Assembly (NCBI GenBank): GCA_018662005.1
Contig: JABJHA010000032.1
Span: 62,001 to 126,000, forward strand
Length of the DNA: 64,000 bases
Source of the DNA: Rhodospirillaceae bacterium
GTDB lineage: Bacteria; Pseudomonadota; Alphaproteobacteria; Rhodospirillales; JABHCV01
Direction of reading: 5' to 3'
Part shown: in pieces, positions 1 to 64,000 of the stretch
How positions within the stretch are numbered: the first letter of the stretch is position 1
Layout: every line of letters starts with the position of its first letter
Program-made: the position numbers and the translations under genes
The notes under the pieces: generated by a model
Told to the model about the DNA's origin: nothing
What the model saw: only the letters and a program-made list of their open reading frames with translations
Database searches by the model: none

Positions 1-2
1 AG

Positions 3-161
3 GAGGCGATCGAGTTGACCCGCCAAGTGTTGGACGTGGGGGACGCCGCCGGCCTGCCGGCGGTTTCGCGCGAAGTGGTCGAGCAAATCATTCACGCCAA
101 TCCCTTTGAGCACTGGTGGCACGGCGGCTTCGAGCCAACCCAGAGAGAGGGGGGGGAATGA
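3..161 (+). CDS. C-terminal end of an unidentified protein (5' truncated by the window)
   Basis: An open frame enters from the left edge and encodes about 52 residues before TGA at 159-161. It overlaps the start of the LacI-type regulator by 4 nt (ATGA), so the two are probably co-transcribed and translationally coupled. The visible tail contains an NPFEHWWHGG stretch and is mildly acidic. I do not recognise the family. A sugar- or acid-processing enzyme would fit the regulator and the aldolase downstream, but that is inference only. Confidence 0.6.
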   Translation, partial: EAIELTRQVLDVGDAAGLPAVSREVVEQIIHANPFEHWWHGGFEPTQREGGE

Positions 162-1222
162 GCAGACCGGAGAAGCGCAGGAGACAGGCCAAGCTGCGCG
201 ACGTGGCGGCGCTGGCCAAGGTCTCGCAGATGACGGTCTCGAACGTCGTCAACGGTCGCTATGGCGCCATGTCCCAAGAGACCCGAGAGCGCATCGAACG
301 GGCGATCGCCGAGCTCAACTACAGGCCGCGCTCTGCGGCGCGGGGCCTACGCTCCGACCGTTGCTTCTGCGTCGGCATGCTGATCGTCGATCGCGCGCCG
401 ACCTACCTAGCCGACCCCTGGATCACCCAACTTGTCGCGGGCCTCAGCAACCAGCTGAGCAGCCACGGCTACAGCCTTCTCGTTCATGGCACTCCGGTGG
501 CAAACCTCGCCAACTCCTCGATGCTGCGCCATGTGGCTACCGACGGGCTCTGCGTCCTGCTCTCGGGCCGACGGCGGGAGCGGAACTTGGCGATAGATAT
601 GGTCCGTAACCTGGGACAGCCGGTTATCCTCTTCCAGGAAGTGCAGACTAGCAAAAGCCCGGACCTCTGCGTGCTGCGCCAGGACGATCGTGGCGGTGGT
701 GAGATGCTCGGAAAGCTGCTGCTATCCCTTGGCGCACGGCGGCTGCTGATTCTCGAATCGTCTTGGGAATGGCCGGCGCTAAAGGAACGTTCGAAGGGTG
801 TGCGGGCGGCGATCCGGCGGTTCGGCGACGGCGGCGAGTTCAAGGTTCTGGGCTGCGGCATGGCCGGTTTCAGCGAGACCGTGGAGCGATTCCGGCGGCA
901 CCTGGCGAAGCACGATCGACCCGATGCCGTGCTCGGCGGTAACGATCAAATGGGCATCGCAGCGATGAAAGTATTGCAGGATGAGGGCGTAAACGTGCCG
1001 GGCGAGGTCATGGTAACGGGCTTCAACGCTTTCGATTTCTGGGCCTACTCTTCGCCGGTGCTGACCACGGTCCGATCACCCGCCTATGCGCTCGGGGCCA
1101 AGGGCGGCGAGATCATGATCGCGCGCCTGGCCGGCGGCCGCCTACCAGAGAGCGAGCTGGTGCTGCCGGTGGAATTGCAATTGGGCGAGACTACGCTCTC
1201 ACCCTTGAGTACGGACAAATAA
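158..1222 (+). CDS. LacI/GalR-family transcriptional regulator
   Basis: 354-residue protein with an N-terminal helix-turn-helix at about residues 12-40 (LRDVAALAKVSQMTVSNVVN), a hinge region around 55-65, and a periplasmic-binding-protein-like effector domain that ends with the typical GFNAFDFW...LTTVRSPAYALG segment. The start at 158 is preferred over an ATG at 116 because it overlaps the upstream stop (ATGA), has a purine-rich AGAGAGGGGGGG immediately upstream, and gives the normal family length. LacI proteins usually repress neighbouring sugar or acid catabolic genes and are released by a metabolite. The partial upstream gene and the RraA-like aldolase 30 nt downstream are the likely targets. 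The effector cannot be read from the sequence. Confidence 0.93.
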   Translation: MSRPEKRRRQAKLRDVAALAKVSQMTVSNVVNGRYGAMSQETRERIERAIAELNYRPRSAARGLRSDRCFCVGMLIVDRAPTYLADPWITQLVAGLSNQLSSHGYSLLVHGTPVANLANSSMLRHVATDGLCVLLSGRRRERNLAIDMVRNLGQPVILFQEVQTSKSPDLCVLRQDDRGGGEMLGKLLLSLGARRLLILESSWEWPALKERSKGVRAAIRRFGDGGEFKVLGCGMAGFSETVERFRRHLAKHDRPDAVLGGNDQMGIAAMKVLQDEGVNVPGEVMVTGFNAFDFWAYSSPVLTTVRSPAYALGAKGGEIMIARLAGGRLPESELVLPVELQLGETTLSPLSTDK

Positions 1223-1251
1223 TAGAAATGAATCCAACGAGGAGAAATGCG

Positions 1252-1920
1252 ATGGCCAAACTCGAACACACGATTGAAGACATAACGTCCAAGCTTTATA
1301 CTGCCGTGCTCAGCGACGTGCTCGATTCCTTTGGGCTATTCCACCAGGCCATGCGGCCCTTCGTCCGTCCTTTGGATGACTCGCTGGTGCTCTTCGGGCA
1401 GGCGCGTACCGGGATGTATATGAACGTCTGCGATGTTTCGGCGGGGGAGAACCCCTACGAGGTGGAGATTGCCTTGGTCGACGACCTCCGGCCCGGCGAC
1501 GTGGCTGTGTTCGGCTGCGACGGGCCGACAGAGCGCATCGCGCCCTGGGGCGAACTGCTGACGACTGCGGCGCTGGCTCGGGGGGCGAGCGGATTCGTGA
1601 CCGATGGCTTGGTGCGAGACGTCCGGTTGATCCGTAACCTTAAATTTCCGGTGTTTCACGGTGGAATCGGTCCATTGGATTCGGCTGGGCGCTGTCGCAT
1701 GATGACGATGGATCAGCCGATTGATTGCGGTGGCGTTGGAGTTAGATCGGGGGACTTCGTTTTCGGTGACGCGGATGGGGTTGTTGTCGTCCCACAAGAC
1801 TCGGCAAAAGCCGTGTTTGAGCTTGCTTTCGAGAAGATACAATCTGAAAACGTATCACGCGAGGAATTGCGTGCCGGCAGCTACTTGAGGGACGTTTATG
1901 AGAAATATGGCGTGCTGTAG
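1252..1920 (+). CDS. RraA-like / 4-hydroxy-4-methyl-2-oxoglutarate aldolase-family protein
   Basis: 222-residue protein of the RraA / HMG-aldolase family. The core shows a PWGELLTTAALARG segment, then GFVTDGLVRDV (the conserved G-x2-x-DG-x-x-RD metal and substrate site) and FPVFHGG, followed by GDFVFGDADGVVVVPQ. The start at 1252 is chosen because GAGGAGA lies 8 nt upstream; an in-frame ATG at 1228 has no such site. Family members cleave 4-hydroxy-2-oxoacids to pyruvate using a divalent metal, and some bind RNase E instead. The catabolic setting beside a LacI regulator favours aldolase. Older annotations as demethylmenaquinone methyltransferase are not supported. The gene ends where the broken aminotransferase of the opposite strand begins. 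Confidence 0.85.
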   Translation: MAKLEHTIEDITSKLYTAVLSDVLDSFGLFHQAMRPFVRPLDDSLVLFGQARTGMYMNVCDVSAGENPYEVEIALVDDLRPGDVAVFGCDGPTERIAPWGELLTTAALARGASGFVTDGLVRDVRLIRNLKFPVFHGGIGPLDSAGRCRMMTMDQPIDCGGVGVRSGDFVFGDADGVVVVPQDSAKAVFELAFEKIQSENVSREELRAGSYLRDVYEKYGVL

Positions 1921-1924
1921 TACT

Positions 1925-2408
1925 CGCAGTAGGACAAACGACTGATAAACTGGTCCAAATCGAGCCTCCAGCGGTCGTCTTTGACATGTAGTTTTTGGAC
2001 CTCGACACGAGCTCCCTAAATACGGAACGCTTCGTCTATATTGGGCCAGGCCGGACTGATCGACACTACATGATCATCAGTATCCACCAATGTTATCGCA
2101 ACTAGCGCAAGCCTTTGCATTCCCGACGCCGTTACTGTTATTTGTGCTATTTGGGTCTTGATGCCATAAATACGCTGCAAATAGTCGGAGATTTCCTGCC
2201 GTAACGACATTTTTTCGCTGTTTGGTTGATAGAAATGGTCATTTGACCGCAATGCCTGAATGGCTGCGTTAATGGCTATAGTGGAGGTTGGCCAATACCC
2301 TTCACCGAACCACAAGGGGATAACGCCGTCCAGTTTCATCCCTTCTTCCGCAACTGTGCGGATCAAACTTGACTGAAGTGCACTGACACGCTTGCTAAAT
2401 TTGTTCAA
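1925..2408 (-). pseudogene. Class I/II PLP aminotransferase remnant (in-frame amber stop, 3' truncated)
   Basis: Reading leftwards from a TTG at 2408, 3 nt beyond the FAH-gene stop, the frame encodes the N-terminal part of an aspartate-aminotransferase-fold enzyme (IPLWFGEGYW, ITVTASGMQRL, SPAWPNIDEAFRI). It meets TAG at 2016-2018. The same frame then continues with coherent family-like sequence (GARVEVQKLHVKDDRWRLDL) to about 1930, where it stops against the end of the RraA-like gene. The gene is therefore both interrupted by an amber codon and cut short: the PLP-lysine half is missing. It was probably the third gene of the SDR-FAH operon. The junction near 1921-1940 marks a rearrangement. 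Confidence 0.75.
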
Positions 2409-2413
2409 GCCTT

Positions 2414-3259
2414 TTACTCCGCTGCAAAAACGACTTGTCGTTGCGTGCCGAGACCTTCGATTCCTAACGTGACCACATCACCGGCTTCCAGAAATTTTGG
2501 TGGATTTTGTCCGATTCCCACGCCCGGTGGTGTGCCAGTTGAAATGACGTCACCCGGTTGAAGCGACATGAACAGGCTGACATAGGAAACGAGGAATGCA
2601 ACCTGATACACCATCGTCATAGTTGATCCATCTTGAAAGCGATGATTATTTACGTCCAGCCATATGGAAAGGTTTTGCGAATTTTTGACTTCATCACGAG
2701 TTACTAGCCAAGGCCCGATTGGTCCGAATGTGTCGGCAGACTTTCCCTTTACCCACTGGCCCTGTCTTTCAAGCTGGAAGGAACGCTCGGAAAGGTCGTT
2801 AATTACACAGTATCCTGCAACATGGTTAAGGGCGTCCGCTTCGGAAACATTTAGTCCAGGCTTTCCGATCACCACGCCTAACTCTACCTCCCAGTCAGTT
2901 TTTGTGGAACCGCGTGGGAGAATTATTGGATCGTTCGGCCCACTGATTGCACTAGTCGCCTTCATGAAAAGGATCGGTTCAGGCGGCAGGTCCATGCCCG
3001 ACTCTTCTGCATGGTCAGCATAATTAAGTCCGATACAGATGAATTTTCCGGTCTCGCCAACACAAGGTCCAAGACGGGTATCAGCGCTGATGACAGGCAG
3101 TGCGGAAAGTTCGGCATCTGCAATGGTTTCCAGTCCGCCGTCCAATAATGTCTGGCCTGCAATATCCTTCACCACGGAAGACAGATCGCGAACAGTACCG
3201 TCGACATGTAGTATTCCAGGTTTTTCAGCACCTATTTCACCAAACCTTAAAAGTTTCAT
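2414..3259 (-). CDS. Fumarylacetoacetate hydrolase-family protein (2,4-diketo-3-deoxy-L-fuconate hydrolase-like)
   Basis: 281 residues, full length for the small FAH family. Hallmarks are KFICIGLNYADHAEESG near residue 75, WEVELGVVIGKPG (metal-binding acidic residues) around 125, and the STGTPPGVGIGQNPPKFLEAGD segment near the C-terminus. AAGGAAG sits 6 nt before the ATG. This subgroup cleaves C-C bonds of 2,4-diketo acids with Mg2+. The neighbour is a strong match to 2-keto-3-deoxy-L-fuconate dehydrogenase, whose product is 2,4-diketo-3-deoxy-L-fuconate, so cleavage to pyruvate and lactate in non-phosphorylative L-fucose breakdown is the best guess. Ureidoglycolate lyase-like annotations for this subgroup are less likely here. 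Confidence 0.88.
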   Translation of the reverse strand: MKLLRFGEIGAEKPGILHVDGTVRDLSSVVKDIAGQTLLDGGLETIADAELSALPVISADTRLGPCVGETGKFICIGLNYADHAEESGMDLPPEPILFMKATSAISGPNDPIILPRGSTKTDWEVELGVVIGKPGLNVSEADALNHVAGYCVINDLSERSFQLERQGQWVKGKSADTFGPIGPWLVTRDEVKNSQNLSIWLDVNNHRFQDGSTMTMVYQVAFLVSYVSLFMSLQPGDVISTGTPPGVGIGQNPPKFLEAGDVVTLGIEGLGTQRQVVFAAE

Positions 3260-3273
3260 AGTTTCTTCCTTAC

Positions 3274-4005
3274 TTAAAGGGCAAAACCGCCATCGATTAT
3301 ATGTTCGACACCTGTGGTGAAGCCGGATTCATCTGATGCCAGGTAAATTACCAGCGCTGCAATTTCCCTAGCCAAACCTAAGCGACCCATCGGTTGGCGT
3401 GCAATGTAGGCCTTTCTGGTGGCGTCATAATCGCCGTCTTTATTCATACGGTTCTCAAGTGACGGGGTCTCTATCGTTCCTGGACAAATCGCATTACAGC
3501 GAATGCCCTGCTGGATGAAATCTGCGGCAATCGATTTTGTCATGCCAATGACTGCCGCCTTGGTGGCGCCATAAACAAAACGATTTGGTGCGGCGATAAC
3601 AGAGGAGACGACCGAAGACATATTGATAATCGACCCGCCGCCATTTTCCAGCATCACCGGAAGGAAGGCCCTGCACATCTGGTACATGGCCGTGACGTTG
3701 AGGCTGGTCGAAAACTCCCATTGCGCCTCATCACAATCCAGAATAGTTCCCTCGGCGACAAAACCTGCGCAATTGAAAAGAACATCGATCTTATCAATAC
3801 GTGCAACAGCGTCAGCGATGGAATCCTGATTCATCACGTCCAGAGCGAATACCTCAAGTCCCTCTGCAGCGAGACCTTCAAGCGAGTTTTTATTGATATC
3901 CGTCGCGTATACGGTTGCGCCCTCGGACTTCATAGCGAGCGCCGAAGCGCGTCCAATACCTTGGCCGGCTGCTGTTACCAGCACTTTTTTCCCTTTAAGT
4001 CTCAT
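3274..4005 (-). CDS. Short-chain dehydrogenase, 2-keto-3-deoxy-L-fuconate dehydrogenase-like
   Basis: 243-residue classical SDR. The cofactor motif TAAGQGIG is at residues 11-18, D36 follows the second strand (NAD preference), NCAG is at 78-81, and the catalytic Tyr145 and Lys149 lie in YGATK with serines near 130-135. Long stretches (VLFNCAGFVAEGTILDC, AADFIQQGIRCNAICPGT, IYLASDESGFTTG) resemble the DHRS6-type and bacterial 2-keto-3-deoxy-L-fuconate dehydrogenases. It is the first gene of a minus-strand operon, 14 nt upstream of the FAH hydrolase. Other pathway enzymes (fuconate dehydratase, fucose dehydrogenase) are not in the window, and the next gene is broken, so the pathway may no longer work as a unit. 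Confidence 0.88.
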   Translation of the reverse strand: MRLKGKKVLVTAAGQGIGRASALAMKSEGATVYATDINKNSLEGLAAEGLEVFALDVMNQDSIADAVARIDKIDVLFNCAGFVAEGTILDCDEAQWEFSTSLNVTAMYQMCRAFLPVMLENGGGSIINMSSVVSSVIAAPNRFVYGATKAAVIGMTKSIAADFIQQGIRCNAICPGTIETPSLENRMNKDGDYDATRKAYIARQPMGRLGLAREIAALVIYLASDESGFTTGVEHIIDGGFAL

Positions 4006-4183
4006 TTCTTCTAAACCTTATATTTGTCGGATTGCTTGTTTTTTTGGTCGGTTATCCCAGCACTGAAAACTGCATTCCGTATTGATTTTGCGATTTCGGG
4101 AGTAAAATCCCATGGTGACTGAGCGGTCTAAATTATTGAGATGGAACTGGAGTGGAGCCGCATCTTGATCGTGGCCGGCTTAG

Positions 4184-4489
4184 CTAGCCGAGATCAGATC
4201 AGCCATTATTCTACCAACAAATGGGGCGCTTTTAAACTGGTTTCCGTTTGTGCTGGTGGCCATGTAATATCCAGAAAGAGCGGATTTACTTCTGACCATC
4301 ACCATGATTTCCGGCTTCAGCACTATCGTTGGTGCTCTGTGTACCTGGTTTGCCAGCATGTATCTTGTTGAATCTGATTTAGGCAGCAACGCCCAGACCA
4401 ACATCTTGCTTATTGTCTTCCTGTCGATATTCGTCATCGCCGCCATACCCATGGCCTTTGTCATCCTCGGCAAGGACAAAGGCTCATAA
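4184..4489 (+). pseudogene. C-terminal remnant of a membrane transporter, interrupted by an in-frame stop
   Basis: One frame that opens after a TAG at 4181 encodes two to three hydrophobic segments (ALLNWFPFVLVAM, then ITMISGFSTIVGALCTWFASM and a segment around ILLIVFLSIFVIAAIPMAFV) ending in a charged GKDKGS tail. It is broken by TAA at 4265-4267. It looks like the last helices of a secondary transporter such as an MFS permease, but no family signature is left. It ends 10 nt before the left end of the IS3-type element. Together with the truncated aminotransferase it suggests local gene decay. The spacer 4006-4183 to its left shows no gene. Confidence 0.45.
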
Positions 4490-4564
4490 AGCCCTCACCT
4501 GTCCTGCCCCCCTATAACTGAACCACTTGTGGTATGAATATTTCAGATATTTTGGGAGGAATTA

Positions 4565-4852
4565 ATGACGCGGAAGCGATTTTCAGAAGAAGACATATTG
4601 GGGATATTACGGCAGATAGAATTGGATTTGGCGGGTGGTAGTGCTGTTGAGATGGCGATCCGGACAGCTGGCATCAGTGATGCGACGTATTATAAATGGC
4701 GCAAGCGTTATGGTGGGATGGGTAAATCAAAGCTCCATGAATTCAAGTCGTTGGAGAAAGAGAATGAGCGACTGAAGCGTATCGTGGCTGAGCTTGAGCT
4801 GGATAAATTAATCCTTAAAGAAAGTCTCGATTATTTAAAACCCAGAGCCTGA
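4565..4852 (+). CDS. IS3-family transposase OrfA (HTH protein)
   Basis: 95 residues. The N-terminal winged HTH (RFSEEDILGILRQIELDLAGG...AGISDATYYKWRKRYGG) binds the IS ends, and a leucine-rich coiled coil from about residue 60 (LEKENERLKRIVAELELDKLILKESL) mediates oligomerisation, as in other IS407-group OrfA proteins. GGAGG lies about 8 nt before the ATG. The stop TGA at 4850-4852 falls where the orfB frame becomes open, as expected for programmed frameshifting that yields a fused OrfAB transposase. Confidence 0.92.
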   Translation: MTRKRFSEEDILGILRQIELDLAGGSAVEMAIRTAGISDATYYKWRKRYGGMGKSKLHEFKSLEKENERLKRIVAELELDKLILKESLDYLKPRA

Positions 4853-4896
4853 CGACTGCCAATCTGCGTCAGGCAATAATTTATGTTCGTCAAAAG

Positions 4897-5685
4897 TTGG
4901 ATACCTCTGAGCGACGAACTTGCAAAACGATTGGCTTAGCCCGTAGCACCCAAAGATATGGAACCGTCGCTAAGAACGATGACGATGATCTGGGTTTATC
5001 AATGATCAGACTGGCCAAGCAGTATGGCCGGTACGGCTATCGCAAGATTGCTCAATTGCTTCGCATGGAAGGTTGGGTGGTTAATCATAAGAAGATTGAA
5101 CGGCTGTGGCGGGAAGAAGGTCTGCAGCTGCCTCATCGCCATAAGAAACGGAAGCGACTGTATCATAAGAATAGTTCTGTTATCCGATTACGTCCTCAAT
5201 ATCCCCGTCATATCTGGAGCATCGACTTCGTTCATGACAAGCTGAGCAATGGCCGTAGCTACAAGATGCTGACAGTCATTGATGAATACACCAGAGAGGC
5301 CCTGTGTGTGGCTGCAAAGCCGAGAATGGGACATGCTGAAGTACTGGATGCGCTTTATCCTTTATTCCTCAAACATGGAAAGCCACATTACATACGCTCT
5401 GATAATGGTTCAGAGTTTATTGCCCATGATCTACAAGCCTGGCTCAAGAAGGTCGGCATCAAGCCGATCCAGATCTATCCCGGCAGTCCTTGGGAGAACG
5501 GGTATAACGAACGCTTCAATGGAACGCTCAGAAGAGAGGTCCTCAATGCGGAATGGTTCTCGACAATTAAACAAGCTCAGATCGTCATCAATACCTGGTT
5601 GAAACAATACAATCACATCCGGCCTCACCAGTCGTTAAACATGAGGCCGCCGGTGCCAGAAACTCTGCAACAAAGTGGTACATAA
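4897..5685 (+). CDS. IS3-family transposase OrfB (DDE integrase core)
   Basis: At least 262 residues. The HTH_21 segment (YGYRKIAQLLRMEGWVVNHKKIERLWREEGL) is followed by the rve integrase core with DDE residues in WSIDFVHD, YIRSDNGSEF and WENGYNERFNGTLRREVL. The first conventional start in frame is TTG at 4897, but the frame is open back to about 4849, at the orfA stop, and encodes family-like sequence (LRQAIIYVRQKLD). The functional product is probably the OrfAB frameshift fusion. No internal stop or frameshift damages the core. Confidence 0.92.
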   Translation: MDTSERRTCKTIGLARSTQRYGTVAKNDDDDLGLSMIRLAKQYGRYGYRKIAQLLRMEGWVVNHKKIERLWREEGLQLPHRHKKRKRLYHKNSSVIRLRPQYPRHIWSIDFVHDKLSNGRSYKMLTVIDEYTREALCVAAKPRMGHAEVLDALYPLFLKHGKPHYIRSDNGSEFIAHDLQAWLKKVGIKPIQIYPGSPWENGYNERFNGTLRREVLNAEWFSTIKQAQIVINTWLKQYNHIRPHQSLNMRPPVPETLQQSGT

Positions 5686-5815
5686 CAAGGGGGCTAGACA
5701 CATCCATTGACGTATATTTCGAGTTCATCATGGCTTCATCTATCTCCCCTTAAATAGGGTTAGTATTTTCTCACCATTTTGTCACCTAATTTGTCACCTA
5801 ATTAAAGTTACAAAA

Positions 5816-5856
5816 GAAAAAAGACTTAGAGATTTCTCTCTAAGTCTTTGATTTTA
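5816..5856 (-). terminator. Rho-independent terminator downstream of the tRNA 3' half
   Basis: A hairpin with 13-bp complementary arms (AAAGACTTAGAGA / TCTCTAAGTCTTT) lies just beyond the CCA end of the tRNA fragment. Read on the minus strand it is followed by a U-rich run (TTTTTTCTTTTG). This is a normal tRNA terminator, so host sequence downstream of the original tRNA gene probably survives here. Confidence 0.75.
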
Positions 5857-5857
5857 A

Positions 5858-5902
5858 TGGTAGGCGCTGAGGGATTCGAACCCACGACCCGCTGATTATG
5901 AG
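5858..5902 (-). pseudogene. 3' half of a CAT-anticodon tRNA (integration-site remnant)
   Basis: The minus strand encodes the anticodon CAT (plus-strand ATG at 5898-5900), the 3' anticodon-stem strand, a complete T arm (GTGGGTTCGAATCCC), the 3' acceptor strand AGCGCCT-A and an encoded CCA (5858-5860). The matching 5' strand (AGGCGCT plus D arm) is absent. The sequence to the right does not fold as a D arm. A tRNA retained only from the anticodon loop to CCA is the standard footprint of a tyrosine-integrase attachment site. The intact partner is not in this window. Confidence 0.7.
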
Positions 5903-6039
5903 TGAGATGGTTCTGTAGAGCCTACCGCCTGACAACGCGGCAATAAACGTAGCAATTATTTTACAGATCCTGAATAGTACGCGGATGCTTAAACAAACAA
6001 AAACCCCAATAAACAATTAAGTTTCAAGGAGTTATTTGT

Positions 6040-6085
6040 TGGTTGCGGGGGTAGGATTTGAACCTACGACCTTCAGGTTATGAGC
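6040..6085 (-). pseudogene. 3' half of initiator tRNA-Met(CAT); probable att site of the adjacent integrase
   Basis: The minus strand reads from GCTCATAACC through AGGTCGTAGGTTCAAATCC to the acceptor strand TACCCCCGCA and an encoded CCA at 6040-6042. This is the 3' half of a bacterial initiator tRNA. The 5' half is missing. The identity begins at about 6085, 2 nt from the stop of the integrase gene at 6087, the classic arrangement at an integrated element's end. It is a different tRNA from the fragment at 5858, so two separate integrations left scars here. The 5701-6039 stretch holds only the terminator and the first fragment. Confidence 0.72.
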
Positions 6086-6086
6086 T

Positions 6087-7082
6087 TTAAGGCCGTGACA
6101 TCTTTTGAGCTAAATCCCGCGCTTTAAGATTTGTATACCGCTTTAGAGATTGCAGGTCCTTGTGCCCTGATACGGCGGCGACTTCCATTACGTTCCAACC
6201 CCGTTCGAACAGTCGTGAAATAGCCTCATGCCGTAAGTCATGGAAATTAAAGTGTTCCATATCTGCTCTTTTCCGGGCGCGTTCATAAGCGCTTTTGATG
6301 CCTTCGGCGCTGGTGGGAAAAACGTATCCCTTTAGCGAGCGGGGAAGGTCTTTCAGGGTTTGTAACGCAATTGGCGACAGGGGTACATCTCGAGATTCGC
6401 CATTTTTGGTGTCCGGCAGATGCGCGGTTCGATCTTTCAGGTTGATGTTCTCCCAGCGCAGGTCCAATAACTCGCCTCGCCGCATGGCGGTTTCCAGAGC
6501 TAGGATGACGGCCGGTTTAACCCATGAATTCCGACAGCCGTCCAGGGCGGTCATCAGCGCCTCTTCCTCGCCGTCCTGAAAGCGCATGATTCGATTATTT
6601 TGCACCCTGGGTCGGCGAACGTCGGAGATCGGGTTTTCAATAAGACCGAGGCGACGACGGGCGCTTTCTATAACGCTGTGCAGGAGCGCCAGTTCTCTCT
6701 TCACAGTGGCGGGTGCCTTCTTTTCTACTTTCAGGCGGCGGTCCCGATAAGCTTCGAAGTCCTCGATCTTGAGAGTCGCCATGGCGTGTTGGCAGAGCTT
6801 CGATTGATCCCGTTTGAACTTTTTCAGCCGCAAAATCTCGGAATCGCCGCCCTTGTGATCGGGCGCGATGTTGTCGATATAGTTTTGGATGACTTGATTC
6901 AGAGTCTCGCGTTCGGCCCTTGAGCGGTCCACGAAAACGGAGCGTGTCATTTCCGACTCGATGACCGACACCCAGGCTTCCGCCTCGCGTTTGGTTTCGA
7001 ACGTTTTCGCTTGAGAAGGATAGCCCCGGCGGCGAACTTTCGCCTGCCATTGATAGGGGCCGCGTTTCATTATGGTTGCCAT
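6087..7082 (-). CDS. Tyrosine-type site-specific integrase 1
   Basis: 331 residues from ATG at 7082 (an in-frame TTG at 7124 is less likely). The N-terminal arm/SAM-like domain contains [22 protein letters not shown]. The catalytic domain has the expected residues: Arg in [13 protein letters not shown], Lys in TKNGESR, His-x-x-Arg in FHDLRHEA, His in SGHKDL and nucleophilic Tyr in LKRYTN. Such enzymes cut and rejoin DNA at att sites, often in the 3' half of tRNA genes. Its stop codon practically touches the tRNA-fMet 3' half. I see no phage structural genes attached to it, so the element appears reduced or nested in others. Confidence 0.93.
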
Positions 7083-7181
7083 GGGCGCTGTTCCGTAATT
7101 GCTTTTACGAGTTAATTGTCCCAAATTTGTCCCAAATAAGCAATCTTAATAAATTGGTGACTGTTAAGTCATTGAAAACAT

Positions 7182-7258
<77 letters not shown>

Positions 7259-7287
7259 TCCTTGTTTTTAAAGGGTTTTTTTGACCC

Positions 7288-8313
7288 TTAAGCGGCATTC
7301 TCGTTTTCAACCGTGACCAAAACGTGACCAAATGCGTCCAAAGCCTGGATAGCCTTCTCCGCATAGTCGGGAGCGAGGTGAGAATACCTTTGCACCATCT
7401 CGAACGACTTGTGTCCGGTCAGGTGCATGACCTCATACAACGGAACCCCGGCTTGTACAAGTCGGGAAGCAAACGTATGGCGAAGATCGTGAAACCGGAG
7501 GTCTTCCAGGCCCGCTCGCGTGCGTGCCCGGTTGAACGCCGTCTTCATGCTTTTCACCGCTTTCCCCTTGTACGTGAAGACTGGGCCGCTCTGTTTAGGA
7601 CTTAAGGCCGCCAGTGTGGCGCGTGCCCGTTTGCAAAGCCTTATGGACCTGTCTTCCCCGTTCTTGGTATCCGTAAAGCGTATCCGCCCGTTATCCAGTT
7701 CCACGTTCCGCCAGTCGAGCCCTAAAAGTTCGGACAGTCTGCCGCCGGTATCGACGGCCATACGAATAAGGGGAACCAAATGGGATGATGCCGCTTGCGT
7801 AAGTTTCTCCTCTTCTTCCAGTGTCAACCAGCGGGTTCGGTGCTTTAAGGCCTTGAACTTTGGAAACCGGGGCAAGCTGTCAATCAGGCCTTCCCGGTGT
7901 GCCTTGTTCAAAATCGCCTTAAGGATGGCGGTGTCTTTTTGCACGGTCGCACGGCTAACGGTTTCAAACCGTTCGTCCATAAAATCCTGAACCACCTGGA
8001 ACGTAAATTCCGAAAGCATCATGCCCCGGAAGCGTTCCTGAAAATGTTTCAGGCGGTAACGGGTCACCCGCTCGAACGTTCGCGTATGATCCCGCTTGTG
8101 GGTCTTGGCGTATCGCAACAAGGCTTTCTCAAAAGGAACGTCCGGCTTTTTACCGAAATGTTCTTCAAGGAAACCATCCTTGACCCATTTTGCGGCTAGC
8201 GCTTCAGCTAGCTTTCGATTCGCAACCCCAGTACTTCGGCGAATTCGCTTTCCGTCCTGGTCATTCCAACTGACCCAATATTTGTTTGAGTCGTTGCGTT
8301 TGTAGAGTTGCAT
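7288..8313 (-). CDS. Tyrosine-type site-specific integrase 2
   Basis: 341 residues. The N-terminal part is lysine/arginine-rich with a core-binding SAM-like domain (about 60-150). The catalytic domain shows Arg in [14 protein letters not shown], Lys in [24 protein letters not shown] and the Tyr nucleophile in [11 protein letters not shown]. This arrangement is typical of phage and island integrases in Proteobacteria. Its start lies inside the 3' end of the excisionase-like gene (overlap about 100 nt), so the two are probably co-transcribed. It is only moderately similar to integrase 1 and is not a tandem duplicate. Confidence 0.94.
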
Positions 8314-8546
8314 GGCCTTCTCCTCTTATTTTCAGAGGTTCGGGCGCTGTCGCTGCGTTTAGTATCGTTGGCAAAGGCTTCAATGTCCACGATATCCCAA
8401 CGCCGCAAGCGCGGCCCGAAATCACAATAGGGAATGGAAAACCCTGTAAAGCTATCGACGGAAACCCCCAACCACGCTGCAGCCTCTTCCCGGCTCAAAT
8501 AGCGCCGGGGTGGGATCGTTGCGTTAAGGGTCGGTTCCGTTGTCAT
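8208..8546 (-). CDS. Excisionase-like helix-turn-helix protein
   Basis: 112 residues from ATG at 8546. Residues about 14-55 (RRYLSREEAAAWLGVSVDSFTG...DFGPRLRRWDIVDIEAFAND) match the MerR-like HTH_17 fold of excisionases and AlpA regulators, in which the W-x-x-x-D-I-E-A-F wing follows the helix pair. The C-terminal 50 residues are low in pattern and overlap the integrase start, so the biologically used end is not certain. Directly upstream of an integrase such a protein normally helps excision or controls int expression. The CGTATACG palindromes that start 79 nt upstream could be its sites or those of a lost repressor. Confidence 0.7.
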   Translation of the reverse strand: MTTEPTLNATIPPRRYLSREEAAAWLGVSVDSFTGFSIPYCDFGPRLRRWDIVDIEAFANDTKRSDSARTSENKRRRPCNSTNATTQTNIGSVGMTRTESEFAEVLGLRIES

Positions 8547-8624
8547 TGTCTTCAAGTATTTCCAGGTTCTGTTTTCCCGAATCGTCAGTCAACTTTGTGC
8601 CGTTTCGGCTTTCCCAATCAAACC

Positions 8625-8964
8625 CGTATACGGAAACTTTTCCGTATACGGAAAAAAGCAGGAAAATCAGGTTTCTTTCTTTTTTTCGTATACGAAAAAA
8701 GAACCGCGAATCGTCTCTCTATTGTTAAAGGAAATTAGTTCCCCTTCGCCACCACGTGTTTGAACACGTATACGTTTGAAAACACGTGATATTTTTGGAA
8801 AAATACGGGCCGAGCAGGAATTTTACTGAAATGTCGTTTTGTTTTTGAGGTGTGACTCTTAAGACACACACGTATACGTGCCTGAGAACCTGAAAGTTGT
8901 CATCAACCAGCCTCCCCAAATTCTCCGCAAAACACGTATACGTGTTCTTGGTATTACGTATACG
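8625..8964. repeat. Cluster of seven CGTATACG palindromes (control-like region)
   Basis: CGTATACG occurs at 8625, 8643, 8687, 8767, 8871, 8935 and 8957. Several have extended symmetry: six T and six A flank the copy at 8687 (20-bp perfect palindrome), and CACGTATACGTG is present at 8869 and 8933, the latter extending to 16 bp. Two CACGTG half-versions are at 8753 and 8783. Seven copies of an 8-mer in 340 bp is far beyond chance. Spacing is irregular, so these are not tandem iterons of one length. They probably bind a regulator, excisionase or replication protein of the element. No convincing gene lies in 8547-9336. Confidence 0.8.
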
Positions 8965-9115
8965 TGTTTGGGCTTTCAAAACTTAAGGCAGTTATTGTCC
9001 GTAAAATGTCGGCTAAGCGTTCGGAAGCGGAAGTTATCTAGAGGCGATACGAACTTCGCCTTTTAGCCATAAGCCGCCGAACGACGATTGGGTAGGGAAC
9101 CCGCCCCCTAAGACA

Positions 9116-9236
9116 ATGTCTGCTATACCCCCTCAAAGCGGACATAAAATAGTGATTATGACTTCTGCTTTCAGTAGAAAAGCAGACATAATCAGGTGGT
9201 GGAAATTGAGTCCGCTAATAGCCATTTGCAGACGTG
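9116..9236. repeat. Intergenic AGCGGACAT repeat, copy 1
   Basis: The first unit is a hairpin at 9116-9145 with ATGTCTGCT and AGCGGACAT arms around a CCCCCT loop. A second unit follows with TTCTGCTTTCAG...AAAAGCAGACATAATCAGGTGGTGG and a degenerate TCCGCTAATAGCC. The same building blocks recur at the other sites listed in this annotation. It fills the spacer upstream of the acyl-CoA mutase genes. Confidence 0.75.
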
Positions 9237-9336
9237 TTCAAAAGGACTTACATGCAGAGCCTAAATCAGCCAATCTCAGGTCAGAGGGGTATTATTCGAG
9301 GTGCCCTAGGGTTCATTGTTCTGATGAGGTTACGCT

Positions 9337-9771
9337 ATGTCCGACGCCCCCGACTTGCGACGCCCGCCTAAAGTTCTGATCACCAAGATCGGCCTGGATG
9401 GTCACGACCGGGGCAGCCGCATCGTTGCCACGGCCCTGCGCGATGCCGGTATGGATGTCATTTACACCGCGCCTTGGCAGAAAATCGGCATCGTCGCCAA
9501 GGTCGCCATGGAAGAAGATGTCGATGTTATCGGCATCAGCTCACTTGCTACCGATCATCTGCTGGTGCCAAAATTGATGCAGGCTATCCGTGACGAGGGG
9601 ATCGATCACGTCAAGGTCGTGGTAGGCGGAATCGTTCCCGATGAAGAAGAACAGAAACTACTCGACGCCGGAGTGGCTAGAGTCTTTCATCCCGGCAGCA
9701 GTCTGGATGATATTGTCGCTTTTGTCGCAACCCTGGCGGTCAAAGCCCAGACCGACCCGACCCGATTGTAA
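9337..9771 (+). CDS. Cobalamin-binding subunit of an acyl-CoA mutase (methylmalonyl-CoA mutase family)
   Basis: 144 residues, corresponding to the C-terminal B12 domain of methylmalonyl-CoA mutases made as a separate protein. The B12 signature D-x-H-x-x-G is D21, H23 and G26 (LDGHDRG), where His23 would be the lower cobalt ligand. The downstream S-x-L (ISSLATDH) and GG ([10 protein letters not shown]) motifs are also present. The gene for the catalytic subunit begins 11 nt after its stop, with AAGGACG before the start. A separate small subunit is typical of isobutyryl-, 2-hydroxyisobutyryl- and archaeal methylmalonyl-CoA mutases, not of the long fused proteobacterial MCM. Confidence 0.93.
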
Positions 9772-9782
9772 GGACGAAAACC

Positions 9783-11453
9783 ATGACCGATAAGCCTCAG
9801 ATGACCCTGCCCGGATATGATCAATGGAAACGCGAATATGATGCTGCCGCCGGGGATCAAAAACCAATTCATAACCGCTCAGGGATTGAGGTTAAACCGA
9901 TCTACACAGCCGAGGACTGGGATGGTTCGGCTTACGAAAACAAACTCGGCTTTCCGGGGGCGGCACCATACACCAGAGGCATTTACCCCTCCATGTATCG
10001 TGGGCGGACTTGGAGCCAGCGCCAACTGATCGGGCTCGGCCTTCCGCAAGACTACAACAAACGTCAAAAGCGCCTGGTTGATGCCGGTGCCACCGCCCTG
10101 AGCATGATCCCGTGCAATTCCATCTACCGGGGCATCGACGCCGATCAGGTCGACCCCTTGCTGTTAGGCACTTGTGGCGCGGTTATCAATACCGTAGGCG
10201 ACATGCAGACGTGCCTAGATGGCATGCCCATTGACAACCTGTCCACGGCCCTGAATGACCCTCTGCCCTTCACCATGTTGGCGCAGCTTCTGACTGTCGC
10301 AGAAAGAAATAACGTACCATGGAGTAAGATCACCGGCACCTCGAACCAGAGCGACTACATTTCACATTATGTAGCCAACCACATGTTTTTCCGCATTGCC
10401 TTGCCGGGATCGCGTCGGGTGCTGCTGGATCATATCGCCTATACCCATGAAAAAGTGCCGGGGTGGAATCCGTTGTCGGTTGTCGGCCAGCACATGCAAC
10501 AGGGCGGCGCGACACCGGCCCAGGCGATGGCGTTCACCCTGTCATCGGGAATTCAATACGCCGAAGACTGCCGTGCGCGCGGTATGGACCTGGATGAATT
10601 CTTGCCGCGGTTCACCTTCTTCTTCGATATCTCAATCAGCTTTTTTGAAGAAGTCGCAAAATTTCGCGCCGGACGGCGCATCTGGGCCCGTGTCGTTAGG
10701 GAGCGTTTCGGCATCGTCAACCCAAAGGCGCAGCGATTCAAATTTCATGCCCAAACATCGGGCGTCGACCTGACTCGCCAACAGCCTTTGAACAACATCG
10801 CTCGAGTCTCGTCCCAGGCGATCGCCGGTATTTTCGGCGGCCTTCAATCCCTGCACACGGACTCCTATGACGAAGTGCTCAGCGTTCCAACAGAAGAAGC
10901 AGCCCGTATCGCCATCGCCACCCAGAATATCCTTCGCGACGAGGCGCACCTGACTGATGTTATCGATCCATTGGGTGGTAGCTACTATGTGGAAAGCCTG
11001 ACCGATCAGATGGAGGAGGAGATCATCGCCCACATGGACGATGTTGAGGAACACGGCGGTATGTACAAGGCCGTGGAGACTGGCTGGATTCAAGGCGAAT
11101 TGGGCAAGGCCGCAATGGAATTCCAACGCCGCATCGACAGAGGCGAGGAAACCGTTGTCGGCGTAAACGCCTATCAGGTCGATAGGGAAGTGGAAATCCC
11201 GACAAAATCTCTGCCCCGCCCGGATGAGAAAGACATCGAGCGCTATCTGGAAGAACTGGCTTTGTATAAAAAGAATCGTGACAACGACAAGGTCGTCAAA
11301 ACCCTTGATGCGCTGGCAGACGCCGCCAACACCGAAGACATCAACCTGTTTGAAAAAGTCGTCGACGCCACTCGCGCCGACGCCACCCAGGGTGAATGCA
11401 TCGCCGTGCTTCGCCGGGAACTGGGTTTCGGCACGCCCCTGATCGTCGCCTGA
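9783..11453 (+). CDS. Large (catalytic) subunit of a B12-dependent acyl-CoA mutase
   Basis: 556 residues, the TIM-barrel part of the methylmalonyl-CoA mutase family. Conserved elements include [45 protein letters not shown] (Arg for the acyl-CoA region), [13 protein letters not shown] (catalytic His), [45 protein letters not shown] and [11 protein letters not shown]. Several substrate-pocket positions differ from true MCM: the usual FDLATHRGYDSD becomes [13 protein letters not shown], and the Tyr before the catalytic His is Gln. The substrate is therefore open. It rearranges a carbon skeleton by radical chemistry together with the small subunit upstream. The thioesterase gene 250 nt downstream may hydrolyse a product. 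Confidence 0.88.
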
Positions 11454-11532
11454 AATAATTTTTTAACGTCCCGACAACTTTACCTTGAGCCTTCCAGGAC
11501 TGCGTTTTGTTGCTTGTCGTGTGCGCGGGTGG

Positions 11533-11594
11533 TTTCCCCCTCAAAGCGGACCTTATCTTTAAGAATATCTGCTTGCTGTTTTAGAGCGGACATA
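11533..11594. repeat. Intergenic AGCGGACAT repeat, copy 2
   Basis: CCCCCTCAAAGCGGACCTTAT is followed by TCTGCTTGCTGTTTTAGAGCGGACATAATG. It is a degenerate copy of the family, between the mutase large subunit and the thioesterase gene. Confidence 0.6.
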
Positions 11595-11702
11595 ATGCTG
11601 TACTCAATGGGACGTGCCCTCGATAGTGTTAATAAGAAAATATTTTTGCTATCGATATGGTGATGGCTATTTCATCGTGTGAAATTTTTTGGAAATACGG
11701 AT

Positions 11703-12128
11703 ATGGAAATTGAAGAGAAGCAGGTTCGCGATAAGGTTATGGAACTCGCTGAAGGTGACAAGTTTGCTGCCGCTCTAGGCATTAAATGTGTTGATGCTGG
11801 CTTGGGTTGGGCCGTTGTGCAAATGACTGTGGGAGAAACACACCTCAATTTTCTTGGAGGGTGCCACGGTGGCGCACTCTTCGCCTTAGCCGATCAAGCA
11901 TTTGGATTAGCATCAAATTCGCACAACACGATTGCTGTCGGTATTGATACTCATATGGCCTACCTAAATGGCGCTGTAACGGGAGATACCCTCACGGCTA
12001 CAGCAAAGGAAATATCTTGTGGCAATCGTACTGCGGTATATCGAATTGAAGTCGTGGGCCAGAATGAGAAGCAATTAGCAGAATTTACGGGCACCGTTTA
12101 CAGAACGGGAAAGCCGATAGATAAATAA
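11703..12128 (+). CDS. PaaI-like hotdog thioesterase
   Basis: 141 residues from ATG at 11703; a GTG at 11679 would add eight residues. The hotdog fold is recognisable from HLNFLGGCHGGALFALADQAFGLASNS (PaaI-type HGG-x-x-x-x-LAD helix with the catalytic acid/His region) and the later strands IDTHMAYLNGAVTGDTLTATAKE. PaaI proteins hydrolyse CoA thioesters such as hydroxyphenylacetyl-CoA to free CoA in aerobic phenylacetate breakdown or as housekeeping. No other paa gene is present here. Codon use is more AT-rich than that of the mutase genes to its left, so its linkage to them is uncertain. Confidence 0.85.
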   Translation: MEIEEKQVRDKVMELAEGDKFAAALGIKCVDAGLGWAVVQMTVGETHLNFLGGCHGGALFALADQAFGLASNSHNTIAVGIDTHMAYLNGAVTGDTLTATAKEISCGNRTAVYRIEVVGQNEKQLAEFTGTVYRTGKPIDK

Positions 12129-12150
12129 ACCCACAATTAGCATCACCAAA

Positions 12151-12226
12151 ATGTCCGCTTAGGGTCATAAGCAGACCTAATTAGCTACCCAAAACAATGT
12201 CCGCTTTACCCCCTAAAAGCGGACAT
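12151..12226. repeat. Intergenic AGCGGACAT repeat, copy 3 (best-formed hairpin)
   Basis: A first partial unit ATGTCCGCTTAGGGTCATAAG lies at 12151. It is followed by a near-ideal hairpin at 12197-12226 with 11-bp perfect arms (ATGTCCGCTTT / AAAGCGGACAT) and the loop ACCCCCTA. This copy shows the family core most clearly. Confidence 0.8.
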
Positions 12227-12355
12227 GGGATTTCTCAATCCGAATTAAGTTTTCCTGTGATGTTGCATGCTCGTTTTAGTTCATTAGTTATAGATAGCTA
12301 ATCGATTCTAGACTGATAAATAGTCATCAATTTTAACTGGACTTCAGGCTTAACC

Positions 12356-12387
12356 AGAGCGTCAATGCAATAAAGCAATGACGCTCT
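12356..12387. terminator. Strong hairpin upstream of the recombinase unit
   Basis: AGAGCGTCAATGC and GCAATGACGCTCT form a 13-bp stem with one A-A mismatch around the loop AATAAA. No U-run follows on either strand, so classical intrinsic termination is uncertain. It may insulate the recombinase genes or be a recombination-site arm. The rest of the 12227-12509 spacer shows no gene. Confidence 0.4.
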
Positions 12388-12509
12388 TCAGTCATGAGAG
12401 TCATAACCCGCCCGTACCATAAATTGAGGTCGGGTTCTTCTCGGTGACAGAGCTAGCTTTCCGCTGGCGTTACACTGAAGGAGAAAAACATGCCAATAGT
12501 TCAAGGCCC

Positions 12510-12917
12510 ATGAGTAACCTCGATCCAGACCGCCGGCAGACTTTGCTGGATTGGCAAGAGGCCTTCGGCTCTCCACCACCAGCTTATTTGTCAGTTGGGT
12601 TTATGCGCAAAGCACTGACCTATTTCGTACAGTGTAAGGCGTCGGGTGGCCTTCCTGCATCGACCCGAAAGATATTGATGCAGATTGCTTCTGGTAAATC
12701 GGCCGACCTGATTAATCCTGGTGGTATTAGGACGGGAGCACATCTGGTGAGGGAGTGGAACGGGCACACATATCAGGTTGAGGTTATCGATCGAGGTTAC
12801 CGAATGGATGGAAATTTGTGGTCATCCCTTTCCGCGATTGCCAAGCACATCACAGGCACTACCTGGTCGGGCCCACGCTTCTTTGGTCTTAACAGTCGTA
12901 CAAGGGAGCAGGTATGA
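12510..12917 (+). CDS. DUF2924-family protein, partner of the serine recombinase
   Basis: 135 residues. The family pattern is clear: W-x-x-x-FGSPPPAYLSVGFMRKALTY, then PGGIRTGAHLVREWNGHTYQVEV, GYRMDGNLWSSLSAIAKHITGT and WSGPRFFGL at the C-terminus. DUF2924 genes are regularly found directly before large serine recombinases in alphaproteobacterial prophages and islands. The role is not established; a recombination-directionality or DNA-binding function is a reasonable guess. The start at 12510 overlaps the stop of a seven-codon frame (12489-12513, MPIVQGP) that itself has a good AAGGAG site, so translation may be coupled through that leader. The stop overlaps the recombinase ATG (ATGA). Confidence 0.85.
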   Translation: MSNLDPDRRQTLLDWQEAFGSPPPAYLSVGFMRKALTYFVQCKASGGLPASTRKILMQIASGKSADLINPGGIRTGAHLVREWNGHTYQVEVIDRGYRMDGNLWSSLSAIAKHITGTTWSGPRFFGLNSRTREQV

Positions 12918-14554
12918 AGAAGATTCGTTGCGCCATCTACACTCGTAAATCTTCAGAGGGTGGACTGGAGCAAGAGTTTAACTCGCTGGATGCACAGCGG
13001 GAGTCCTGCGAGGCCTATATTGACAGTCAAAGGCATGAAGGCTGGGTATTGCTGCCGGAAGTTTATGATGATGGTGGATTATCAGGGGGCTCACTGAAAC
13101 GCCCAGCATTACAAAAAATACTGAAGCATGTGGAAGAAAAGCGCGTGGATCAGATCGTTGTTTACAAGATCGATCGCCTGACCCGATCTCTCGCGGATTT
13201 TGTCAAGATTGTGGATATTCTTGATGCTGCCAGGGCATCGTTTGTTTCTGTCACCCAGTCCTTCAATACCGCAACCAGCATGGGGCGACTTACCCTAAAT
13301 ATGCTCCTGAGCTTTGCGCAGTTCGAGCGTGAAGTAACAGCCGAACGCATCCGAGACAAAATCGCAGCCTCAAAGCGAAAAGGTCTGTGGATGGGTGGGG
13401 CGGTCTCCATCGGATATGACCCTGATGGACGAACCTTGAAGATTAATGAAGCAGAGGCAGTGACGATCCGAACTCTGTATGGTCTCTATGAGCAGCATGG
13501 ATCAATCAGTGCCGTCAGGGAAGAGGCAGAGCGACTTGGCCTGCGCACACGTCGTCGCGAATCAATTTCCGGAGATGTGAGCGGTGGCGGACCTTTCGAT
13601 CGGGGGCATATTTACTACATACTGACCAACCCGACCTTTGCAGGAAGGATCCGACATCGCAAATTGATCCATGATGGACTTCATGCCGCTATTATCGATC
13701 CGGAGCGCTGGGAGAAAATACAGGTCCAATTGCAAGATGGGGCGTCTCGATCACGCTCAATGACCACTGCAAATCAAAAGTCACTCCTATGTGGAAAGCT
13801 CTTCGACGAGACGGGTGATCGATTAACGCCATCGCATACGAAAACACGAAAAGGGATCCGCCTGCGCTACTATATCTCCCACCGACTGATGACCCGTAGT
13901 AGGAAAGCTCATCTTGATGCGTGGCGGTTACCTGGACCAGAGTTGGAGAACAAGAGCGCAGATGTGCTCAAATCTATATTCAGGGATCATGCTTTTGTCA
14001 TTGGCCTATCACCTGGTTCCCAAGCCGAAGAAATTGGAAGAATTCAATTCCGGCTATCGGAACTGAGTGATGCCGAAGACATAAAAGGCCTTATTCGTTT
14101 TATTGATAGAATAGACATTAGGCCTGGCCACATTCGGGTCAGTGTCAATGGGCCTTTGCTCGCTGAGGAGCTTGGTTTATCAGCAGATGCCATTAACAAT
14201 GAGATATTAACACGGAACTTCCCATTTCAGCTTAGGAAACGCGGTGTTGAAACAAAGCTCATCCTGGATGACAGCCCAACAGGCGTTGATGAAACACTCA
14301 TTCGAAACATTGCCAGAGCACATAGTTGGTTTGAGCAGATAATGAAGGGCAATACCTTCGCCGAGATTGCACGCACCCATGAAACTTCTCCAAGGCGTGT
14401 TCAGCAACTGATTGACCTTGCGTTCCTTGCACCAGACATTGTGCGCAATGTTCTGAATGGTAAACAACCCTTGGGGTTCACATCCAAGTGGTGCCTATTA
14501 CATTCCCTGCCATCAGATTGGGCAGAACAGCGAAAAATTCTCGCAACCCTCTAA
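12914..14554 (+). CDS. Large serine recombinase (resolvase/integrase)
   Basis: 546 residues. The N-terminal resolvase domain contains the nucleophile region CAIYTRKSSEGG (Ser13), LDAQRESCEAYI, YDDGGLSGGSLKRPAL and KIDRLTRSLADF. The recombinase domain follows (GYDPDGRTLKINEAEAVTIRTLY, ILTNPTFAGRIRHR), with a C-terminal tail of 250 residues. The zinc-ribbon cysteines seen in many family members are not obvious. Large serine integrases insert phages or islands at short att sites with strong directionality. With DUF2924 it forms a two-gene unit. It is likely the integrase that brought in neighbouring cargo, including perhaps the deazaguanine cluster 0.6 kb to the right, but no att pair could be identified by eye. 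Confidence 0.93.
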   Translation: MKKIRCAIYTRKSSEGGLEQEFNSLDAQRESCEAYIDSQRHEGWVLLPEVYDDGGLSGGSLKRPALQKILKHVEEKRVDQIVVYKIDRLTRSLADFVKIVDILDAARASFVSVTQSFNTATSMGRLTLNMLLSFAQFEREVTAERIRDKIAASKRKGLWMGGAVSIGYDPDGRTLKINEAEAVTIRTLYGLYEQHGSISAVREEAERLGLRTRRRESISGDVSGGGPFDRGHIYYILTNPTFAGRIRHRKLIHDGLHAAIIDPERWEKIQVQLQDGASRSRSMTTANQKSLLCGKLFDETGDRLTPSHTKTRKGIRLRYYISHRLMTRSRKAHLDAWRLPGPELENKSADVLKSIFRDHAFVIGLSPGSQAEEIGRIQFRLSELSDAEDIKGLIRFIDRIDIRPGHIRVSVNGPLLAEELGLSADAINNEILTRNFPFQLRKRGVETKLILDDSPTGVDETLIRNIARAHSWFEQIMKGNTFAEIARTHETSPRRVQQLIDLAFLAPDIVRNVLNGKQPLGFTSKWCLLHSLPSDWAEQRKILATL

Positions 14555-14725
14555 TCACTCCCATCCAAACTCGTATCCCGGAAATGGCGATCGCAGACTT
14601 CTGCGATAAAGTAGCGTTAATCAGTGCACTTTAGCAGTCTGCGCGAATGAACCTATCCTGTAAGGCTTTGAAATTACACAACAATGTCGTGGACAACGTG
14701 CAGTGTCTGGAATCGCGAGAGTGGG

Positions 14726-14799
14726 TGGCTGGGGAACCTGGACTCGAACCAGGATTAACGGTGTCAGAGACCGTCGTCCTACCATTAGACGATTCCCCA
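14726..14799 (-). tRNA. tRNA-Gln (anticodon CTG)
   Basis: Complete 74-nt tRNA including CCA. The acceptor is TGGGGAA / TTCCCCA, the D arm is TCGTCTAATGGTAGGACGA, the anticodon loop CTCTGAC reads CAG codons and the T arm is CCTGGTTCGAGTCCAGG. It sits between the serine recombinase gene and the deazaguanine operon. No second copy of its 3' end was found in the window. Confidence 0.95.
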
Positions 14800-14840
14800 A
14801 AAAATATCCAATAATATCAATAGCTTATGAGCTAAAAATA

Positions 14841-14891
14841 TTTTTGTGAACTTTTTGTGAACTATTAAGTGTCGCAAAATCATACACTTAA
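14841..14891. repeat. Direct and inverted repeats upstream of tRNA-Gln
   Basis: An 11-bp tandem direct repeat (TTTTTGTGAAC twice, 14841-14862) is followed at once by an 8-bp inverted repeat (TTAAGTGT at 14865-14872, ACACTTAA at 14884-14891). They lie on the 5' side of the minus-strand tRNA-Gln, in AT-rich sequence where the island composition begins. They may be a regulatory site or a recombinase arm region. The rest of 14892-15061 shows no convincing gene. Confidence 0.5.
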
Positions 14892-15061
14892 CAGTTTGGC
14901 ATTCAAAAGCATTGCTACCTGTGAACGTGCTCTACTTACAATTCCCTACATTTTTTGGCAACCGTCAATTTGCGTGGATTGAAGGGAATGCAAGTTGGTT
15001 TGGATGATATATTAACCACTGCCTTAGGTCATGTTTGCAATATGGTTATACTGAACGCAAA

Positions 15062-15084
15062 TTATCTCATCTTAAATGAGATGC
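15062..15084. promoter_or_regulatory. Palindrome TTATCTCAT-N5-ATGAGATgc, copy 1
   Basis: The 7-bp core arms ATCTCAT and ATGAGAT (15064-15082) are separated by CTTAA. The outer two positions match on the left arm only. It lies 122 bp upstream of copy 2 in the leader of the deazaguanine operon. A pair of identical-spacing palindromes before a first gene is typical of operators for a dimeric repressor. Confidence 0.65.
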
Positions 15085-15183
15085 CGTCCGTCCTTATTGC
15101 CACAATCATTATCGCATTGAGCTATTTCAATTATCTATTTGCTTAGACCTCATAATATCCTCACAATATGTAGGGAAATTAGT

Positions 15184-15206
15184 TTATCTCATGTCAAATG
15201 AGATAA
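15184..15206. promoter_or_regulatory. Palindrome TTATCTCAT-N5-ATGAGATAA, copy 2, directly 5' of the first RBS
   Basis: Perfect 9-bp arms around GTCAA. The site ends 2 nt before the GGGGGAG ribosome-binding site of the first gene of the deazaguanine operon, so a bound protein would block transcription or initiation. It also contains the ATG at 15191, which argues that this ATG is not the true start. Confidence 0.7.
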
Positions 15207-15223
15207 ATGGGGGAGTTGCAGAG

Positions 15224-16384
15224 ATGGGATTACCGCCAGCACGGCTGCGTCACCAACTGGAGGCAGCAAGAACTGCGTACACTACCTTCGTAAATACTGA
15301 GAGACGAGCATCAGGTCAGGCGCTCGTTGCCTTATCAGAAATCTACGCATTTTCCCTTCAGGCAATTCACGACAACAGAATTCGTGATGAGTACGAAGTT
15401 AATAGGGTGACGGTGCGTGGCGATGCTGCCGCCAACGAATTCCTGCTTCCCATCAAGTACGCGATTGGCGAGGCTGTAATTGACCAGAATGGTAATATTG
15501 ATAAATGGACTTTTGACAGCACCAGATTGGGTGCTTACGGAAACATTTGTTATCACGCCAACTCACTTGGCATCACAGCCAACCAATTTTTAGATTGGAT
15601 TAGTGATAGGGAACGTGGTGGTGGAACAATTGCAGAAGCAAATCTTAGAGCACAACGAAGCGGAATACTTCCTGGTCCCGCAAGAATTAATCCTGATGCG
15701 GAAGATGCTGACCCAGTTGAGTACATAACCCAAATGCTAGGCCCGCGTTGGCAAGAAGCGGTCGGCAACATTCCAAACATCAAAATTAATATGAACAGGG
15801 CTGGTATAGGCCCGGGGCTTGCCCAACTGATTACGACCGTTGATGAAGACGGCAATGTGACAATTTTGGGTGTGTTGCCTATTGATCCGGATACTGTAAC
15901 GAAAGAACTTAAAAAGCTCCCAGGCATTCCAAGACCTCACGACATTCTCATTGAAGCGGCAAAAATGGCTGCTGATGCTGACGAGTTAATAATCCACAAC
16001 AGCCAGACGCAGGTGCTAGCGAAATTTGGTGAATTCACTTCGACATTGAGTGAGGAACCAAGTTCATTTCTGCCAGCAAATACGGTCATCATACTGGATC
16101 AAAACAGTATCAATGCCATTGTACAAATCGACAAAGATTTCAAAGACACAATATGGGAAATTAATGGAAACAACTTTGTCGTTTCAGTTCCAAATCAGAC
16201 CATAGAACAAGCCATGATGGATATTACGGCGGAACGAAAAAAGAAATGGAAGCTAAGACGTGATCTAGCCCGCGCTGCTGGCAAACCAGATCCTCATGTT
16301 GTTAAGCCATATGCATTGCCAGAAAAGTTAACGTCTAAAAATGGCAAGCTCCATATACCATTTACGGTGAAGAAAAATGGATGA
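15224..16384 (+). CDS. Unknown protein, first gene of the deazaguanine DNA-modification operon
   Basis: 386 residues from ATG at 15224, which has GGGGGAG 9 nt upstream. An ATG at 15191 lies inside the palindrome and lacks a site. I do not recognise the family. The protein is soluble, with no signal peptide or membrane segment and no visible P-loop, HTH or metal motif. The N-terminal 60 residues look alpha-helical (RLRHQLEAARTAYTTFVNTERRASGQ), the middle has GMGP-like loops, and the C-terminus is basic (AERKKKWKLRRDLARAAGKPD). It overlaps dpdA by 8 nt, the tightest coupling in the operon, suggesting a partner of DpdA, perhaps in DNA recognition. That is inference from position only. Confidence 0.8.
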   Translation: MGLPPARLRHQLEAARTAYTTFVNTERRASGQALVALSEIYAFSLQAIHDNRIRDEYEVNRVTVRGDAAANEFLLPIKYAIGEAVIDQNGNIDKWTFDSTRLGAYGNICYHANSLGITANQFLDWISDRERGGGTIAEANLRAQRSGILPGPARINPDAEDADPVEYITQMLGPRWQEAVGNIPNIKINMNRAGIGPGLAQLITTVDEDGNVTILGVLPIDPDTVTKELKKLPGIPRPHDILIEAAKMAADADELIIHNSQTQVLAKFGEFTSTLSEEPSSFLPANTVIILDQNSINAIVQIDKDFKDTIWEINGNNFVVSVPNQTIEQAMMDITAERKKKWKLRRDLARAAGKPDPHVVKPYALPEKLTSKNGKLHIPFTVKKNG

Positions 16385-17747
16385 AGATTTTACAGATTTT
16401 CATAAGGATTTTGGCGGACAGGCTTTGTTTCTGCCCAGTATGCACGTCAGTTATATCAACGCGATCTCAAAAGAAATTCGCGATATCCGCCCAGACTTCA
16501 ATCCAAGACATCTTGTCTCCATGCAAATGCTCAATTTCTTCAATGAGGAGCATGGGCTGTTTTTCTATCCATGGGCTTTGTATTCGGCGGGCGTTGCCAA
16601 TCTGGACATGGACAGAGCTGCTGAAACTGAAAGTTCCATATACAACAGGGATCGTGACAAAACATTTTTGATGGTGGACAGCGGCGGTTTCCAAGTCGTC
16701 ACAGGTGCATTGAAGATCAATGGCAGACCCTTTGACTGGGCAAACCCAGATGAAGGGAGAATGCAAATATTGCGATGGCAAGAGGCTATTGGCGATGTTG
16801 CCACCGTTTTAGACGTGCCAACATTTGCCATTCAAAAAGACACCCCATTCAAAACCTTCAACGATTGTCTGGCTCAAACCAACGACAATCTTCGGTTCAT
16901 TGACGACAACCGAACAAACAAGGTTCCATTCATCAACGTCCTTCAAGGCGATAATAACTCAGAAATCCAGCAGTGGTATGATGGTGTAAATTGGTTTCCA
17001 GCAAGTGGATGGGCTTTTGCGGGTGGCACAAAACTAAATCTCTACAATCTGCTGCGAACGATCATCATGTTGCGAGATGATGGAGCATTAGAAGGCGATA
17101 AAGGTAAGTGGCTCCATATTTTAGGTGTTGGCAAACCAGCTGTTGGTGCGGTTCTAACAATCATTCAGAAAGCCATACGAGAAAACGTAAATTCAGAAAC
17201 TATGGTAACGCTGGATGCTTCCAACCCATTCCAAGAAGCGGGCTTACGGGGAAGCATTCAACTTCATTACACGTTCTCCAACACACAGAAGGCAACAAGG
17301 GGAGTGACAGAGAATTTTGAAGACCTGCTCCCCTACTGCGACCCAGACAAGGGCATTCCAGAAGCATTTGGCCCTGTTTTAAAAACAAGCGGAATACCAG
17401 CAAGGGAAATCTTTATTCAGAATGCTGATGGAACATGGAGGAATAAAGAAAAGGATGGAAAACGGGCTTCTGATGCAATTTCCTACGCCACCATTATGGC
17501 CCACAACACCTACATGCTGCTGGATGAATTTCTCACCAATAACTTGATGTTTGCAGGTGTTGATGTGGATGATGGAACTATATTAAACGCAAAACTGAAC
17601 GGCATTGAGTTTGAAACTTCTACAGAGGCAAATTTCCACAAAATCACCAAAATCATAAACAAGGTTTTCAAAACTGAGCACACTGGCAAGGAATTGGAAA
17701 AGAACCATACCTTCCTTGAGAAATTTATAATCTGGAACCCACACTAA
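16377..17747 (+). CDS. dpdA: DpdA-like DNA 7-deazaguanine transglycosylase (TGT superfamily)
   Basis: 456 residues. TGT-fold landmarks are present in order: MVDSGGFQV (Asp101), INVLQGDN (189-193, like the GIVQGG loop of TGT), GWAFAGGTK (211-219), HILGVGKP (248-254) and TLDASNPF with Asp280. By alignment Asp101 and Asp280 match the general acid/base and nucleophile of bacterial TGT. The C-terminal zinc motif and tRNA-binding features of queuosine TGT are not seen. DpdA enzymes replace guanine in DNA with preQ0 or a related base, first shown for bacterial dpd islands and phages. The neighbours are four preQ0 synthesis genes, which supports DNA rather than tRNA as substrate. Identity as DpdA is strong by context, moderate by motif alone. 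Confidence 0.83.
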   Translation: MDEDFTDFHKDFGGQALFLPSMHVSYINAISKEIRDIRPDFNPRHLVSMQMLNFFNEEHGLFFYPWALYSAGVANLDMDRAAETESSIYNRDRDKTFLMVDSGGFQVVTGALKINGRPFDWANPDEGRMQILRWQEAIGDVATVLDVPTFAIQKDTPFKTFNDCLAQTNDNLRFIDDNRTNKVPFINVLQGDNNSEIQQWYDGVNWFPASGWAFAGGTKLNLYNLLRTIIMLRDDGALEGDKGKWLHILGVGKPAVGAVLTIIQKAIRENVNSETMVTLDASNPFQEAGLRGSIQLHYTFSNTQKATRGVTENFEDLLPYCDPDKGIPEAFGPVLKTSGIPAREIFIQNADGTWRNKEKDGKRASDAISYATIMAHNTYMLLDEFLTNNLMFAGVDVDDGTILNAKLNGIEFETSTEANFHKITKIINKVFKTEHTGKELEKNHTFLEKFIIWNPH

Positions 17748-17758
17748 GGATTTCACAA

Positions 17759-18379
17759 ATGGCGAATTCGGCAGTAGTTCACAGAGAAATTGGCATTGAT
17801 TGCGGTCATCGTGTTCCTGACCATGCTTCAAAGTGCCGCAGCCCACACGGCCACCGTTACAGAATCATCGCCACCTGTACTGGCGATGTGTTGGAAAAGG
17901 CTGGTGAAGCCGAACATGGCATGGTGATCGATTTTGGTCACATCAAGCAGTTTATGATGGACCTATTAGACGCCATCTTTGATCACGCTTTTGTCGTGGC
18001 TGGGCATGATGAAGTCTTAATGAATATGTATTTTCCTGGCGAAGATCCTGAGGATGTTATTACCCGCTACTTTGTAGAATTGGAAAATCAGTTAGAGGAC
18101 TATTGCCAGCAAATTAAGCGAGGCGATAATAAGCCCCAACCAATCCAGCTGCCCAAGACGCTTGTTAGCAAACAAGACCCTGATGGAATGAAAATTGTTC
18201 CTGTCAGTTACACGCCGACTGCTGAGAACATGGCAAAGCATATGTTTGAACTAATGGACCGTGTTATGAGCAGTTATTACAGGGCCGACCTAATTAGCAT
18301 GACCAACATTCGTCTTTATGAAACGCCAAACGGAAGCGTTGATTATCCTGCAGGCACAACGATTTTGGGTCTTGAGTAA
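17759..18379 (+). CDS. queD: QueD: 6-carboxytetrahydropterin synthase
   Basis: 206 residues, longer than the usual 120-140 because of insertions around 85-150. Zinc ligands are His17 (CGHRVPDH), His30 and His32 (SPHGHRYRI), and the catalytic Cys26 lies in ASKCRSPHGH. The acidic M-x-x-DFGHIK motif and the C-terminal ...IRLYETP segment are also present. It converts dihydroneopterin triphosphate to 6-carboxy-tetrahydropterin, the second step to preQ0. A conserved PTAENMAKHMFELM segment matches the PT-x-E-N-x-A signature of the family. It starts 11 nt after dpdA, and its stop overlaps the queE start by 1 nt (TAATG). Confidence 0.93.
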   Translation: MANSAVVHREIGIDCGHRVPDHASKCRSPHGHRYRIIATCTGDVLEKAGEAEHGMVIDFGHIKQFMMDLLDAIFDHAFVVAGHDEVLMNMYFPGEDPEDVITRYFVELENQLEDYCQQIKRGDNKPQPIQLPKTLVSKQDPDGMKIVPVSYTPTAENMAKHMFELMDRVMSSYYRADLISMTNIRLYETPNGSVDYPAGTTILGLE

Positions 18380-19224
18380 TGGCAGTTGTTTACTCTGAAT
18401 ATTTCAAAAGCGTTCAGGGTGAAGGTCATTATACGGGTGTTCCAAGCATTTTCATCAGACTGTTTGGCTGTAATCTGACCTGCCCAGGATTTTCCAATCC
18501 TGAAAATCAAGATATTGGATTTGACCCAGATGAATATCAGAATATTGAGGACATGCCTATCATCGAGCATGGTTGCGACAGCCGTTATAGTTGGGCTCCC
18601 GAGTTTCGAAATTTCCGTCATCAAGATGAAACTCAAGATTTATGTGATGACATTCATTCTCAGTGGGGTCCCTTCAAGCATCCCAATTCAAAACAGCAAA
18701 CCCACCTTGTAATCACAGGTGGCGAACCAGTCCTGTCTCAAAATGCTATAGCAGAAATCATTAGCGAATTTAGCAAACAACACAATTTTCCCAACTACGT
18801 CACAGTAGAAACAAACGGCACTAGGCCATTGCATGAACCATTCATCAGTACGTTTCAGCGCCTCTACAGCAATAATGAAACTGAGTGGTTATGGTCCGTA
18901 AGCCCAAAACTTTCAATCTCAGGGGAGGCATGGGAAGAAGCTATAAAGCCCGATGTTCTAGCTGCATATGCAGCCCTCTCCAACAAAGGCCAATTGAAAT
19001 ACGTTGTTGATGGTAGTGAGCAATGTTGGAATGAAGTTGAAAAGGCAACAAGTGCCTATCGTGCTGTTGGTGTTGATTGGGACGTTTGGATTATGCCTGT
19101 CGGCTCTACAAAAGAGCAGCAAGAGGAAGTTCAGGAAGCAATTTGCATTGAGGCAGTTGATCGCGGATACAATTTTTCTGCTCGGGTTCATTCATGGGTC
19201 TTTGGAAACAAGGTGGGGACATAA
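18379..19224 (+). CDS. queE: QueE: 7-carboxy-7-deazaguanine synthase (radical SAM), with split Cys motif
   Basis: 281 residues. The N-terminus YSEYFKSVQGEGHYTGVPSIFIRLFGCN is diagnostic of QueE, and ITGGEPVLS (112-120) is the SAM-binding GGEP motif. The [4Fe-4S] ligands are unusual: Cys31 and Cys35 are in normal C-x3-C spacing, but the third ligand is displaced. After a 30-residue insertion Cys66 occurs in GCDSRYSW, which matches the CDTKYAW that normally follows the third Cys. The enzyme contracts 6-carboxytetrahydropterin to 7-carboxy-7-deazaguanine. Start and stop each overlap neighbouring genes by 1 nt. Confidence 0.9.
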   Translation: MAVVYSEYFKSVQGEGHYTGVPSIFIRLFGCNLTCPGFSNPENQDIGFDPDEYQNIEDMPIIEHGCDSRYSWAPEFRNFRHQDETQDLCDDIHSQWGPFKHPNSKQQTHLVITGGEPVLSQNAIAEIISEFSKQHNFPNYVTVETNGTRPLHEPFISTFQRLYSNNETEWLWSVSPKLSISGEAWEEAIKPDVLAAYAALSNKGQLKYVVDGSEQCWNEVEKATSAYRAVGVDWDVWIMPVGSTKEQQEEVQEAICIEAVDRGYNFSARVHSWVFGNKVGT

Positions 19225-20195
19225 TGATGGCTAAAACACCAGTGAAGAAAACGACTAATCCAACAGTGAAAAAAGAAAAAGTAGCGCTGAAACGGCTTGC
19301 AAAGAATACTGCTGCAAAGTCCACAACACCTAGACGACCGAAACGGGCTGCCCCCATTAGATCAGCGGTAAGAAGCACCAAGCAAAGGATCAGAGCAAGA
19401 GTTGCGGATGACCCTCGTGTAGCGGAAGGTAAAATTCCGCTTATTGAAGGGTCACTTTCTATATTCAAAGACCCAAGTCAAAAAAATGTATGGAAGGCTG
19501 AACGTGCCCCTCGACCCAATGAACGCCGTCGCCAATTAAAAACTCTGGATGCAGTTACGATGGACGGCGCCATCATTGAAGCTATGAACCTTTTTTATGA
19601 AGACGGGTTTGGCCGTAAATCCCGCCGCATATCTGAGCAAAGGGCTATGGCAGCAGTTAGAGATCTAATTAGTTGGACTGGTGATAACCCAGATCGTGAA
19701 GGCCTCCATGGAACCCCAGATAGGGTTATTAGAGCATACAGAGAATGGTTCGCTGGATATGAGGCAAATCCAGATGAAATCCTGTCAACGACATTCAGCG
19801 AGACTGGCAATTACAAGGAAATGATCTCTCTTACGGATATTCCGTTTGAGAGCCATTGTGAGCACCATATGACGCCGTTCGTTGGCAAAGCTCATATCGC
19901 CTACATGCCTGAGCAACGAGTAGTTGGCATCAGCAAATTAGCAAGGCTGGTTGATGTCTTTGCCAAGCGTCTTCAAATCCAAGAAAAAATGACTGCCCAG
20001 ATTGCGGATACCTTGCAAATATCCCTCGTTCCTAAAGGGGTGGGCGTCGTCATCGAAGGAACTCATATGTGCATGACGACACGCGGTGTCAAAAAGCCAA
20101 ATGTCATCATGCGAACAAGCTGCCTACATGGCTGCTTTGATGAGGATACTAAAGTCCGTGATGAATTTTTTAGGATGATTGATAGCAAGGCGTAG
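19224..20195 (+). CDS. folE: FolE: GTP cyclohydrolase I with a long basic N-terminal tail
   Basis: 323 residues from ATG at 19224 (AAGGTGGGG upstream, 1-nt overlap with queE). The C-terminal 190 residues are a normal type I GTP cyclohydrolase: DREGLHGTPDRVIRAYREWF, FESHCEHHMTPFVGKAHIAY (zinc Cys212 plus active-site His214 and His215), VVGISKLARLVD and HMCMTTRGV (second zinc Cys283). It opens GTP to dihydroneopterin triphosphate, the first step to preQ0. The first 110 residues are an extra Lys/Arg/Ala/Pro-rich, probably disordered segment (AKTPVKKTTNPTVKKEK...RRPKRAAPIRS) like a histone H1 tail. Such a tail could bind DNA or RNA; its function here is unknown. Confidence 0.93.
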   Translation: MMAKTPVKKTTNPTVKKEKVALKRLAKNTAAKSTTPRRPKRAAPIRSAVRSTKQRIRARVADDPRVAEGKIPLIEGSLSIFKDPSQKNVWKAERAPRPNERRRQLKTLDAVTMDGAIIEAMNLFYEDGFGRKSRRISEQRAMAAVRDLISWTGDNPDREGLHGTPDRVIRAYREWFAGYEANPDEILSTTFSETGNYKEMISLTDIPFESHCEHHMTPFVGKAHIAYMPEQRVVGISKLARLVDVFAKRLQIQEKMTAQIADTLQISLVPKGVGVVIEGTHMCMTTRGVKKPNVIMRTSCLHGCFDEDTKVRDEFFRMIDSKA

Positions 20196-20199
20196 CAAA

Positions 20200-20616
20200 A
20201 TGTTGGCTTTCGATCTGGATGGCATTTTTATTTCTGAACTGGTGAAACGACCAGATAAGGAGCTGATGACTGTCATTACCGAAAAAGCCGACAACATCCT
20301 TCCCTTCTTTAAAATTGAACACCCCTATTATGTGATCACCAGTAGGAAAGCGGCTATTGCAAAGGATACACGGCAATGGTTTGAGGCGATGTTCGATCCT
20401 CAACATCAACCGCAAAAAATATTCCATGATAATGATGGGCCTGATAACGCCATTACCTATAAGGCCTTTGTTCTTAACAGGCACCCAGAGGTTAAAGTCT
20501 TCTTTGAAAGCGATTTAGAACAGGTGAATGAACTAAAAAATATGGTTCATTGTCCAGTTGTCCACTTTGATGAATTAATCAATTCCGCCATCAATCTGTA
20601 TGTTGAGGGACTGTAA
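20200..20616 (+). CDS. HAD-like hydrolase of unknown substrate within the deazaguanine operon
   Basis: 138 residues from ATG at 20200, 4 nt after folE; a TTG at 20179 overlaps folE and is less likely. HAD motif I is FDLDG with Asp5 (nucleophile) and Asp7 (acid/base), motif II is Thr47 or Ser48 in YVITSRK, motif III is Lys88 in TYKAFVL, and motif IV is Asp105 in FFESDLEQ. Length and the lack of a large cap fit a small phosphatase or nucleotidase. It might remove a phosphate from a deazaguanine or pterin intermediate, or process a nucleotide for DNA modification. Coupling on both sides (TAATG with the next gene) shows it belongs to the operon. Confidence 0.78.
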   Translation: MLAFDLDGIFISELVKRPDKELMTVITEKADNILPFFKIEHPYYVITSRKAAIAKDTRQWFEAMFDPQHQPQKIFHDNDGPDNAITYKAFVLNRHPEVKVFFESDLEQVNELKNMVHCPVVHFDELINSAINLYVEGL

Positions 20617-21461
20617 TGTTTGGGCCAAATCACAGCCCTCGCTATCACCACAGAGAACGGGATTTCAGCGAGCATTATGCCGACACGGCAAGATTATTCT
20701 GTGAATTCGCTGGAATTGATACAGATGATTGGGATGTGTTCTTCGTAACAGGCAGCGGAACCTGTGCAATCCAGACCATCTTATACAGCCTCAGTGACCA
20801 ACTTAATGTGGTCACAGAAGGTCATTTTTCTGATCGAATTAAGCGTTATCTGACCGATATTGGGAAAAAATCAAATTCCAGCTCTAAGACTGCAGGAGTT
20901 GTTTACGAAACTTCCATCAGCCATCTCAACGATGATCTGCCTGACGATATTTTCATGTGTGATTGTGTGTCATCCTTCCCCTACTACGAACCCAAGGGCC
21001 AAATATGGGCGACGGTGACGAGCAAGCAGATTGGGTGTGCTCCTGGGTTGTCCATCGTCGTTATGAAAAAATCTCTTTGGGATGATGGTTCAATAAATTT
21101 TGCTGATGAAAGTTATCTCTCCTTGGGTAAATTCAAGGCTAAACGTGAAGACCATCAAACTCCCCATACGCCAGCAATTACACTAATTGATGACCTGAAT
21201 GAAAAATTACGGAATTGGGATGCTGAACGCTTCCGCACAATGATTTCCAAAAGACGGAATGAACTTCTCATGCACATTCCAACTGATTGCATTATTGGAG
21301 ATGGACCTGTTCTCACACTTAAAGACGATGAACGGTCACGCGGTCTAACGACCCTATTCAACCTCTACAACTACAGTAGCGATGGCCCCCAAATTTTCCT
21401 TTGGTCAGGCACTGGCAAACAATATGACAAGCTCTATGAACGTTTGGGGGAGTTTTACTGA
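20616..21461 (+). CDS. PLP-dependent class V aminotransferase-like protein within the deazaguanine operon
   Basis: 281 residues, shorter than the usual 350-400. Features of the phosphonopyruvate/serine-pyruvate aminotransferase group are seen: an N-terminal FGPNHSPRYHHRERDF (like GPTPVP...R), FFVTGSGTCAIQ (46-49 GSGT, the PLP phosphate helix), Asp116 in MCDCVSSF (PLP ring nitrogen, like VDAVSS), and TSKQIGCAPGLSIVV with Lys137 at the Schiff-base position (the spacing to PGLS matches the family). The C-terminal small domain is reduced. It could transfer an amino group to or from a modified base side chain, or act as a lyase. No preQ0-pathway enzyme of this kind is known to me. Both ends overlap neighbours by 1 nt. 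Confidence 0.8.
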   Translation: MFGPNHSPRYHHRERDFSEHYADTARLFCEFAGIDTDDWDVFFVTGSGTCAIQTILYSLSDQLNVVTEGHFSDRIKRYLTDIGKKSNSSSKTAGVVYETSISHLNDDLPDDIFMCDCVSSFPYYEPKGQIWATVTSKQIGCAPGLSIVVMKKSLWDDGSINFADESYLSLGKFKAKREDHQTPHTPAITLIDDLNEKLRNWDAERFRTMISKRRNELLMHIPTDCIIGDGPVLTLKDDERSRGLTTLFNLYNYSSDGPQIFLWSGTGKQYDKLYERLGEFY

Positions 21462-22117
21462 TGAAAGTCTTAGGCCATTTAAGTGGTGGTTTTGACAGCG
21501 TGGCAGCTTGTGTACGGCTCTTAGAGGATGAAAACGAAGTCATGGGCGTATTCTTTGACCTTGGGCAGCCCTACCTCAAGCAAGAGGCTAAGGCTGTCGC
21601 ATATGCTTCTGACTTTTTCACGAGCAAATATCCAAACTGGCTTGGTTGTAGAACTGACAATGTTGCGATGGAGCTTCAAAGGGCAGCGGACGGTAGCCCA
21701 TCTGAATACATTCCCGTTAGGAATCTAGTGCTTGCTGCCCATTCTGCAAATATCGCTCTGGCTGAAGGATTTAATGCGGTGGCTGTAGGCAGCAAGACAG
21801 TCGAAGCAAGGCCAGATGACGATTATTCGTTTAATGATTGCTCCATCGAGTTCTTTGAGAAAGTCACAGACGTTGTGAGCTTCTGTTCAGAGGGTGGTGA
21901 TAGCGCAGAGTTCATAATGCCGCTTATTGAAAATCGCGTACCCCTCACCAAAGGCAAATGCGTCCAACTTATCCTCAATTGCGGATTGGACCTGACTAGG
22001 TTGTGGAGTTGCTACGAAGCGGAAGGACAAGCCTGTGGTAAATGTTATCACTGTAAGGAATTGATGATAGCATTTGACGAAATTAGCTACGACTACAGCG
22101 GCTATTTCTTAGGCTGA
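21461..22117 (+). CDS. queC: QueC: 7-cyano-7-deazaguanine (preQ0) synthase
   Basis: 218 residues, normal length. The PP-loop SGGFDS is at 8-13, YIPVRNLVLAAHSANIA at 83-99 is the QueC signature, VGSKTVEARPDDDYSF follows, and four zinc cysteines lie at C184, C192, C195 and C198 (SCYEAEGQACGKCYHC). It converts 7-carboxy-7-deazaguanine to preQ0 with ATP and ammonia. It is the last gene, and a weak hairpin (CTGGG/CCCAG near 22156-22172) may end the transcript. QueF, which would reduce preQ0 for queuosine, is absent, which again points to DNA modification rather than tRNA. Confidence 0.94.
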   Translation: MKVLGHLSGGFDSVAACVRLLEDENEVMGVFFDLGQPYLKQEAKAVAYASDFFTSKYPNWLGCRTDNVAMELQRAADGSPSEYIPVRNLVLAAHSANIALAEGFNAVAVGSKTVEARPDDDYSFNDCSIEFFEKVTDVVSFCSEGGDSAEFIMPLIENRVPLTKGKCVQLILNCGLDLTRLWSCYEAEGQACGKCYHCKELMIAFDEISYDYSGYFLG

Positions 22118-22251
22118 GTTTGATTTAAATCGCACCAATGAACTATTCAATTAGCCTGGGAATTCTGCCCAGATCCCTATTTTAACATGTTACCCTACTG
22201 GCCAGGTCAGGCAACTAAAATGGCTAACAATATGGTTTGACCTTTAGGTAA

Positions 22252-22274
22252 TTATCTCATTTAAAATGAGATAA
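22252..22274. promoter_or_regulatory. Palindrome TTATCTCAT-N5-ATGAGATAA, copy 3, downstream of queC
   Basis: Perfect 9-bp arms around TTAAA, identical to copy 2 in arms and spacing, 135 bp beyond the queC stop. With the two copies before the first gene it brackets the operon. It could be an operator for something to the right or a boundary mark of the cassette. Confidence 0.65.
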
Positions 22275-22275
22275 A

Positions 22276-22361
22276 GCAGACATTAATGTCTGGATTACCC
22301 CCTGAAAACGGACATAATCGGTAGGTGGTTGGAACTTCTGCTTTTAGCCATTAGCGGACAT
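22276..22361. repeat. Intergenic AGCGGACAT repeat, copy 4
   Basis: Contains GCAGACATTAATGTCTGGATTACCCCCTGAAAACGGACATAATCGG in pieces, followed by TTCTGCTTTTAGCCATTAGCGGACAT. It starts 2 bp after the third palindrome, so host-type repeat sequence resumes right at the edge of the cassette. The 22118-22251 spacer to its left holds only the weak hairpin. Confidence 0.75.
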
Positions 22362-22365
22362 GGCG

Positions 22366-22473
22366 TTATTCGTTTACCAGGACGGCATCCATCGGCGTCA
22401 GGCCGCATCCGTGTTGAGCGGCCCGTACTATCTTGTCGGTGGGTGTGACGGGCATGTTGATGGTGTCGGTCAT
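22366..22473 (-). CDS. Possible small protein, 35 residues
   Basis: Between the repeat and the haemerythrin gene the minus strand has an ATG at 22473 preceded by CAGGAC, a frame of 35 codons (MTDTINMPVTPTDKIVRAAQ, then a short HGCGLTPMDAVLVNE tail) and TAA at 22366. The composition is protein-like and GC-richer than the cassette. No family is recognised. It may be a decayed end of a longer gene. Low confidence. Confidence 0.3.
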   Translation of the reverse strand: MTDTINMPVTPTDKIVRAAQHGCGLTPMDAVLVNE

Positions 22474-22562
22474 AAATAGTCCTGACTGAATTGATTGGCG
22501 TCATGTGCCGGAAGCATAGATAGCGATACAGTATTTCATGTTTAGGCAGGAAAGAATGTCCA

Positions 22563-23012
22563 ATGAAACCCCTCGAGTGGAATGACAAACTTATCGTCGA
22601 TAATGGCCTTATAGACGAGGACCATCATATATTGCTGGATAATATTAACCAGTTTCGTGAGCAGGTCGGGCATTTCGACTCTTCCGACGATGCCATGAAA
22701 ATTCTGGAATCCCTTAAATTATATACGGAACAACATTTCGGGCGGGAAGAAGAACTCCAGAGAGTGGTAAAATTTCCATACCGGGAAGCCCATCACAACG
22801 AGCATACCAACCTGATAAAGAAACTGGACTCCATGATGGCGGAGACCAAAGACTCCAGTGGCAATTATTTAAACACCGAAGTTGGTGAAAAGATTGGCAT
22901 GCTTCTCAAGGGCTGGCTTTTTGACCATGTTCTGGAAAATGACCTTCGGATGAAGCCCTACCTCGAAGAAATGAGAGAACTTGCAAAAAAGATGGGGAGG
23001 ATGGGGCGGTAA
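22563..23012 (+). CDS. Bacteriohaemerythrin
   Basis: 149 residues with all di-iron ligands of the family: His21 (DEDHHILL), His58 and Glu62 (EQHFGREEEL), His77 and His81 (EAHHNEHTNL), and His122 with Asp127 (FDHVLENDLRMKPY). The protein starts with the usual W-N-D and ends shortly after the last ligand, so it is a free-standing single-domain form. These proteins bind O2 reversibly and serve as an oxygen store, sensor or carrier in microaerobic cells, which fits the FNR-like sites and KorAB enzymes further right. It is the first core gene right of the deazaguanine cassette. A second, altered paralogue is at 44736. Confidence 0.93.
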   Translation: MKPLEWNDKLIVDNGLIDEDHHILLDNINQFREQVGHFDSSDDAMKILESLKLYTEQHFGREEELQRVVKFPYREAHHNEHTNLIKKLDSMMAETKDSSGNYLNTEVGEKIGMLLKGWLFDHVLENDLRMKPYLEEMRELAKKMGRMGR

Positions 23013-23020
23013 CCACAGGA

Positions 23021-23076
23021 AAGCAGACATAATCAGGCGGCAACAAAAAGGTCAGCTTTTAGCCAAAAGCGGACAT
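23021..23076. repeat. Intergenic AGCGGACAT repeat, copy 5
   Basis: AAGCAGACATAATCAGGCGG is followed by TCAGCTTTTAGCCAAAAGCGGACAT. It directly follows the haemerythrin gene and contains the second half of the family consensus. Confidence 0.7.
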
Positions 23077-23210
23077 TTCAACAGTCCATCGTTTGATGAA
23101 GTGATATAAACGACTCTTCGGCAATTAGACGATATTTTGATACGCATCATGGTGCTCAAGCCGTATTTCAAGTAACATCCTGTGATGAGACCAGCGAAGG
23201 ATAACACATC

Positions 23211-23735
23211 ATGTTCACCAGAATCGCTGTCGCTACAGATGGCTCAACGACGGCAATGCGAGCGGTCCAGGTGGCTGCCGACATTGCTGCAAAATATGAT
23301 TCAGAAGTAATTATTCTGCATGTCCTAATGTGGGAGGATCCGAAAGATATTCTGAAAAGATTGGCATTCGTTCAGCATATTATTGATGGCGAGCCTGAAG
23401 ACCAAGCTGCATCTGACGACGTTCCAATGCAAACAATCATAGCGGATTTGGAATCTCGGCAAATTAAGATCAACGAAAAACTTATCACAATCCTAGGCGA
23501 TAAAGTGGTTGAACAGGCCAGGCACAAATGTCGCGAGTACGGCATTAACTCTGTGAAAGTAGAAATTCTGGAAGGTGATTATGCCGATCAGATTGTCGCA
23601 ACTGTAAAACGTACGGGTGCAGATCTGATCGTTCTTGGTGCTCGTGGCCTTGGGCAGTTGGAAGGCCTGCTCCAAGGCAGCGTATCCCAGGCGGTTGCGC
23701 GCGATGTTGATACCACTTACCTAATCGTTAAGTAG
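23211..23735 (+). CDS. Universal stress protein (UspA family)
   Basis: 174 residues, one Usp domain. The N-terminus MFTRIAVATDGSTTAMRAVQVAADIAAKY and the C-terminal VLGARGLGQLEGLLQGSVSQAV (G-x2-G-x9-G-S ATP-binding motif) are typical of ATP-binding Usp proteins. A 40-residue insertion (about 45-95) makes it longer than UspA itself. Usp proteins accumulate during starvation, redox or energy stress; the precise role is unknown. AAGGATAA precedes the ATG. It converges with the RND exporter gene. Confidence 0.9.
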   Translation: MFTRIAVATDGSTTAMRAVQVAADIAAKYDSEVIILHVLMWEDPKDILKRLAFVQHIIDGEPEDQAASDDVPMQTIIADLESRQIKINEKLITILGDKVVEQARHKCREYGINSVKVEILEGDYADQIVATVKRTGADLIVLGARGLGQLEGLLQGSVSQAVARDVDTTYLIVK

Positions 23736-23754
23736 ATTTTACAAGGTTTCGGCG

Positions 23755-26265
23755 TCAACCGAATGGTTTCCACAGCAAAATCAACTTTGGCAGCACCGTG
23801 AGTGCCGCCAAAAGGGCGATGAACATTGCCGCCCCGGTCAACACACCAAAATAGATCGTGGGGATGAAGTTGGACAACACCAGGCTGGAGAAGCCGATGA
23901 TGATCGTCACGGTCGTATAGACCATCGCTTTACCGATACTGGAATGGCAAATTTTCATGGTCTGCTCGTAATTGCGCGTATGGGCATACTCTTCCCTGAA
24001 ACGGTAGATGTAGTGAATACCATCATCGACGGCGATGCCGATGGTGATCGCAGCGATTGTAATGGTCATCATGTCCAGGGGGATTCCAACCCATCCCATG
24101 ACGCCCAAAATAACCCCGGCACTCAGCAGGTTCGGCAGAAGGCCGATAACAGCCAAGGTCATTGACCGGAACAACACCATGAACATGATCCCAATACCCA
24201 GCATCACGACCCCGATGGACTTGATCTGCGATGAGAACAGACTTTGCAGCATGTTGTTGTAAAGCACGAGCATCCCACTAACGGTTACGTCCTTGATCAG
24301 GAGTTTATAGTCGGCGAGCTGCTCAAATCCGTTCTCCTCGCCTAAGTCACGGCGCACTTTCTCCAGCAATTCCTTGCGGTGAAGATCCGGTTTTGAATCC
24401 ACTACACGCGTCATGACCCGTACTTCGTTGTCATTGATGGAGACGTATGGTTCGATGAGAATCTTTTTTACCGACTTAGGTATCTTGGTATACAGCAGGG
24501 CCATATCCATGCCATCCAGCTCTTTTTCGGCAATCTTTTCAACAACTCTGACCGATGATGCGAGCGAGAGCACCTTGCCAATTTCGGGCAATCCGTCCAG
24601 ATAGTCATGTGCTTTTTTGACGAGCTGGACCTTGGTCGGCGTAAACCATAATTCCGGCTGGGTGCGCAGCACTTCCATGTACGCACGTTCCTCCCGTATC
24701 TCTTCCTCGGTCATCTCTGCAAGATCTTCAGGTGTCAATTCTTCGACGTCATCCTCGAATTTTATCAGTATTTCCAACGGCGTTGTTCCGCCGAGTTCTT
24801 CATCGACGAGCTTGAGACCTTGATAAATTTCGGTGTCCTCGCTGAAGTAATTGATGAAGCTGTTTTCGACACGCAGCATGCTGATCCCCGCTGCGCTAAC
24901 GATGGCCAACAATACCGCTAAAACAAGAATCTTGTTACCCTGGAACTCGGTCAATCGCGCCAGATATTCAGGTAAGAAAAACCGGACCTCTTCAACGATG
25001 GTCGGAGGTTCGCTTTTTCTCATCATCAACAGCAGTGATGGAAACAGCAGAAACGAGGTCGCAAACGTCACCGCCAATCCGGCGCTCATCATCCATCCGA
25101 AGTCGATGACCGGTTTGATATCGCTGACAACCAGAGAGCCAAAACCGATGATGGACGTCAGCGCGGTGTACAGACAGGGTTTTACCATTTTATGGATGGT
25201 GGTTCTAACCAGCGCCAACTGATCGTCATCATGATGATCCCGATGCAGCTGTAGGTAACGCACGATCAAGTGAATGTTCATCGAGAGGGTGATAATCAAC
25301 ATCAGGGCAAGAAAATTGGATGAGATAATGGTGACCTTCCAACCGGTCAAGCCGAGAACCCCGATCATGATCAGTCCGGCGTAAAAGCAGCTGAGCAGGG
25401 GGAGCACGATCCAGCGCACTTTTCGGAAGATGGCGGCGAGTATGATAACCAGTAATACCAGAACACCGCCCCCGAAGACGATCAGATCGTTGCGCACGAA
25501 TGTCACCATGTCGTCGGAAATCATCGGCAAACCGCCGAGATGTACAGCGCCGTATTGGCGGTACGGCTTGATGATGTTTCTGATGTGGGAGATGTCCAGA
25601 TGACGCTGTTTGCTTACCGCTTCATGAACCTGATCGTATTCAGCCGAGATGCGTTTCAGGGTTTGCGTCTCTTCGGCCGAGAGACCGGTATCACGCTTTT
25701 TCTCCCGCAACTGGCCTCGGGACTTTAGCAAGCGATCGTACTGTTCATTCTCAACCAGTTCCAACAGCAGGGCAGTGGTTCGGCCATCCGTGCTGAGGAT
25801 GAGATCGCGGTAAATGTAGTTATTGATCAGCTCGTCCTTAGCCTCGGCCCGATCGATACCGGGTTTCTCCAGGCTCGGCATATCGTTGAGCATTTTCTGA
25901 ATATCTTGATTCGGGCTGTTGAATAAAGGGGCGTCGAGGATCGTGAACAGCGAGTTCACGCTGGCGACTTTCTTGATCTCGTCACGCAGTTTCTTCAAAG
26001 GTTCCAATGCCCGATCCGAGAAGAGATCTTCATCGGGTGTGTAGGTGACAATGAGCAAGTCGCTGCTCGGATATCGCTCGTAGATTTTCCGGAATACCTT
26101 GAGGTCTACATCGTCTTCTAGCAACAAGGTATCGGCCGACGCGTCCAGCTTGAAGTCTTTTGCGTTATAACTGAAGAAAGCCAGAATTGAGAGCAGCACA
26201 ACCAGGACCAACTTGGGATTGTGAAGCACCAGCGTGTCATAGGCTTGCACGATACGAGACGTCAT
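23755..26265 (-). CDS. RND-superfamily transporter (MMPL/HAE3 type)
   Basis: 836 residues. It has an N-terminal membrane helix (about 16-34), a large extracytoplasmic loop, a first five-helix block around 240-410 (VFGGGVLVLLVIILAAIF, ALMLIITLSMNIHLIVRY), another helix near 440, a second acidic loop, and a second block around 680-830 with GIAVDDGIHYIYRFREEY. The duplicated one-plus-five helix pattern and sterol-sensing-like domain fit the HAE3/MMPL family, which exports lipids, hopanoids or hydrophobic compounds. No adaptor or outer-membrane gene is adjacent. The substrate cannot be read from the sequence. Confidence 0.88.
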   Translation of the reverse strand: MTSRIVQAYDTLVLHNPKLVLVVLLSILAFFSYNAKDFKLDASADTLLLEDDVDLKVFRKIYERYPSSDLLIVTYTPDEDLFSDRALEPLKKLRDEIKKVASVNSLFTILDAPLFNSPNQDIQKMLNDMPSLEKPGIDRAEAKDELINNYIYRDLILSTDGRTTALLLELVENEQYDRLLKSRGQLREKKRDTGLSAEETQTLKRISAEYDQVHEAVSKQRHLDISHIRNIIKPYRQYGAVHLGGLPMISDDMVTFVRNDLIVFGGGVLVLLVIILAAIFRKVRWIVLPLLSCFYAGLIMIGVLGLTGWKVTIISSNFLALMLIITLSMNIHLIVRYLQLHRDHHDDDQLALVRTTIHKMVKPCLYTALTSIIGFGSLVVSDIKPVIDFGWMMSAGLAVTFATSFLLFPSLLLMMRKSEPPTIVEEVRFFLPEYLARLTEFQGNKILVLAVLLAIVSAAGISMLRVENSFINYFSEDTEIYQGLKLVDEELGGTTPLEILIKFEDDVEELTPEDLAEMTEEEIREERAYMEVLRTQPELWFTPTKVQLVKKAHDYLDGLPEIGKVLSLASSVRVVEKIAEKELDGMDMALLYTKIPKSVKKILIEPYVSINDNEVRVMTRVVDSKPDLHRKELLEKVRRDLGEENGFEQLADYKLLIKDVTVSGMLVLYNNMLQSLFSSQIKSIGVVMLGIGIMFMVLFRSMTLAVIGLLPNLLSAGVILGVMGWVGIPLDMMTITIAAITIGIAVDDGIHYIYRFREEYAHTRNYEQTMKICHSSIGKAMVYTTVTIIIGFSSLVLSNFIPTIYFGVLTGAAMFIALLAALTVLPKLILLWKPFG

Positions 26266-26655
26266 GAAGTTTCCTCTTTGAGCAATGCCGATACAGCCAG
26301 GGGAGAAACGATGTTAGTTGTTGGTGTGCACTCATTTCCAGAGGGGTGAAGATTCTCGTCAGCCGGCCGGTTCGGATCGCCGCCTAGCGGTCAATACTTG
26401 CATTCCCCAGATGACCACTTTAGTCGACATTCCACAGATTGCATCAAAATTCGGGAGAACCGTATTGTCGTTACACCGCCAAGGGAATTACAGCTTTTCG
26501 CCAGCCAGCCAATGGCCGGATCAGCCGGGTGATCAACGTGGCGTTTGCTGGGTTGCTCATGGTGTCTGTTGTGATCACGGTACTGTTATAGGATTTAGCA
26601 TATCGGTTCTTTATAATGGCTCTCGATATTCCCCAGGATCCGCAGGAGGTTGGAT
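26266..26655. other. 390-bp spacer without a convincing gene
   Basis: Intergenic region between the divergent RND exporter and DUF6687-like genes. One plus-strand frame ends at about 26590 with a hydrophobic stretch (VAFAGLLMVSVVITVLL) but has no clear start or RBS, so it is not called. CAGGAGG at 26642-26648 is the RBS of the next gene. Confidence 0.5.
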
Positions 26656-27672
26656 ATGGTTGAGTCTGGTCATCTTCAATTTGTCCCTTACGAAGAGTTA
26701 GGTGACAGGGCTAATATTATTGTCGATGGGGCAGCCAATAGAGGAACGGAAATTACACTTTCCCATTGGCCGAAGAGTGGCTGTCCGAAGGCCTTGAAAG
26801 CTGATAGCTCGGCGGAAATTGTTTTTAATTATCTGGCCTGCCCCGAGCTTCATGCTGCTGCTTCTGCAGTTTCCAACAACCATTTCGATCAGGATGGGCT
26901 GGTTGGCCTCTATAGTCTGATTAATCCAATAAAGGCTTTTGCCAATCGCGACTTGTTGATCGATGTGGCTCAGGCTGGTGATTTCGCCATCTATCAGGAC
27001 CGCCGGGCGGCAAGAATAGCCTTTACATTGGCGGCATATGCCCAGGGCGAAGTCTCGCCCCTTGATAGCGCAATATTTGCTCTCCCTTATGAAGAAAAAT
27101 GCGCCGCCCTTTATCAGAAAATGATCCCCCTTTTGGATGAAATTATCGAAGACCTTGCTTCCTTTGAGCACTATTGGCATGAAGAAGATCAACACCTTTC
27201 AGAAAGTGAAGCACTAATACGCCAGGGCCGTGTCGAGATCGAAGAAATCAAGGAACTCGACTTGGCCATTATCACCCTACCCAAAGAAATAAAAACAGGC
27301 CTGGCGCGTCGCTTTAGCCAAGACCTGATGACCCTTCTTCATCCTATGGCGATCCATAACAAGACAGTTTGCAACCGTATTCTGAGGGTCCAGGAAAACC
27401 GATATTCCTTCACCTATCGCTATGAAAGCTGGGTCCAGTTTATCTCGGCACCACCCTTGCCAAGGGCAGACCTCTCGCCCTTGGCAGAAGAGCTAACAAA
27501 GGATGAACCCGGAGACGCAGTTTGGCTGTTTGATGAGGTCTCCGACCTTGCCCCGCAGATGACCTTAAGCGGCAATAATGTGAGCGCTATCCCGGTGGAC
27601 AAATTCAAAAAGCGACTCATTGATTTTCTGGCCACTGCCCCATCTGCCTGGGATCCTTTTGACCGGGATTGA
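26656..27672 (+). CDS. DUF6687-like protein of unknown function
   Basis: 338 residues from ATG at 26656, with CAGGAGG 7 nt upstream. The N-terminal block (FVPYEELGDRANIIVDGAANRGTEITLSHWP, then SAEIVFNYL, SNNHFDQDGLVGLYSLINP and DLLIDVAQAGDFAIY) is the hallmark of a poorly studied family I know as DUF6687. The NHFDQDGL motif recalls the Asp/His-rich DHH phosphoesterase sites, so a metal-dependent hydrolase is possible but unproven. No membrane segment or signal peptide is seen. It is transcribed alone, followed by an intergenic repeat and the SLC13 carrier. Confidence 0.75.
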   Translation: MVESGHLQFVPYEELGDRANIIVDGAANRGTEITLSHWPKSGCPKALKADSSAEIVFNYLACPELHAAASAVSNNHFDQDGLVGLYSLINPIKAFANRDLLIDVAQAGDFAIYQDRRAARIAFTLAAYAQGEVSPLDSAIFALPYEEKCAALYQKMIPLLDEIIEDLASFEHYWHEEDQHLSESEALIRQGRVEIEEIKELDLAIITLPKEIKTGLARRFSQDLMTLLHPMAIHNKTVCNRILRVQENRYSFTYRYESWVQFISAPPLPRADLSPLAEELTKDEPGDAVWLFDEVSDLAPQMTLSGNNVSAIPVDKFKKRLIDFLATAPSAWDPFDRD

Positions 27673-27718
27673 AAATATCAGGCACCGGGTCCGGCCAATG
27701 TCCAATTCATGGCGATCA

Positions 27719-27791
27719 ATGTCCGCTTAGCGTAAAAAAGAAGACATTATGTGGTCATGGCTGACACATCGGGTTTTAGCCATAAGCGGAC
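27719..27791. repeat. Intergenic AGCGGACAT repeat, copy 6
   Basis: ATGTCCGCTTAGCG is followed by AAGACATTATGTGGTCATGG and GGGTTTTAGCCATAAGCGGAC. It separates the DUF6687-like gene from the SLC13 carrier gene. Confidence 0.7.
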
Positions 27792-27867
27792 CAACAATTC
27801 ACCTTACCTCACATTTATCGACATTATTTATTGGGTTTTAGCTCAGGAGATAGTGTAGTCACAATAT

Positions 27868-29313
27868 ATGAACCAGACCACGGACCCCACGAAGAGATCC
27901 TTAAGGCCTGTCACGGTGCTCGCCGGAACCATTTTGGGCATGGGGATCATTGTGTCGCCCGTGCCGGAAGGTTTTTCGCCTGATGCCTGGAAGGTGCTGG
28001 GCGTGACTCTCTGGATGGCTTTTTGGTGGTTGACCGAGGCCTTGCCGATTGCCGTTACGGCCCTCATGCCCCTGATCATCTTCCCGGTCCTGGGGATTTT
28101 CGATTTCAAAACGTTGGCCGTGTCCTACGCCCACCCACTGATTTTCTTGTTCATGGGTGGTTTCATCATCGCCAAGGCCATTGAGGCTTGGAACCTGCAC
28201 CGGCGCATTGCCCTCCTGATTGTGCGGGCCTTTGGCACAAGGCCTGATTATCTGATCGCAGGTTTTATGTTGGCCACGGCTATTTTGAGCATGTGGGTCA
28301 GTAATACGGCGACCACGGTCATGATGTTGCCCATCGCCATTTCCATCATCGGGGTGCTGAACGAAAAAGAAGAACCGCAGATCGCCGCCAATACGGCGAC
28401 GGCCCTTCTGTTGGCCATCGCCTATTCGGCCAGTATCGGAGGGGTTGGTACCTTGGTGGGGTCACCGCCCAACGCTCTGCTTGCTGCCTTCGTCCAGGAA
28501 CAGTTCGGCATTGAGCTGGGATTCGCCAAATGGATGACCATTGGCTTACCAGTGGTCTTTATCATGCTTCCGTTGTCCTGGCTGTTGTTGACCCGGGTCA
28601 CTTGTCCGGTAGCGCGCCGTTCAATTCCCGGCGCCGATGAAATTATCAAGCAAGAAACGGAAGCCTTGGGGCCCATGTCCATTGAGGAAAAGCGAGTGCT
28701 GGCCGTTTTTGTGCTAACGGCTTTATGCTGGATTTTCCGGCCCCTGATCAGCGTTGCCTTTCCCTACATGGGTTTGACCGATTCCGGCATTGCCCTAATC
28801 GGCGCGCTGTCGCTTTTCATTATTCCCACCGGCAAGGGAAACGGAGGCAGCCTTATGACATGGCCCCGGGCCGTCTCGCTGCCATGGGGTATATTGCTGC
28901 TTTTCGGTGGCGGTCTGAGTTTGGCCGGGGCCATTGCCAATAGCGGACTGGCCGGTACTATCGGCGGCGGTCTGACCGGTTTGGGAAATTTTCCGGCCAT
29001 CGTTCTGGTGGCTGTCGTAACGGCAATGATCGTCTTTCTGACCGAGATCACTTCTAACACGGCGACCACGGCAATCTTCCTGCCCATCGTCGCCACGGTG
29101 GCGGTAAGTGCCGGTATCGCTCCCCTGGAACTCATCGTCCCCGTGGCCCTGGCGGCTTCCTGTGCTTTCATGATGCCAGTTGCGACCCCGCCCAACGCCA
29201 TAGTTTTTGCCAGCGAGCGGTTGACCGTGGCCCAGATGGCCAGGGCGGGTTTCCTCCTTAACATAATTGCTATTTCCGTGATTATTTTTGTCACCTGGGC
29301 CTTGCTGGGCTAA
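27868..29313 (+). CDS. SLC13-family (DASS) sodium:dicarboxylate/sulfate symporter
   Basis: 481 residues with about 11-12 membrane segments. The two inverted halves each show the SNT sodium/substrate motif: MWVSNTATTVMMLPIA near residue 150 and TEITSNTATTAIFLPI near 395. EALPIAVTALMPLIIFP near 55 and the C-terminal FMMPVATPPNAIVFAS are also DASS signatures. Such carriers import succinate, malate, fumarate, citrate or sulfate with sodium in the inner membrane. C4-dicarboxylate use would fit the local central-carbon genes, but the substrate is not fixed by sequence. The start at 27868 lacks a strong RBS. Confidence 0.92.
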   Translation: MNQTTDPTKRSLRPVTVLAGTILGMGIIVSPVPEGFSPDAWKVLGVTLWMAFWWLTEALPIAVTALMPLIIFPVLGIFDFKTLAVSYAHPLIFLFMGGFIIAKAIEAWNLHRRIALLIVRAFGTRPDYLIAGFMLATAILSMWVSNTATTVMMLPIAISIIGVLNEKEEPQIAANTATALLLAIAYSASIGGVGTLVGSPPNALLAAFVQEQFGIELGFAKWMTIGLPVVFIMLPLSWLLLTRVTCPVARRSIPGADEIIKQETEALGPMSIEEKRVLAVFVLTALCWIFRPLISVAFPYMGLTDSGIALIGALSLFIIPTGKGNGGSLMTWPRAVSLPWGILLLFGGGLSLAGAIANSGLAGTIGGGLTGLGNFPAIVLVAVVTAMIVFLTEITSNTATTAIFLPIVATVAVSAGIAPLELIVPVALAASCAFMMPVATPPNAIVFASERLTVAQMARAGFLLNIIAISVIIFVTWALLG

Positions 29314-29339
29314 GCCCCTCCTGTGACCGGAAAGCGGTA

Positions 29340-29394
29340 ATGTCCGTACGGGGTCAGAAACAGACTAAATCAACTGCACGAATTGACTTCCGCC
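29340..29394. repeat. Intergenic AGCGGACAT repeat, copy 7 (degenerate)
   Basis: ATGTCCGTACGGGGTCAGAAACAG is followed by AATTGACTTCCGCCCGCC. The same ATGTCCG...AATTGACTTCCGCC order recurs in copy 9 at 43228, so the family has a second subtype. It lies between two convergent genes. Confidence 0.55.
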
Positions 29395-29459
29395 CGCCGG
29401 CGTTCGGAATACTGTGCATCTCCTGGTCCAACACTTGCCGACGCTCAGGGTTGCCTTAT

Positions 29460-31412
29460 CTACAAGGCCCGGGCAACATTCATGCCTTCGAAAATAGCCT
29501 CTTCAGCGGAGCGCGGGCTGCGGCAGTCTCCTGCTGTATGGATCCTGATGCCGCTATCGCGCAACGCGTCCTCAAGATCGGTGAGCGGCCGATGGCCCTG
29601 CGCGATGACGAGGGTATCCATCCCGCCGCATTCCACGGCTTCGCCTGACAGGGAGTGCATGAAGAAGGCCGTATCGTCAGCCGCGCCGAAAAAGCGCACA
29701 TAGGGAATAACCTCGACACCGAGTTTGTGAAGCTCGCCGGCCCAATGCCAGCGCAAGTATTTTTGCAGGTTCTGTCCCGCCATTTCGCCATCAACGCACA
29801 GACGCACGTATGAACCGTCCCGCGCCAGTTTCTCCGCGACCCCCAACCCTACCCAGTCGCAGCGCCAGTCGACGATGACAACCGACGCGCCGGGATTGGT
29901 TTCGCCTTTCAATATCTGCCAAACGTCAACTGCGTGGACGGTGTTCTCTATTTCAAGTTCGGGCCAATATGGAACGGCGCCCGTCGCAACGATAACATCG
30001 TCGGGCCGCTCGGCCTCGATGACGTTTCTGTCCACGGGGATGTTCAATCTGACCTCCACGCCGGCCAGTTCCATCTCGCGTTTCAGATTGTCGACAATGA
30101 CGCCGAATTCGCTTCTTCCCGGCAACATCTGCGCCAGCAAGGTTTGGCCACCCAGCACACCTGATTTTTCAAAGAGCGTAACCTTGTGGCCACGCTCGGC
30201 TGCCACGGCAGCGGCCTTCATACCGGCCGGGCCGCCGCCGGCGACAAGGACACGCTTCGATGTTTCCGTTTTTGGAAGGGGTGGAAGTTCCCGCTCACGG
30301 CCGGAAACGGGGTTCTGAATGCAGGAGATGCGAATACCCATATGGTAATGGCCGATGCATGCCTGATTGCAGCCGATGCACGCGCGGATATCGTCAAGCC
30401 GCCCTGCTTGGGCCTTGTTAGACATTTCGGGGTCGGAAATCATGGCGCGGGTCATGCCGCACATGTCGGCCTGGCCGTGTTCAAGGATCTGCTCGGCAAG
30501 CTGCGGCTGGTTGATGCGGCCCGCGACGAAGACAGATTTCCTGACGCCCGCCTTTATTGCGCCTGCCTTGGGCGCCAGATAGGCATGGTCGATCATCATC
30601 GGGGGGACCACGTGAACGGACCCGGCAAGTCCCATCATGGAGCCGGTTGTGACGTTCAAATAGTCGAGCTCAGGTTCCTCGTTCAGACGGTGGCAAATTT
30701 GCAGCCACGCGGCCTCGTCGAGACCGTCAGGTTCGTGCTCATCGGCCGAAATGCGCAACCCGATGACCTTGTCGGGGCCAACCTCTTTCCGGGTGGCATT
30801 GATGATCTCGAAAAGAAACCGAAACCGGTTTTCTTCGGATCCACCAAACTCATCGCCACGGAAATTGGTCTGTGGATTAAGGAACTGGGCGATAAGCATG
30901 CCGTGGCTGGCGGTCAGTTCCATGCCATCCAGACCAGCTTCGGCCATGCGACCGGCTGCTCTGGCGAAGCAATCGATGATATGCCAGACATATTGCGTCG
31001 ACATGGTGCGCGGCATGCAGTGGAACCTGTGATCGGGCACCATGGACGGTGCGTGGGCGACACGCTGCATGCCGTCCTGCGTATAGGAAATACGGCCACC
31101 GTGGTTGATCTGGCCGAAGACCTTCGTTCCGTGCCTGTGCACCGCGTCCGCGACCATGCGGTATCCGGGGATGCAATCATCGTTGCTGGTGTTCAGGTAA
31201 TACGATTCCGCTACCTCGTCATCCACCGGGCGCGACGATTCCATGATGATGAGACCGGCCCCGCCGCGTGCGCGTGCTTCGTGATACGCCGCCATGTCCT
31301 CGGAAGGTGCGCCGTTCCTGGCCAGGATGGTTTGGTGCGAAGACGAAAATATCCGGTTTTTAATCTCCAGCCCTCGGATTTCGTGAGGTGTGAAGAGGTG
31401 TTTAAACGTCAT
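29460..31412 (-). CDS. NADH:flavin oxidoreductase / 2,4-dienoyl-CoA reductase-type iron-sulfur flavoprotein
   Basis: 650 residues, full length for the trimethylamine dehydrogenase/FadH group. Residues 1-330 form the FMN TIM barrel of the Old Yellow family (TFKHLFTPHEIRGLEIKNRIF, GQINHGGRI, HGMLIAQFLNPQTNFRGDEFGG). The [4Fe-4S] motif follows (CIGCNQACIGHYHMG, then SCIQNP). A C-terminal FAD/NAD domain starts with RVLVAGGGPAGMKAAAVAAERG. It passes electrons from NAD(P)H through FAD and the cluster to FMN, reducing enoyl-type substrates, or works as a demethylase. The monocistronic setting gives no substrate. GTG/ATG choice is not an issue: ATG at 31412. Confidence 0.9.
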   Translation of the reverse strand: MTFKHLFTPHEIRGLEIKNRIFSSSHQTILARNGAPSEDMAAYHEARARGGAGLIIMESSRPVDDEVAESYYLNTSNDDCIPGYRMVADAVHRHGTKVFGQINHGGRISYTQDGMQRVAHAPSMVPDHRFHCMPRTMSTQYVWHIIDCFARAAGRMAEAGLDGMELTASHGMLIAQFLNPQTNFRGDEFGGSEENRFRFLFEIINATRKEVGPDKVIGLRISADEHEPDGLDEAAWLQICHRLNEEPELDYLNVTTGSMMGLAGSVHVVPPMMIDHAYLAPKAGAIKAGVRKSVFVAGRINQPQLAEQILEHGQADMCGMTRAMISDPEMSNKAQAGRLDDIRACIGCNQACIGHYHMGIRISCIQNPVSGRERELPPLPKTETSKRVLVAGGGPAGMKAAAVAAERGHKVTLFEKSGVLGGQTLLAQMLPGRSEFGVIVDNLKREMELAGVEVRLNIPVDRNVIEAERPDDVIVATGAVPYWPELEIENTVHAVDVWQILKGETNPGASVVIVDWRCDWVGLGVAEKLARDGSYVRLCVDGEMAGQNLQKYLRWHWAGELHKLGVEVIPYVRFFGAADDTAFFMHSLSGEAVECGGMDTLVIAQGHRPLTDLEDALRDSGIRIHTAGDCRSPRSAEEAIFEGMNVARAL

Positions 31413-31569
31413 GACAAATTCAGAGCTGTTGCGGAAAAGGCTGGATCGAGGATCGGCATTTAAGAACTACGATAAAAGACCGAATTCATCATCGACGCTA
31501 TAGTTAAATTACAGAATTGTCGTTGATACCTAATCTCGCTCACGATTTTAATAAAACCTGAGATAAAGA

Positions 31570-31598
31570 ATGTCCGCTTACCACCTTAAAGCGGACGT
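31570..31598. repeat. Intergenic AGCGGACAT repeat, copy 8 (single hairpin)
   Basis: ATGTCCGCTT and AAAGCGGACGT surround ACCACCTT, a single hairpin with one changed base in the right arm. It sits in the 245-bp spacer between the flavin oxidoreductase start and the end of the Kor/Nfn operon. The rest of that spacer shows nothing else. Confidence 0.75.
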
Positions 31599-31657
31599 AC
31601 TAGTTTTTTATAACGTTTTATCTATCAATAAAATACGCAACGGCCTGTTAAAAAGAT

Positions 31658-33868
31658 TCAATTAAAGGCCTCGGCCCGCGTCATCAATTCCTTGAGGTTC
31701 GGTTCATCGGGATTGACCGGCTGGCCCGGATGGATGATGGCGACCTGGCAACTTTCGGCGGCTAGTACCAATTGCTTGTAGGTGCCGGCATTCAAGTCGG
31801 CTATGTATGCCTGCTTGTTGTCGTCGTAAAGGAACATGTTTTTATTAATTTCCACGCATTCTTCACAGGTGGTGCAGCGGGGCGTTTCGATATAGGGCTC
31901 ATCGGACGACGGCGGCGTGAATTCTTCGCTGACACTCTCCACATCGGTTTCAATTTCATCACTTGTGGCTGTGTCCGGTCCGGTTTGGGCTTCCCGATTT
32001 TCCCTTTCCGCAGCCAATGCCTTCCTGGCGTATGAATTGTCAACGCCGCCCAGTTCCCGAAGACTTCGCCACATCCTGCAACATCGCCGTGCGGCCTGAA
32101 TTAATCTGGCCTCGACGATGACCCGGTGAAGGTCGTTATTTTCGTCAACCATCAGGATGTAAGGAACTTTCCCTGCCGCTTCTGTATCGTCAAATTCCAT
32201 GAACGCGCTTGCCGGAACCATCTGGTCATTCCATTGGGACTTGGGAACGCCGGCGAAGCGCTTGCTATATCGTTCATCCATGGCGGCGAAGTCGACGAAG
32301 GTAAAAGCGATTGTATCGGAAAATTTTTGCAGATCTTTATCTTCGTAGACGAAATCATGAACCGGCCAGTCCATTTCGGGTTGCGGGTTTCCTTCCACCT
32401 GGAAACGGGATTCCCAGTCATATCCGGCGCCCGGGTCGTAGACAAAGGCAGGACATGCACGGGAATCAGTTGCCGCTGCCGCCCGCAGGTAGAGCGGTTT
32501 CTGGGGTGTGTTTTTGGCCGCACGAGATGGTTTTCCCGATTGTCCTGAATAAATGCTGAACAGGGCCGGACCGCGGTGGGTCAATCCCTTAAGGACTTTT
32601 TGGTGCATCCGGTACAGGTCGGCGCCACTGGCCTGAAGGATAAAGACGTCGCTCAGGCCCAATGCCATGGAGGCTAATTGTGATCCCCTGACACCAAATG
32701 AAAGCTGGCCCGAAGCGATTGACAACTGCTCTACGATGTCATCGTTCTGTGCCAGAACCTTGATGGGAAGACCCGAGGAGAGAACCTCCATCAAATCGGC
32801 TTTTTCCTCCTTGGCATCTGTGCAGTTGCGCAGGCAAATAAGATAGGCCGGCAACATGGCGAGATCATCGGCTTCCAGGTAGCGTTCGTCGTAATTGCGG
32901 AAGAACGGGTCATGTGTCGCTTCCTTGTAACGGCTTTCAATTTCCAACTGGGCGATTGTCATGGCCTTGACGAGACTAACCATTTTCGGCAATCGCAACC
33001 GGAATGCCTCCATCGCCGGTGCACAATGGTCAAAAATATAGGTTTGCGTTTTTTTCCGCCGTTTCTTCCCGTTGTTTCCGTTTACTGAAGGGAAAAACTT
33101 CTGCGCATTGAGGGTCGATAGAACGGACTGGATTCGACGCCAGCGTTTTTCAGGCAAGGCCCCGGGTACAAATGCCGTGCCAAGAATATCGGACATGGAA
33201 TTAAAATCGAAAGCCGATTCATAAGATGAACCGACCGTACTTTTAAGGGCTTCGGGGTTAAACGCGGTGGCGGACTTCATCGAGTCGCCTTTAAGAATAT
33301 TCATCAGTTTAAGCGTCAGCTCATCGAGCCTTCTGGAAAACTTGCGCGCCTTTTCTTCCTGAACGGCGTTCCACGCGTGGGACAGGACCTTTTCCGGGGT
33401 GTCCTCATCATAGTCGATAACTTCACCGTTTTCAGGCAGCGCATCGCGGATCGTCTCGAGGATTTTCTCGTCCAGCTTTGGCGCGCCATTGCCACCGCTC
33501 TGCGATAGCAGGTTGCTTTCGGCCAGTTGCCATAATTCGTTTAAGGATCCCTTGTTGCCGTCCTTTACCAGAACCCGGATTTGCTCTTCTAGGCGCAGAG
33601 CGACCTTACGCAGCCGCTCGCCTTCCGTCCCCGTGGACGTGAATTCGCTCAGCATTTCTGTGACAACATCGCAGAGAGAATGAACCCACGGCGTGCCGTT
33701 GCTTCCTTTGAACAGGACCAAAGGAAAATCATAACGGAGTTTAGACAGGTCCCCGTAGCCACTGAGCAATGCTGGTTGAAGACCGCGCCGCCCTATCTCA
33801 AAAAGATCGCCGCCGGAAATTTGCCCGGTAAAATGGAACGTCGACAGTGGTGAATGTATTTCGTTCAT
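31658..33868 (-). CDS. Large protein with C-terminal ferredoxin domain, last gene of the kor/nfn operon
   Basis: 736 residues. The C-terminal 75 residues form a single-cluster ferredoxin (CTTCEECVEINKNMFLY, followed about 40 residues on by ESCQVAIIHPGQPV). The acidic linker before it (about 625-665) is low-complexity. The preceding 600 residues have no motif I can assign securely. A segment at about 400-500 (LKGLTHRGPALFSIYSG...YLRAAAATDSRACPAFVYDP) recalls the C-terminal region of pyruvate:ferredoxin oxidoreductase-type proteins. It lies 50 nt after korB in the same direction, so it probably receives or relays electrons for the 2-oxoacid oxidoreductase. No signal peptide is seen. Function as a dedicated redox partner is inference. 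Confidence 0.75.
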   Translation of the reverse strand: MNEIHSPLSTFHFTGQISGGDLFEIGRRGLQPALLSGYGDLSKLRYDFPLVLFKGSNGTPWVHSLCDVVTEMLSEFTSTGTEGERLRKVALRLEEQIRVLVKDGNKGSLNELWQLAESNLLSQSGGNGAPKLDEKILETIRDALPENGEVIDYDEDTPEKVLSHAWNAVQEEKARKFSRRLDELTLKLMNILKGDSMKSATAFNPEALKSTVGSSYESAFDFNSMSDILGTAFVPGALPEKRWRRIQSVLSTLNAQKFFPSVNGNNGKKRRKKTQTYIFDHCAPAMEAFRLRLPKMVSLVKAMTIAQLEIESRYKEATHDPFFRNYDERYLEADDLAMLPAYLICLRNCTDAKEEKADLMEVLSSGLPIKVLAQNDDIVEQLSIASGQLSFGVRGSQLASMALGLSDVFILQASGADLYRMHQKVLKGLTHRGPALFSIYSGQSGKPSRAAKNTPQKPLYLRAAAATDSRACPAFVYDPGAGYDWESRFQVEGNPQPEMDWPVHDFVYEDKDLQKFSDTIAFTFVDFAAMDERYSKRFAGVPKSQWNDQMVPASAFMEFDDTEAAGKVPYILMVDENNDLHRVIVEARLIQAARRCCRMWRSLRELGGVDNSYARKALAAERENREAQTGPDTATSDEIETDVESVSEEFTPPSSDEPYIETPRCTTCEECVEINKNMFLYDDNKQAYIADLNAGTYKQLVLAAESCQVAIIHPGQPVNPDEPNLKELMTRAEAFN

Positions 33869-33918
33869 GGCGTCATCACATTCTTTTTTTCATGATCCTG
33901 ACCGACAGCGCAGACATT

Positions 33919-34893
33919 TCACGCCGCGGGGTGAATCGTGAATTGATCGAACTCCTTCTCCAGCACGCTTTTAACAACATCGGGTGTATACAAACGGTCG
34001 GGTTTGCGCAGGTCCTCATAGCAAGGCATTTCCTGATTTCGATACAGAACGCCCACCGGCATCGGATGATAGGTTGATGCAATTTCGCGGGCCTTGTTGC
34101 GATCTGATGGATCGTGCTGTTCCAGGTTCGGGTAAACTTTCCCCAGTTCCGGCCTGACTTTGACACCGTCGTCATGGTTAAGAAGCAACATACGCGCGGG
34201 GTCCTTAACCCATTCATCGAACCGGCCCGGCAGGAATTCGGGGCATCTTTGCAGAATGCGCACGAATGAAAATCCCTTGTGATGGAAGGCCGCCTCGATA
34301 ATGTCGTACAGCATGTCGGGTATCCAATCGACAGCCTGGGCTACAAACGATGCGTTGCGGATACCAAGGCTGACACTGACCGGGTTAATCGGTTCAAGGA
34401 GCGTGCCGCTTGGTGTTGTTTTACTTTTCAGACCTTGCGGAGAGGTTGGCGAGGCCTGATTTTTGGTTAATCCGTAAATGCCATTGTCATGCATCAAGAC
34501 GGTCATATTCATGTTGTAGCGCAGCGCATGAATCCAGTGTGCAGTGCCAATGGAGCAGCAATCACCGTCGCCGGTAACGACAAACACATGCAAATCCGGT
34601 CGGCGCATTTTTATACCCTGGGCGACGGGCATGGCCCGACCGTGGAGACCGTGAAAACCATAGGTGTTCATGTAATGGGGAAAGCGGCTGGAACAACCGA
34701 TTCCCGAAACAAAGACGGTCTTTTCCGGGGCCAGTTGTTCATCCCGACAAAGGCGCTGCACGGCCGCCAGAATGGCGTTGTCGCCACAGCCGGTACACCA
34801 CCGCGGAACACGCCCTTTGTAGTCGTCAATGGGATGTTCGTCTTCAAGTTGGCGCAAGGCGCATTCGGCGATTGGTATTGACATCGTCGTCAT
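33919..34893 (-). CDS. korB: 2-oxoacid:ferredoxin oxidoreductase, beta subunit (KorB)
   Basis: 324 residues. Thiamine-diphosphate binding is shown by GCGDNAILAAVQRL, the GDGDCCSIGTAHWIHALRYNMN stretch (GDGD-x(n)-N motif) and DNGIYGLTKNQASPTS. CSSRFPHYMNTYGFHGLHGRA is typical of the 2-oxoglutarate-type beta subunit. The enzyme converts 2-oxoglutarate and CoA to succinyl-CoA, CO2 and reduced ferredoxin, or runs in reverse for CO2 fixation. Its ATG overlaps the korA stop by 4 nt. In a respiring alphaproteobacterium it provides a ferredoxin-linked bypass of 2-oxoglutarate dehydrogenase at low oxygen. Confidence 0.92.
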   Translation of the reverse strand: MTTMSIPIAECALRQLEDEHPIDDYKGRVPRWCTGCGDNAILAAVQRLCRDEQLAPEKTVFVSGIGCSSRFPHYMNTYGFHGLHGRAMPVAQGIKMRRPDLHVFVVTGDGDCCSIGTAHWIHALRYNMNMTVLMHDNGIYGLTKNQASPTSPQGLKSKTTPSGTLLEPINPVSVSLGIRNASFVAQAVDWIPDMLYDIIEAAFHHKGFSFVRILQRCPEFLPGRFDEWVKDPARMLLLNHDDGVKVRPELGKVYPNLEQHDPSDRNKAREIASTYHPMPVGVLYRNQEMPCYEDLRKPDRLYTPDVVKSVLEKEFDQFTIHPAA

Positions 34894-36857
34894 TCCTTCC
34901 GTTGCAGGCGCTGACTGGCGGCTCGGACGACGGAACCCGGTTTAATGGGACGTCCGCGGACTTCCGTCCAACAATCTACGTCGACCAGGAACCGGGCCCG
35001 CAGGAGCCAGGCAAGTTCCGAATAGCGTCGATTTTCCTCGTCGATGATTTCGTGTTCCAGGTTGTCCGACCAGTTGCCCTCTACCGTCATCACGCGCTCA
35101 AAGCCCTTTAACACGTCCTTGATCCCCGATGGCATGGGCTGGATAAACCTAAGGTGCAGGGACGACACCTTGTGACCATCCTCCTGCAACAGTGTTACCG
35201 CTTCTTCGACCGCGCCCTTGGTGCTTCCCCAACTGACGATCAGCAGGTCGCCCTCGCTGTTGCCGAAGACGGGCGGCGTTTTCAACGTTTTTTGAAGGGC
35301 CGCCAATTTAAGGCTGCGGTGCAGCATACCATCCTGATTGGTGTCAGAATCGTAGGCGACACAGCTCTTGCGATCATGGGCAAGGCCAGTCAGGCAATGC
35401 ATACCGCCCGGCTGTCCGGGAATAAACCGCCGCGAAAGGCCGGTTCGATGATCCCAGTCATAGGGAACAAGGCCCGCTGAAATTTCACTCTGATCCACCG
35501 GTGGCGCCATCCAGTCTTCACTGATATCGGGGCGCGGGAAAGGTTGCTGGGCCGATGCCAAACTGGCATCTGTCAAAACGACAACGACGGTGTTGAAGGT
35601 TTCGGCGATTTTGCGCGCGGTGATCATCGAATAGAAGCAATCCTCAATATCGGACACGGCCATCACCACCTTGGGATTGTCGCCATGGCCGCCGAAGCAC
35701 GAAAACAGCAGGTCACTCTGTTCTGTTTTTGTCGGCAAGCCGGTGCTGGGGCCGCCGCGCTGAACATCGACAACGACCAGGGGAATTTCCGTCATCACGG
35801 CAAGGCCGATGGTTTCCTGCTTCAAGGCCAGACCCGGGCCAGAGGTAATGGTCACCGCACACTTACCGGCATAGGAGGCGCCAATGGCAAATGCGCAGGC
35901 GGCAATCTCATCTTCGGCCTGATGGACAACACCGCCAACGGTTTCAAAAACCTCACTCAAATAATGGGAAACCGAGGTCGCCGGTGTAATCGGATACATG
36001 GCGCAAACTTCCATGCCCGAAGCCATAATGCCAAGGCCCAGGGAAACGTTGCCGTTTACGACGATTTGCGCTTCGTTCAATGGCGAAGGGGGAATGCGGT
36101 ATTTGAATGTGAGATTGGCCTCGGCCCAGTCGTGCCCGGCTTCAAGTAGCTGAATGTTGTTATCGATGATGTTCTGGTCTTTCTTGGCGAAGATGAAGGC
36201 AACCTGTTCGCGGGCGACCTGCATGTCCAGACTGTAGATGCTGCACAACATGCCCAGGACAAACATGTTCTTGCCGCGCCTCGGGTCGGCGACATATTTC
36301 AGGCATTCGCTTTCCATGGGGATTTCCTGGATTACGTAACCGCTTTCCTCCAGTTGCCCGATGGTCCGTGTATAAGCCGCGACAATTTCCGCATCGTCAT
36401 CGTTCCGCCATTTGTTTTCTATGAGGATCGTACAACCGGGTTTTAGCTCGTGCGCATGAACGCGTCCCAGAAGAACTTGCTCGTTGAAAGCAACAACCAA
36501 ATCAGCTTCGTCACCGCCGTTGGTAACCCGACCCGCCGCCAAGCGGACGCGGTTACCGCTACCCCCGGCGATGCTCCGTGCCGGCGGTTGAATTTCGGCC
36601 GGGATAATTTCGACTGTCCAAATTCCGTTTCCCATCCGTGCCGCGATGGACGCCAGGGACTGACCACAGCGTTGTGCCCCTTCACCGGAATCACTGATCA
36701 CTTCAACGATATGCTCGCGCAATTCCTGCACGGGTTTCTCTTTCGACGATACCCGTTGCGGCTTTCCCATGGGCGCTGAAGCTTTCGCGGGTTTTTGAGC
36801 GCGCGCCTGTCGTTGCCGGGTAGCGGTTTTTTCTTTTTTTAGTGCCTGTGGGTTCAT
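34890..36857 (-). CDS. korA: 2-oxoacid:ferredoxin oxidoreductase, fused gamma-alpha subunit (KorA)
   Basis: 655 residues. A basic N-terminal leader of about 45 residues is followed by the gamma domain (about 50-250: RVTNGGDEADLVVAFNEQ, GKNMFVLGMLCSIY) and then the alpha domain starting at GNVSLGLGIMASGMEVCAMYPITPATSVSHYLSEVF. TITSGPGLALKQETIGLAVMTEIPLVVVDVQRGGPSTGLPTKTEQSDL is seen in pieces further on. The gamma-alpha fusion is the form found with the two-gene KorAB enzymes. It forms a heterodimer or tetramer with KorB. The lysine- and alanine-rich leader may be a non-conserved extension. korA starts 20 nt after nfnB. Confidence 0.92.
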   Translation of the reverse strand: MNPQALKKEKTATRQRQARAQKPAKASAPMGKPQRVSSKEKPVQELREHIVEVISDSGEGAQRCGQSLASIAARMGNGIWTVEIIPAEIQPPARSIAGGSGNRVRLAAGRVTNGGDEADLVVAFNEQVLLGRVHAHELKPGCTILIENKWRNDDDAEIVAAYTRTIGQLEESGYVIQEIPMESECLKYVADPRRGKNMFVLGMLCSIYSLDMQVAREQVAFIFAKKDQNIIDNNIQLLEAGHDWAEANLTFKYRIPPSPLNEAQIVVNGNVSLGLGIMASGMEVCAMYPITPATSVSHYLSEVFETVGGVVHQAEDEIAACAFAIGASYAGKCAVTITSGPGLALKQETIGLAVMTEIPLVVVDVQRGGPSTGLPTKTEQSDLLFSCFGGHGDNPKVVMAVSDIEDCFYSMITARKIAETFNTVVVVLTDASLASAQQPFPRPDISEDWMAPPVDQSEISAGLVPYDWDHRTGLSRRFIPGQPGGMHCLTGLAHDRKSCVAYDSDTNQDGMLHRSLKLAALQKTLKTPPVFGNSEGDLLIVSWGSTKGAVEEAVTLLQEDGHKVSSLHLRFIQPMPSGIKDVLKGFERVMTVEGNWSDNLEHEIIDEENRRYSELAWLLRARFLVDVDCWTEVRGRPIKPGSVVRAASQRLQRKE

Positions 36858-36877
36858 CTCATTTAATCCTTCCGCTC

Positions 36878-38386
36878 TTAAGCGATGCGGACCCGGGCGA
36901 AATTTTTCTCGCGGGCGTCAATGCCAAACAGGGTGGGTGGGATATCTTCGCGTTCAGTTGTGCAGAGGCTGTCGGTATCGCGAATACCGAGGTATTTTTT
37001 CATGCTCGATGCAGCATTGCGACCGGCGCCCATGGCCAGAATCACGGTAGCGCCACCGGTAACGATGTCGCCACCGGCATAAACACCGGCCATCGATGTG
37101 GCGAGATTTTCATCGGTTGCGATGTAGCCCCACTTGTTGAGCTTTAACTTCGATGTCTGACCAATGATCGGGTTGGCATTGGTGCCGATGGCGTAAACGA
37201 TCATATCAGCCTCGAACTCGAACTCACTACCTGCGACGGGAACGGGGCGACAGCGTCCCGATTCGTCGGGTTCACCAAGCTCCATGCGAATGCAGCGCAT
37301 ACCGCGAACGTTGTTCTGATCGTCACCTAAAATTTCGACGGGGGCGGCCAGCCAGTGGAATTCGACACCTTCTTCTTCGGCATGGTCAATTTCCTCGACC
37401 CGGGCAGGACTTTCATTTCTGGTGCGCCGGTACACGCAGTGAACGTTCGCGGCGCCAAGGCGCAAACATACCCGCATGGCATCCATGGCCGTATTACCCG
37501 AACCGATGACGGCAACCCTTTGGCCCAAATGCAAAGGGGTGTCGTAATCAGGAAACTCGCCCGCGTGCATAAGATTGCAACGGGTCAGCAATTCGTTTGC
37601 CGAAAGCACGCCATTCAAGGACTCGCCGGGAATGTCCATGAAGCTCGGATAACCGGCGCCCGTGCCGACAAAGACGGCGTCAAAACCCATCTCGTCGCGC
37701 ATTTGTTGAAGTGTGAATAATCGCCCGACCAGGGTGTTGCACTTTATTTTGACGCCCAGTTTGCTAAGAGCGTCAATCTCGGCATCGATGACGGCGTTTG
37801 GCAACCTGAATTCCGGAATGCCGTATCTGAGGACGCCGCCGGGTTTGTGAAAGGCTTCATAGACGGTGACGTCGCATCCGGCTTTTGCCATATCCGCCGC
37901 GCAGGCAATCCCGGCCGGGCCAGAACCGACGATGCCAATACGAAAGCCATTTGGCTCTATGTAAGGAATGTTGCTCCAACCTTCCTTGATGGCCATGTCC
38001 CCGACCCAGCGTTCGAGCCTGCCAATGGCCACCGGCTCGAGTGTATCGGCGACTGTGCAAACACCTTCGCATTGATCTTCCTGTGGGCAAACCCGTCCAC
38101 AGATGGCCGGCAGCAGGTTGGACTGGGTCAATACATCGTAAGCGCCACGGTAATCCTTGGCGGAAATTTTGGCGATAAATCCTGGAATATCGATGCTGAC
38201 AGGGCATCCGGGAACGCACTGTTTTTCAGGACACATAAGACACCGTTCGCTCTCGTTCAGGGCATCTTCCAGCCCGTAACCAAGGGCAACCTCGTCGAAG
38301 TTCTTCACCCGCTTCTTGGGGTCTTGATGCGGAATTGGCGTTCTTTCCTGAGGGATGGTGCGGATGGTTTTCTTTTTAGCCATCAC
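36878..38386 (-). CDS. nfnB: NfnB-like / glutamate-synthase small-subunit-like flavoprotein
   Basis: 502 residues. The N-terminal [4Fe-4S] domain has CLMCPEKQCVPGCP and CGRVCPQEDQCEGVC. Two nucleotide-binding folds follow: IGIVGSGPAGIACAADMAKAG (FAD) and VAVIGSGNTAMDAMRVCLRLGA (NADPH). AGGDIVTGGATVILAMGAGR near the end is the second FAD motif. Proteins of this type are either GltD or the large subunit of NADH-dependent reduced ferredoxin:NADP oxidoreductase. The gene directly upstream encodes the NfnA-like partner (4-nt overlap), and no gltB is present, so Nfn (also called Sud) is the better call. It bifurcates or confurcates electrons between ferredoxin, NADH and NADPH. Confidence 0.86.
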   Translation of the reverse strand: MMAKKKTIRTIPQERTPIPHQDPKKRVKNFDEVALGYGLEDALNESERCLMCPEKQCVPGCPVSIDIPGFIAKISAKDYRGAYDVLTQSNLLPAICGRVCPQEDQCEGVCTVADTLEPVAIGRLERWVGDMAIKEGWSNIPYIEPNGFRIGIVGSGPAGIACAADMAKAGCDVTVYEAFHKPGGVLRYGIPEFRLPNAVIDAEIDALSKLGVKIKCNTLVGRLFTLQQMRDEMGFDAVFVGTGAGYPSFMDIPGESLNGVLSANELLTRCNLMHAGEFPDYDTPLHLGQRVAVIGSGNTAMDAMRVCLRLGAANVHCVYRRTRNESPARVEEIDHAEEEGVEFHWLAAPVEILGDDQNNVRGMRCIRMELGEPDESGRCRPVPVAGSEFEFEADMIVYAIGTNANPIIGQTSKLKLNKWGYIATDENLATSMAGVYAGGDIVTGGATVILAMGAGRNAASSMKKYLGIRDTDSLCTTEREDIPPTLFGIDAREKNFARVRIA

Positions 38387-39330
38387 GACCCCGATCCGGC
38401 AGATGGGGCGTCTTTACCCCTGATGCGACAACTATCGGACCAACGCTCCATGGCTTGTTTTTCATCTTCGGTGAAGCGTTTTAACCGGTTCATAAGATCG
38501 TCGAAGTCGACGAGATGGCCGTTGAAATCGGGTCCATCGACGCAGGCAAACTTGATGCCCTCACCGATTTTAACCCGGCAGCCGCCGCACATGCCGGTGC
38601 CATCAACCATAATCGGGTTAAGGCTGACGGTGGTTTTAATGTCCGCCGGGCGCGTCGTTTCCGCGCACGCCTTCATCATGATTGGTGGGCCGATGGCGAC
38701 GACTTCGTCAATATCGGTGTGCTTTTCCATGGCCAGTTTGATGCCATCGGTAACCAGCCCCTTGATTCCGGCGGAACCATCATCGCTGCAGATAATAAAT
38801 TCATCGCAGTATTTTCTGAATTTATCCTCCCAAAAGACCAGTTGCTTGTTACGAAAGCCGATGACGCCAATCACATAGGCGCCACTTTCTTTAAAGGCGC
38901 GGGCTTGCGGGAATACAGGGGCCACGCCCAGGCCACCGCCAACGCAAACAACCTTTTTGCTGTTTCCTATGTGGCTCGGCATTCCCATGGGGCCGACAAC
39001 ACCGAAAAGCGTGGTTCCTCTTTGGCAGATCTGCTGCATCTCTTTGGTCGTCTTGCCAACGGCCTGGATGACAAGTGTTACGGTGCCTTTTTTGCGATCA
39101 AAATCAGCAATTGTAAGGGGGATGCGCTCACCGTGCTCCTGGGCAATGACGATGACAAACTGGCCCGGCCTTGCCGCCTTCGCCATGATCGGGTGACGGA
39201 ATTCAAGCATGAAGGTAACGTCAGAAAAGTCTTCCCGCCTGACGATCTCGACAGTGGGTTCATCCTCAAGCCCTGGGGATGAAATTAATGTTTCTGATAA
39301 GTCTGTTTTTTCGCTCGACGTGGTACCCAT
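38383..39330 (-). CDS. nfnA: NfnA-like ferredoxin-NADP reductase subunit
   Basis: 315 residues. The FAD-binding part contains GQFVIVIAQEHGERIPLTIADFD, and the NAD part contains VGGGLGVAPVFPQARAFKESG. The C-terminal [2Fe-2S] cluster region is GTGMCGGCRVKIGEGIKFACVDGP, as in dihydroorotate dehydrogenase electron-transfer subunits and NfnA. An acidic 30-residue N-terminal extension precedes the FAD domain. It pairs with the NfnB-like protein. Together with KorAB it would link 2-oxoglutarate oxidation to NADPH. A FNR-like box lies 67 nt upstream of the ATG. Confidence 0.88.
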   Translation of the reverse strand: MGTTSSEKTDLSETLISSPGLEDEPTVEIVRREDFSDVTFMLEFRHPIMAKAARPGQFVIVIAQEHGERIPLTIADFDRKKGTVTLVIQAVGKTTKEMQQICQRGTTLFGVVGPMGMPSHIGNSKKVVCVGGGLGVAPVFPQARAFKESGAYVIGVIGFRNKQLVFWEDKFRKYCDEFIICSDDGSAGIKGLVTDGIKLAMEKHTDIDEVVAIGPPIMMKACAETTRPADIKTTVSLNPIMVDGTGMCGGCRVKIGEGIKFACVDGPDFNGHLVDFDDLMNRLKRFTEDEKQAMERWSDSCRIRGKDAPSAGSGS

Positions 39331-39397
39331 CTTGGATCACCTCCGGCAGCGGCATCAACAATACCGCGGAATAATAGGCCGATGCCTTTGCCGGACA

Positions 39398-39411
39398 ATG
39401 ATCTAGGTCAA
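39398..39411. promoter_or_regulatory. FNR/FixK-like box upstream of nfnA
   Basis: Read on the minus strand the site is TTGACCTAGATCAT, matching the TTGAT-N4-ATCAA consensus with TTGAC-N4-ATCAT. It is 67-80 nt from the nfnA start and overlaps the stop of the small upstream gene. This predicts induction of the nfn-kor operon at low oxygen. Confidence 0.5.
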
Positions 39412-39615
39412 ATTTGTCGTTTCGACAGGCACCGGGTCTGGTTGAGCATTCCTGGATATGTTGTATCCAGCTTCCTCAAGTGCCCCAATGATGTCTTTAG
39501 CAAGCACCTCCGGGGAGGGATGGGCCGATAAAAAACCACTTTCTGCAATACTCATTGCATGATTTTCCCCGATTTTCAGGGTTCGCTCGATAATCTGGAC
39601 AATCTCTTCGTTCAT
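39403..39615 (-). CDS. Small acidic protein of unknown function upstream of nfnA
   Basis: 70 residues from ATG at 39615 (MNEEIVQIIERTLKIGENHA), preferred over an upstream TTG/ATG at 39642 that would add nine residues. No domain is recognised. The central HPSPEVLAKDIIGALEEAGY reads as an amphipathic helix. It is in the same direction as nfnA and ends 72 nt before it, so it may be the first gene of the operon, although the FNR-like box in between suggests a separate promoter for nfnA. Confidence 0.55.
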   Translation of the reverse strand: MNEEIVQIIERTLKIGENHAMSIAESGFLSAHPSPEVLAKDIIGALEEAGYNISRNAQPDPVPVETTNLT

Positions 39616-39737
39616 TTCGACCCCCGTGCTTAAATTCAACAAGAACGTAACAAGGGTGTGTTTTAAAATGTCTGGTGATCAGGAAACACAAATACCCCTG
39701 AGCGTAATCATATGACAAAGTTTTCACGAGAATTGCA

Positions 39738-39751
39738 TTGATCTAGATCAT
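39738..39751. promoter_or_regulatory. FNR/FixK-like box between divergent genes
   Basis: TTGATCTAGATCAT fits TTGAT-N4-ATCAA with one mismatch and is almost fully symmetric. It is placed 123 nt before the small gene at 39615 and 175 nt before the methyltransferase at 39926. It supports microaerobic control of one or both. Confidence 0.6.
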
Positions 39752-39925
39752 CACCCGCCCTGTGGCGGCCCACACAGATATCCACTCTACCCGCAAGCCT
39801 GAAATCCGGATTTTATGACGGCATCAAATGATTGCTGGCCGTATAGGCATATTTCAACGATTACCGGGTTGTCCCGGTAAAGCGAAACGATACAATATGA
39901 AATAACCAGATCGGGGAATGGGGCC

Positions 39926-40762
39926 ATGGATCAAAATATTAAAAACATTCACAGCTATTACTCGCCAGGTGATTTGTATAACAAGATCATTGAAGGGCTT
40001 GGCAAGCTTGGTAAGGATTTAACGAAAGTCACACTGGATGATCTTCATCCCGTGGATGAGTTTCATATCCGGGGCGAAACGGCCACCAGGGAGCTCATTG
40101 AGCTGTCTGGTTTTTCCTCTGACCTTCATATTCTGGATGTCGGTTGCGGCATCGGCGGCTCCACACGCCGCCTGTCCCATGAAACAGGTTGTCGTGTAAC
40201 CGGCATCGATTTAAGCGATGCCTACATTGATACCGCAGAGCGATTGACCGCATTGCTCAATATGCAGGAGCGGGTCAAGTTCCATGCGGCCAGTGCGTTG
40301 GAATTACCGTTCGATGACAATTCATTTGACGGCATCTGGTCTTTGCAGATGAACATGAATGTCGAAAATAAACTGTCGTGGCTAACCGAAACCTGTCGTG
40401 TGCTCAAACCTGGCGGTAACGCCGTCTTGTATGAAGTGTGCGGCAGTAAAAACACCCCCCAGCATTTCCCCGTACCGTGGGCGCAAGACAGTTCCATGAG
40501 TTTCCTGGTGCCACCCGACGCGTTCCGTGAGCTCATAACATCCGCGGGTTTTGAAATTTCCGTCTGGAATGACAAGACCGATCTCGCAAAGCAGGCCTTT
40601 GCAAAAGTGCAAAAACCTGTGGGTGAGCCTGATCTGCCGGTACTGGGTGTGTACATGCTGGCTGGAAACGACATTGGCGCCAAGGCCTATAACCTGCGCC
40701 GCAACCTTGAGGAAGAACGCGTCAGCCTGATTGAAACTGTAGCGCTAAAACCCGGTCTATAA
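39926..40762 (+). CDS. SAM-dependent methyltransferase (glycine-betaine synthesis-like)
   Basis: 278 residues, class I methyltransferase. Motif I is ILDVGCGIGGSTRRL near residue 70, followed by the acidic strand end GIDLSDAYI, motif post-I LPFDDNSFDGIWSLQ and the post-II region CRVLKPGG. The N-terminal SYYSPGDLYNKIIEGL resembles sarcosine/dimethylglycine methyltransferases that make the osmoprotectant glycine betaine, also UbiE-like enzymes. No partner methyltransferase or methionine-cycle gene is adjacent, so the substrate is undecided. GGGGAATGGGGCC precedes the start. It is transcribed alone, with a FNR-like box upstream. Confidence 0.8.
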   Translation: MDQNIKNIHSYYSPGDLYNKIIEGLGKLGKDLTKVTLDDLHPVDEFHIRGETATRELIELSGFSSDLHILDVGCGIGGSTRRLSHETGCRVTGIDLSDAYIDTAERLTALLNMQERVKFHAASALELPFDDNSFDGIWSLQMNMNVENKLSWLTETCRVLKPGGNAVLYEVCGSKNTPQHFPVPWAQDSSMSFLVPPDAFRELITSAGFEISVWNDKTDLAKQAFAKVQKPVGEPDLPVLGVYMLAGNDIGAKAYNLRRNLEEERVSLIETVALKPGL

Positions 40763-40813
40763 AGCGTCTGCGCAAAGTGGATATCCGGCGACCATTACCC
40801 TGCCAAGATAAGC

Positions 40814-42019
40814 TTAAGCGGTGTCCTTGCGGTGATCCCAAAGATAAACAGCCGCCCCGGCAAGAAGACCCCAGAAAACCCCGCTGATGCCAAAAAATGT
40901 CATCCCCGAAGCCGTGACAAGGAATGTCACGAGCGCCGCCTCACGATCCGCTGGCGAGGACATGGCCGAAACAAGGGAAGCGCTTAAAGCGCCAAACAGG
41001 GCAAGGCCGGCAACGGCGGCAATCAGGATTGGCGGTGAAATGCTGATGAAGACAATGGCCGCACTGGCGCTCAGTCCGAAGACAATATAAATGACGCCGC
41101 CAATGATCGCCGCCCAGTAACGCTTTGCAGGATCGGGATGGGCTTCCTCGCCCGCACAAATCGCCGTGGTAATGGCGGCAAGGTTAACCGCGTGGCCACC
41201 GAAGGGCGCCGAAGCCAGACTAAACAATCCGGTCCAACTGAACATGGCGCCGGCATCGGGTTTGTAACCAAAACTGTTGAGGACGGCGATGCCGGTAATA
41301 TTCTGTCCTGCCATGGTGATGATAAACAAAGGAAGGGCAATGCCGATAATGCCCGGGACGGTAAAGCCGGGAGTTACAATAAACGGCATTGACCAGATGG
41401 CGTCGATCTGGCCGACATCAACATCGTGAACCATGACAATGAGCACACCAGCGACCAGCACGGCCGCAGGGACGGCCAACAGCCGTTTTATTCTGGCGAC
41501 GACAGCCCAGACCACAACAATGGACAAGCCGACAATTGGAAACCTGGCGATGGCTTCAAAGGGAGCCAGACAAAGCGGTAACAGAACACCCGCCAGCATG
41601 GCGCTTGCCAAAGCGTTCGGTATGGCTGAAATGGCGCGCCCGAACGGCTTCCATAAACCGGCAAGAATGATAAGTACTGCGGTAACAATGAAGGCGCCAA
41701 CGGCGACCGGGAAGCCACCCTCTATAGGCGCGAGTGTCGCCAGGAACGCAGCGCCCGGCGTTGACCAGGCGACACTGATGGGCATGCGGGTCTTGATGGC
41801 CAGAAAGACCGCGCACAAACCCATGGAAATGGCCAGGGCCATCAGCCCGGATGTCGCCTCTGCCGAACTGGCGCCGACACCTTTGAGGCCCTGAAAAACA
41901 ATCGCGAATGAACTGGCAAAACCAACAAAGGCGGCAAGAGCGCCCGCCGCAACAGCCCCTACAGATAGATCCTGTCGCATCCTGTCCCCCATGAAAAAGA
42001 TTCCCGCACGTAGGTACAC
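40814..42019 (-). CDS. benE: BenE-family benzoate/H+ symporter-like carrier
   Basis: About 392-401 residues with 11-12 membrane segments; an internal ATG at 41992 or 41980 is an equally good start. Family features are MPISVAWSTPGAAFLAT near residue 85, PNALASAMLAGVLLPLCLAPF and GHAVNLAAITTAICAGEEAHPDP near 275. The family transports benzoate or related aromatic acids with protons. No aromatic degradation gene is near, so the true substrate may differ. It converges with the methyltransferase gene and is followed upstream by the divergent ArsR/GST pair. Confidence 0.85.
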   Translation of the reverse strand: MYLRAGIFFMGDRMRQDLSVGAVAAGALAAFVGFASSFAIVFQGLKGVGASSAEATSGLMALAISMGLCAVFLAIKTRMPISVAWSTPGAAFLATLAPIEGGFPVAVGAFIVTAVLIILAGLWKPFGRAISAIPNALASAMLAGVLLPLCLAPFEAIARFPIVGLSIVVVWAVVARIKRLLAVPAAVLVAGVLIVMVHDVDVGQIDAIWSMPFIVTPGFTVPGIIGIALPLFIITMAGQNITGIAVLNSFGYKPDAGAMFSWTGLFSLASAPFGGHAVNLAAITTAICAGEEAHPDPAKRYWAAIIGGVIYIVFGLSASAAIVFISISPPILIAAVAGLALFGALSASLVSAMSSPADREAALVTFLVTASGMTFFGISGVFWGLLAGAAVYLWDHRKDTA

Positions 42020-42071
42020 TGCCGGGAGTTGGGCGTCCAGACCTGGCGTTCATTAGCCAGAGGCGGACCGA

Positions 42072-42401
42072 TCAACACCTCCTGTTTTCTAACCCGCAAC
42101 ACGCCCGAATGTCTGGATGGTTGCCGCAACAATCATTCAGCAGAAAAGAAACCAGACTTCCAAGATTTTCAAAGTTTGCGCGATAGATGATATTTCGCGA
42201 TTGACGTTCCGAAGTGATCACGCCTGCACTTTCCAGTGCTGAAAGATGAAATGAAGCCCTTGAGGATGTCGCCTCAACATATTTACCAACATCCCCGGCT
42301 GAGGCCCCATTCGCAGCACATTTAACCAAATATCTGACGATGCGCAGTCGGGTTTCTTGGGAAAGCGCTCCAAACATATCGAGTGCATTATTTTCAATCA
42401 T
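42072..42401 (-). CDS. ArsR/SmtB-family transcriptional regulator
   Basis: 109 residues. A winged HTH spans residues 7-75 (ALSQETRLRIVRYL, ASAGDVGKYVEATSSRASFHLSALESAGVI, SRNIIYRAN). The C-terminus is cysteine-rich with C91-C92, C101-C102 and C109, a layout that could bind As(III), Sb(III) or another thiophilic effector. Canonical sensing cysteines in the recognition helix are absent. It is divergent from the GST-like gene (98 bp), whose promoter it probably represses. The intergenic part contains TCAATATCTCTTGA, a possible operator. A role in redox or metalloid stress is inferred. Confidence 0.87.
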   Translation of the reverse strand: MIENNALDMFGALSQETRLRIVRYLVKCAANGASAGDVGKYVEATSSRASFHLSALESAGVITSERQSRNIIYRANFENLGSLVSFLLNDCCGNHPDIRACCGLENRRC

Positions 42402-42498
42402 ATCTCAATATCTCTTGAATTGTTGAAGTAATGAGTATATATCCTTTTTAAACGCCGTCAAGAAAGCCTTGTAGGTTGAGAAAAATGGAGTCAAGAAA

Positions 42499-43200
42499 AT
42501 GAAAATTGTCAGTTACAAAATTTGTCCCTTTGTTCAGCGCGTCACGGCTCTGCTTGAGGCAAAACATATTCCCTACGCGATCGAATTCATCAGCCTGAGC
42601 GATAAACCGCAGTGGTTTTTGGATATATCGCCAAACGGTCAGGTTCCCGTGCTGATTACCGATGATGGAACGGCGCTTTTTGAGTCCGATGCGATCGTTG
42701 AATATATTGAAGAAGTCTATCCGACTCTACTGCCTGAAATCTCACCTGAGGATAAAGCCCTGAACCGAGCCTGGAGCTACCTGGCTTCAAAGAACTATCT
42801 TGTTCAATGCAGCGCACAACGCAGCTCCGATAACGACGCGCTCAAAGAGCGTAGTGAAAAATTGGGTCAAGCCTTTGACAAAATCGAAAGTCGGCTGGGC
42901 GACACGCCATTCTTTGACGGAAATACGATTGGTATGGTTGACGTTGCATGGCTGCCACTTCTGCACCGCGCAAATATTATTGAGAAGCGCACAGGCTATA
43001 ATTTCATTGGAGATCGACCCAAAACGAAGGCATGGCAAAAAAATCTGATGGCAACTGGACTTGCTGAAAAATCAGTTGCATCAGATTTTGAAGAAGCGTT
43101 CACAAATTTCTATCTCTCCGATCAAACGTTCCTCGGTCGTGGATGTGATGCTGTAAAATCCACTGCTGACGAGGCATGTGCAACTGGAACATACTGCTGA
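42499..43200 (+). CDS. Glutathione S-transferase-family protein
   Basis: 233 residues. The N-terminal thioredoxin-like domain has CPFVQR with catalytic Cys9 and the cis-Pro/Glu-Ser motif (PNGQVPVLITDDGTALFESDAIVEYIEE). The all-helical C-terminal domain is complete. The Cys9 start suggests an omega- or beta-like thiol transferase rather than a Ser-type enzyme. The C-terminus (GCDAVKSTADEACATGTYC) adds three more cysteines, unusual for the family and possibly metal-binding. It is divergently paired with a Cys-rich ArsR protein, so the two could form a metalloid or thiol-stress response. Confidence 0.87.
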   Translation: MKIVSYKICPFVQRVTALLEAKHIPYAIEFISLSDKPQWFLDISPNGQVPVLITDDGTALFESDAIVEYIEEVYPTLLPEISPEDKALNRAWSYLASKNYLVQCSAQRSSDNDALKERSEKLGQAFDKIESRLGDTPFFDGNTIGMVDVAWLPLLHRANIIEKRTGYNFIGDRPKTKAWQKNLMATGLAEKSVASDFEEAFTNFYLSDQTFLGRGCDAVKSTADEACATGTYC

Positions 43201-43210
43201 TCCTAGCGCC

Positions 43211-43277
43211 CCGAAGCGGATAGCGTAATGTCCGCTTCGGATCATTCCCGGTCTGATGGCTGCCCTGAATTGACTTC
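43211..43277. repeat. Intergenic AGCGGACAT repeat, copy 9 (subtype with GACTTCCGCC)
   Basis: CCGAAGCGGATAG and AATGTCCGCTTCGG form a local hairpin, followed by GAATTGACTTCCGCCTTTCC, the same tail as copy 7. It lies between the GST and MFS genes. Confidence 0.65.
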
Positions 43278-43381
43278 CGCCTTTCCTCCTTATCCCAAAC
43301 GGTTCATTATTTCATGCTGATTTTCAGCGCCGGTAACCCAAAGGCTGCAGTTTTCCCTTTGACCTCTGATGTCCCTTCGGC

Positions 43382-44620
43382 ATGATCCGGCCCATGAGTA
43401 TCATCGCCTTCCTTTCGATCAGTCCGCGCTTTCTGGCTTTCGGGTTTTTTACGGCCTTTGCCTCGTCCTTCGGGCAGACGTTTTTCATTGCCTTGTCGAG
43501 TGCCGACATTCGGGCTGAATTTGACCTCAGCCATGGTGACTTTGGCCTGATCTATTCGTGCGCAACCATAACAAGCGCCGGGTTGTTGATTTGGGCCGGC
43601 CGTAAAATCGACGACATCGATTTACGCCCCTATACCTGTATCGCCTGTATCGGCCTGGCGCTGGCCTGTTTGGGGATGGCCAGTGTGGGGTCGGCGTTGT
43701 GGTTGATCCCGGCTATCTTCGGCCTGCGTTTTACGGGTCAGGGCTTGCTGACACACGTATCGGCGGTTTCAATGGCGCGCTATTTCGATAGCCACCGGGG
43801 CAAGGCGCTCAGCGTTGCGGCTATGGGCTACCCTGTTGGCGAAGCGCTTTTTCCGACCCTTGCCGTGGCCGTAATCGCAACCCTCGGCTGGCGTCAAATG
43901 TGGTTGGCGCTCGGGGTTGTGCTTTTGGTGCTGTTGGCGCCGTTTATGCTGTGGCTTCTGAAAGGCCATAGCGAGCGTCACAGAGGATTGGATATCGGAG
44001 TCCGTTCAGCAGACCAGGCGGTGAAAATAACCGGCTGGACACGCGCCCAGGTTTTGAAAGACCGGCGTTTCTATGTGTTGTTGCCGAGTTATCTGGCCTT
44101 AAGTTTTATTGGCACCGGTTTCTTTTTTCATCAGGTTCATCTGACCCAAAGCAAAGGCTGGAGCCTGTCTCTTTTCGTCAGCTTCTTTGTTGTCTATGCC
44201 ATTACCCAGATATTTTCCGCCTTGCTCAGTGGTCTGCTTGTTGATCGTTTCAATGCCCGCAGCTTGATGCAGGTTTATTTGCTTCCTGCCGCTGTTGGTC
44301 TTGGCTTTATTGCGACCTTTGACGCCCCCTGGTGCGGGGCTGTCTTCATGGCGTTTATGGGGCTGTCTTCGGGTGCAGTCGGCGTTACCCACGGCGCTAT
44401 CTGGGCCGAAATTTACGGCATTGCCCATCTTGGCGCGATCAAGGCCCTTGGGGCGGCGTTGATGGTTCTCTCTACTGCCCTGTCACCGCCGGTTATGGGA
44501 CTGGCCCTTGATGCCGGCATCAGCATGGAGGAGATCGCCCTTGCCTGTATCGCCTTCATCCTGTTTTCGGCGGCCCTTGTCACCTTTGTTTTTCCCCGCA
44601 TATATGTGCACCCGGCATGA
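43382..44620 (+). CDS. Major facilitator superfamily transporter
   Basis: About 408-412 residues (ATG at 43382 or 43394) with 12 predicted membrane helices. The cytoplasmic loop 2-3 signature appears as LLIWAGRKIDDIDLRPY, and helix 5 has the usual GYPVGEALFP. The family moves small solutes with protons or sodium in the inner membrane. Gene context (GST and haemerythrin) gives no substrate. Closely related proteins are usually annotated only as MFS. No obvious regulatory site. Confidence 0.88.
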   Translation: MIRPMSIIAFLSISPRFLAFGFFTAFASSFGQTFFIALSSADIRAEFDLSHGDFGLIYSCATITSAGLLIWAGRKIDDIDLRPYTCIACIGLALACLGMASVGSALWLIPAIFGLRFTGQGLLTHVSAVSMARYFDSHRGKALSVAAMGYPVGEALFPTLAVAVIATLGWRQMWLALGVVLLVLLAPFMLWLLKGHSERHRGLDIGVRSADQAVKITGWTRAQVLKDRRFYVLLPSYLALSFIGTGFFFHQVHLTQSKGWSLSLFVSFFVVYAITQIFSALLSGLLVDRFNARSLMQVYLLPAAVGLGFIATFDAPWCGAVFMAFMGLSSGAVGVTHGAIWAEIYGIAHLGAIKALGAALMVLSTALSPPVMGLALDAGISMEEIALACIAFILFSAALVTFVFPRIYVHPA

Positions 44621-44735
44621 TCTTGGTCAATGCGGTGATTTGCCATTTTCCCTTATAAATACAGCAGTCTGGAAAGGTCTGGCGCTTTCGATGCGAATGC
44701 ACGCTTGGAAAAAGGCGCGTCGGGTGGGGTAAAAA

Positions 44736-45146
44736 ATGGTGAAGCTTAAATGGCTCGATAGTTTTGCGATCGGCATTGAACATATTGATGAGGATCACAA
44801 ACAAATTCTTCAGATCATGCAGGATGTCCAGGTAGCAGTGGACAACAAGGATTACGGCCTTTGCGCCTCACTGCTGGACGAACTGGTCGAGCTGGGGGCC
44901 TCTCATTTTGCCAGCGAAGAAGAGTATCTGGCCAAGGTCAGTTACCCCTACATCGAAGAACACATTCTTTATCACCAGGAACTGTTGTTGAAGGTCAAGG
45001 CCGTAAAGGCAATCTGTAACAATGCGGACAGTGACGGCGGGCTGGAGGAATGCTTCAATAGCATGGCCGAATTTTTGATCGACGATATTATTGCCGGCGA
45101 CTTGCAGTTCAAATCCTATTTGCAGTCCCGCGGCCTGGTCAAATAA
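44736..45146 (+). CDS. Haemerythrin-like protein with an altered last His ligand
   Basis: 136 residues, clearly homologous to the protein at 22563. Ligands present are His21 (DEDHKQIL), His57 and Glu61 (ASHFASEEEYL), His76 and His80 (EEHILYHQEL) and Asp122. The expected His of the final H-x4-D motif is Asp117 (FLIDDIIAGDLQFKSYL). Bacteriohaemerythrins need that His for one iron, so the site may hold one metal, bind differently, or be a non-O2 sensor. Free-standing, transcribed after the MFS gene. GGTGGGG precedes the ATG. Confidence 0.9.
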   Translation: MVKLKWLDSFAIGIEHIDEDHKQILQIMQDVQVAVDNKDYGLCASLLDELVELGASHFASEEEYLAKVSYPYIEEHILYHQELLLKVKAVKAICNNADSDGGLEECFNSMAEFLIDDIIAGDLQFKSYLQSRGLVK

Positions 45147-45270
45147 GCCTTTCGGGGTTGGCCACCTGACTTTGCAAATCACGCCTTAAATATATGGAAT
45201 CTTAAGAATTTTATGCGCTTGCTTTCGTGTGATTCACGCTTAGATTCAAGAGCGTGTGGAAGGAGCAGGC

Positions 45271-46269
45271 GTGGAAAAAATGGCTGATGCTATCCTGAAT
45301 ACGGGTGGATCAATCAATTCAGGGGGGAAAGTACGGACTTTTCTTGGCCGGCTTGCGCGTCTGATCGGGCAATTCCTGCGCCTTAAAAAAAGCAAGAAGA
45401 AAACCGTTTCCAAGGGCCGTCGTCCTGCACGGGAGAAGCTCGAGGCCGATGATGAAACGGCGGCAGACAGTTTCGAGCCCGCGACGCTCTGGTCACCCGA
45501 ACGCCTGAACGTGATTGAAAAATTATGGGGCGAGGGTTGCATCAGTCCGGGCAGTGCGGAATTCCTGCGGGTGACGCTTCCCTTGCTTGGTTTATCGGAA
45601 AAAAAGAGCCTGCTTATGCTGGGTGCCGGGCTTGGCGGTCTTGGCCGGGCGATGGTCGATGAGACGGGGGTCTGGGTTACCGGGCTTGAAGCCGATGAGG
45701 AACTGGCCGGGTTGGGCAAGGACATGACCAAAATGGCTGGTATGCAAAAGCGCGCACCGGTGACGCTGGGCAATCTTGAGCAGCCCAAACTGAAGGAAAA
45801 TTCCTTTAACGCCGTTGTTTCTCTGGAAAGTTTGTACCGGGTTGCCGCCAAGGAACAATTGTATACGGCGATGGCTGCCGCCCTTCGCGGCGATGGCGAG
45901 TTGATGATGACCGACCTTGTTAAAGCTAATGACGAACCGCTAAACGATATCATGAATGCCTGGGCAGGGCGCGAACCCACGCCGCCTCATTTATGGACAG
46001 CCGATGCCATCCAGTCCTTCATGAAGACCTTGAACCTGGATGTCCGGCCCTATCAGGATATTACAGCCCCCTATCGGGCCAACATCTTTAAGGGCTTTTT
46101 CAATTACCTGTCGGGGGTTACCAAACCCGAACTGCTGGAAATATCCGGTGATTTGATCAACGAATGTGAATATTGGGCAAAGCAGCTTACGGCCATAGAC
46201 AGCGGCGGGCTCAAGGTCTACAGGTTCCATGCCATCAAGTTGCCTGATAAACGCAAATCGGCGTTTTAA
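45271..46269 (+). CDS. Putative SAM-dependent methyltransferase with basic N-terminus
   Basis: 332 residues from GTG at 45271, with AAGGAG 5 nt upstream; an ATG at 45280 and a GTG at 45256 are alternatives. Residues 20-60 are very basic (a lysine/arginine-rich segment ending KKTVSKGRRPAREK). The middle carries a Rossmann methyltransferase core: SLLMLGAGLGGLGRAMVDE (motif I), GLEADEEL, LGNLEQPKLKENSFNAVVSLE and a post-II LRGDGELMMTDL. The substrate is unknown. The basic stretch could contact membrane lipids or nucleic acid. Confidence 0.72.
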   Translation: MEKMADAILNTGGSINSGGKVRTFLGRLARLIGQFLRLKKSKKKTVSKGRRPAREKLEADDETAADSFEPATLWSPERLNVIEKLWGEGCISPGSAEFLRVTLPLLGLSEKKSLLMLGAGLGGLGRAMVDETGVWVTGLEADEELAGLGKDMTKMAGMQKRAPVTLGNLEQPKLKENSFNAVVSLESLYRVAAKEQLYTAMAAALRGDGELMMTDLVKANDEPLNDIMNAWAGREPTPPHLWTADAIQSFMKTLNLDVRPYQDITAPYRANIFKGFFNYLSGVTKPELLEISGDLINECEYWAKQLTAIDSGGLKVYRFHAIKLPDKRKSAF

Positions 46270-46381
46270 AGCCCATTTAATAAATCCCGGCACGGGCATT
46301 GACAGATCGCTCTGATACCCCTATTTTCCGCGCCTTGCGCAGCCGAATGTCAGGTTGCTCTAGTTTAAGGATTTGAGAGCT

Positions 46382-46507
46382 ATGAAGGTAAGAAATTCCC
46401 TTAAGTCGGCCAAGATACGCGACAAGAATTGCCGGATCGTGCGTCGCAAGGGTCGGGTTTATGTCATTAACAAGACCAATCCACGCTTCAAAGCGCGTCA
46501 GGGATAA
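46382..46507 (+). CDS. rpmJ: Ribosomal protein L36 (Cys-poor type)
   Basis: 41 residues starting [20 protein letters not shown] and ending in the diagnostic RFKARQG. Three of the four zinc ligands of the C+ type are missing (only one Cys), which is the C- form common in Alphaproteobacteria; it builds into the large subunit without zinc. A spacer of 110 bp separates it from the methyltransferase gene, and a strong terminator follows, so it is its own unit. Confidence 0.95.
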
Positions 46508-46564
46508 CCTTTCGTCTTGTTTTAGCTCTGCCTTTCGGGTTCTGCCCGGATGGTGAAAAATTTC

Positions 46565-46599
46565 AGAAAACCGTGCTATTTGGCGCGGTTTTTCTTTTA
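46565..46599 (+). terminator. Rho-independent terminator after rpmJ
   Basis: AAAACCGTGC (46567-46576) pairs with GCGCGGTTTT (46583-46592) over 10 bp with one G-T pair, loop TATTTG, followed by TCTTTTAT. It closes the rpmJ transcript. Confidence 0.8.
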
Positions 46600-46654
46600 T
46601 ATGGGTCCCTGAAAGCCTAAATTTACAAGGTATTCATTAAATCAGGGCGCCACC

Positions 46655-48142
46655 ATGAAGATGCCAACGCCAGACTCCGGGATTCTCGCCCGGCGCGACG
46701 AGATCATTACTGCATTGTCAGGGTTGCTGGCTGCGGAAAGTGTGATTTCCGACGCTGACGAACGGCGCGTTTATGAATGTGACGGCCTTTCCGCCTATCG
46801 CCAGTTGCCAATGGTCGTGGTGCTGCCTTCAACGACGGCGGAAGTTTCGGCTGTTTTGACGTATTGCTTCGCAGAAGGCATCAAGGTTGTGCCACGCGGG
46901 GCCGGTACGTCCCTTTCCGGCGGTGCCCTGCCGCTGGCCGATGGGGTGATGCTGGGGCTTGGAAAACTCAATTGCATCCTTGATGTGGATTTTGACAACC
47001 GGGCGGTGGTCAGCCAGCCGGGTGTTACCAATCTGGCGATCACCGAAGCCGTCGCTCACAAGGGTTTCTATTACGCGCCCGATCCTTCAAGCCAGATCGC
47101 CTGTTCCATCGGCGGCAACGTTGCGGAAAATGCGGGCGGCGTTCACTGCCTGAAATATGGCCTGACCACCAATAACCTGCTGGGTATCGAAGTGGTGATG
47201 ATGGACGGTCAGGTGGTGCGCCTGGGCGGCAAGCATTTTGACAGCGAAGGTTACGACCTGCTGGGCCTGATGACCGGTTCGGAAGGCTTGCTTGGGGTGG
47301 TTACCGAAGTCACCGTGCGGATTCTCAAAAAACCCGAAACCGCCCGTGCCGTGCTCGTCGGTTTTCCTTCCAACGAAGCCGCTGGCGATTGCGTCGGTGC
47401 GATCATCGGCGCCGGAATTATCCCCGGCGGTATGGAGATGATGGATAAACTGGCGACACAGGCGGCCGAAGACTTCGTGCACGCGGGCTATCCGCTGGAT
47501 GTTGAATCACTGCTGATCATCGAACTCGATGGCCCCGAAGCAGAAGTCACGTATCTGATCGAACGGGTCGATGGCATCGCCCGCGAGGCCGGGGCGACCT
47601 ATTCGCGTATCAGTGAAAGCGAAGAAGAGCGCATTGCCTTCTGGGCCGGGCGCAAGGCGGCGTTTCCGGCTATTGGCCGCATCTCGCCGGATTATTACTG
47701 CATGGACGGCACCATCCCGCGGACCCGCTTGCCGGAAGTTCTTTCGCGGATGGCTGAAATGTCAGAACGCTACGGATTGCGCGTCGCCAACGTTTTTCAT
47801 GCCGGGGACGGGAATCTGCATCCGCTGATCCTGTACGATGCCAATATTCCCGGCGAATTGGAAAAGACCGAGGAATTCGGCTCCGAGATTCTTAAATTAT
47901 GTGTCGAGGTGGGCGGCGTGCTGACCGGTGAACATGGTGTTGGCGTTGAAAAGCGTGACCTTATGGAAGTGATGTTTACAGAAGATGATCTTAAGCAGCA
48001 GCAGCGGGTCAAATGCGCATTCGATCCGGATGGGTTGCTTAATCCGGGCAAGGTCTATCCAACCTTGCACCGTTGTGCCGAATTGGGCCGTGTGCATGTG
48101 CATGACGGCAAAACCCGCTTCCCCGATCTTCCCAGGTTCTGA
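46655..48142 (+). CDS. glcD: Glycolate oxidase subunit GlcD
   Basis: 495 residues. The FAD-binding PCMH domain shows VVVLPSTTAEVSAVL, VVPRGAGTSLSGGALP, VVSQPGVTNLAITEAV and PSSQIACSIGGNVAENAGG. The FAD-linked C-terminal cap has HAGDGNLHPLILYD and GVLTGEHGVGVEKRDLM. It oxidises glycolate (or D-lactate) to glyoxylate (pyruvate), passing electrons through GlcE/GlcF to quinone at the inner membrane. It is first of a tight four-gene operon. Length and motifs are complete. Confidence 0.93.
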   Translation: MKMPTPDSGILARRDEIITALSGLLAAESVISDADERRVYECDGLSAYRQLPMVVVLPSTTAEVSAVLTYCFAEGIKVVPRGAGTSLSGGALPLADGVMLGLGKLNCILDVDFDNRAVVSQPGVTNLAITEAVAHKGFYYAPDPSSQIACSIGGNVAENAGGVHCLKYGLTTNNLLGIEVVMMDGQVVRLGGKHFDSEGYDLLGLMTGSEGLLGVVTEVTVRILKKPETARAVLVGFPSNEAAGDCVGAIIGAGIIPGGMEMMDKLATQAAEDFVHAGYPLDVESLLIIELDGPEAEVTYLIERVDGIAREAGATYSRISESEEERIAFWAGRKAAFPAIGRISPDYYCMDGTIPRTRLPEVLSRMAEMSERYGLRVANVFHAGDGNLHPLILYDANIPGELEKTEEFGSEILKLCVEVGGVLTGEHGVGVEKRDLMEVMFTEDDLKQQQRVKCAFDPDGLLNPGKVYPTLHRCAELGRVHVHDGKTRFPDLPRF

Positions 48143-48147
48143 CGGTC

Positions 48148-49359
48148 ATGGGCGAAACCTACAAACCGGACACGCCAGAGCAGGTTCTTGACGCCGTTAA
48201 ATGGGCGCTGGCCGAAGAACAGACGCTGGATGTTTTCGGCCACGCCAGCAAACGCAATTTTGGCTGCCCTGCGAGCACTCACAACAACCTCGACCTGTCG
48301 GCCTTAAGCGGCATCACTTTGTATGAACCGGCTGAACTGGTCATGAGCGCCGCCGCCGCGACACCCATGAGCGAAATCCAGTCAACCATTGACGAGCACA
48401 ATCAGCGTCTGGCTTTCGAGCCGCCCAATTTTGGGCCACTGCTGGATTCCGGGCCTGAAGCCGGGACAATTGGCGGCGTCCTGGCCTGTAATCTGGCTGG
48501 TCCGCGACGCATATCAGCGGGAAGTGCGCGTGATCATATCCTTGGCTTCCACGCTGTCAGTGGCCGCGGCGAGGTCTTTAAATCGGGTGGAAGGGTGGTC
48601 AAGAATGTCACCGGATTTGATCTGTCCAAGTTGCTTGCCGGTTCCTTCGGCACTTTGGCGGTGATGACGGATGTCACCTTTAAAGTGCTGCCGGTTCCTG
48701 AAAAATCCCGAACCGTGCTGGTCATGACGGAAGATCATGCCAAGGGCGTGGCGGCCATGCGTGATGCCCTGCACAGTTCTTACGAAGTCTCTGCCGCGGC
48801 TTATTTGCCGGCCGACATTGCGGCGCTTTCTGATGTCTCGTATGTCAGTTCGGGCAAAGGCGGGCATTGCGCATTGCGTGTGGAAGGGCCGGGACCATCG
48901 GTGGAATATCGCACCGGGGCCTTGCGGCAATTATTGGCCGGTTTCGGCGAGACGGAGGAATTACACACCACCAACACCAATGCCCTGTGGAGGGAAATTC
49001 GCGACGTTGCTTATTTCGTTTCCGGTGGTGAACAGCTCTGGCGTCTGTCGGTTCCGCCTTCCGAAGGCGCCCGGGTAATGCAAAAAATAGCCGAAAGTAT
49101 TGGCGGACGCGCTTTCCTTGACTGGGGCGGCGGCCTGATCTGGTTCGCCATCAAGCCCCGCGACAATGCCGCCCATCAGGAAATCCGTGCAATTCTGGGT
49201 GACGTCGGTGGTCACGGGACCCTGATCAGGACGAGCGATGATGTGCGCGCCCGGGTTCCGGTTTTTCAACCACAACAACAAGCCCTGGCCGACCTTAGCG
49301 CCCGGATCAAAGACAGTTTTGATCCCATGGGCATTCTGTGTCCGGGACGTATGGGATAA
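48148..49359 (+). CDS. glcE: Glycolate oxidase FAD-binding subunit GlcE
   Basis: 403 residues, 5 nt after glcD. A shorter FAD PCMH domain is visible (ASTHNNLDLSALSGITLYEPAELVM, LLDSGPEAGTIGGVLACNLAGPRRISAGSARDHILG) with VKNVTGFDLSKLLAGSFGTL. The C-terminus ends FDPMGILCPGRM, which is typical of GlcE. It works as the second flavin subunit of glycolate oxidase. No unusual features. Confidence 0.93.
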   Translation: MGETYKPDTPEQVLDAVKWALAEEQTLDVFGHASKRNFGCPASTHNNLDLSALSGITLYEPAELVMSAAAATPMSEIQSTIDEHNQRLAFEPPNFGPLLDSGPEAGTIGGVLACNLAGPRRISAGSARDHILGFHAVSGRGEVFKSGGRVVKNVTGFDLSKLLAGSFGTLAVMTDVTFKVLPVPEKSRTVLVMTEDHAKGVAAMRDALHSSYEVSAAAYLPADIAALSDVSYVSSGKGGHCALRVEGPGPSVEYRTGALRQLLAGFGETEELHTTNTNALWREIRDVAYFVSGGEQLWRLSVPPSEGARVMQKIAESIGGRAFLDWGGGLIWFAIKPRDNAAHQEIRAILGDVGGHGTLIRTSDDVRARVPVFQPQQQALADLSARIKDSFDPMGILCPGRMG

Positions 49360-49363
49360 AAGG

Positions 49364-50650
49364 ATGGAAACCACCTTTAGCCCCGAACAAATGCAAGTCC
49401 CGGCGATTGCCATCGCCAACGACATTTTGCGCAAGTGTGTACATTGCGGTTTCTGCACCGCGACGTGCCCGACCTATGTCTTGCTTGGTGACGAGGCGGA
49501 CAGTCCACGCGGCCGCATCTACCTGATCAAGGACATGCTGGAAAACGCCAAGCCGGCCCCGGCCAAGGTGGTCAAGCATATCGACCGCTGCCTGACCTGC
49601 CTGTCCTGTACCAGCACCTGTCCGTCGGGCGTCGATTACATGCATCTGATCGACCATGCGCGGGTCTATGTGGAAGAAACCTATTCCCGGCCCCTGGGCG
49701 ACAGGCTTTTGCGGATGTTGCTGGCTTTCGTCGTCCCCAACCCTGTGATCTTTCGCTTGTCGCTGATCGGGGCCAGGCTGGGGCGACCGTTCAAGGCGCT
49801 GATGCCGGGTCGCCTTAAGGGCATGATCGCCATGGCTCCCGATAAATTGCCGGCGGCTTCCACAGGTGATGAACCACAGGTATTCGCCGCACAAGGCGAA
49901 CGCCGTATGCGTGTCGCGCTGATGACCGGTTGCGCCCAGAAAGTCCTGCGCCCGTCCATCAACGAGGCAACGGTGCGGCTGCTTAACCGGCATGGCTGCG
50001 AGGTCGTCGTCGCCCCGGGAGCAGCCTGTTGCGGGGCGCTGGTTCATCACATGGGCAAGGAGGATGCCTCCCACGCTGCGGCGCGTAACAATGTTGCCGC
50101 CTGGACGAGCGAAGTCGAAGGTGCCGGACTGGACGCGATTGTCATCAACGCCTCGGGTTGCGGGACGACGGTCAAGGATTACGGCTTCATGCTGAAGGAT
50201 GATTCGATCTGGGCCGAAAAGGCGGGCCGAATCGCCTCCCTGACAAAGGATGTGAGCGAGGTCATGTCCGCCCTTGGTGTCGGTGAGACGCAACTCAAAG
50301 ATCAGCCCAGCGTTGTTTATCATTCAGCCTGTTCCATGCAACACGGTCAAAAGCTGCGCGAGGAACCGAAAAACCTGCTCAAAAGTGCCGGCTTTGAAGT
50401 CCGCGATCCGGCCGAAGGCCATTTGTGTTGCGGTTCGGCGGGAACATATAATTTATTGCAGCCTGAACTGGCCGGGGCCTTAAAGGTGCGTAAGGCGGCT
50501 CATCTGGAAGCTCAGGGTGCGGCGGTTATCGCTACCGGTAATATTGGTTGTCTGATACAAATTTCCGGTGCGACGGAGATCCCTGTCGTTCATACTGTGG
50601 AATTACTCGACTGGGCGACTGGCGGCCCGGTCCCTGAAAGTCTGAAATGA
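49364..50650 (+). CDS. glcF: Glycolate oxidase iron-sulfur subunit GlcF
   Basis: 428 residues from ATG at 49364 (AAAAGG upstream). Two [4Fe-4S] motifs are CVHCGFCTATCPTYV and CLTCLSCTSTCPSGV. Two CCG domains follow: ALMTGCAQKVLRP...GAACCGALVHHMG and YHSACSMQHGQ...GHLCCGSAGTYN, as in LutA/GlcF proteins. It transfers electrons from GlcD/GlcE to quinone. It overlaps the next gene by 4 nt. Confidence 0.94.
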   Translation: METTFSPEQMQVPAIAIANDILRKCVHCGFCTATCPTYVLLGDEADSPRGRIYLIKDMLENAKPAPAKVVKHIDRCLTCLSCTSTCPSGVDYMHLIDHARVYVEETYSRPLGDRLLRMLLAFVVPNPVIFRLSLIGARLGRPFKALMPGRLKGMIAMAPDKLPAASTGDEPQVFAAQGERRMRVALMTGCAQKVLRPSINEATVRLLNRHGCEVVVAPGAACCGALVHHMGKEDASHAAARNNVAAWTSEVEGAGLDAIVINASGCGTTVKDYGFMLKDDSIWAEKAGRIASLTKDVSEVMSALGVGETQLKDQPSVVYHSACSMQHGQKLREEPKNLLKSAGFEVRDPAEGHLCCGSAGTYNLLQPELAGALKVRKAAHLEAQGAAVIATGNIGCLIQISGATEIPVVHTVELLDWATGGPVPESLK

Positions 50651-52047
50651 ACCCGGAACCACCATCAAGAGCGACCGTTTCCGAGGGCTTTATTGAAGAC
50701 CTGCGTTCCATTGTTGGCGACAGATTGTCAACCGGTGCCAGCGTTTGTGAACAACATGGTCAGGATTTATCCTACCACACCCCTTCACCGCCCGACGTGG
50801 TTGTCTTCGCGATCAGTACGCAAGAAGTCTCTGCCATCGTTAAGCTGTGCGCGGCCAGCAAAGTGCCGGTTATTCCTTATGGAGCGGGAACCTCGCTGGA
50901 AGGCCATCTGATCGCATTGAGAGGTGGCGTCAGTATCGATTTGAGCCAGATGAACGAAGTTGTCAGCGTCAATGCCGATGACATGGATGTTGTGGTGCAG
51001 GCTGGCGTCAGCCGCAAGCAACTCAATCAACACCTCCATAATACGGGCCTGTTTTTCCCGGTTGACCCGGGCGCCGATGCTTCTCTGGGTGGCATGGTGG
51101 CGACGCGAGCGTCGGGCACCAATGCGGTGCGATACGGGACCATGCGCGAAAACGTTCTGGCCCTGACAGTGGTGATGGCTGATGGCCGGATCGTCCACAC
51201 GGGCAGCCGGGCCAGGAAATCCTCGACAGGCTACGACCTGACCCACTTGATGGTCGGTTCGGAAGGAACTCTGGGTGTTGTCACGGAAGTGACCCTCAAA
51301 CTGCACGGCATTGCCGAAGCAACCTCCGCCGCCGTGGTTCCGTTTGAAACCCTTGAAGGGGCCGTTAACACCGTCATTCAGACCATTCAGTTCGGCGTTC
51401 CCATCGCCCGCATTGAGTTGCTTGATGAGGTTCAGGTGAAGGCGAGCAATCTTTATTCCAAGACCGATAACCCGGAGCAGCCGACCTTGTTCCTTGAATT
51501 CAACGGGTCGGAAGCCAGCGTCAAGGAGCAGACAGAGCAGGTCAGGGACATCTGTGATGAAAATGGCGGCGGAGAGTTTCGTTGGTCAACCCGCCATGAC
51601 GAACGTGATAAACTGTGGGAGGCCCGCCATAATGTTGCCTATGCCAATATGGCGCTGATGCCGGGTTGCAAGATCATGGTCACCGATGCCTGTGTGCCGA
51701 TCTCAAATCTGGCCGCCTGCCTTCTTGAAACGCGCAAGGATATTGACGAATCAGGTATGTTCGCGCCAATTGTTGGCCACGTCGGGGATGGTAATTTTCA
51801 CCTGACCATTTTACTCGACCCCGATGATGATGAAGCGATCACACGCGCCCATGCCCTCAATGACAGGATGATCAAAAGGGTTCTGGATATGGGCGGAACC
51901 AGTTCAGGTGAACACGGGGTCGGCATGGGTAAAATAGAATACATGGAAGATGAGCACGGCGAAGGTGTTGCCGTTATGCGTCAGATAAAGCAGGCTCTCG
52001 ACCCCCAAAACATTATGAATCCCGGAAAGATTCTTCCTGCGGGATAA
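50647..52047 (+). CDS. FAD-linked oxidase, D-lactate dehydrogenase-like
   Basis: 466 residues, a second GlcD/DLD-family enzyme in the glc operon. PCMH motifs are PVIPYGAGTSLEGHL, VVVQAGVSRKQLNQHLHNTG and PGADASLGGMVATRASGTNAVRYG; the C-terminal HVGDGNFHLTILLDPDD and TSSGEHGVGMGKIEYM match D-lactate dehydrogenase (cytochrome) and related 2-hydroxyacid oxidases. It is probably a separate hydroxyacid dehydrogenase that shares electron acceptors or substrate range with GlcDEF. D-lactate is a guess from family; D-2-hydroxyglutarate is possible. Confidence 0.88.
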   Translation: MNPEPPSRATVSEGFIEDLRSIVGDRLSTGASVCEQHGQDLSYHTPSPPDVVVFAISTQEVSAIVKLCAASKVPVIPYGAGTSLEGHLIALRGGVSIDLSQMNEVVSVNADDMDVVVQAGVSRKQLNQHLHNTGLFFPVDPGADASLGGMVATRASGTNAVRYGTMRENVLALTVVMADGRIVHTGSRARKSSTGYDLTHLMVGSEGTLGVVTEVTLKLHGIAEATSAAVVPFETLEGAVNTVIQTIQFGVPIARIELLDEVQVKASNLYSKTDNPEQPTLFLEFNGSEASVKEQTEQVRDICDENGGGEFRWSTRHDERDKLWEARHNVAYANMALMPGCKIMVTDACVPISNLAACLLETRKDIDESGMFAPIVGHVGDGNFHLTILLDPDDDEAITRAHALNDRMIKRVLDMGGTSSGEHGVGMGKIEYMEDEHGEGVAVMRQIKQALDPQNIMNPGKILPAG

Positions 52048-52128
52048 ACAGATCACCCTTTGGTTTGCCCATTGCAGGCCAAGTCACTAATATCCCTTGT
52101 ATTATATGACGTTAAGGAGCGAACAAGC

Positions 52129-55100
52129 GTGAACAAGATTCTGACCGGCGCAGGCATTTTGATTGCCATTGTTGTTGCGGCAATCCTGGTCGGTCCGGGC
52201 ATGATCGACTGGAACAGCTATAAGGCCGACATTACCGAGCAGGCCGAGCATTTTACCGGGCGCAAGCTGAGCATCGACGGGACCATCGAAATTTCGATTT
52301 TGCCAGCCCCGGCCCTGATCGCAAACGATGTCCGCCTGGCCAACGTCGATGGGGCCAGTGCCGCCGATATGGTCAGCCTGAAATCACTGCAGGTTCGTGT
52401 CGCCCTGGGGCCTCTGCTTAGTGGCCAAATCAAGGTGCAGACTGTCCATCTGGTTGATCCGGTAATCGAACTGGAAAGTTTTGCAAACGGTCGCACCAAT
52501 TTGGAATTCGCCGTTGGTGGCGGGGACGTCGCTGCGGAACAACCCGAAAGCACAAAAGAGGCATTGCCTGAAACGCCCACGACCCAGGCTGGCGAAGGGG
52601 GCTTTAGTCTGGATAATTTCGTCGTCCAGAATGCGACTGTCATTTATCGCGACGCCAAGGCTGGCAGCATTGAACGTATTGAAAAATTTAACGCTACCTT
52701 TGCCGCGGCGTCCCTGGACGGTCCCTTTGAAAGCACCGGCAATCTTTTCGCCCGCGGGGTTCCCCTGGAATATACGGTTTCGGTCGGCAAGATCATTGAA
52801 CAGCGCACCGCACCGCTCAGCCTGACCATCGGCTTGCAGCCCGGGGATACCAAATCCACCCTGTCGGGCGCCATTATCGGTCTGAATGAAGTGCCGACGT
52901 TTAAGGGTTTTCTTAAATCCACCGGCAAGAATTTGGCGTCGCTTATCCAGTCGTTGGGACCCAAGGGGCGGCTGCCGGGTTTGCTCGGCCAGACCTTCGC
53001 CCTGGAAGGTGAGGTCGAGGCTTCGGCAAGCGAACTGAAAGTCGCCAATATGAGCGTCAGCCTCGGCAACACCACCGCGACGGGATCGGGTGCTCTTAAA
53101 CTGGAAGAAAACATCGTCGTCGATCTTGAGCTTGGCGTTGACAGTATTGACGTCGACAAGTGGATGGCGATTCCGGAAATTAAAAAAGTCGTCGTCCCGG
53201 CCCCGCAAAGCAAGCAGGTCATGACAGAGGGGGCGGAGCCTAAAACCACGGTTTCTTTGGAAATGCCGGCTAAAATCAGTGAATCTGCAGCAGACCCGAT
53301 GGCGGGGGGCTTGCCGAAAAATATAGAGGCAACGTTGAAATTCAATGCTGACTCCCTGACCCTAAAAGGGGGTCTGATAAGACAAGCCCGTCTTAGCGCC
53401 GAACTCAGCGGTGGCGAGATCGTCATTAACCAGATTTCCGCCCTGCTTCCGGGTAGCGCCGATGTTGCGTTGTTCGGTTTTGTCGTTGCAGATGAAGGCC
53501 AACCCCGCTTTGAAGGCGACCTTGAAGTGTCAGTCGGCGACTTGCGCGGGGTAACGGGATGGCTTGGCGCGCCGCCGCCGCCGGTGCCTTCTGACCGCCT
53601 TCGTAAAATGACTCTGGCTGCAAAACTGACGGCCAATGCAAAGGCCATTACGGCAAGCGATCTTGATGTTTTATTTGACAGTTCGCGTTTGACGGGCAAG
53701 GCGGTCATTCGTTTGGGCCAGCGCATGGGGATTGATACGGACCTGACTCTCGATCGCATCAATTTGGATGCCTACCTGGTTCCGGGCGCAGCGATAAGCA
53801 CCCCGCCGCCACCGCCGAAAATTCCCGAAACGCCGACAGCGACAGCGGAAGCGAAAGCCAAAAAAGCCGAATCCATGGGCGGGATTGCAGCCATCAGCGC
53901 CTTAAATGAATTTGACGCTAACCTGAAAGGCCGTATCCAAACCCTTGTTTACGAAGGTGCCCAAATCAAGAATGTCAAACTGGACGGCTCGGTTCAGAAC
54001 GGTGCGATCAATGTACGCAATATCAGTATCGACAAGCTGGCAGGTTCGACATTCAAGGCCAGCGGTCTGATCAAAAATCTCGATGGTATCCCGCAATTGG
54101 ACAATGTTCGCCTTGATGCCAAGGCCGCCGACGTTTCGCGTCTGCTGCGTCTGGCCGGTATCGAATCACCGCTTGATTCCAGAAAACTGGGAATGCTGAC
54201 ATTCGCCGGGCAGGTCGACGGATCGGCACTGAACCCGGATATGGGTTTTAGCCTGAAAGGCGCCGGAACCAGCATTGCTCTGGTTGGCAAGGCGTCGTTT
54301 CTGCCTGTCGTCGGTGGTTTTGAAGGCAAGTTGAAAGTTGTCCACGGAAATATCGTCCAGATGTTACGCTCTTTGGGCGTCGATTACCGGCCGGGGGGAA
54401 AGCTCGGCGGATTGAATCTGGAAAGCCAAATTAAGGCTGATCTTTCGGGACTGACCTTAAATGAATTGGCTGGACAGGTGGGGCCGGTAAAGATGAACGG
54501 GGCCGCCAAGGTATCGATAAGCGGGCCGAGAACAAAAATTTCTGCCGATCTCAATACCGACAGGATCGTCGCGGATGTGTTTTTACCAGCCTCGAAAGGG
54601 GCCTTTCGGATTGACCCGGCCGGGCCCGTTGCTGCCGCCTTTATCGGTCCTCGCGCCCCTGCCGGCAAATCTGCTTTCAAACGGCTTGTCGCCTTTGCCA
54701 CAAGCCGTTGGCCAACCGATCCCATAGATCTTTCGGTTTTGAAAAGTTTTGATGCTGACATCAAGGTCAAATCCAGGGCGCTGGTTTTTGGTAACTATCA
54801 ACTCGATAACGCGGATGTGGCGGCAACGGTCGATGATGGCGTGTTGCAGTTGGAAAAGCTGAACGGTGGCCTGTTTGGCGGTGCTATCGCCGCCACCGCA
54901 AACATTCGCGCTGCTTCCCCGTCAACCGTTGAAACCGCCATTTCATTGAAAAATCTGGATGTGGCCAGGGGTCTGATGGCTGTTATCGGCGAAACTCCCG
55001 CCGGTGGCAGGGCCGGAATGGATGTCAATTTGAAGACAAGCGGCTTCACGGTTGCCGATCTGGTTGCGGCCCTTGGTGGCAGGGGGGCAATCGCCTTGAA

Positions 55101-55725
55101 GGGGCTGGACGTGGCCAAGACAGGGAAGGGCACGGCGCTTTCTTCCGTGCTTGGTCTGGTCGCCGGACTGAATAATCTTGGCGGTGTACTTTCAGGCAAA
55201 AAAGCCGGTGCAGGGTTGGCTGATGTCACGGGCTCTTTCAATATTAACAAGGGAATTGCAACATCGAACGATCTGGCGTTGCTGTCTTCCATGGGTACCG
55301 GACAGGCCAGGGGAAGCGTTGATCTGTCGCGTTGGCTGATTGATGTCGCAGGCCAGGTCGAAATGTCACAAAATTTTCTTGGCCTGATCCTTAACCAGGG
55401 ACAAGCGACGCCGTCGCTGTTGCCGTTTTCCATCAAGGGCAATCTGGACGCCCCCAATGTCAAGCTGGATACCTCGAAATTGCAGGGGGCGGGGCTTCCC
55501 ATTCCGGGACTGGACAAGGTGCTGAAGAAAAAGGGTCTTGGAAATATCCTGCAACAGATCATTCCGGGATTGGGTGGGTCAACCGGCAGTCAGCCAACGT
55601 CACCACCGCCGTCCACATCAACAGGCAACACCCCGCCACCGCCTCCGCCACCACCGTCATCGGAGCCACAGAAACTGAAACCCCAGGACTTGCTTAAGGG
55701 TCTGTTGAAGGGGCTGGGCGGTTAG
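52129..55725 (+). CDS. AsmA-family protein
   Basis: 1198 residues from GTG at 52129 with AAGGAG 9 nt upstream. An N-terminal membrane anchor (ILTGAGILIAIVVAAILVGP) is followed by the AsmA N-terminal domain (GRKLSIDGTIEISILPAPALIANDVRLANVDGAS in pieces) and long repeated beta-rich chorein-like segments. The C-terminal AsmA_2 domain carries NLKTSGFTVADLVAALGGRGAI. The end is a proline/serine-rich linker (a run of eight prolines) and a short amphipathic tail. AsmA proteins span the periplasm and are thought to move phospholipids to the outer membrane. The proline-rich tail is an extension not usual in E. coli AsmA. It is convergent with the RHH gene and overlaps it by 32 nt. Confidence 0.88.
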   Translation: MNKILTGAGILIAIVVAAILVGPGMIDWNSYKADITEQAEHFTGRKLSIDGTIEISILPAPALIANDVRLANVDGASAADMVSLKSLQVRVALGPLLSGQIKVQTVHLVDPVIELESFANGRTNLEFAVGGGDVAAEQPESTKEALPETPTTQAGEGGFSLDNFVVQNATVIYRDAKAGSIERIEKFNATFAAASLDGPFESTGNLFARGVPLEYTVSVGKIIEQRTAPLSLTIGLQPGDTKSTLSGAIIGLNEVPTFKGFLKSTGKNLASLIQSLGPKGRLPGLLGQTFALEGEVEASASELKVANMSVSLGNTTATGSGALKLEENIVVDLELGVDSIDVDKWMAIPEIKKVVVPAPQSKQVMTEGAEPKTTVSLEMPAKISESAADPMAGGLPKNIEATLKFNADSLTLKGGLIRQARLSAELSGGEIVINQISALLPGSADVALFGFVVADEGQPRFEGDLEVSVGDLRGVTGWLGAPPPPVPSDRLRKMTLAAKLTANAKAITASDLDVLFDSSRLTGKAVIRLGQRMGIDTDLTLDRINLDAYLVPGAAISTPPPPPKIPETPTATAEAKAKKAESMGGIAAISALNEFDANLKGRIQTLVYEGAQIKNVKLDGSVQNGAINVRNISIDKLAGSTFKASGLIKNLDGIPQLDNVRLDAKAADVSRLLRLAGIESPLDSRKLGMLTFAGQVDGSALNPDMGFSLKGAGTSIALVGKASFLPVVGGFEGKLKVVHGNIVQMLRSLGVDYRPGGKLGGLNLESQIKADLSGLTLNELAGQVGPVKMNGAAKVSISGPRTKISADLNTDRIVADVFLPASKGAFRIDPAGPVAAAFIGPRAPAGKSAFKRLVAFATSRWPTDPIDLSVLKSFDADIKVKSRALVFGNYQLDNADVAATVDDGVLQLEKLNGGLFGGAIAATANIRAASPSTVETAISLKNLDVARGLMAVIGETPAGGRAGMDVNLKTSGFTVADLVAALGGRGAIALKGLDVAKTGKGTALSSVLGLVAGLNNLGGVLSGKKAGAGLADVTGSFNINKGIATSNDLALLSSMGTGQARGSVDLSRWLIDVAGQVEMSQNFLGLILNQGQATPSLLPFSIKGNLDAPNVKLDTSKLQGAGLPIPGLDKVLKKKGLGNILQQIIPGLGGSTGSQPTSPPPSTSTGNTPPPPPPPPSSEPQKLKPQDLLKGLLKGLGG

Positions 55726-55927
55726 CCAGGACATAAAGCCGGATGGCGCTGGACAGGTTGCCATCGCGGCCACCGTCGACCTGGGCGACAAGGTCGTTGA
55801 TGGAAAGGCCCTTGTCTCGGGCGATCCGGCAAAAAGCATCCCAGAATGCATTCTCCAGCGACACGCTGGTTTGATGTCCGGCGATCAACACCGAATGCTT
55901 GCGGATGGCTGCGGGTTCGCTGCTCAT
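55694..55927 (-). CDS. Ribbon-helix-helix (RHH_4-like) protein
   Basis: 77 residues. The core KHSVLIAGHQTSVSLENAFWDAF is followed by an RHH-type helix pair (LSINDLVAQVDGG...NLSSAIRLYVL), matching the ribbon-helix-helix family often paired with aryl-sulfate or hydrolase genes in Alphaproteobacteria. It probably forms a dimer that binds DNA and may regulate the hydrolase; target unknown. The ATG overlaps the hydrolase stop by 4 nt, so the two are one operon. Confidence 0.8.
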   Translation of the reverse strand: MSSEPAAIRKHSVLIAGHQTSVSLENAFWDAFCRIARDKGLSINDLVAQVDGGRDGNLSSAIRLYVLANRPAPSTDP

Positions 55928-56547
55928 TTCAGCGCCGTGACGAAACTGGCGAAAGCATCGATCGCCTGATCCCAGTTCTGTTGTTCGGTGCGTCCGGATT
56001 TCTTGCGGGGCTTGAAACCGTGTTCGCCATCTTCAAGCCAGGATACCTTGATCGCCGGTGACAGTGGATAGCTCGCGACATCCTGCTTGTTGCCAAGGCT
56101 GTCCCGCTCCCCTTGCAGGAAGAGGGCCGGGGTCGTCAATTCTTGCAGGTGATCAATGCGCAATTTGTCGGGCTTTCCTGGCGGGTGAAAAGGATATCCC
56201 AGGCATACCAGCCCTTTGACGTGCGATTGGTCGGCGACCATTGAGGCAATCCGCCCGCCCATGGATTTGCCACCGATAACAAGGTTTTTCGGGCCCAAAT
56301 CCGCGATCACCGCCTCCCAGGTTTCAAGCAGCACCCTGGCCGGATTTGGCGGGCGTTTTTTGCCGTTCTCACGGCGTTCAACCATGTAGGGGAATTCAAA
56401 GCGCACGACCCTGAACCCGTGATTTCCCAGACCAACGGCAAAGGTTTCCATGAACGCCGTATCCATCGGCGCCCCGGCGCCGTGGGCGATGGCGATGGTG
56501 GTGTCGGCCTTTTCAGGACCATCAAACAAAAAATCTGTTTTAGGCAT
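55924..56547 (-). CDS. Alpha/beta hydrolase (KANL3/Tex30-like)
   Basis: 207 residues. The nucleophile elbow is GGKSMGG with Ser95; likely triad partners are Asp149 (QGERDSLG) and His176 (DGEHGFKP). The oxyanion region AHGAGAPMDT is at 21-30. This small family is found in many bacteria and eukaryotes (Tex30), with unknown substrate. It lies upstream of the RHH gene and divergent from the histidine kinase. Confidence 0.87.
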   Translation of the reverse strand: MPKTDFLFDGPEKADTTIAIAHGAGAPMDTAFMETFAVGLGNHGFRVVRFEFPYMVERRENGKKRPPNPARVLLETWEAVIADLGPKNLVIGGKSMGGRIASMVADQSHVKGLVCLGYPFHPPGKPDKLRIDHLQELTTPALFLQGERDSLGNKQDVASYPLSPAIKVSWLEDGEHGFKPRKKSGRTEQQNWDQAIDAFASFVTALK

Positions 56548-56670
56548 CGTCAGTTTTCACAGTTGATGAACATCAATTAACTTTCTCATTCTTATATATA
56601 CGATCCACCGTATGATGCGAGCCTCAAGGATGGAGCAGCGCTGTATGTTGGCGAAATAATATCTTGAACA

Positions 56671-58173
56671 ATGGGGGGAGTAGAATTTCAAGTGTCGCAT
56701 AAAGTCATAAACACCTTGGCACAAAAAAATGAAAAGATTCTGCCGCCGGGCCTGGCTGTCGGCATTGCGGCCATGGGTCTGGTTTTTGATTTGAACATGC
56801 CCCTCGGTGTGGCCGGCGGCATTCCTTATGTCGCCTTGGTGATGCTGGGACTGTGGGCATCCCGGCGCGAGCAGGTCCTTTATCTTGCCATTTTCGCCAC
56901 TATTCTGACCTTTGTCGGTTATTATTTGTCACCGCCCGGTGGTGTGGCGTGGGTTGTCTTCACCAATCGGATGTTGGCTTTGTTCGCCATCTGGGCAACG
57001 GCGATGGTGATCTATAATTACGCCAAGTTAATGGACAATCAACGCAAGATGGCAAGTGCAGTCGAGCAGAGTTCCGTCGGCATTATTATCACCGATACCA
57101 ATGGGGTAATTGAATACGCCAACCCAAAAGTTTCCCACATATCAGGCTATTCACAAGCCGAAGTGGTCGGTCAGGGCCCGCGCATTTTCAAATCCGATCT
57201 GACGGCCGACGAAACGTACGAAAACCTGTGGGAAACGGTTCTTGCGGGTGATGAGTGGCAAGGCGAACTCATTAATAAAAATAAAGATGGCGACTATTAC
57301 TGGGAAGAACTGCAGGTCTTTCCAATCAGGGGCAGGACCGGGCGAGTCAAAAACTTTGTCGCTATCATGGAGGATATCTCCGAACGCAAGAAAAACGAGG
57401 AGAAATTGATTGCGGCCATCCAGGTGGCCGAAAACGCCAATGAGGCGAAATCAAGTTTCCTGGCCAATATGAGCCATGAGTTCAGAACCCCTTTGAATGC
57501 TATTCTGGGCTTTTCTGAAACCATAAAAATGCAAATCCTTGGGCCTATGGGAAACGATAAATATACCCAATACATTGACCATATTCATGGGTCGGCGGTG
57601 CACCTGGGCAAACTGGTGGAGGAAATTCTCGACCTGTCCAAGATTGAGGCCGGTATACAGGAAATTGACGAGAAAGAAATTATTGTTACCGAACTGCTGC
57701 AAAGTTGTTTGGCGTTGGTCAATGAGCAGTCCAGAAGTGCGAAAATCAGGATCAATACCCATGTTGATCCGGCGCTACCGCTGCTCTTTGCCGATGAGCG
57801 CATGATCAAGCAAGTGATCTTAAATTTGCTGTCCAACGCCATCAAATTTTCAAAAAAAGGGAACGAGGTCATTTTGAAGAGCTTTTTATCCGAAGGCGGT
57901 CAGTTGATGATTGAGGTCAGCGATACCGGGATTGGCATTTCCAGGGATGATTACGAAAAAGTATTCGCCATTTTTGGTCAGGCTGAAAATATTTTTACCC
58001 GCTCACATGATGGCGCTGGCCTGGGTCTGCCCATTAGCCGCCGACTGGTCGAGTTGCATAGCGGTACGCTGGAACTCGAAAGTGAGTTCGGAGAGGGAAC
58101 GACAGTTACCCTTGCCTTCCCGCCAGATCGAGCGGTCACCACTTCCCGGGAAGGTTTGCAGTCTGAGGGCTGA
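56671..58173 (+). CDS. PAS-domain sensor histidine kinase
   Basis: About 493-500 residues; GTG at 56692 has GGGGGAG upstream and may be the real start. Three to four membrane helices lie in residues 25-115. A PAS domain spans 125-240 (VGIIITDTNGVIEYANPKVSHISGY, then NKDGDYYWEELQVFPI). HisKA has SSFLANMSHEFRTPLN with the phosphorylated His269. HATPase_c has NLLSNAIKFS (N box), DTGIGI (G1) and GAGLGLPISRRLV (G2). No response regulator is adjacent, so its partner is elsewhere. The signal is unknown; the membrane domain resembles a MASE-like sensor. Confidence 0.92.
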   Translation: MGGVEFQVSHKVINTLAQKNEKILPPGLAVGIAAMGLVFDLNMPLGVAGGIPYVALVMLGLWASRREQVLYLAIFATILTFVGYYLSPPGGVAWVVFTNRMLALFAIWATAMVIYNYAKLMDNQRKMASAVEQSSVGIIITDTNGVIEYANPKVSHISGYSQAEVVGQGPRIFKSDLTADETYENLWETVLAGDEWQGELINKNKDGDYYWEELQVFPIRGRTGRVKNFVAIMEDISERKKNEEKLIAAIQVAENANEAKSSFLANMSHEFRTPLNAILGFSETIKMQILGPMGNDKYTQYIDHIHGSAVHLGKLVEEILDLSKIEAGIQEIDEKEIIVTELLQSCLALVNEQSRSAKIRINTHVDPALPLLFADERMIKQVILNLLSNAIKFSKKGNEVILKSFLSEGGQLMIEVSDTGIGISRDDYEKVFAIFGQAENIFTRSHDGAGLGLPISRRLVELHSGTLELESEFGEGTTVTLAFPPDRAVTTSREGLQSEG

Positions 58174-58181
58174 ACTCGTCG

Positions 58182-59813
58182 TTAGAAAAATTCGGCGAAG
58201 AAATCGTTGCCTTTGTCATCGACGACGATGAAGGCGGGGAAGTTTTCGACCTCGATACGCCAGATCGCTTCCATGCCCAGTTCTTCGTATTCCTGGACTT
58301 CGACTTTTTTGATGCAGTCCAGTGCCAGCCGCGCCGCCGGCCCGCCGATAGAACCAAGGTAGAACCCGCCGTGAGCCTTGCAGGCATCTGTCACCTGTTT
58401 GGAGCGGTTGCCCTTGGCCAGCATGACCATGGAGCCGCCGGCGGCCTGGAAGGGTTCGATATAGGAATCCATGCGGCCCGCCGTGGTCGGCCCGAAGGAT
58501 CCCGATGCGTAGCCTTCGGGCGTTTTGGCGGGGCCCGCATAATAGACGGGATGGTCCTTGAAGTATTGGGGCAGTTCTTGGCCTTTGTCGAGACGCTCTT
58601 TCAGTTCGGCGTGGGCGATATCGCGGGCGACAATAAGCGTGCCGCTTAGGGAAAGGCGGGTCTTGACCGGGTGTTTGGATAATTCCGCCCTGACCTGATC
58701 CATGGGTTGGTTCAAGTCGATGTTGACGACGGCGTCCGAAAGTTGGCCTTCGGAAACCTCTGGCAGGTACTTGGCCGGGTCACGTTCCAGGGCTTCGATG
58801 AAAACGCCTTCCGCAGTTATTTTGCCAAGACATTGGCGGTCGGCCGAGCATGAAACACCAATTCCAACCGGGCATGAGGCACCATGACGGGGCAGCCGGA
58901 TGACGCGCACGTCGTGGCAAAAATACTTGCCGCCAAATTGCGCGCCGATGCCCATGCTCTGGGTCATTTTGTGAACCGCTGCTTCCATTTCCAGATCACG
59001 GAAAGCCTGGCCGTGCTCGTTGCCAGTGGTGGGCAGGGTATCAAGATAGCGGGTCGAGGCCAGCTTGACGGTTTTCAAATTGGCCTCCGCCGAAGTGCCG
59101 CCAATAACCACAGCCAGATGATACGGCGGGCAGGCCGCCGTTCCCAGGGTGCGGATTTTCTCGTCCAGAAACGTCATCAGGCTTTCCGGGTTGAGCAGCG
59201 CCTTGGTTTGTTGAAAAAGAAACGTCTTGTTGGCCGACCCACCACCCTTGGCCATGAACAGGAATTTGTATTCCTTGCCCTCGCTGGCGTAGATGTCGAT
59301 CTGGGCAGGCAGATTGTTGCCGGTATTGGTTTCAGTAAACATGTCCAGCGGCGCTACCTGGGAATAGCGCAAGTTGCTTTCGGTGAAGGTTTTCAGAACC
59401 CCTTCGCTCAATGCGGCTTCGTCACCGCCACCGGTCCATACCTGCTGGCCCTTGTAGGCCATGACAATGGCGGTGCCGGTGTCCTGGCACATGGGCAGGA
59501 TACCGCCTGCCGAAATGTTGGCGTTTTTCAACAGGTCGAGGGCAACGAAACGGTCATTGTCCGATGCCTCATCGTCATCCAGGATAGTGCGCAGTTGTTG
59601 CAGATGTCCGGGCCTGAGCAGATGGGAAATATCGACCATTGCTGCCGCGCACAAAATTTTCAGGGCTTCGGTGTCAACTTTTAGAACTTGCGTTCCTTCA
59701 AAGTCGGCCAGGCTGACATGATCCGTGGTTAAAAGACGCCACGGCGTTTCGGCCTGGGCAAGCGGGAACATGGTGTGATGGTCGTAGGCGCTCATTACTT
59801 TTTCCGAGCTCAT
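58182..59813 (-). CDS. Class I fumarate hydratase (iron-sulfur)
   Basis: 543 residues (537 if the second ATG at 59795 is used). Class I fumarase features are [14 protein letters not shown] and [20 protein letters not shown], providing the cluster cysteines, [16 protein letters not shown], and the C-terminal domain [28 protein letters not shown]. It interconverts fumarate and malate in the TCA cycle with an oxygen-sensitive [4Fe-4S] cluster. It directly follows sspB (TAATG), and an 18-nt duplication creates two start sites. No class II fumarase is in the window. Confidence 0.94.
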
Positions 59814-59825
59814 TACTTTTTCCGA
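59791..59825. repeat. 18-bp tandem duplication at the sspB stop / fumarase start
   Basis: CTCATTACTTTTTCCGA occurs at 59791-59807 and again at 59809-59825. On the minus strand each unit reads TCGGAAAAAGTAATGAG, giving two in-frame ATGs for fumarase. Because the offset is 18 nt the frame is kept, and six residues are duplicated at the N-terminus (MSSEKV then MSAYDH). Confidence 0.85.
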
Positions 59826-60364
59826 AATGTGTCGAGCGCGATGACTTCGCCCATCTTGTCGTCCTCATCTTCCTCTCGGACGTCGGGGGTCTCGTCATTG
59901 TCGTCCTCGCCTGTCGGACCAGGCTGGAATGGTGTTGTCTCGGCAACGGCAAGCGCTTCAGCCGCTGCGGGTGCAGGGCTGTCTTTTGTCTCTGCGTTGT
60001 CTTCGGGCATTGCCGTTTTCAATTGCAGGACAAAATTAACAGCCGGGTCGGCAAAGGCGGTGATCGCCGAAAACGGGATGGAAAGGAAGCAGGACCGCCC
60101 GCTAAAGCTCAGGTTGACGCTGAAACCATCATCGGTAACGGTCAGGTTCTGGAATTGATGTTGCAGGACGATGGTCATTTCTTCGGGATGTTCAAGGCGC
60201 AGGTGGGTCGGAATATCGACATCGTCGCGAGCGGTTAGGAAAGTAATGAAGAAATGATGATCGCCGGGAAGCCCCTCGACGACAGTTTGCTCAAGGGCGC
60301 GTTTGATAACGTTGCGCAGGGCTTCTTCGACCCACTTCTCGTAACTGAAAAATTCGTTGTCCAT
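59813..60364 (-). CDS. sspB: SspB, ClpXP protease adaptor
   Basis: 183 residues. The N-terminal substrate-binding domain ([58 protein letters not shown]) is the alphaproteobacterial SspB form. The acidic linker (ending with [21 protein letters not shown] in pieces) leads to the C-terminal ClpX-docking stretch [12 protein letters not shown]. It tethers ssrA-tagged proteins to ClpXP. The tmRNA gene that makes such tags lies 90 nt upstream on the same strand. Confidence 0.93.
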
Positions 60365-60394
60365 TTTTAAAGTGCCGTTTGCCCGGTTGATTTT

Positions 60395-60665
60395 TAACCT
60401 AATCGAGTGGGGGGCTTCTGTTGCCAGGTGCCCCCCGAACCCCGTAGTAAGAGCCGTTAGGCTGCTACTGCAAATGCCTCATTATCGTTGGCATTTCTCT
60501 GATTGGCCCGATAACGGTGGGTACCATGCCGAACGAAAGCCATGCCTTTACCACGTACGTCGATCCTGTTTCGCCCCCATTGCAAACCCTTGACCCAAGG
60601 GCTTGAAAAATTTGGTGGAGGCGCCGGGCACTGCCCCCGGGTCCGCAACGATTATTCCGCATAGT
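60395..60665 (-). ncRNA. ssrA: Two-piece (circularly permuted) tmRNA
   Basis: On the minus strand the acceptor piece comes first and ends GGCGCCTCCACCA (CCA at 60615-60613). After a 34-nt intervening loop, the coding piece starts GGGGGCGAAACAGGATCGAC from 60578. The two pieces pair as a 7-bp acceptor stem (GGGGGCG with CGCCTCC). The tag frame at 60492-60457 reads ANDNEAFAVAA followed by TAA, a typical alphaproteobacterial degradation tag. A G/C-rich hairpin (GGGGGGC/GCCCCCC) closes the coding piece near 60405-60440. The outer ends are approximate. It rescues stalled ribosomes and marks products for ClpXP through SspB, encoded next door. Confidence 0.93.
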
Positions 60666-60780
60666 GTTTATCGTTATAGTCGGTTACCCGACCCACCATA
60701 TATAAGCCTAATGAAAGGCTATTGGAAGAGCCGCAGATGAGGTATTTTGGGGCAATAGAATCGGCTTGGGGAATAACCCT

Positions 60781-61575
60781 GTGAAACAGTATCTCGACCT
60801 GATGGCTAAAATCCGTCATCACGGAACGCTAAAGGAAGATCGCACCGGCACCGGCACCCGTAGTCTTTTCGGGGCCCAGATGCGTTTTGACCTGGCCGAC
60901 GGTTTCCCGGTCCTGACCACCAAGAAACTGCACCTGAAGTCGATTATCCATGAATTGTTGTGGTTTTTAAGCGGCGACACCAACATCGCCTACCTGCAGG
61001 AAAACGGTGTTAAAATCTGGGATGAATGGGCCGACGGCGATGGTAATCTGGGCCCGGTATACGGCTATCAGTGGCGCTCGTGGCCAACCCCGGATGGCCG
61101 TATCATTGATCAGATTTCAAATCTGCTTGACCAGATCAGAAGCAATCCGGACAGTCGTCGTCTCATTGTCAGCGCCTGGAATGTTGCCGATATTGAAAAC
61201 ATGGCCCTGCCGCCATGCCATTGTCTGTTTCAGTTCTACGTCGCCGATGGGAAACTGTCGTGCCAGCTTTATCAGCGCAGCGCCGATTTCTTTCTGGGCG
61301 TCCCCTTCAATATCGCCTCCTACGCCTTGCTAACCATGATGATGGCCCAGGTGACGGGCCTGAAAGCGGGTGACTTCGTTCATACCTTCGGCGATGTGCA
61401 TCTGTATTCCAACCACATGGAGCAGACCGATTTGCAATTGAGCCGCGAGCCTAAGGCCCTGCCGACCATGCAAATCAACCCTGACGTGACGGATATTTTT
61501 TCCTTCACCTTTGATGATTTTGATCTTCTGGGGTACGAGAGCCATCCCCATATTGCGGCCCCGGTTTCTGTCTGA
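60781..61575 (+). CDS. thyA: Thymidylate synthase
   Basis: 264 residues from GTG at 60781, the exact length of E. coli ThyA; a TTG at 60766 would add five residues without family support. Motifs are [35 protein letters not shown], the catalytic Cys in [13 protein letters not shown] and [23 protein letters not shown]. It makes dTMP from dUMP using methylene-tetrahydrofolate. It overlaps folA by 1 nt (TGATG), as in many bacteria. Confidence 0.96.
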
Positions 61576-62063
61576 TGATCGTCGCCCTGGTTGCAGCACT
61601 GGGTGAAAACCGTGTTATCGGCAAAGATGGCGGGCTGCCCTGGCATATTCCCGGTGATCTTAAACTGTTCAAACAAACGACCATGGGCAAACCGATCATC
61701 ATGGGCCGCAAAACCTGGGAATCCCTGGGCCGACCGCTTCCGGGGCGAACCAACATCGTGATTACCCGCAAGCCCGCTTACCGGGCCGACGGGGCCGAAG
61801 TTGCCGGAGATCTTGCTCAGGCCCTGGCCGTCGCCGGTCAACAGGAAGGCGAAGAGGTGATGGTCATTGGTGGTGCTGAAATTTACCGCCTGGCGTTGCC
61901 GAAAGCCGACCGCCTGTACCTGACGGAAGTTGCGCTCAGCCCCCAGGGGGATGCCTTTTTCCCCGATTTTGATCAGGCCGACTGGCGCGAAATATCACGC
62001 CAGCCTTTCCCGGTCGAAGAAGAAATACCGGCCTACACCCTGGTTATTTACGAGCGGACCTAA
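61575..62063 (+). CDS. folA: Dihydrofolate reductase
   Basis: 162 residues. NRVIGKDGGLPWHIPGDLK at 14-32, PIIMGRKTWESLGRPLPGRTNIV and the C-terminal FPVEEEIPAYTLVIYER are typical of chromosomal DHFR. It regenerates tetrahydrofolate oxidised by thymidylate synthase, which explains the fused operon with thyA. Its stop overlaps the convergent RTX gene end by 4 nt. Confidence 0.95.
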   Translation: MIVALVAALGENRVIGKDGGLPWHIPGDLKLFKQTTMGKPIIMGRKTWESLGRPLPGRTNIVITRKPAYRADGAEVAGDLAQALAVAGQQEGEEVMVIGGAEIYRLALPKADRLYLTEVALSPQGDAFFPDFDQADWREISRQPFPVEEEIPAYTLVIYERT

Positions 62064-64000
62064 TCGACTTCGCCAAAGACCACAACAACGGCGTCGGGTT
62101 CCTGAGTGACGGTGTAGCTCATTTCGCTCAGGTCCATGTTGCTGAGGGTCACTTCAACATCATGGTTGCCGAAGGTGACAACAGCATGGTCACCGTCAGG
62201 GGCGACGCTAATGTCATTTTCGGAGAATTCGTTTCCTTCGAAACGTAACGTCTCGCCCTTATGGTAATCGACGATGGTGTCCGACCCCGAATCGGTGTTG
62301 AAGACGAAAGTATCGTCGCCGCCTTCACCTTTAAGGATGTCGTCGCCGGCGCCGCCGACCAGGAAGTCCTCGCCACCGCCGCCCCTCAGTTCATCGTCAC
62401 CGGCGCCGCCGAACAGCACGTCTTCGCCGCCTTCACCTTTAAGGGTATCTGCACCGGCGCCGCCGTAAAGGGTATCCTCCCCGCCGCCGCCCTTGAGGCT
62501 GTCATCGCCGCCGCCGCCATAAAGGGTATCTTCGCCGGATCCGCCTTTAAGGGTGTCGTCACCGGCTTCGGAGCCACTATAGGTGACATTGATGGTCGCC
62601 GCTGTGCTGGCGGTATCCTCGGCAGCGGACTCGGTGGCCGTCGCCTGAACATCAAGCTGGAAGCTCTCGTCGTAGCCTTTGGGCAGGTTCATGCTCAGGT
62701 CATCAAGATCGTCGCTTTGCAGTGTCCAGACACCGTCGGTTTCCATTCCAGCCGACAGGCTCGCGCCCTCTGGCAGGCCGCTGAGTGTGATCGACAGGGA
62801 TTCAGAGGTGTCCGTATCAGTCAGGGCTGCAGCAATATCAAGGGCAACCGTCGCTTCGCCGGTCGCGAAACCATCACCGTAAAGGATGTCGTCACCAGCC
62901 TTGCCATCGATGGTGTCGTTGCCACCGCCGCCATACAGGACATCGTCATCTTTTGTGCCTTTGATCTTGTCGTCACCGGGCAGGATGTCGGTTCCGAACG
63001 AGACATCGGCGACTTCAAGCGTCGGCTGGTCTGCGAGCGGTGTCACATTCAGCGTTACCGTGGCGGCGTCGACGCCGCCGCGACCATCGGAAACCGTGTA
63101 GGTGAAGGTGTCGGTACCGCTAAAGTTTTGATCCGGGACATAGGTGTAGGTGCCGCTGGCGTCCAGAACGACAAAACCATGTTCGGGTGCGCCATCCGGA
63201 TCGAGGGTGAACGTCAGTTCGTCCTGATCGACATCGGTCGCTGACAATTGCCCGCTCAGGGTATTGTCCTCGCCGGTTGTGCCGGTCTCGTCAAAGGCGA
63301 CGGGTTCCGTGTTGATTGGCTCCGGCTCGGACTCCGGTTCCGGCTCGAGTGCTGGTTGCGTTTCTGCGACAACCGGTTCGTCACGGCGCGTTTCTGTCGG
63401 GGCTGCCGGGATGGTGGGTGTTGTGGTCGTTTCACTTGCCGCAGGCGGGACAACACTTACGGCGGGGATTGCGGTCTCGCCCGTGGCGTAATCCTCCGCC
63501 ACGACCTTGATGGTCTTGTCAGGGGTTTCTGCTTCGGGTTCACCCGCGGCCGTTTCGAAATCCGCAAGGGTTTCGGCCTCGTCTATCTCACTTTCTTCGG
63601 CTGCCGGCGTCTCCCCAACCATGACGTCTTCTTCCTGAATGTCTTCGGCAAAGGTCCCTTCGGCTAATTCTTCTTCGGCCAGTTCTTCTTCGGCAAAGGC
63701 CTCGACGGCGCTTGCCTCGACGCCATAAGGGTTGGCGTCGCCAATGTCGGGGAGGTATCCCAAAGTGGCGCCGAATTGATTGAGAATTTGTCCGGTCTCA
63801 AGGATGTAAACGGCACCAGGGGCGGCATTCAACCCGGCGACCACTGTTCCCTGATGAGCAGCGTTGAGAACCTGAACGCCGTGGCCATTGCGAATAACGG
63901 CCTCGCCGACAAATCCACCTTCCTCTTCCATCATCACCACGTTAAGGGTTTCACCGTCGGCGATATCAACACCCAACTGGGTGCCGCGAATGCCGATGGT
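62060..64000 (-). CDS. FecR/VCBS/RTX-repeat protein (5' part outside the window)
   Basis: At least 646 residues, entering from the right edge in frame (TIGIRGTQLGVDIADG), a FecR-like beta-domain. An acidic Ala/Glu/Pro-rich region (about 95-235) follows. A VCBS/cadherin-like domain comes next (DNTLSGQLSATDVDQDELTF, GTDTFTYTVSDGRGGVDAATVTLNV). RTX calcium-binding nonapeptides GGxGxDxLxGG come in two blocks (about 335-370 and 475-570), split by a 100-residue insert, then a DTIVDYHKGETLRFEGNEF C-terminal secretion-like domain. Such proteins are exported by type I systems and act in adhesion or biofilm. The secretion genes are not in the window. Confidence 0.85.
   Translation of the reverse strand, partial: TIGIRGTQLGVDIADGETLNVVMMEEEGGFVGEAVIRNGHGVQVLNAAHQGTVVAGLNAAPGAVYILETGQILNQFGATLGYLPDIGDANPYGVEASAVEAFAEEELAEEELAEGTFAEDIQEEDVMVGETPAAEESEIDEAETLADFETAAGEPEAETPDKTIKVVAEDYATGETAIPAVSVVPPAASETTTTPTIPAAPTETRRDEPVVAETQPALEPEPESEPEPINTEPVAFDETGTTGEDNTLSGQLSATDVDQDELTFTLDPDGAPEHGFVVLDASGTYTYVPDQNFSGTDTFTYTVSDGRGGVDAATVTLNVTPLADQPTLEVADVSFGTDILPGDDKIKGTKDDDVLYGGGGNDTIDGKAGDDILYGDGFATGEATVALDIAAALTDTDTSESLSITLSGLPEGASLSAGMETDGVWTLQSDDLDDLSMNLPKGYDESFQLDVQATATESAAEDTASTAATINVTYSGSEAGDDTLKGGSGEDTLYGGGGDDSLKGGGGEDTLYGGAGADTLKGEGGEDVLFGGAGDDELRGGGGEDFLVGGAGDDILKGEGGDDTFVFNTDSGSDTIVDYHKGETLRFEGNEFSENDISVAPDGDHAVVTFGNHDVEVTLSNMDLSEMSYTVTQEPDAVVVVFGEVD

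Follow-up and report, generated by a model that had tools for sequence, protein, structure and literature searches.

What could a PLP enzyme contribute to an operon for 7-deazaguanine synthesis, when the 7-deazaguanine pathways described so far lead from GTP to preQ0 without PLP? The question arises from a stretch of 64,000 nucleotides of a Rhodospirillaceae bacterium (hereafter the window), in which a sequence-only reading had noticed an aminotransferase-like gene and pointed out that none of the known steps from GTP to preQ0 uses such an enzyme, a statement that agrees with the pathway as given in PMC13329287. The gene lies in an operon with the order orf1-dpdA-queD-queE-folE-HAD-PLP-queC (15191-22117), whose GC content is 41-48% versus 50-58% for most of the window. 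The genes of the operon are the following:

15191..16384, + strand: orf1, DpdA partner protein (397 aa)
16377..17747, + strand: DpdA-like DNA transglycosylase of the TGT superfamily, with Asp101 (DSGGFQ) and Asp280; NCBIfam TgtA 1e-3
17759..18379, + strand: QueD; Pfam PTPS 1.3e-24
18379..19224, + strand: QueE of the jumbo-phage type; phrog_2076 4e-58
19227..20195, + strand: FolE; Pfam 4e-71; likely start at 19227
20200..20616, + strand: small HAD-like phosphatase with DLDG, TSR, K88 and ESD motifs; no family above cut-off
20616..21461, + strand: compact class V PLP protein (281 aa, ATG start, frame intact)
21461..22117, + strand: divergent QueC (218 aa); Pfam QueC 9e-22

Genes up to CDG and the DpdA-like transglycosylase

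The TGT-like protein groups with the DpdA proteins of jumbo phages, being 28-34% identical to jumbo-phage proteins (PA5oct, Phosso, Vibrio 2.275) and to an Azospirillum plasmid protein. As in other DpdA systems, it carries the catalytic Asp pair (D101 and D280) and is accompanied by the CDG/preQ0 genes, here those for FolE, QueD, QueE and QueC, while the host genome encodes a Tgt of its own. The orf1 product is related to a DpdA-adjacent protein of 504 aa (L208:10772-12286; phmmer 9e-10 / 2e-12), and members of this family are encoded next to DpdA in other Alphaproteobacteria, with the same position in loci L089-L101, L199 and L201. QueE shows a displaced third cluster cysteine (CNLTC...GCDS) and 31-45% identity to phage QueE proteins with the same cysteine spacing. 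FolE begins with a Lys/Arg-rich N-terminal tail followed by an extra segment partly common to sibling operons (window 19227-19680 in all), which could bind DNA or pathway partners. For the locus, described as a preQ0 operon, an operon making 7-carboxy-7-deazaguanine (CDG) and ending in a divergent QueC is the better name.

A compact class V PLP protein

In the 281-aa reading frame, GSGT occupies residues 46-49, Asp116 lies within DCVSS and Lys137 within TSKQIGCAPGLS, exactly where the sequence-only reading had placed them. Its assignment to class V is borne out by complete PLP-site residues and by above-chance likeness in phmmer, NCBIfam and profile-profile comparisons. phmmer related the protein to the class V aminotransferase of PDB 3f0h_A (E=4e-7), and NCBIfam to pyridoxamine-pyruvate transaminase (7e-7, far under the cut-off) and to PhnW (3e-6; 27 bits against the TIGR03301 cut-off of 360.8), and profile-profile comparison against three proteins of class V reached E=2e-16 over ~193 columns; Pfam and PHROGs returned no match. 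A frame error or chance ORF at 20616-21461 is ruled out by the in-frame homology over ~190 columns.

Alignment showed that R13, S47/G48/T49, D116, S119, K137, Y167 and T185 are common to class V relatives, and that Phe71 and Glu98-Thr99-Ser100 are likewise kept relative to the full-length enzymes. The Schiff-base lysine (K137) and the ring-nitrogen aspartate (D116), which characterise class V, align with those of all relatives. The SGT phosphate loop (S47, G48, T49) and the partner-subunit Tyr and Thr of the Y..TPxTPA signature (Y167 and T185, the latter within QTPHTPA) are present as well. Judged from these alignments, the PLP site is complete, including the residues contributed by the partner subunit, and every one of its residues is retained at an overall identity of ~25%. 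We regard the class V, fold-type-I relationship as real on this basis, and very probably the protein binds PLP.

The protein is nevertheless reduced beyond what had been claimed: the proposed loss of much of the small domain stands, while a further ~30 residues are gone between strands of the large domain. The full small domain and the FRI(G/S) arginine of class V aminotransferases are both missing; the C-terminal FRI(S/G) strand and its Arg are not recognisable in the C-terminus (QIFLWSGTGKQYDKLYERLGEFY), where the alignment is uncertain. In aminotransferases of this group the Arg holds the donor carboxylate or phosphonate. Its absence suggests that the amine donor is held differently or is no ordinary amino acid; alternatively, the loss could mark an enzyme with another reaction or with little activity.

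Structure prediction from a four-row alignment gave a weak model (pLDDT 49, pTM 0.54), and single-sequence prediction reached a pLDDT of 35. The top PDB matches of the predicted fold were class V aminotransferases (3f0h, E 5e-10, TM 0.57, at a model pLDDT of 49), a result that is supporting and not independent, because the four-row alignment already included class V relatives. Two more specific identities were discarded. The only cysteines of the protein are at 29, 50, 115, 117, 141 and 225, and the lack of a catalytic Cys in the C-terminal loop speaks against a cysteine desulfurase of the NifS/IscS kind; a PhnW-PhnX-like catabolic pair was rejected because the neighbouring HAD protein is too small for PhnX and occurs beside DpdA elsewhere.

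An altered QueC

QueC of the window keeps the ATP loop SGGFDS, the VPxRN arginine (as IPVRN) and the four zinc cysteines C(x)7CxxCxxC, all of them shared with canonical QueC. It also keeps the Asp of the CDG-binding motif, which in the QueC family recognises the deazaguanine edge (PMC13279940). Both tyrosines essential for preQ0 formation, those of YxQxHxxE and YPDC, are by contrast replaced. Where E. coli QueC has Tyr35 there is Leu, with Tyr in 37/37 other QueC-family sequences, and where it has Tyr131 there is Phe (YPDC to FNDC), with Tyr in 35/37 comparators. Of the E. coli variants, neither Y35A nor Y131A shows activity, and Y131F retains it in part (PMC13329287). The alignment further places two short insertions near the pocket.

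Its sequence sets the window QueC apart from ordinary preQ0 synthases. A different source of ammonia by itself fails to explain the loss of Tyr35, because this residue is retained in the Gat-QueC proteins, which use glutamine-derived ammonia; the window protein, at 218 aa, has no fused glutamine amidotransferase domain. The simplest reading would be that this QueC continues to bind and activate CDG, with the entry of the nucleophile altered.

HAD, PLP and queC as a probable replacement module

The three genes HAD, PLP and queC are joined through 1-nt overlaps, TAATG between the HAD-like and the PLP gene and TGATG between the latter and queC, so that the coupling on both sides described earlier is confirmed. 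The PLP protein is co-translated with QueC and probably docked to it. The HAD-like protein is 38% identical (E=2e-23) to a HAD protein of Azospirillum picis whose gene lies two genes from dpdA; it thus recurs near DpdA and the DpdA partner, and the stretch read around it contains no PLP or QueC gene.

DpdA of the window's family is encoded by 15/297 genomes of the order, this genome included. Two of these loci, L199 and L201, contain an orf1-like gene, dpdA, queD, queE and folE in the same order as the window, with QueD 56-57% identical and FolE 55% identical over residues 79-329, and with QueE of another type. HAD, PLP and window-type QueC are absent from both, and any queC is either broken or missing. 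In L199 a canonical queC directly follows folE and has lost its middle through a large internal deletion, its first 35 residues being 70-77% identical to queC of related bacteria. Since both siblings keep the genes up to CDG and the L199 queC is broken after folE, the variable part of these operons is the step after CDG, and by gene content the three genes HAD-PLP-QueC seem to take the place of that step. We take this pattern, which comes from two related operons, as the strongest evidence that the PLP protein joins QueC and HAD in acting at the CDG step. This evidence is new with respect to the sequence-only reading.

That reading had named absence of the gene from all related operons as grounds for giving up the proposal, and the gene is, literally, absent from the 80 viral and ~36 bacterial DpdA loci compared: a class V gene was found in 0/80 of the former, and no gene of the window PLP family adjoins DpdA in the latter. 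The closest siblings, however, lack the whole HAD-PLP-queC block, which argues for a lineage-specific module and against a stray insertion. The only class V genes among the bacterial DpdA loci are two in L213, ~6-7 kb from dpdA, and these were rejected as members of the window PLP family, being full-length (390 and 409 aa) and only weakly similar. No compact PLP homologue, and none closer than ordinary full-length class V enzymes, was detected in viral contigs, phages or GTDB contigs, nor in 60 relatives, 385 genomes of the class and 398 of the phylum (partly overlapping sets); plasmids gave only distant full-length class V matches. Scanning viral contigs for class V sequences to align yielded two usable sequences only, and the corresponding HAD and QueC scans none.

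A proposed role as nitrogen donor and its alternatives

We propose that FolE, QueD and QueE would make CDG, whose carboxyl group would be bound and adenylated by the divergent QueC as by QueC proteins generally. The PLP protein would then generate or hand over the nitrogen nucleophile, by transamination or by releasing ammonia, where QueC otherwise uses free ammonia and Gat-QueC glutamine-derived ammonia. The HAD protein may remove a phosphate group from the donor of the amine or from an intermediate. Instead of plain preQ0, the product would carry an amide, a substituted amide or an amidine at position 7, and it would be inserted into DNA by DpdA and its orf1 partner. The nitrogen-donor role, the contact with QueC, the part of HAD, the product and its insertion in DNA are all steps that we infer, and to the core of the proposal (activation of CDG by QueC, nitrogen from the PLP enzyme, and a base other than preQ0 placed into DNA via DpdA) we assign a probability of roughly 0.4. 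It is supported by the intact PLP site, the 1-nt coupling, the replacement of the module and the altered QueC, as well as by two precedents, that of Cap9 for a QueC-family enzyme using a nucleophile other than NH3 and that of Gat-QueC for a dedicated nitrogen source. It is weakened by the restriction of the PLP protein to one of the genomes searched, by the A. picis HAD gene, which has no PLP or QueC gene near it in the stretch read, and by the weak structure model (pLDDT 49, pTM 0.54).

A more specific version, which we hold to be rather improbable in its details, sees QueC and the PLP protein as a two-part amide synthase, in which CDG and a PLP-made amine, relieved of its phosphate by HAD, would yield a 7-carboxamide-7-deazaguanine bearing a novel side chain for insertion by DpdA. 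If this were true, the base would be new to DNA, and PLP would have its first role in 7-deazaguanine biosynthesis.

Among the alternatives, the PLP protein might act apart from QueC, which would itself make preQ0 or the amide; the PLP protein, with HAD, would make or transaminate a side-chain precursor, joined later to the base either free or already in DNA. PhnW-type relatives do act on small amines, often encoded beside nucleotidyltransferase or phosphonate genes, and phage thymine hypermodification uses PLP enzymes. We consider such a separate role unlikely, albeit worth keeping in mind, since the PLP gene overlaps queC and not dpdA, QueC is the sole transferase or ligase recognised in the operon, and QueC itself is altered.

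The shrunken domains, the lost substrate Arg, the singleton status of the gene and its location on AT-rich mobile cargo would also suit a decaying or purely structural aminotransferase remnant without catalysis, in an operon making ordinary preQ0. Against this stand the open frame, the tight coupling at both ends and the retention of all PLP-site residues despite ~25% overall identity, and the chances of a remnant appear low. Lower still are those of protein deazaguanylation in place of DNA modification, in the manner of type IV CBASS, where QueC would correspond to Cap9 and the TGT-like protein to Cap10. Cap9 and Cap10 are indeed such a pair, yet the operon genes include no CD-NTase or Qat protein and no clear N-terminal Gly substrate, and the TGT-like protein groups with jumbo-phage DpdA; type IV CBASS and Qat systems as such were rejected for their missing partner genes. 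Finally, a desulfurase-like transfer of sulfur to the PP-loop enzyme QueC, giving a 7-thioamide base, would resemble the known thiolation pairs, which combine a class V fold enzyme with a PP-loop ATPase, but it is highly improbable given that the protein is closest to PhnW, AGT and pyridoxamine-pyruvate transaminase, not to desulfurases, and that the last Cys, at 225, leaves none in the C-terminal loop.

The operon as probable mobile cargo

A 19-bp palindrome, ATCTCATTTNAAATGAGAT, occurs at window positions 15064, 15186 and 22254, against a chance expectation of 0.02 in the window. The 3.5-Mb genome holds six copies, and 0 of the reversed control pattern. Two of the sites delimit the operon:

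15038..15082, no strand: left-end site, a 45-bp repeat sharing 76% with 22228-22272; palindrome ATCTCATCTTAAATGAGAT at 15064-15082
22160..22359, no strand: right end, its 200 bp matching at 95% identity the right end of a second element (contig C19); palindrome at 22254-22272

The copy at 15186-15204 overlaps the start of orf1, and the remaining ones lie at C1:14413 and at C19:109 and 1023. That on C1 is directly downstream of a gene for a 425-aa tyrosine recombinase, relatives of which (~25%) are encoded in DpdA loci of Azospirillum picis, Shinella fusca, Shimia and Thalassobius. Contigs C1 and C19 both break within the same repeat. Most likely the operon is AT-rich cargo of a tyrosine-recombinase element without an integrase of its own in the window; the palindrome could alternatively be an operator.

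Other recombinase genes were seen in these surroundings. A short tyrosine recombinase of ~190 aa recurs beside the DpdA loci L002, L088, L089, L090, L098, L199, L201 and L208. A serine recombinase gene, accompanied by one for a DUF2924-like partner, is found next to the host queC fragment (L112, end of contig C10) and a second time immediately left of the element (window 12444-14554). To the right of the element, an RND-type transporter gene (window 23755-26265) has two copies in a relative of the same genus (82% and 85%).

Other DpdA loci

A conserved glycosyltransferase-like protein (MTVYVVPIEPIDTRYT...) is encoded at or near dpdA in L068:8780-9877, L056:12817-13887, L024:17051-18148, L196:7859-9028 and L096-L099, occurring in jumbo-phage and some bacterial DpdA loci and hinting at sugar-bearing 7-deazaguanines. 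Several DpdA loci look like defence islands, because of an ATP-binding (AAA-like) gene (L201:13139-14857) and, in the A. picis locus (L089:2930-6180), genes for a dynamin-like GTPase and a WYL-type regulator. A second accessory QueC, of 203 aa, follows a PfkB-like protein near an HhH-GPD DNA-glycosylase-like gene (genome G000, contig C53, L111:9576-12500) and corresponds to 'Cluster 4', an uncharacterised QueC group with PfkB (PMC13329287).

Comparison with known systems

Replacement of the QueC step by HAD, a PLP protein and an altered QueC would amount to undescribed chemistry at position 7 of the deazaguanine. It might also mean that the QueC family has a further source of nitrogen and that a DNA base so far unreported is made. 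The final base of this operon may be one yet unknown. The nearest parallel in tying a nitrogen donor to QueC comes from the Gat-QueC/DpdA phage systems (phage 9g, MiCath, NP1-like), which provide the precedent for a dedicated nitrogen source (PMC6884629); there the donor is a fused glutamine amidotransferase domain and Tyr35 is kept, whereas the window has a separate PLP protein, no Gat domain and a QueC that has lost this tyrosine. The class V aminotransferases 3f0h, 1m32 and 6pd1, of the 2-aminoethylphosphonate/alanine-glyoxylate type, share the fold and the PLP-site residues of the window protein, but count ~360 residues and possess the FRI(S/G) Arg, in contrast to 281 residues and no such Arg. 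In CmoX/CmoY of phage S-B43 a carboxyl group on the base is likewise the handle for ATP-dependent amide formation (PMC12783734), although the base is cytosine and ligation takes place in DNA, through an asparagine-synthetase-like enzyme and without PLP. Cap9 of type IV CBASS, in turn, keeps the QueC fold and the recognition of CDG and uses an amine other than NH3; it acts on a protein N-terminus and has Tyr or Phe where the window QueC has Leu, and the CD-NTase of its system has no counterpart in the window operon.
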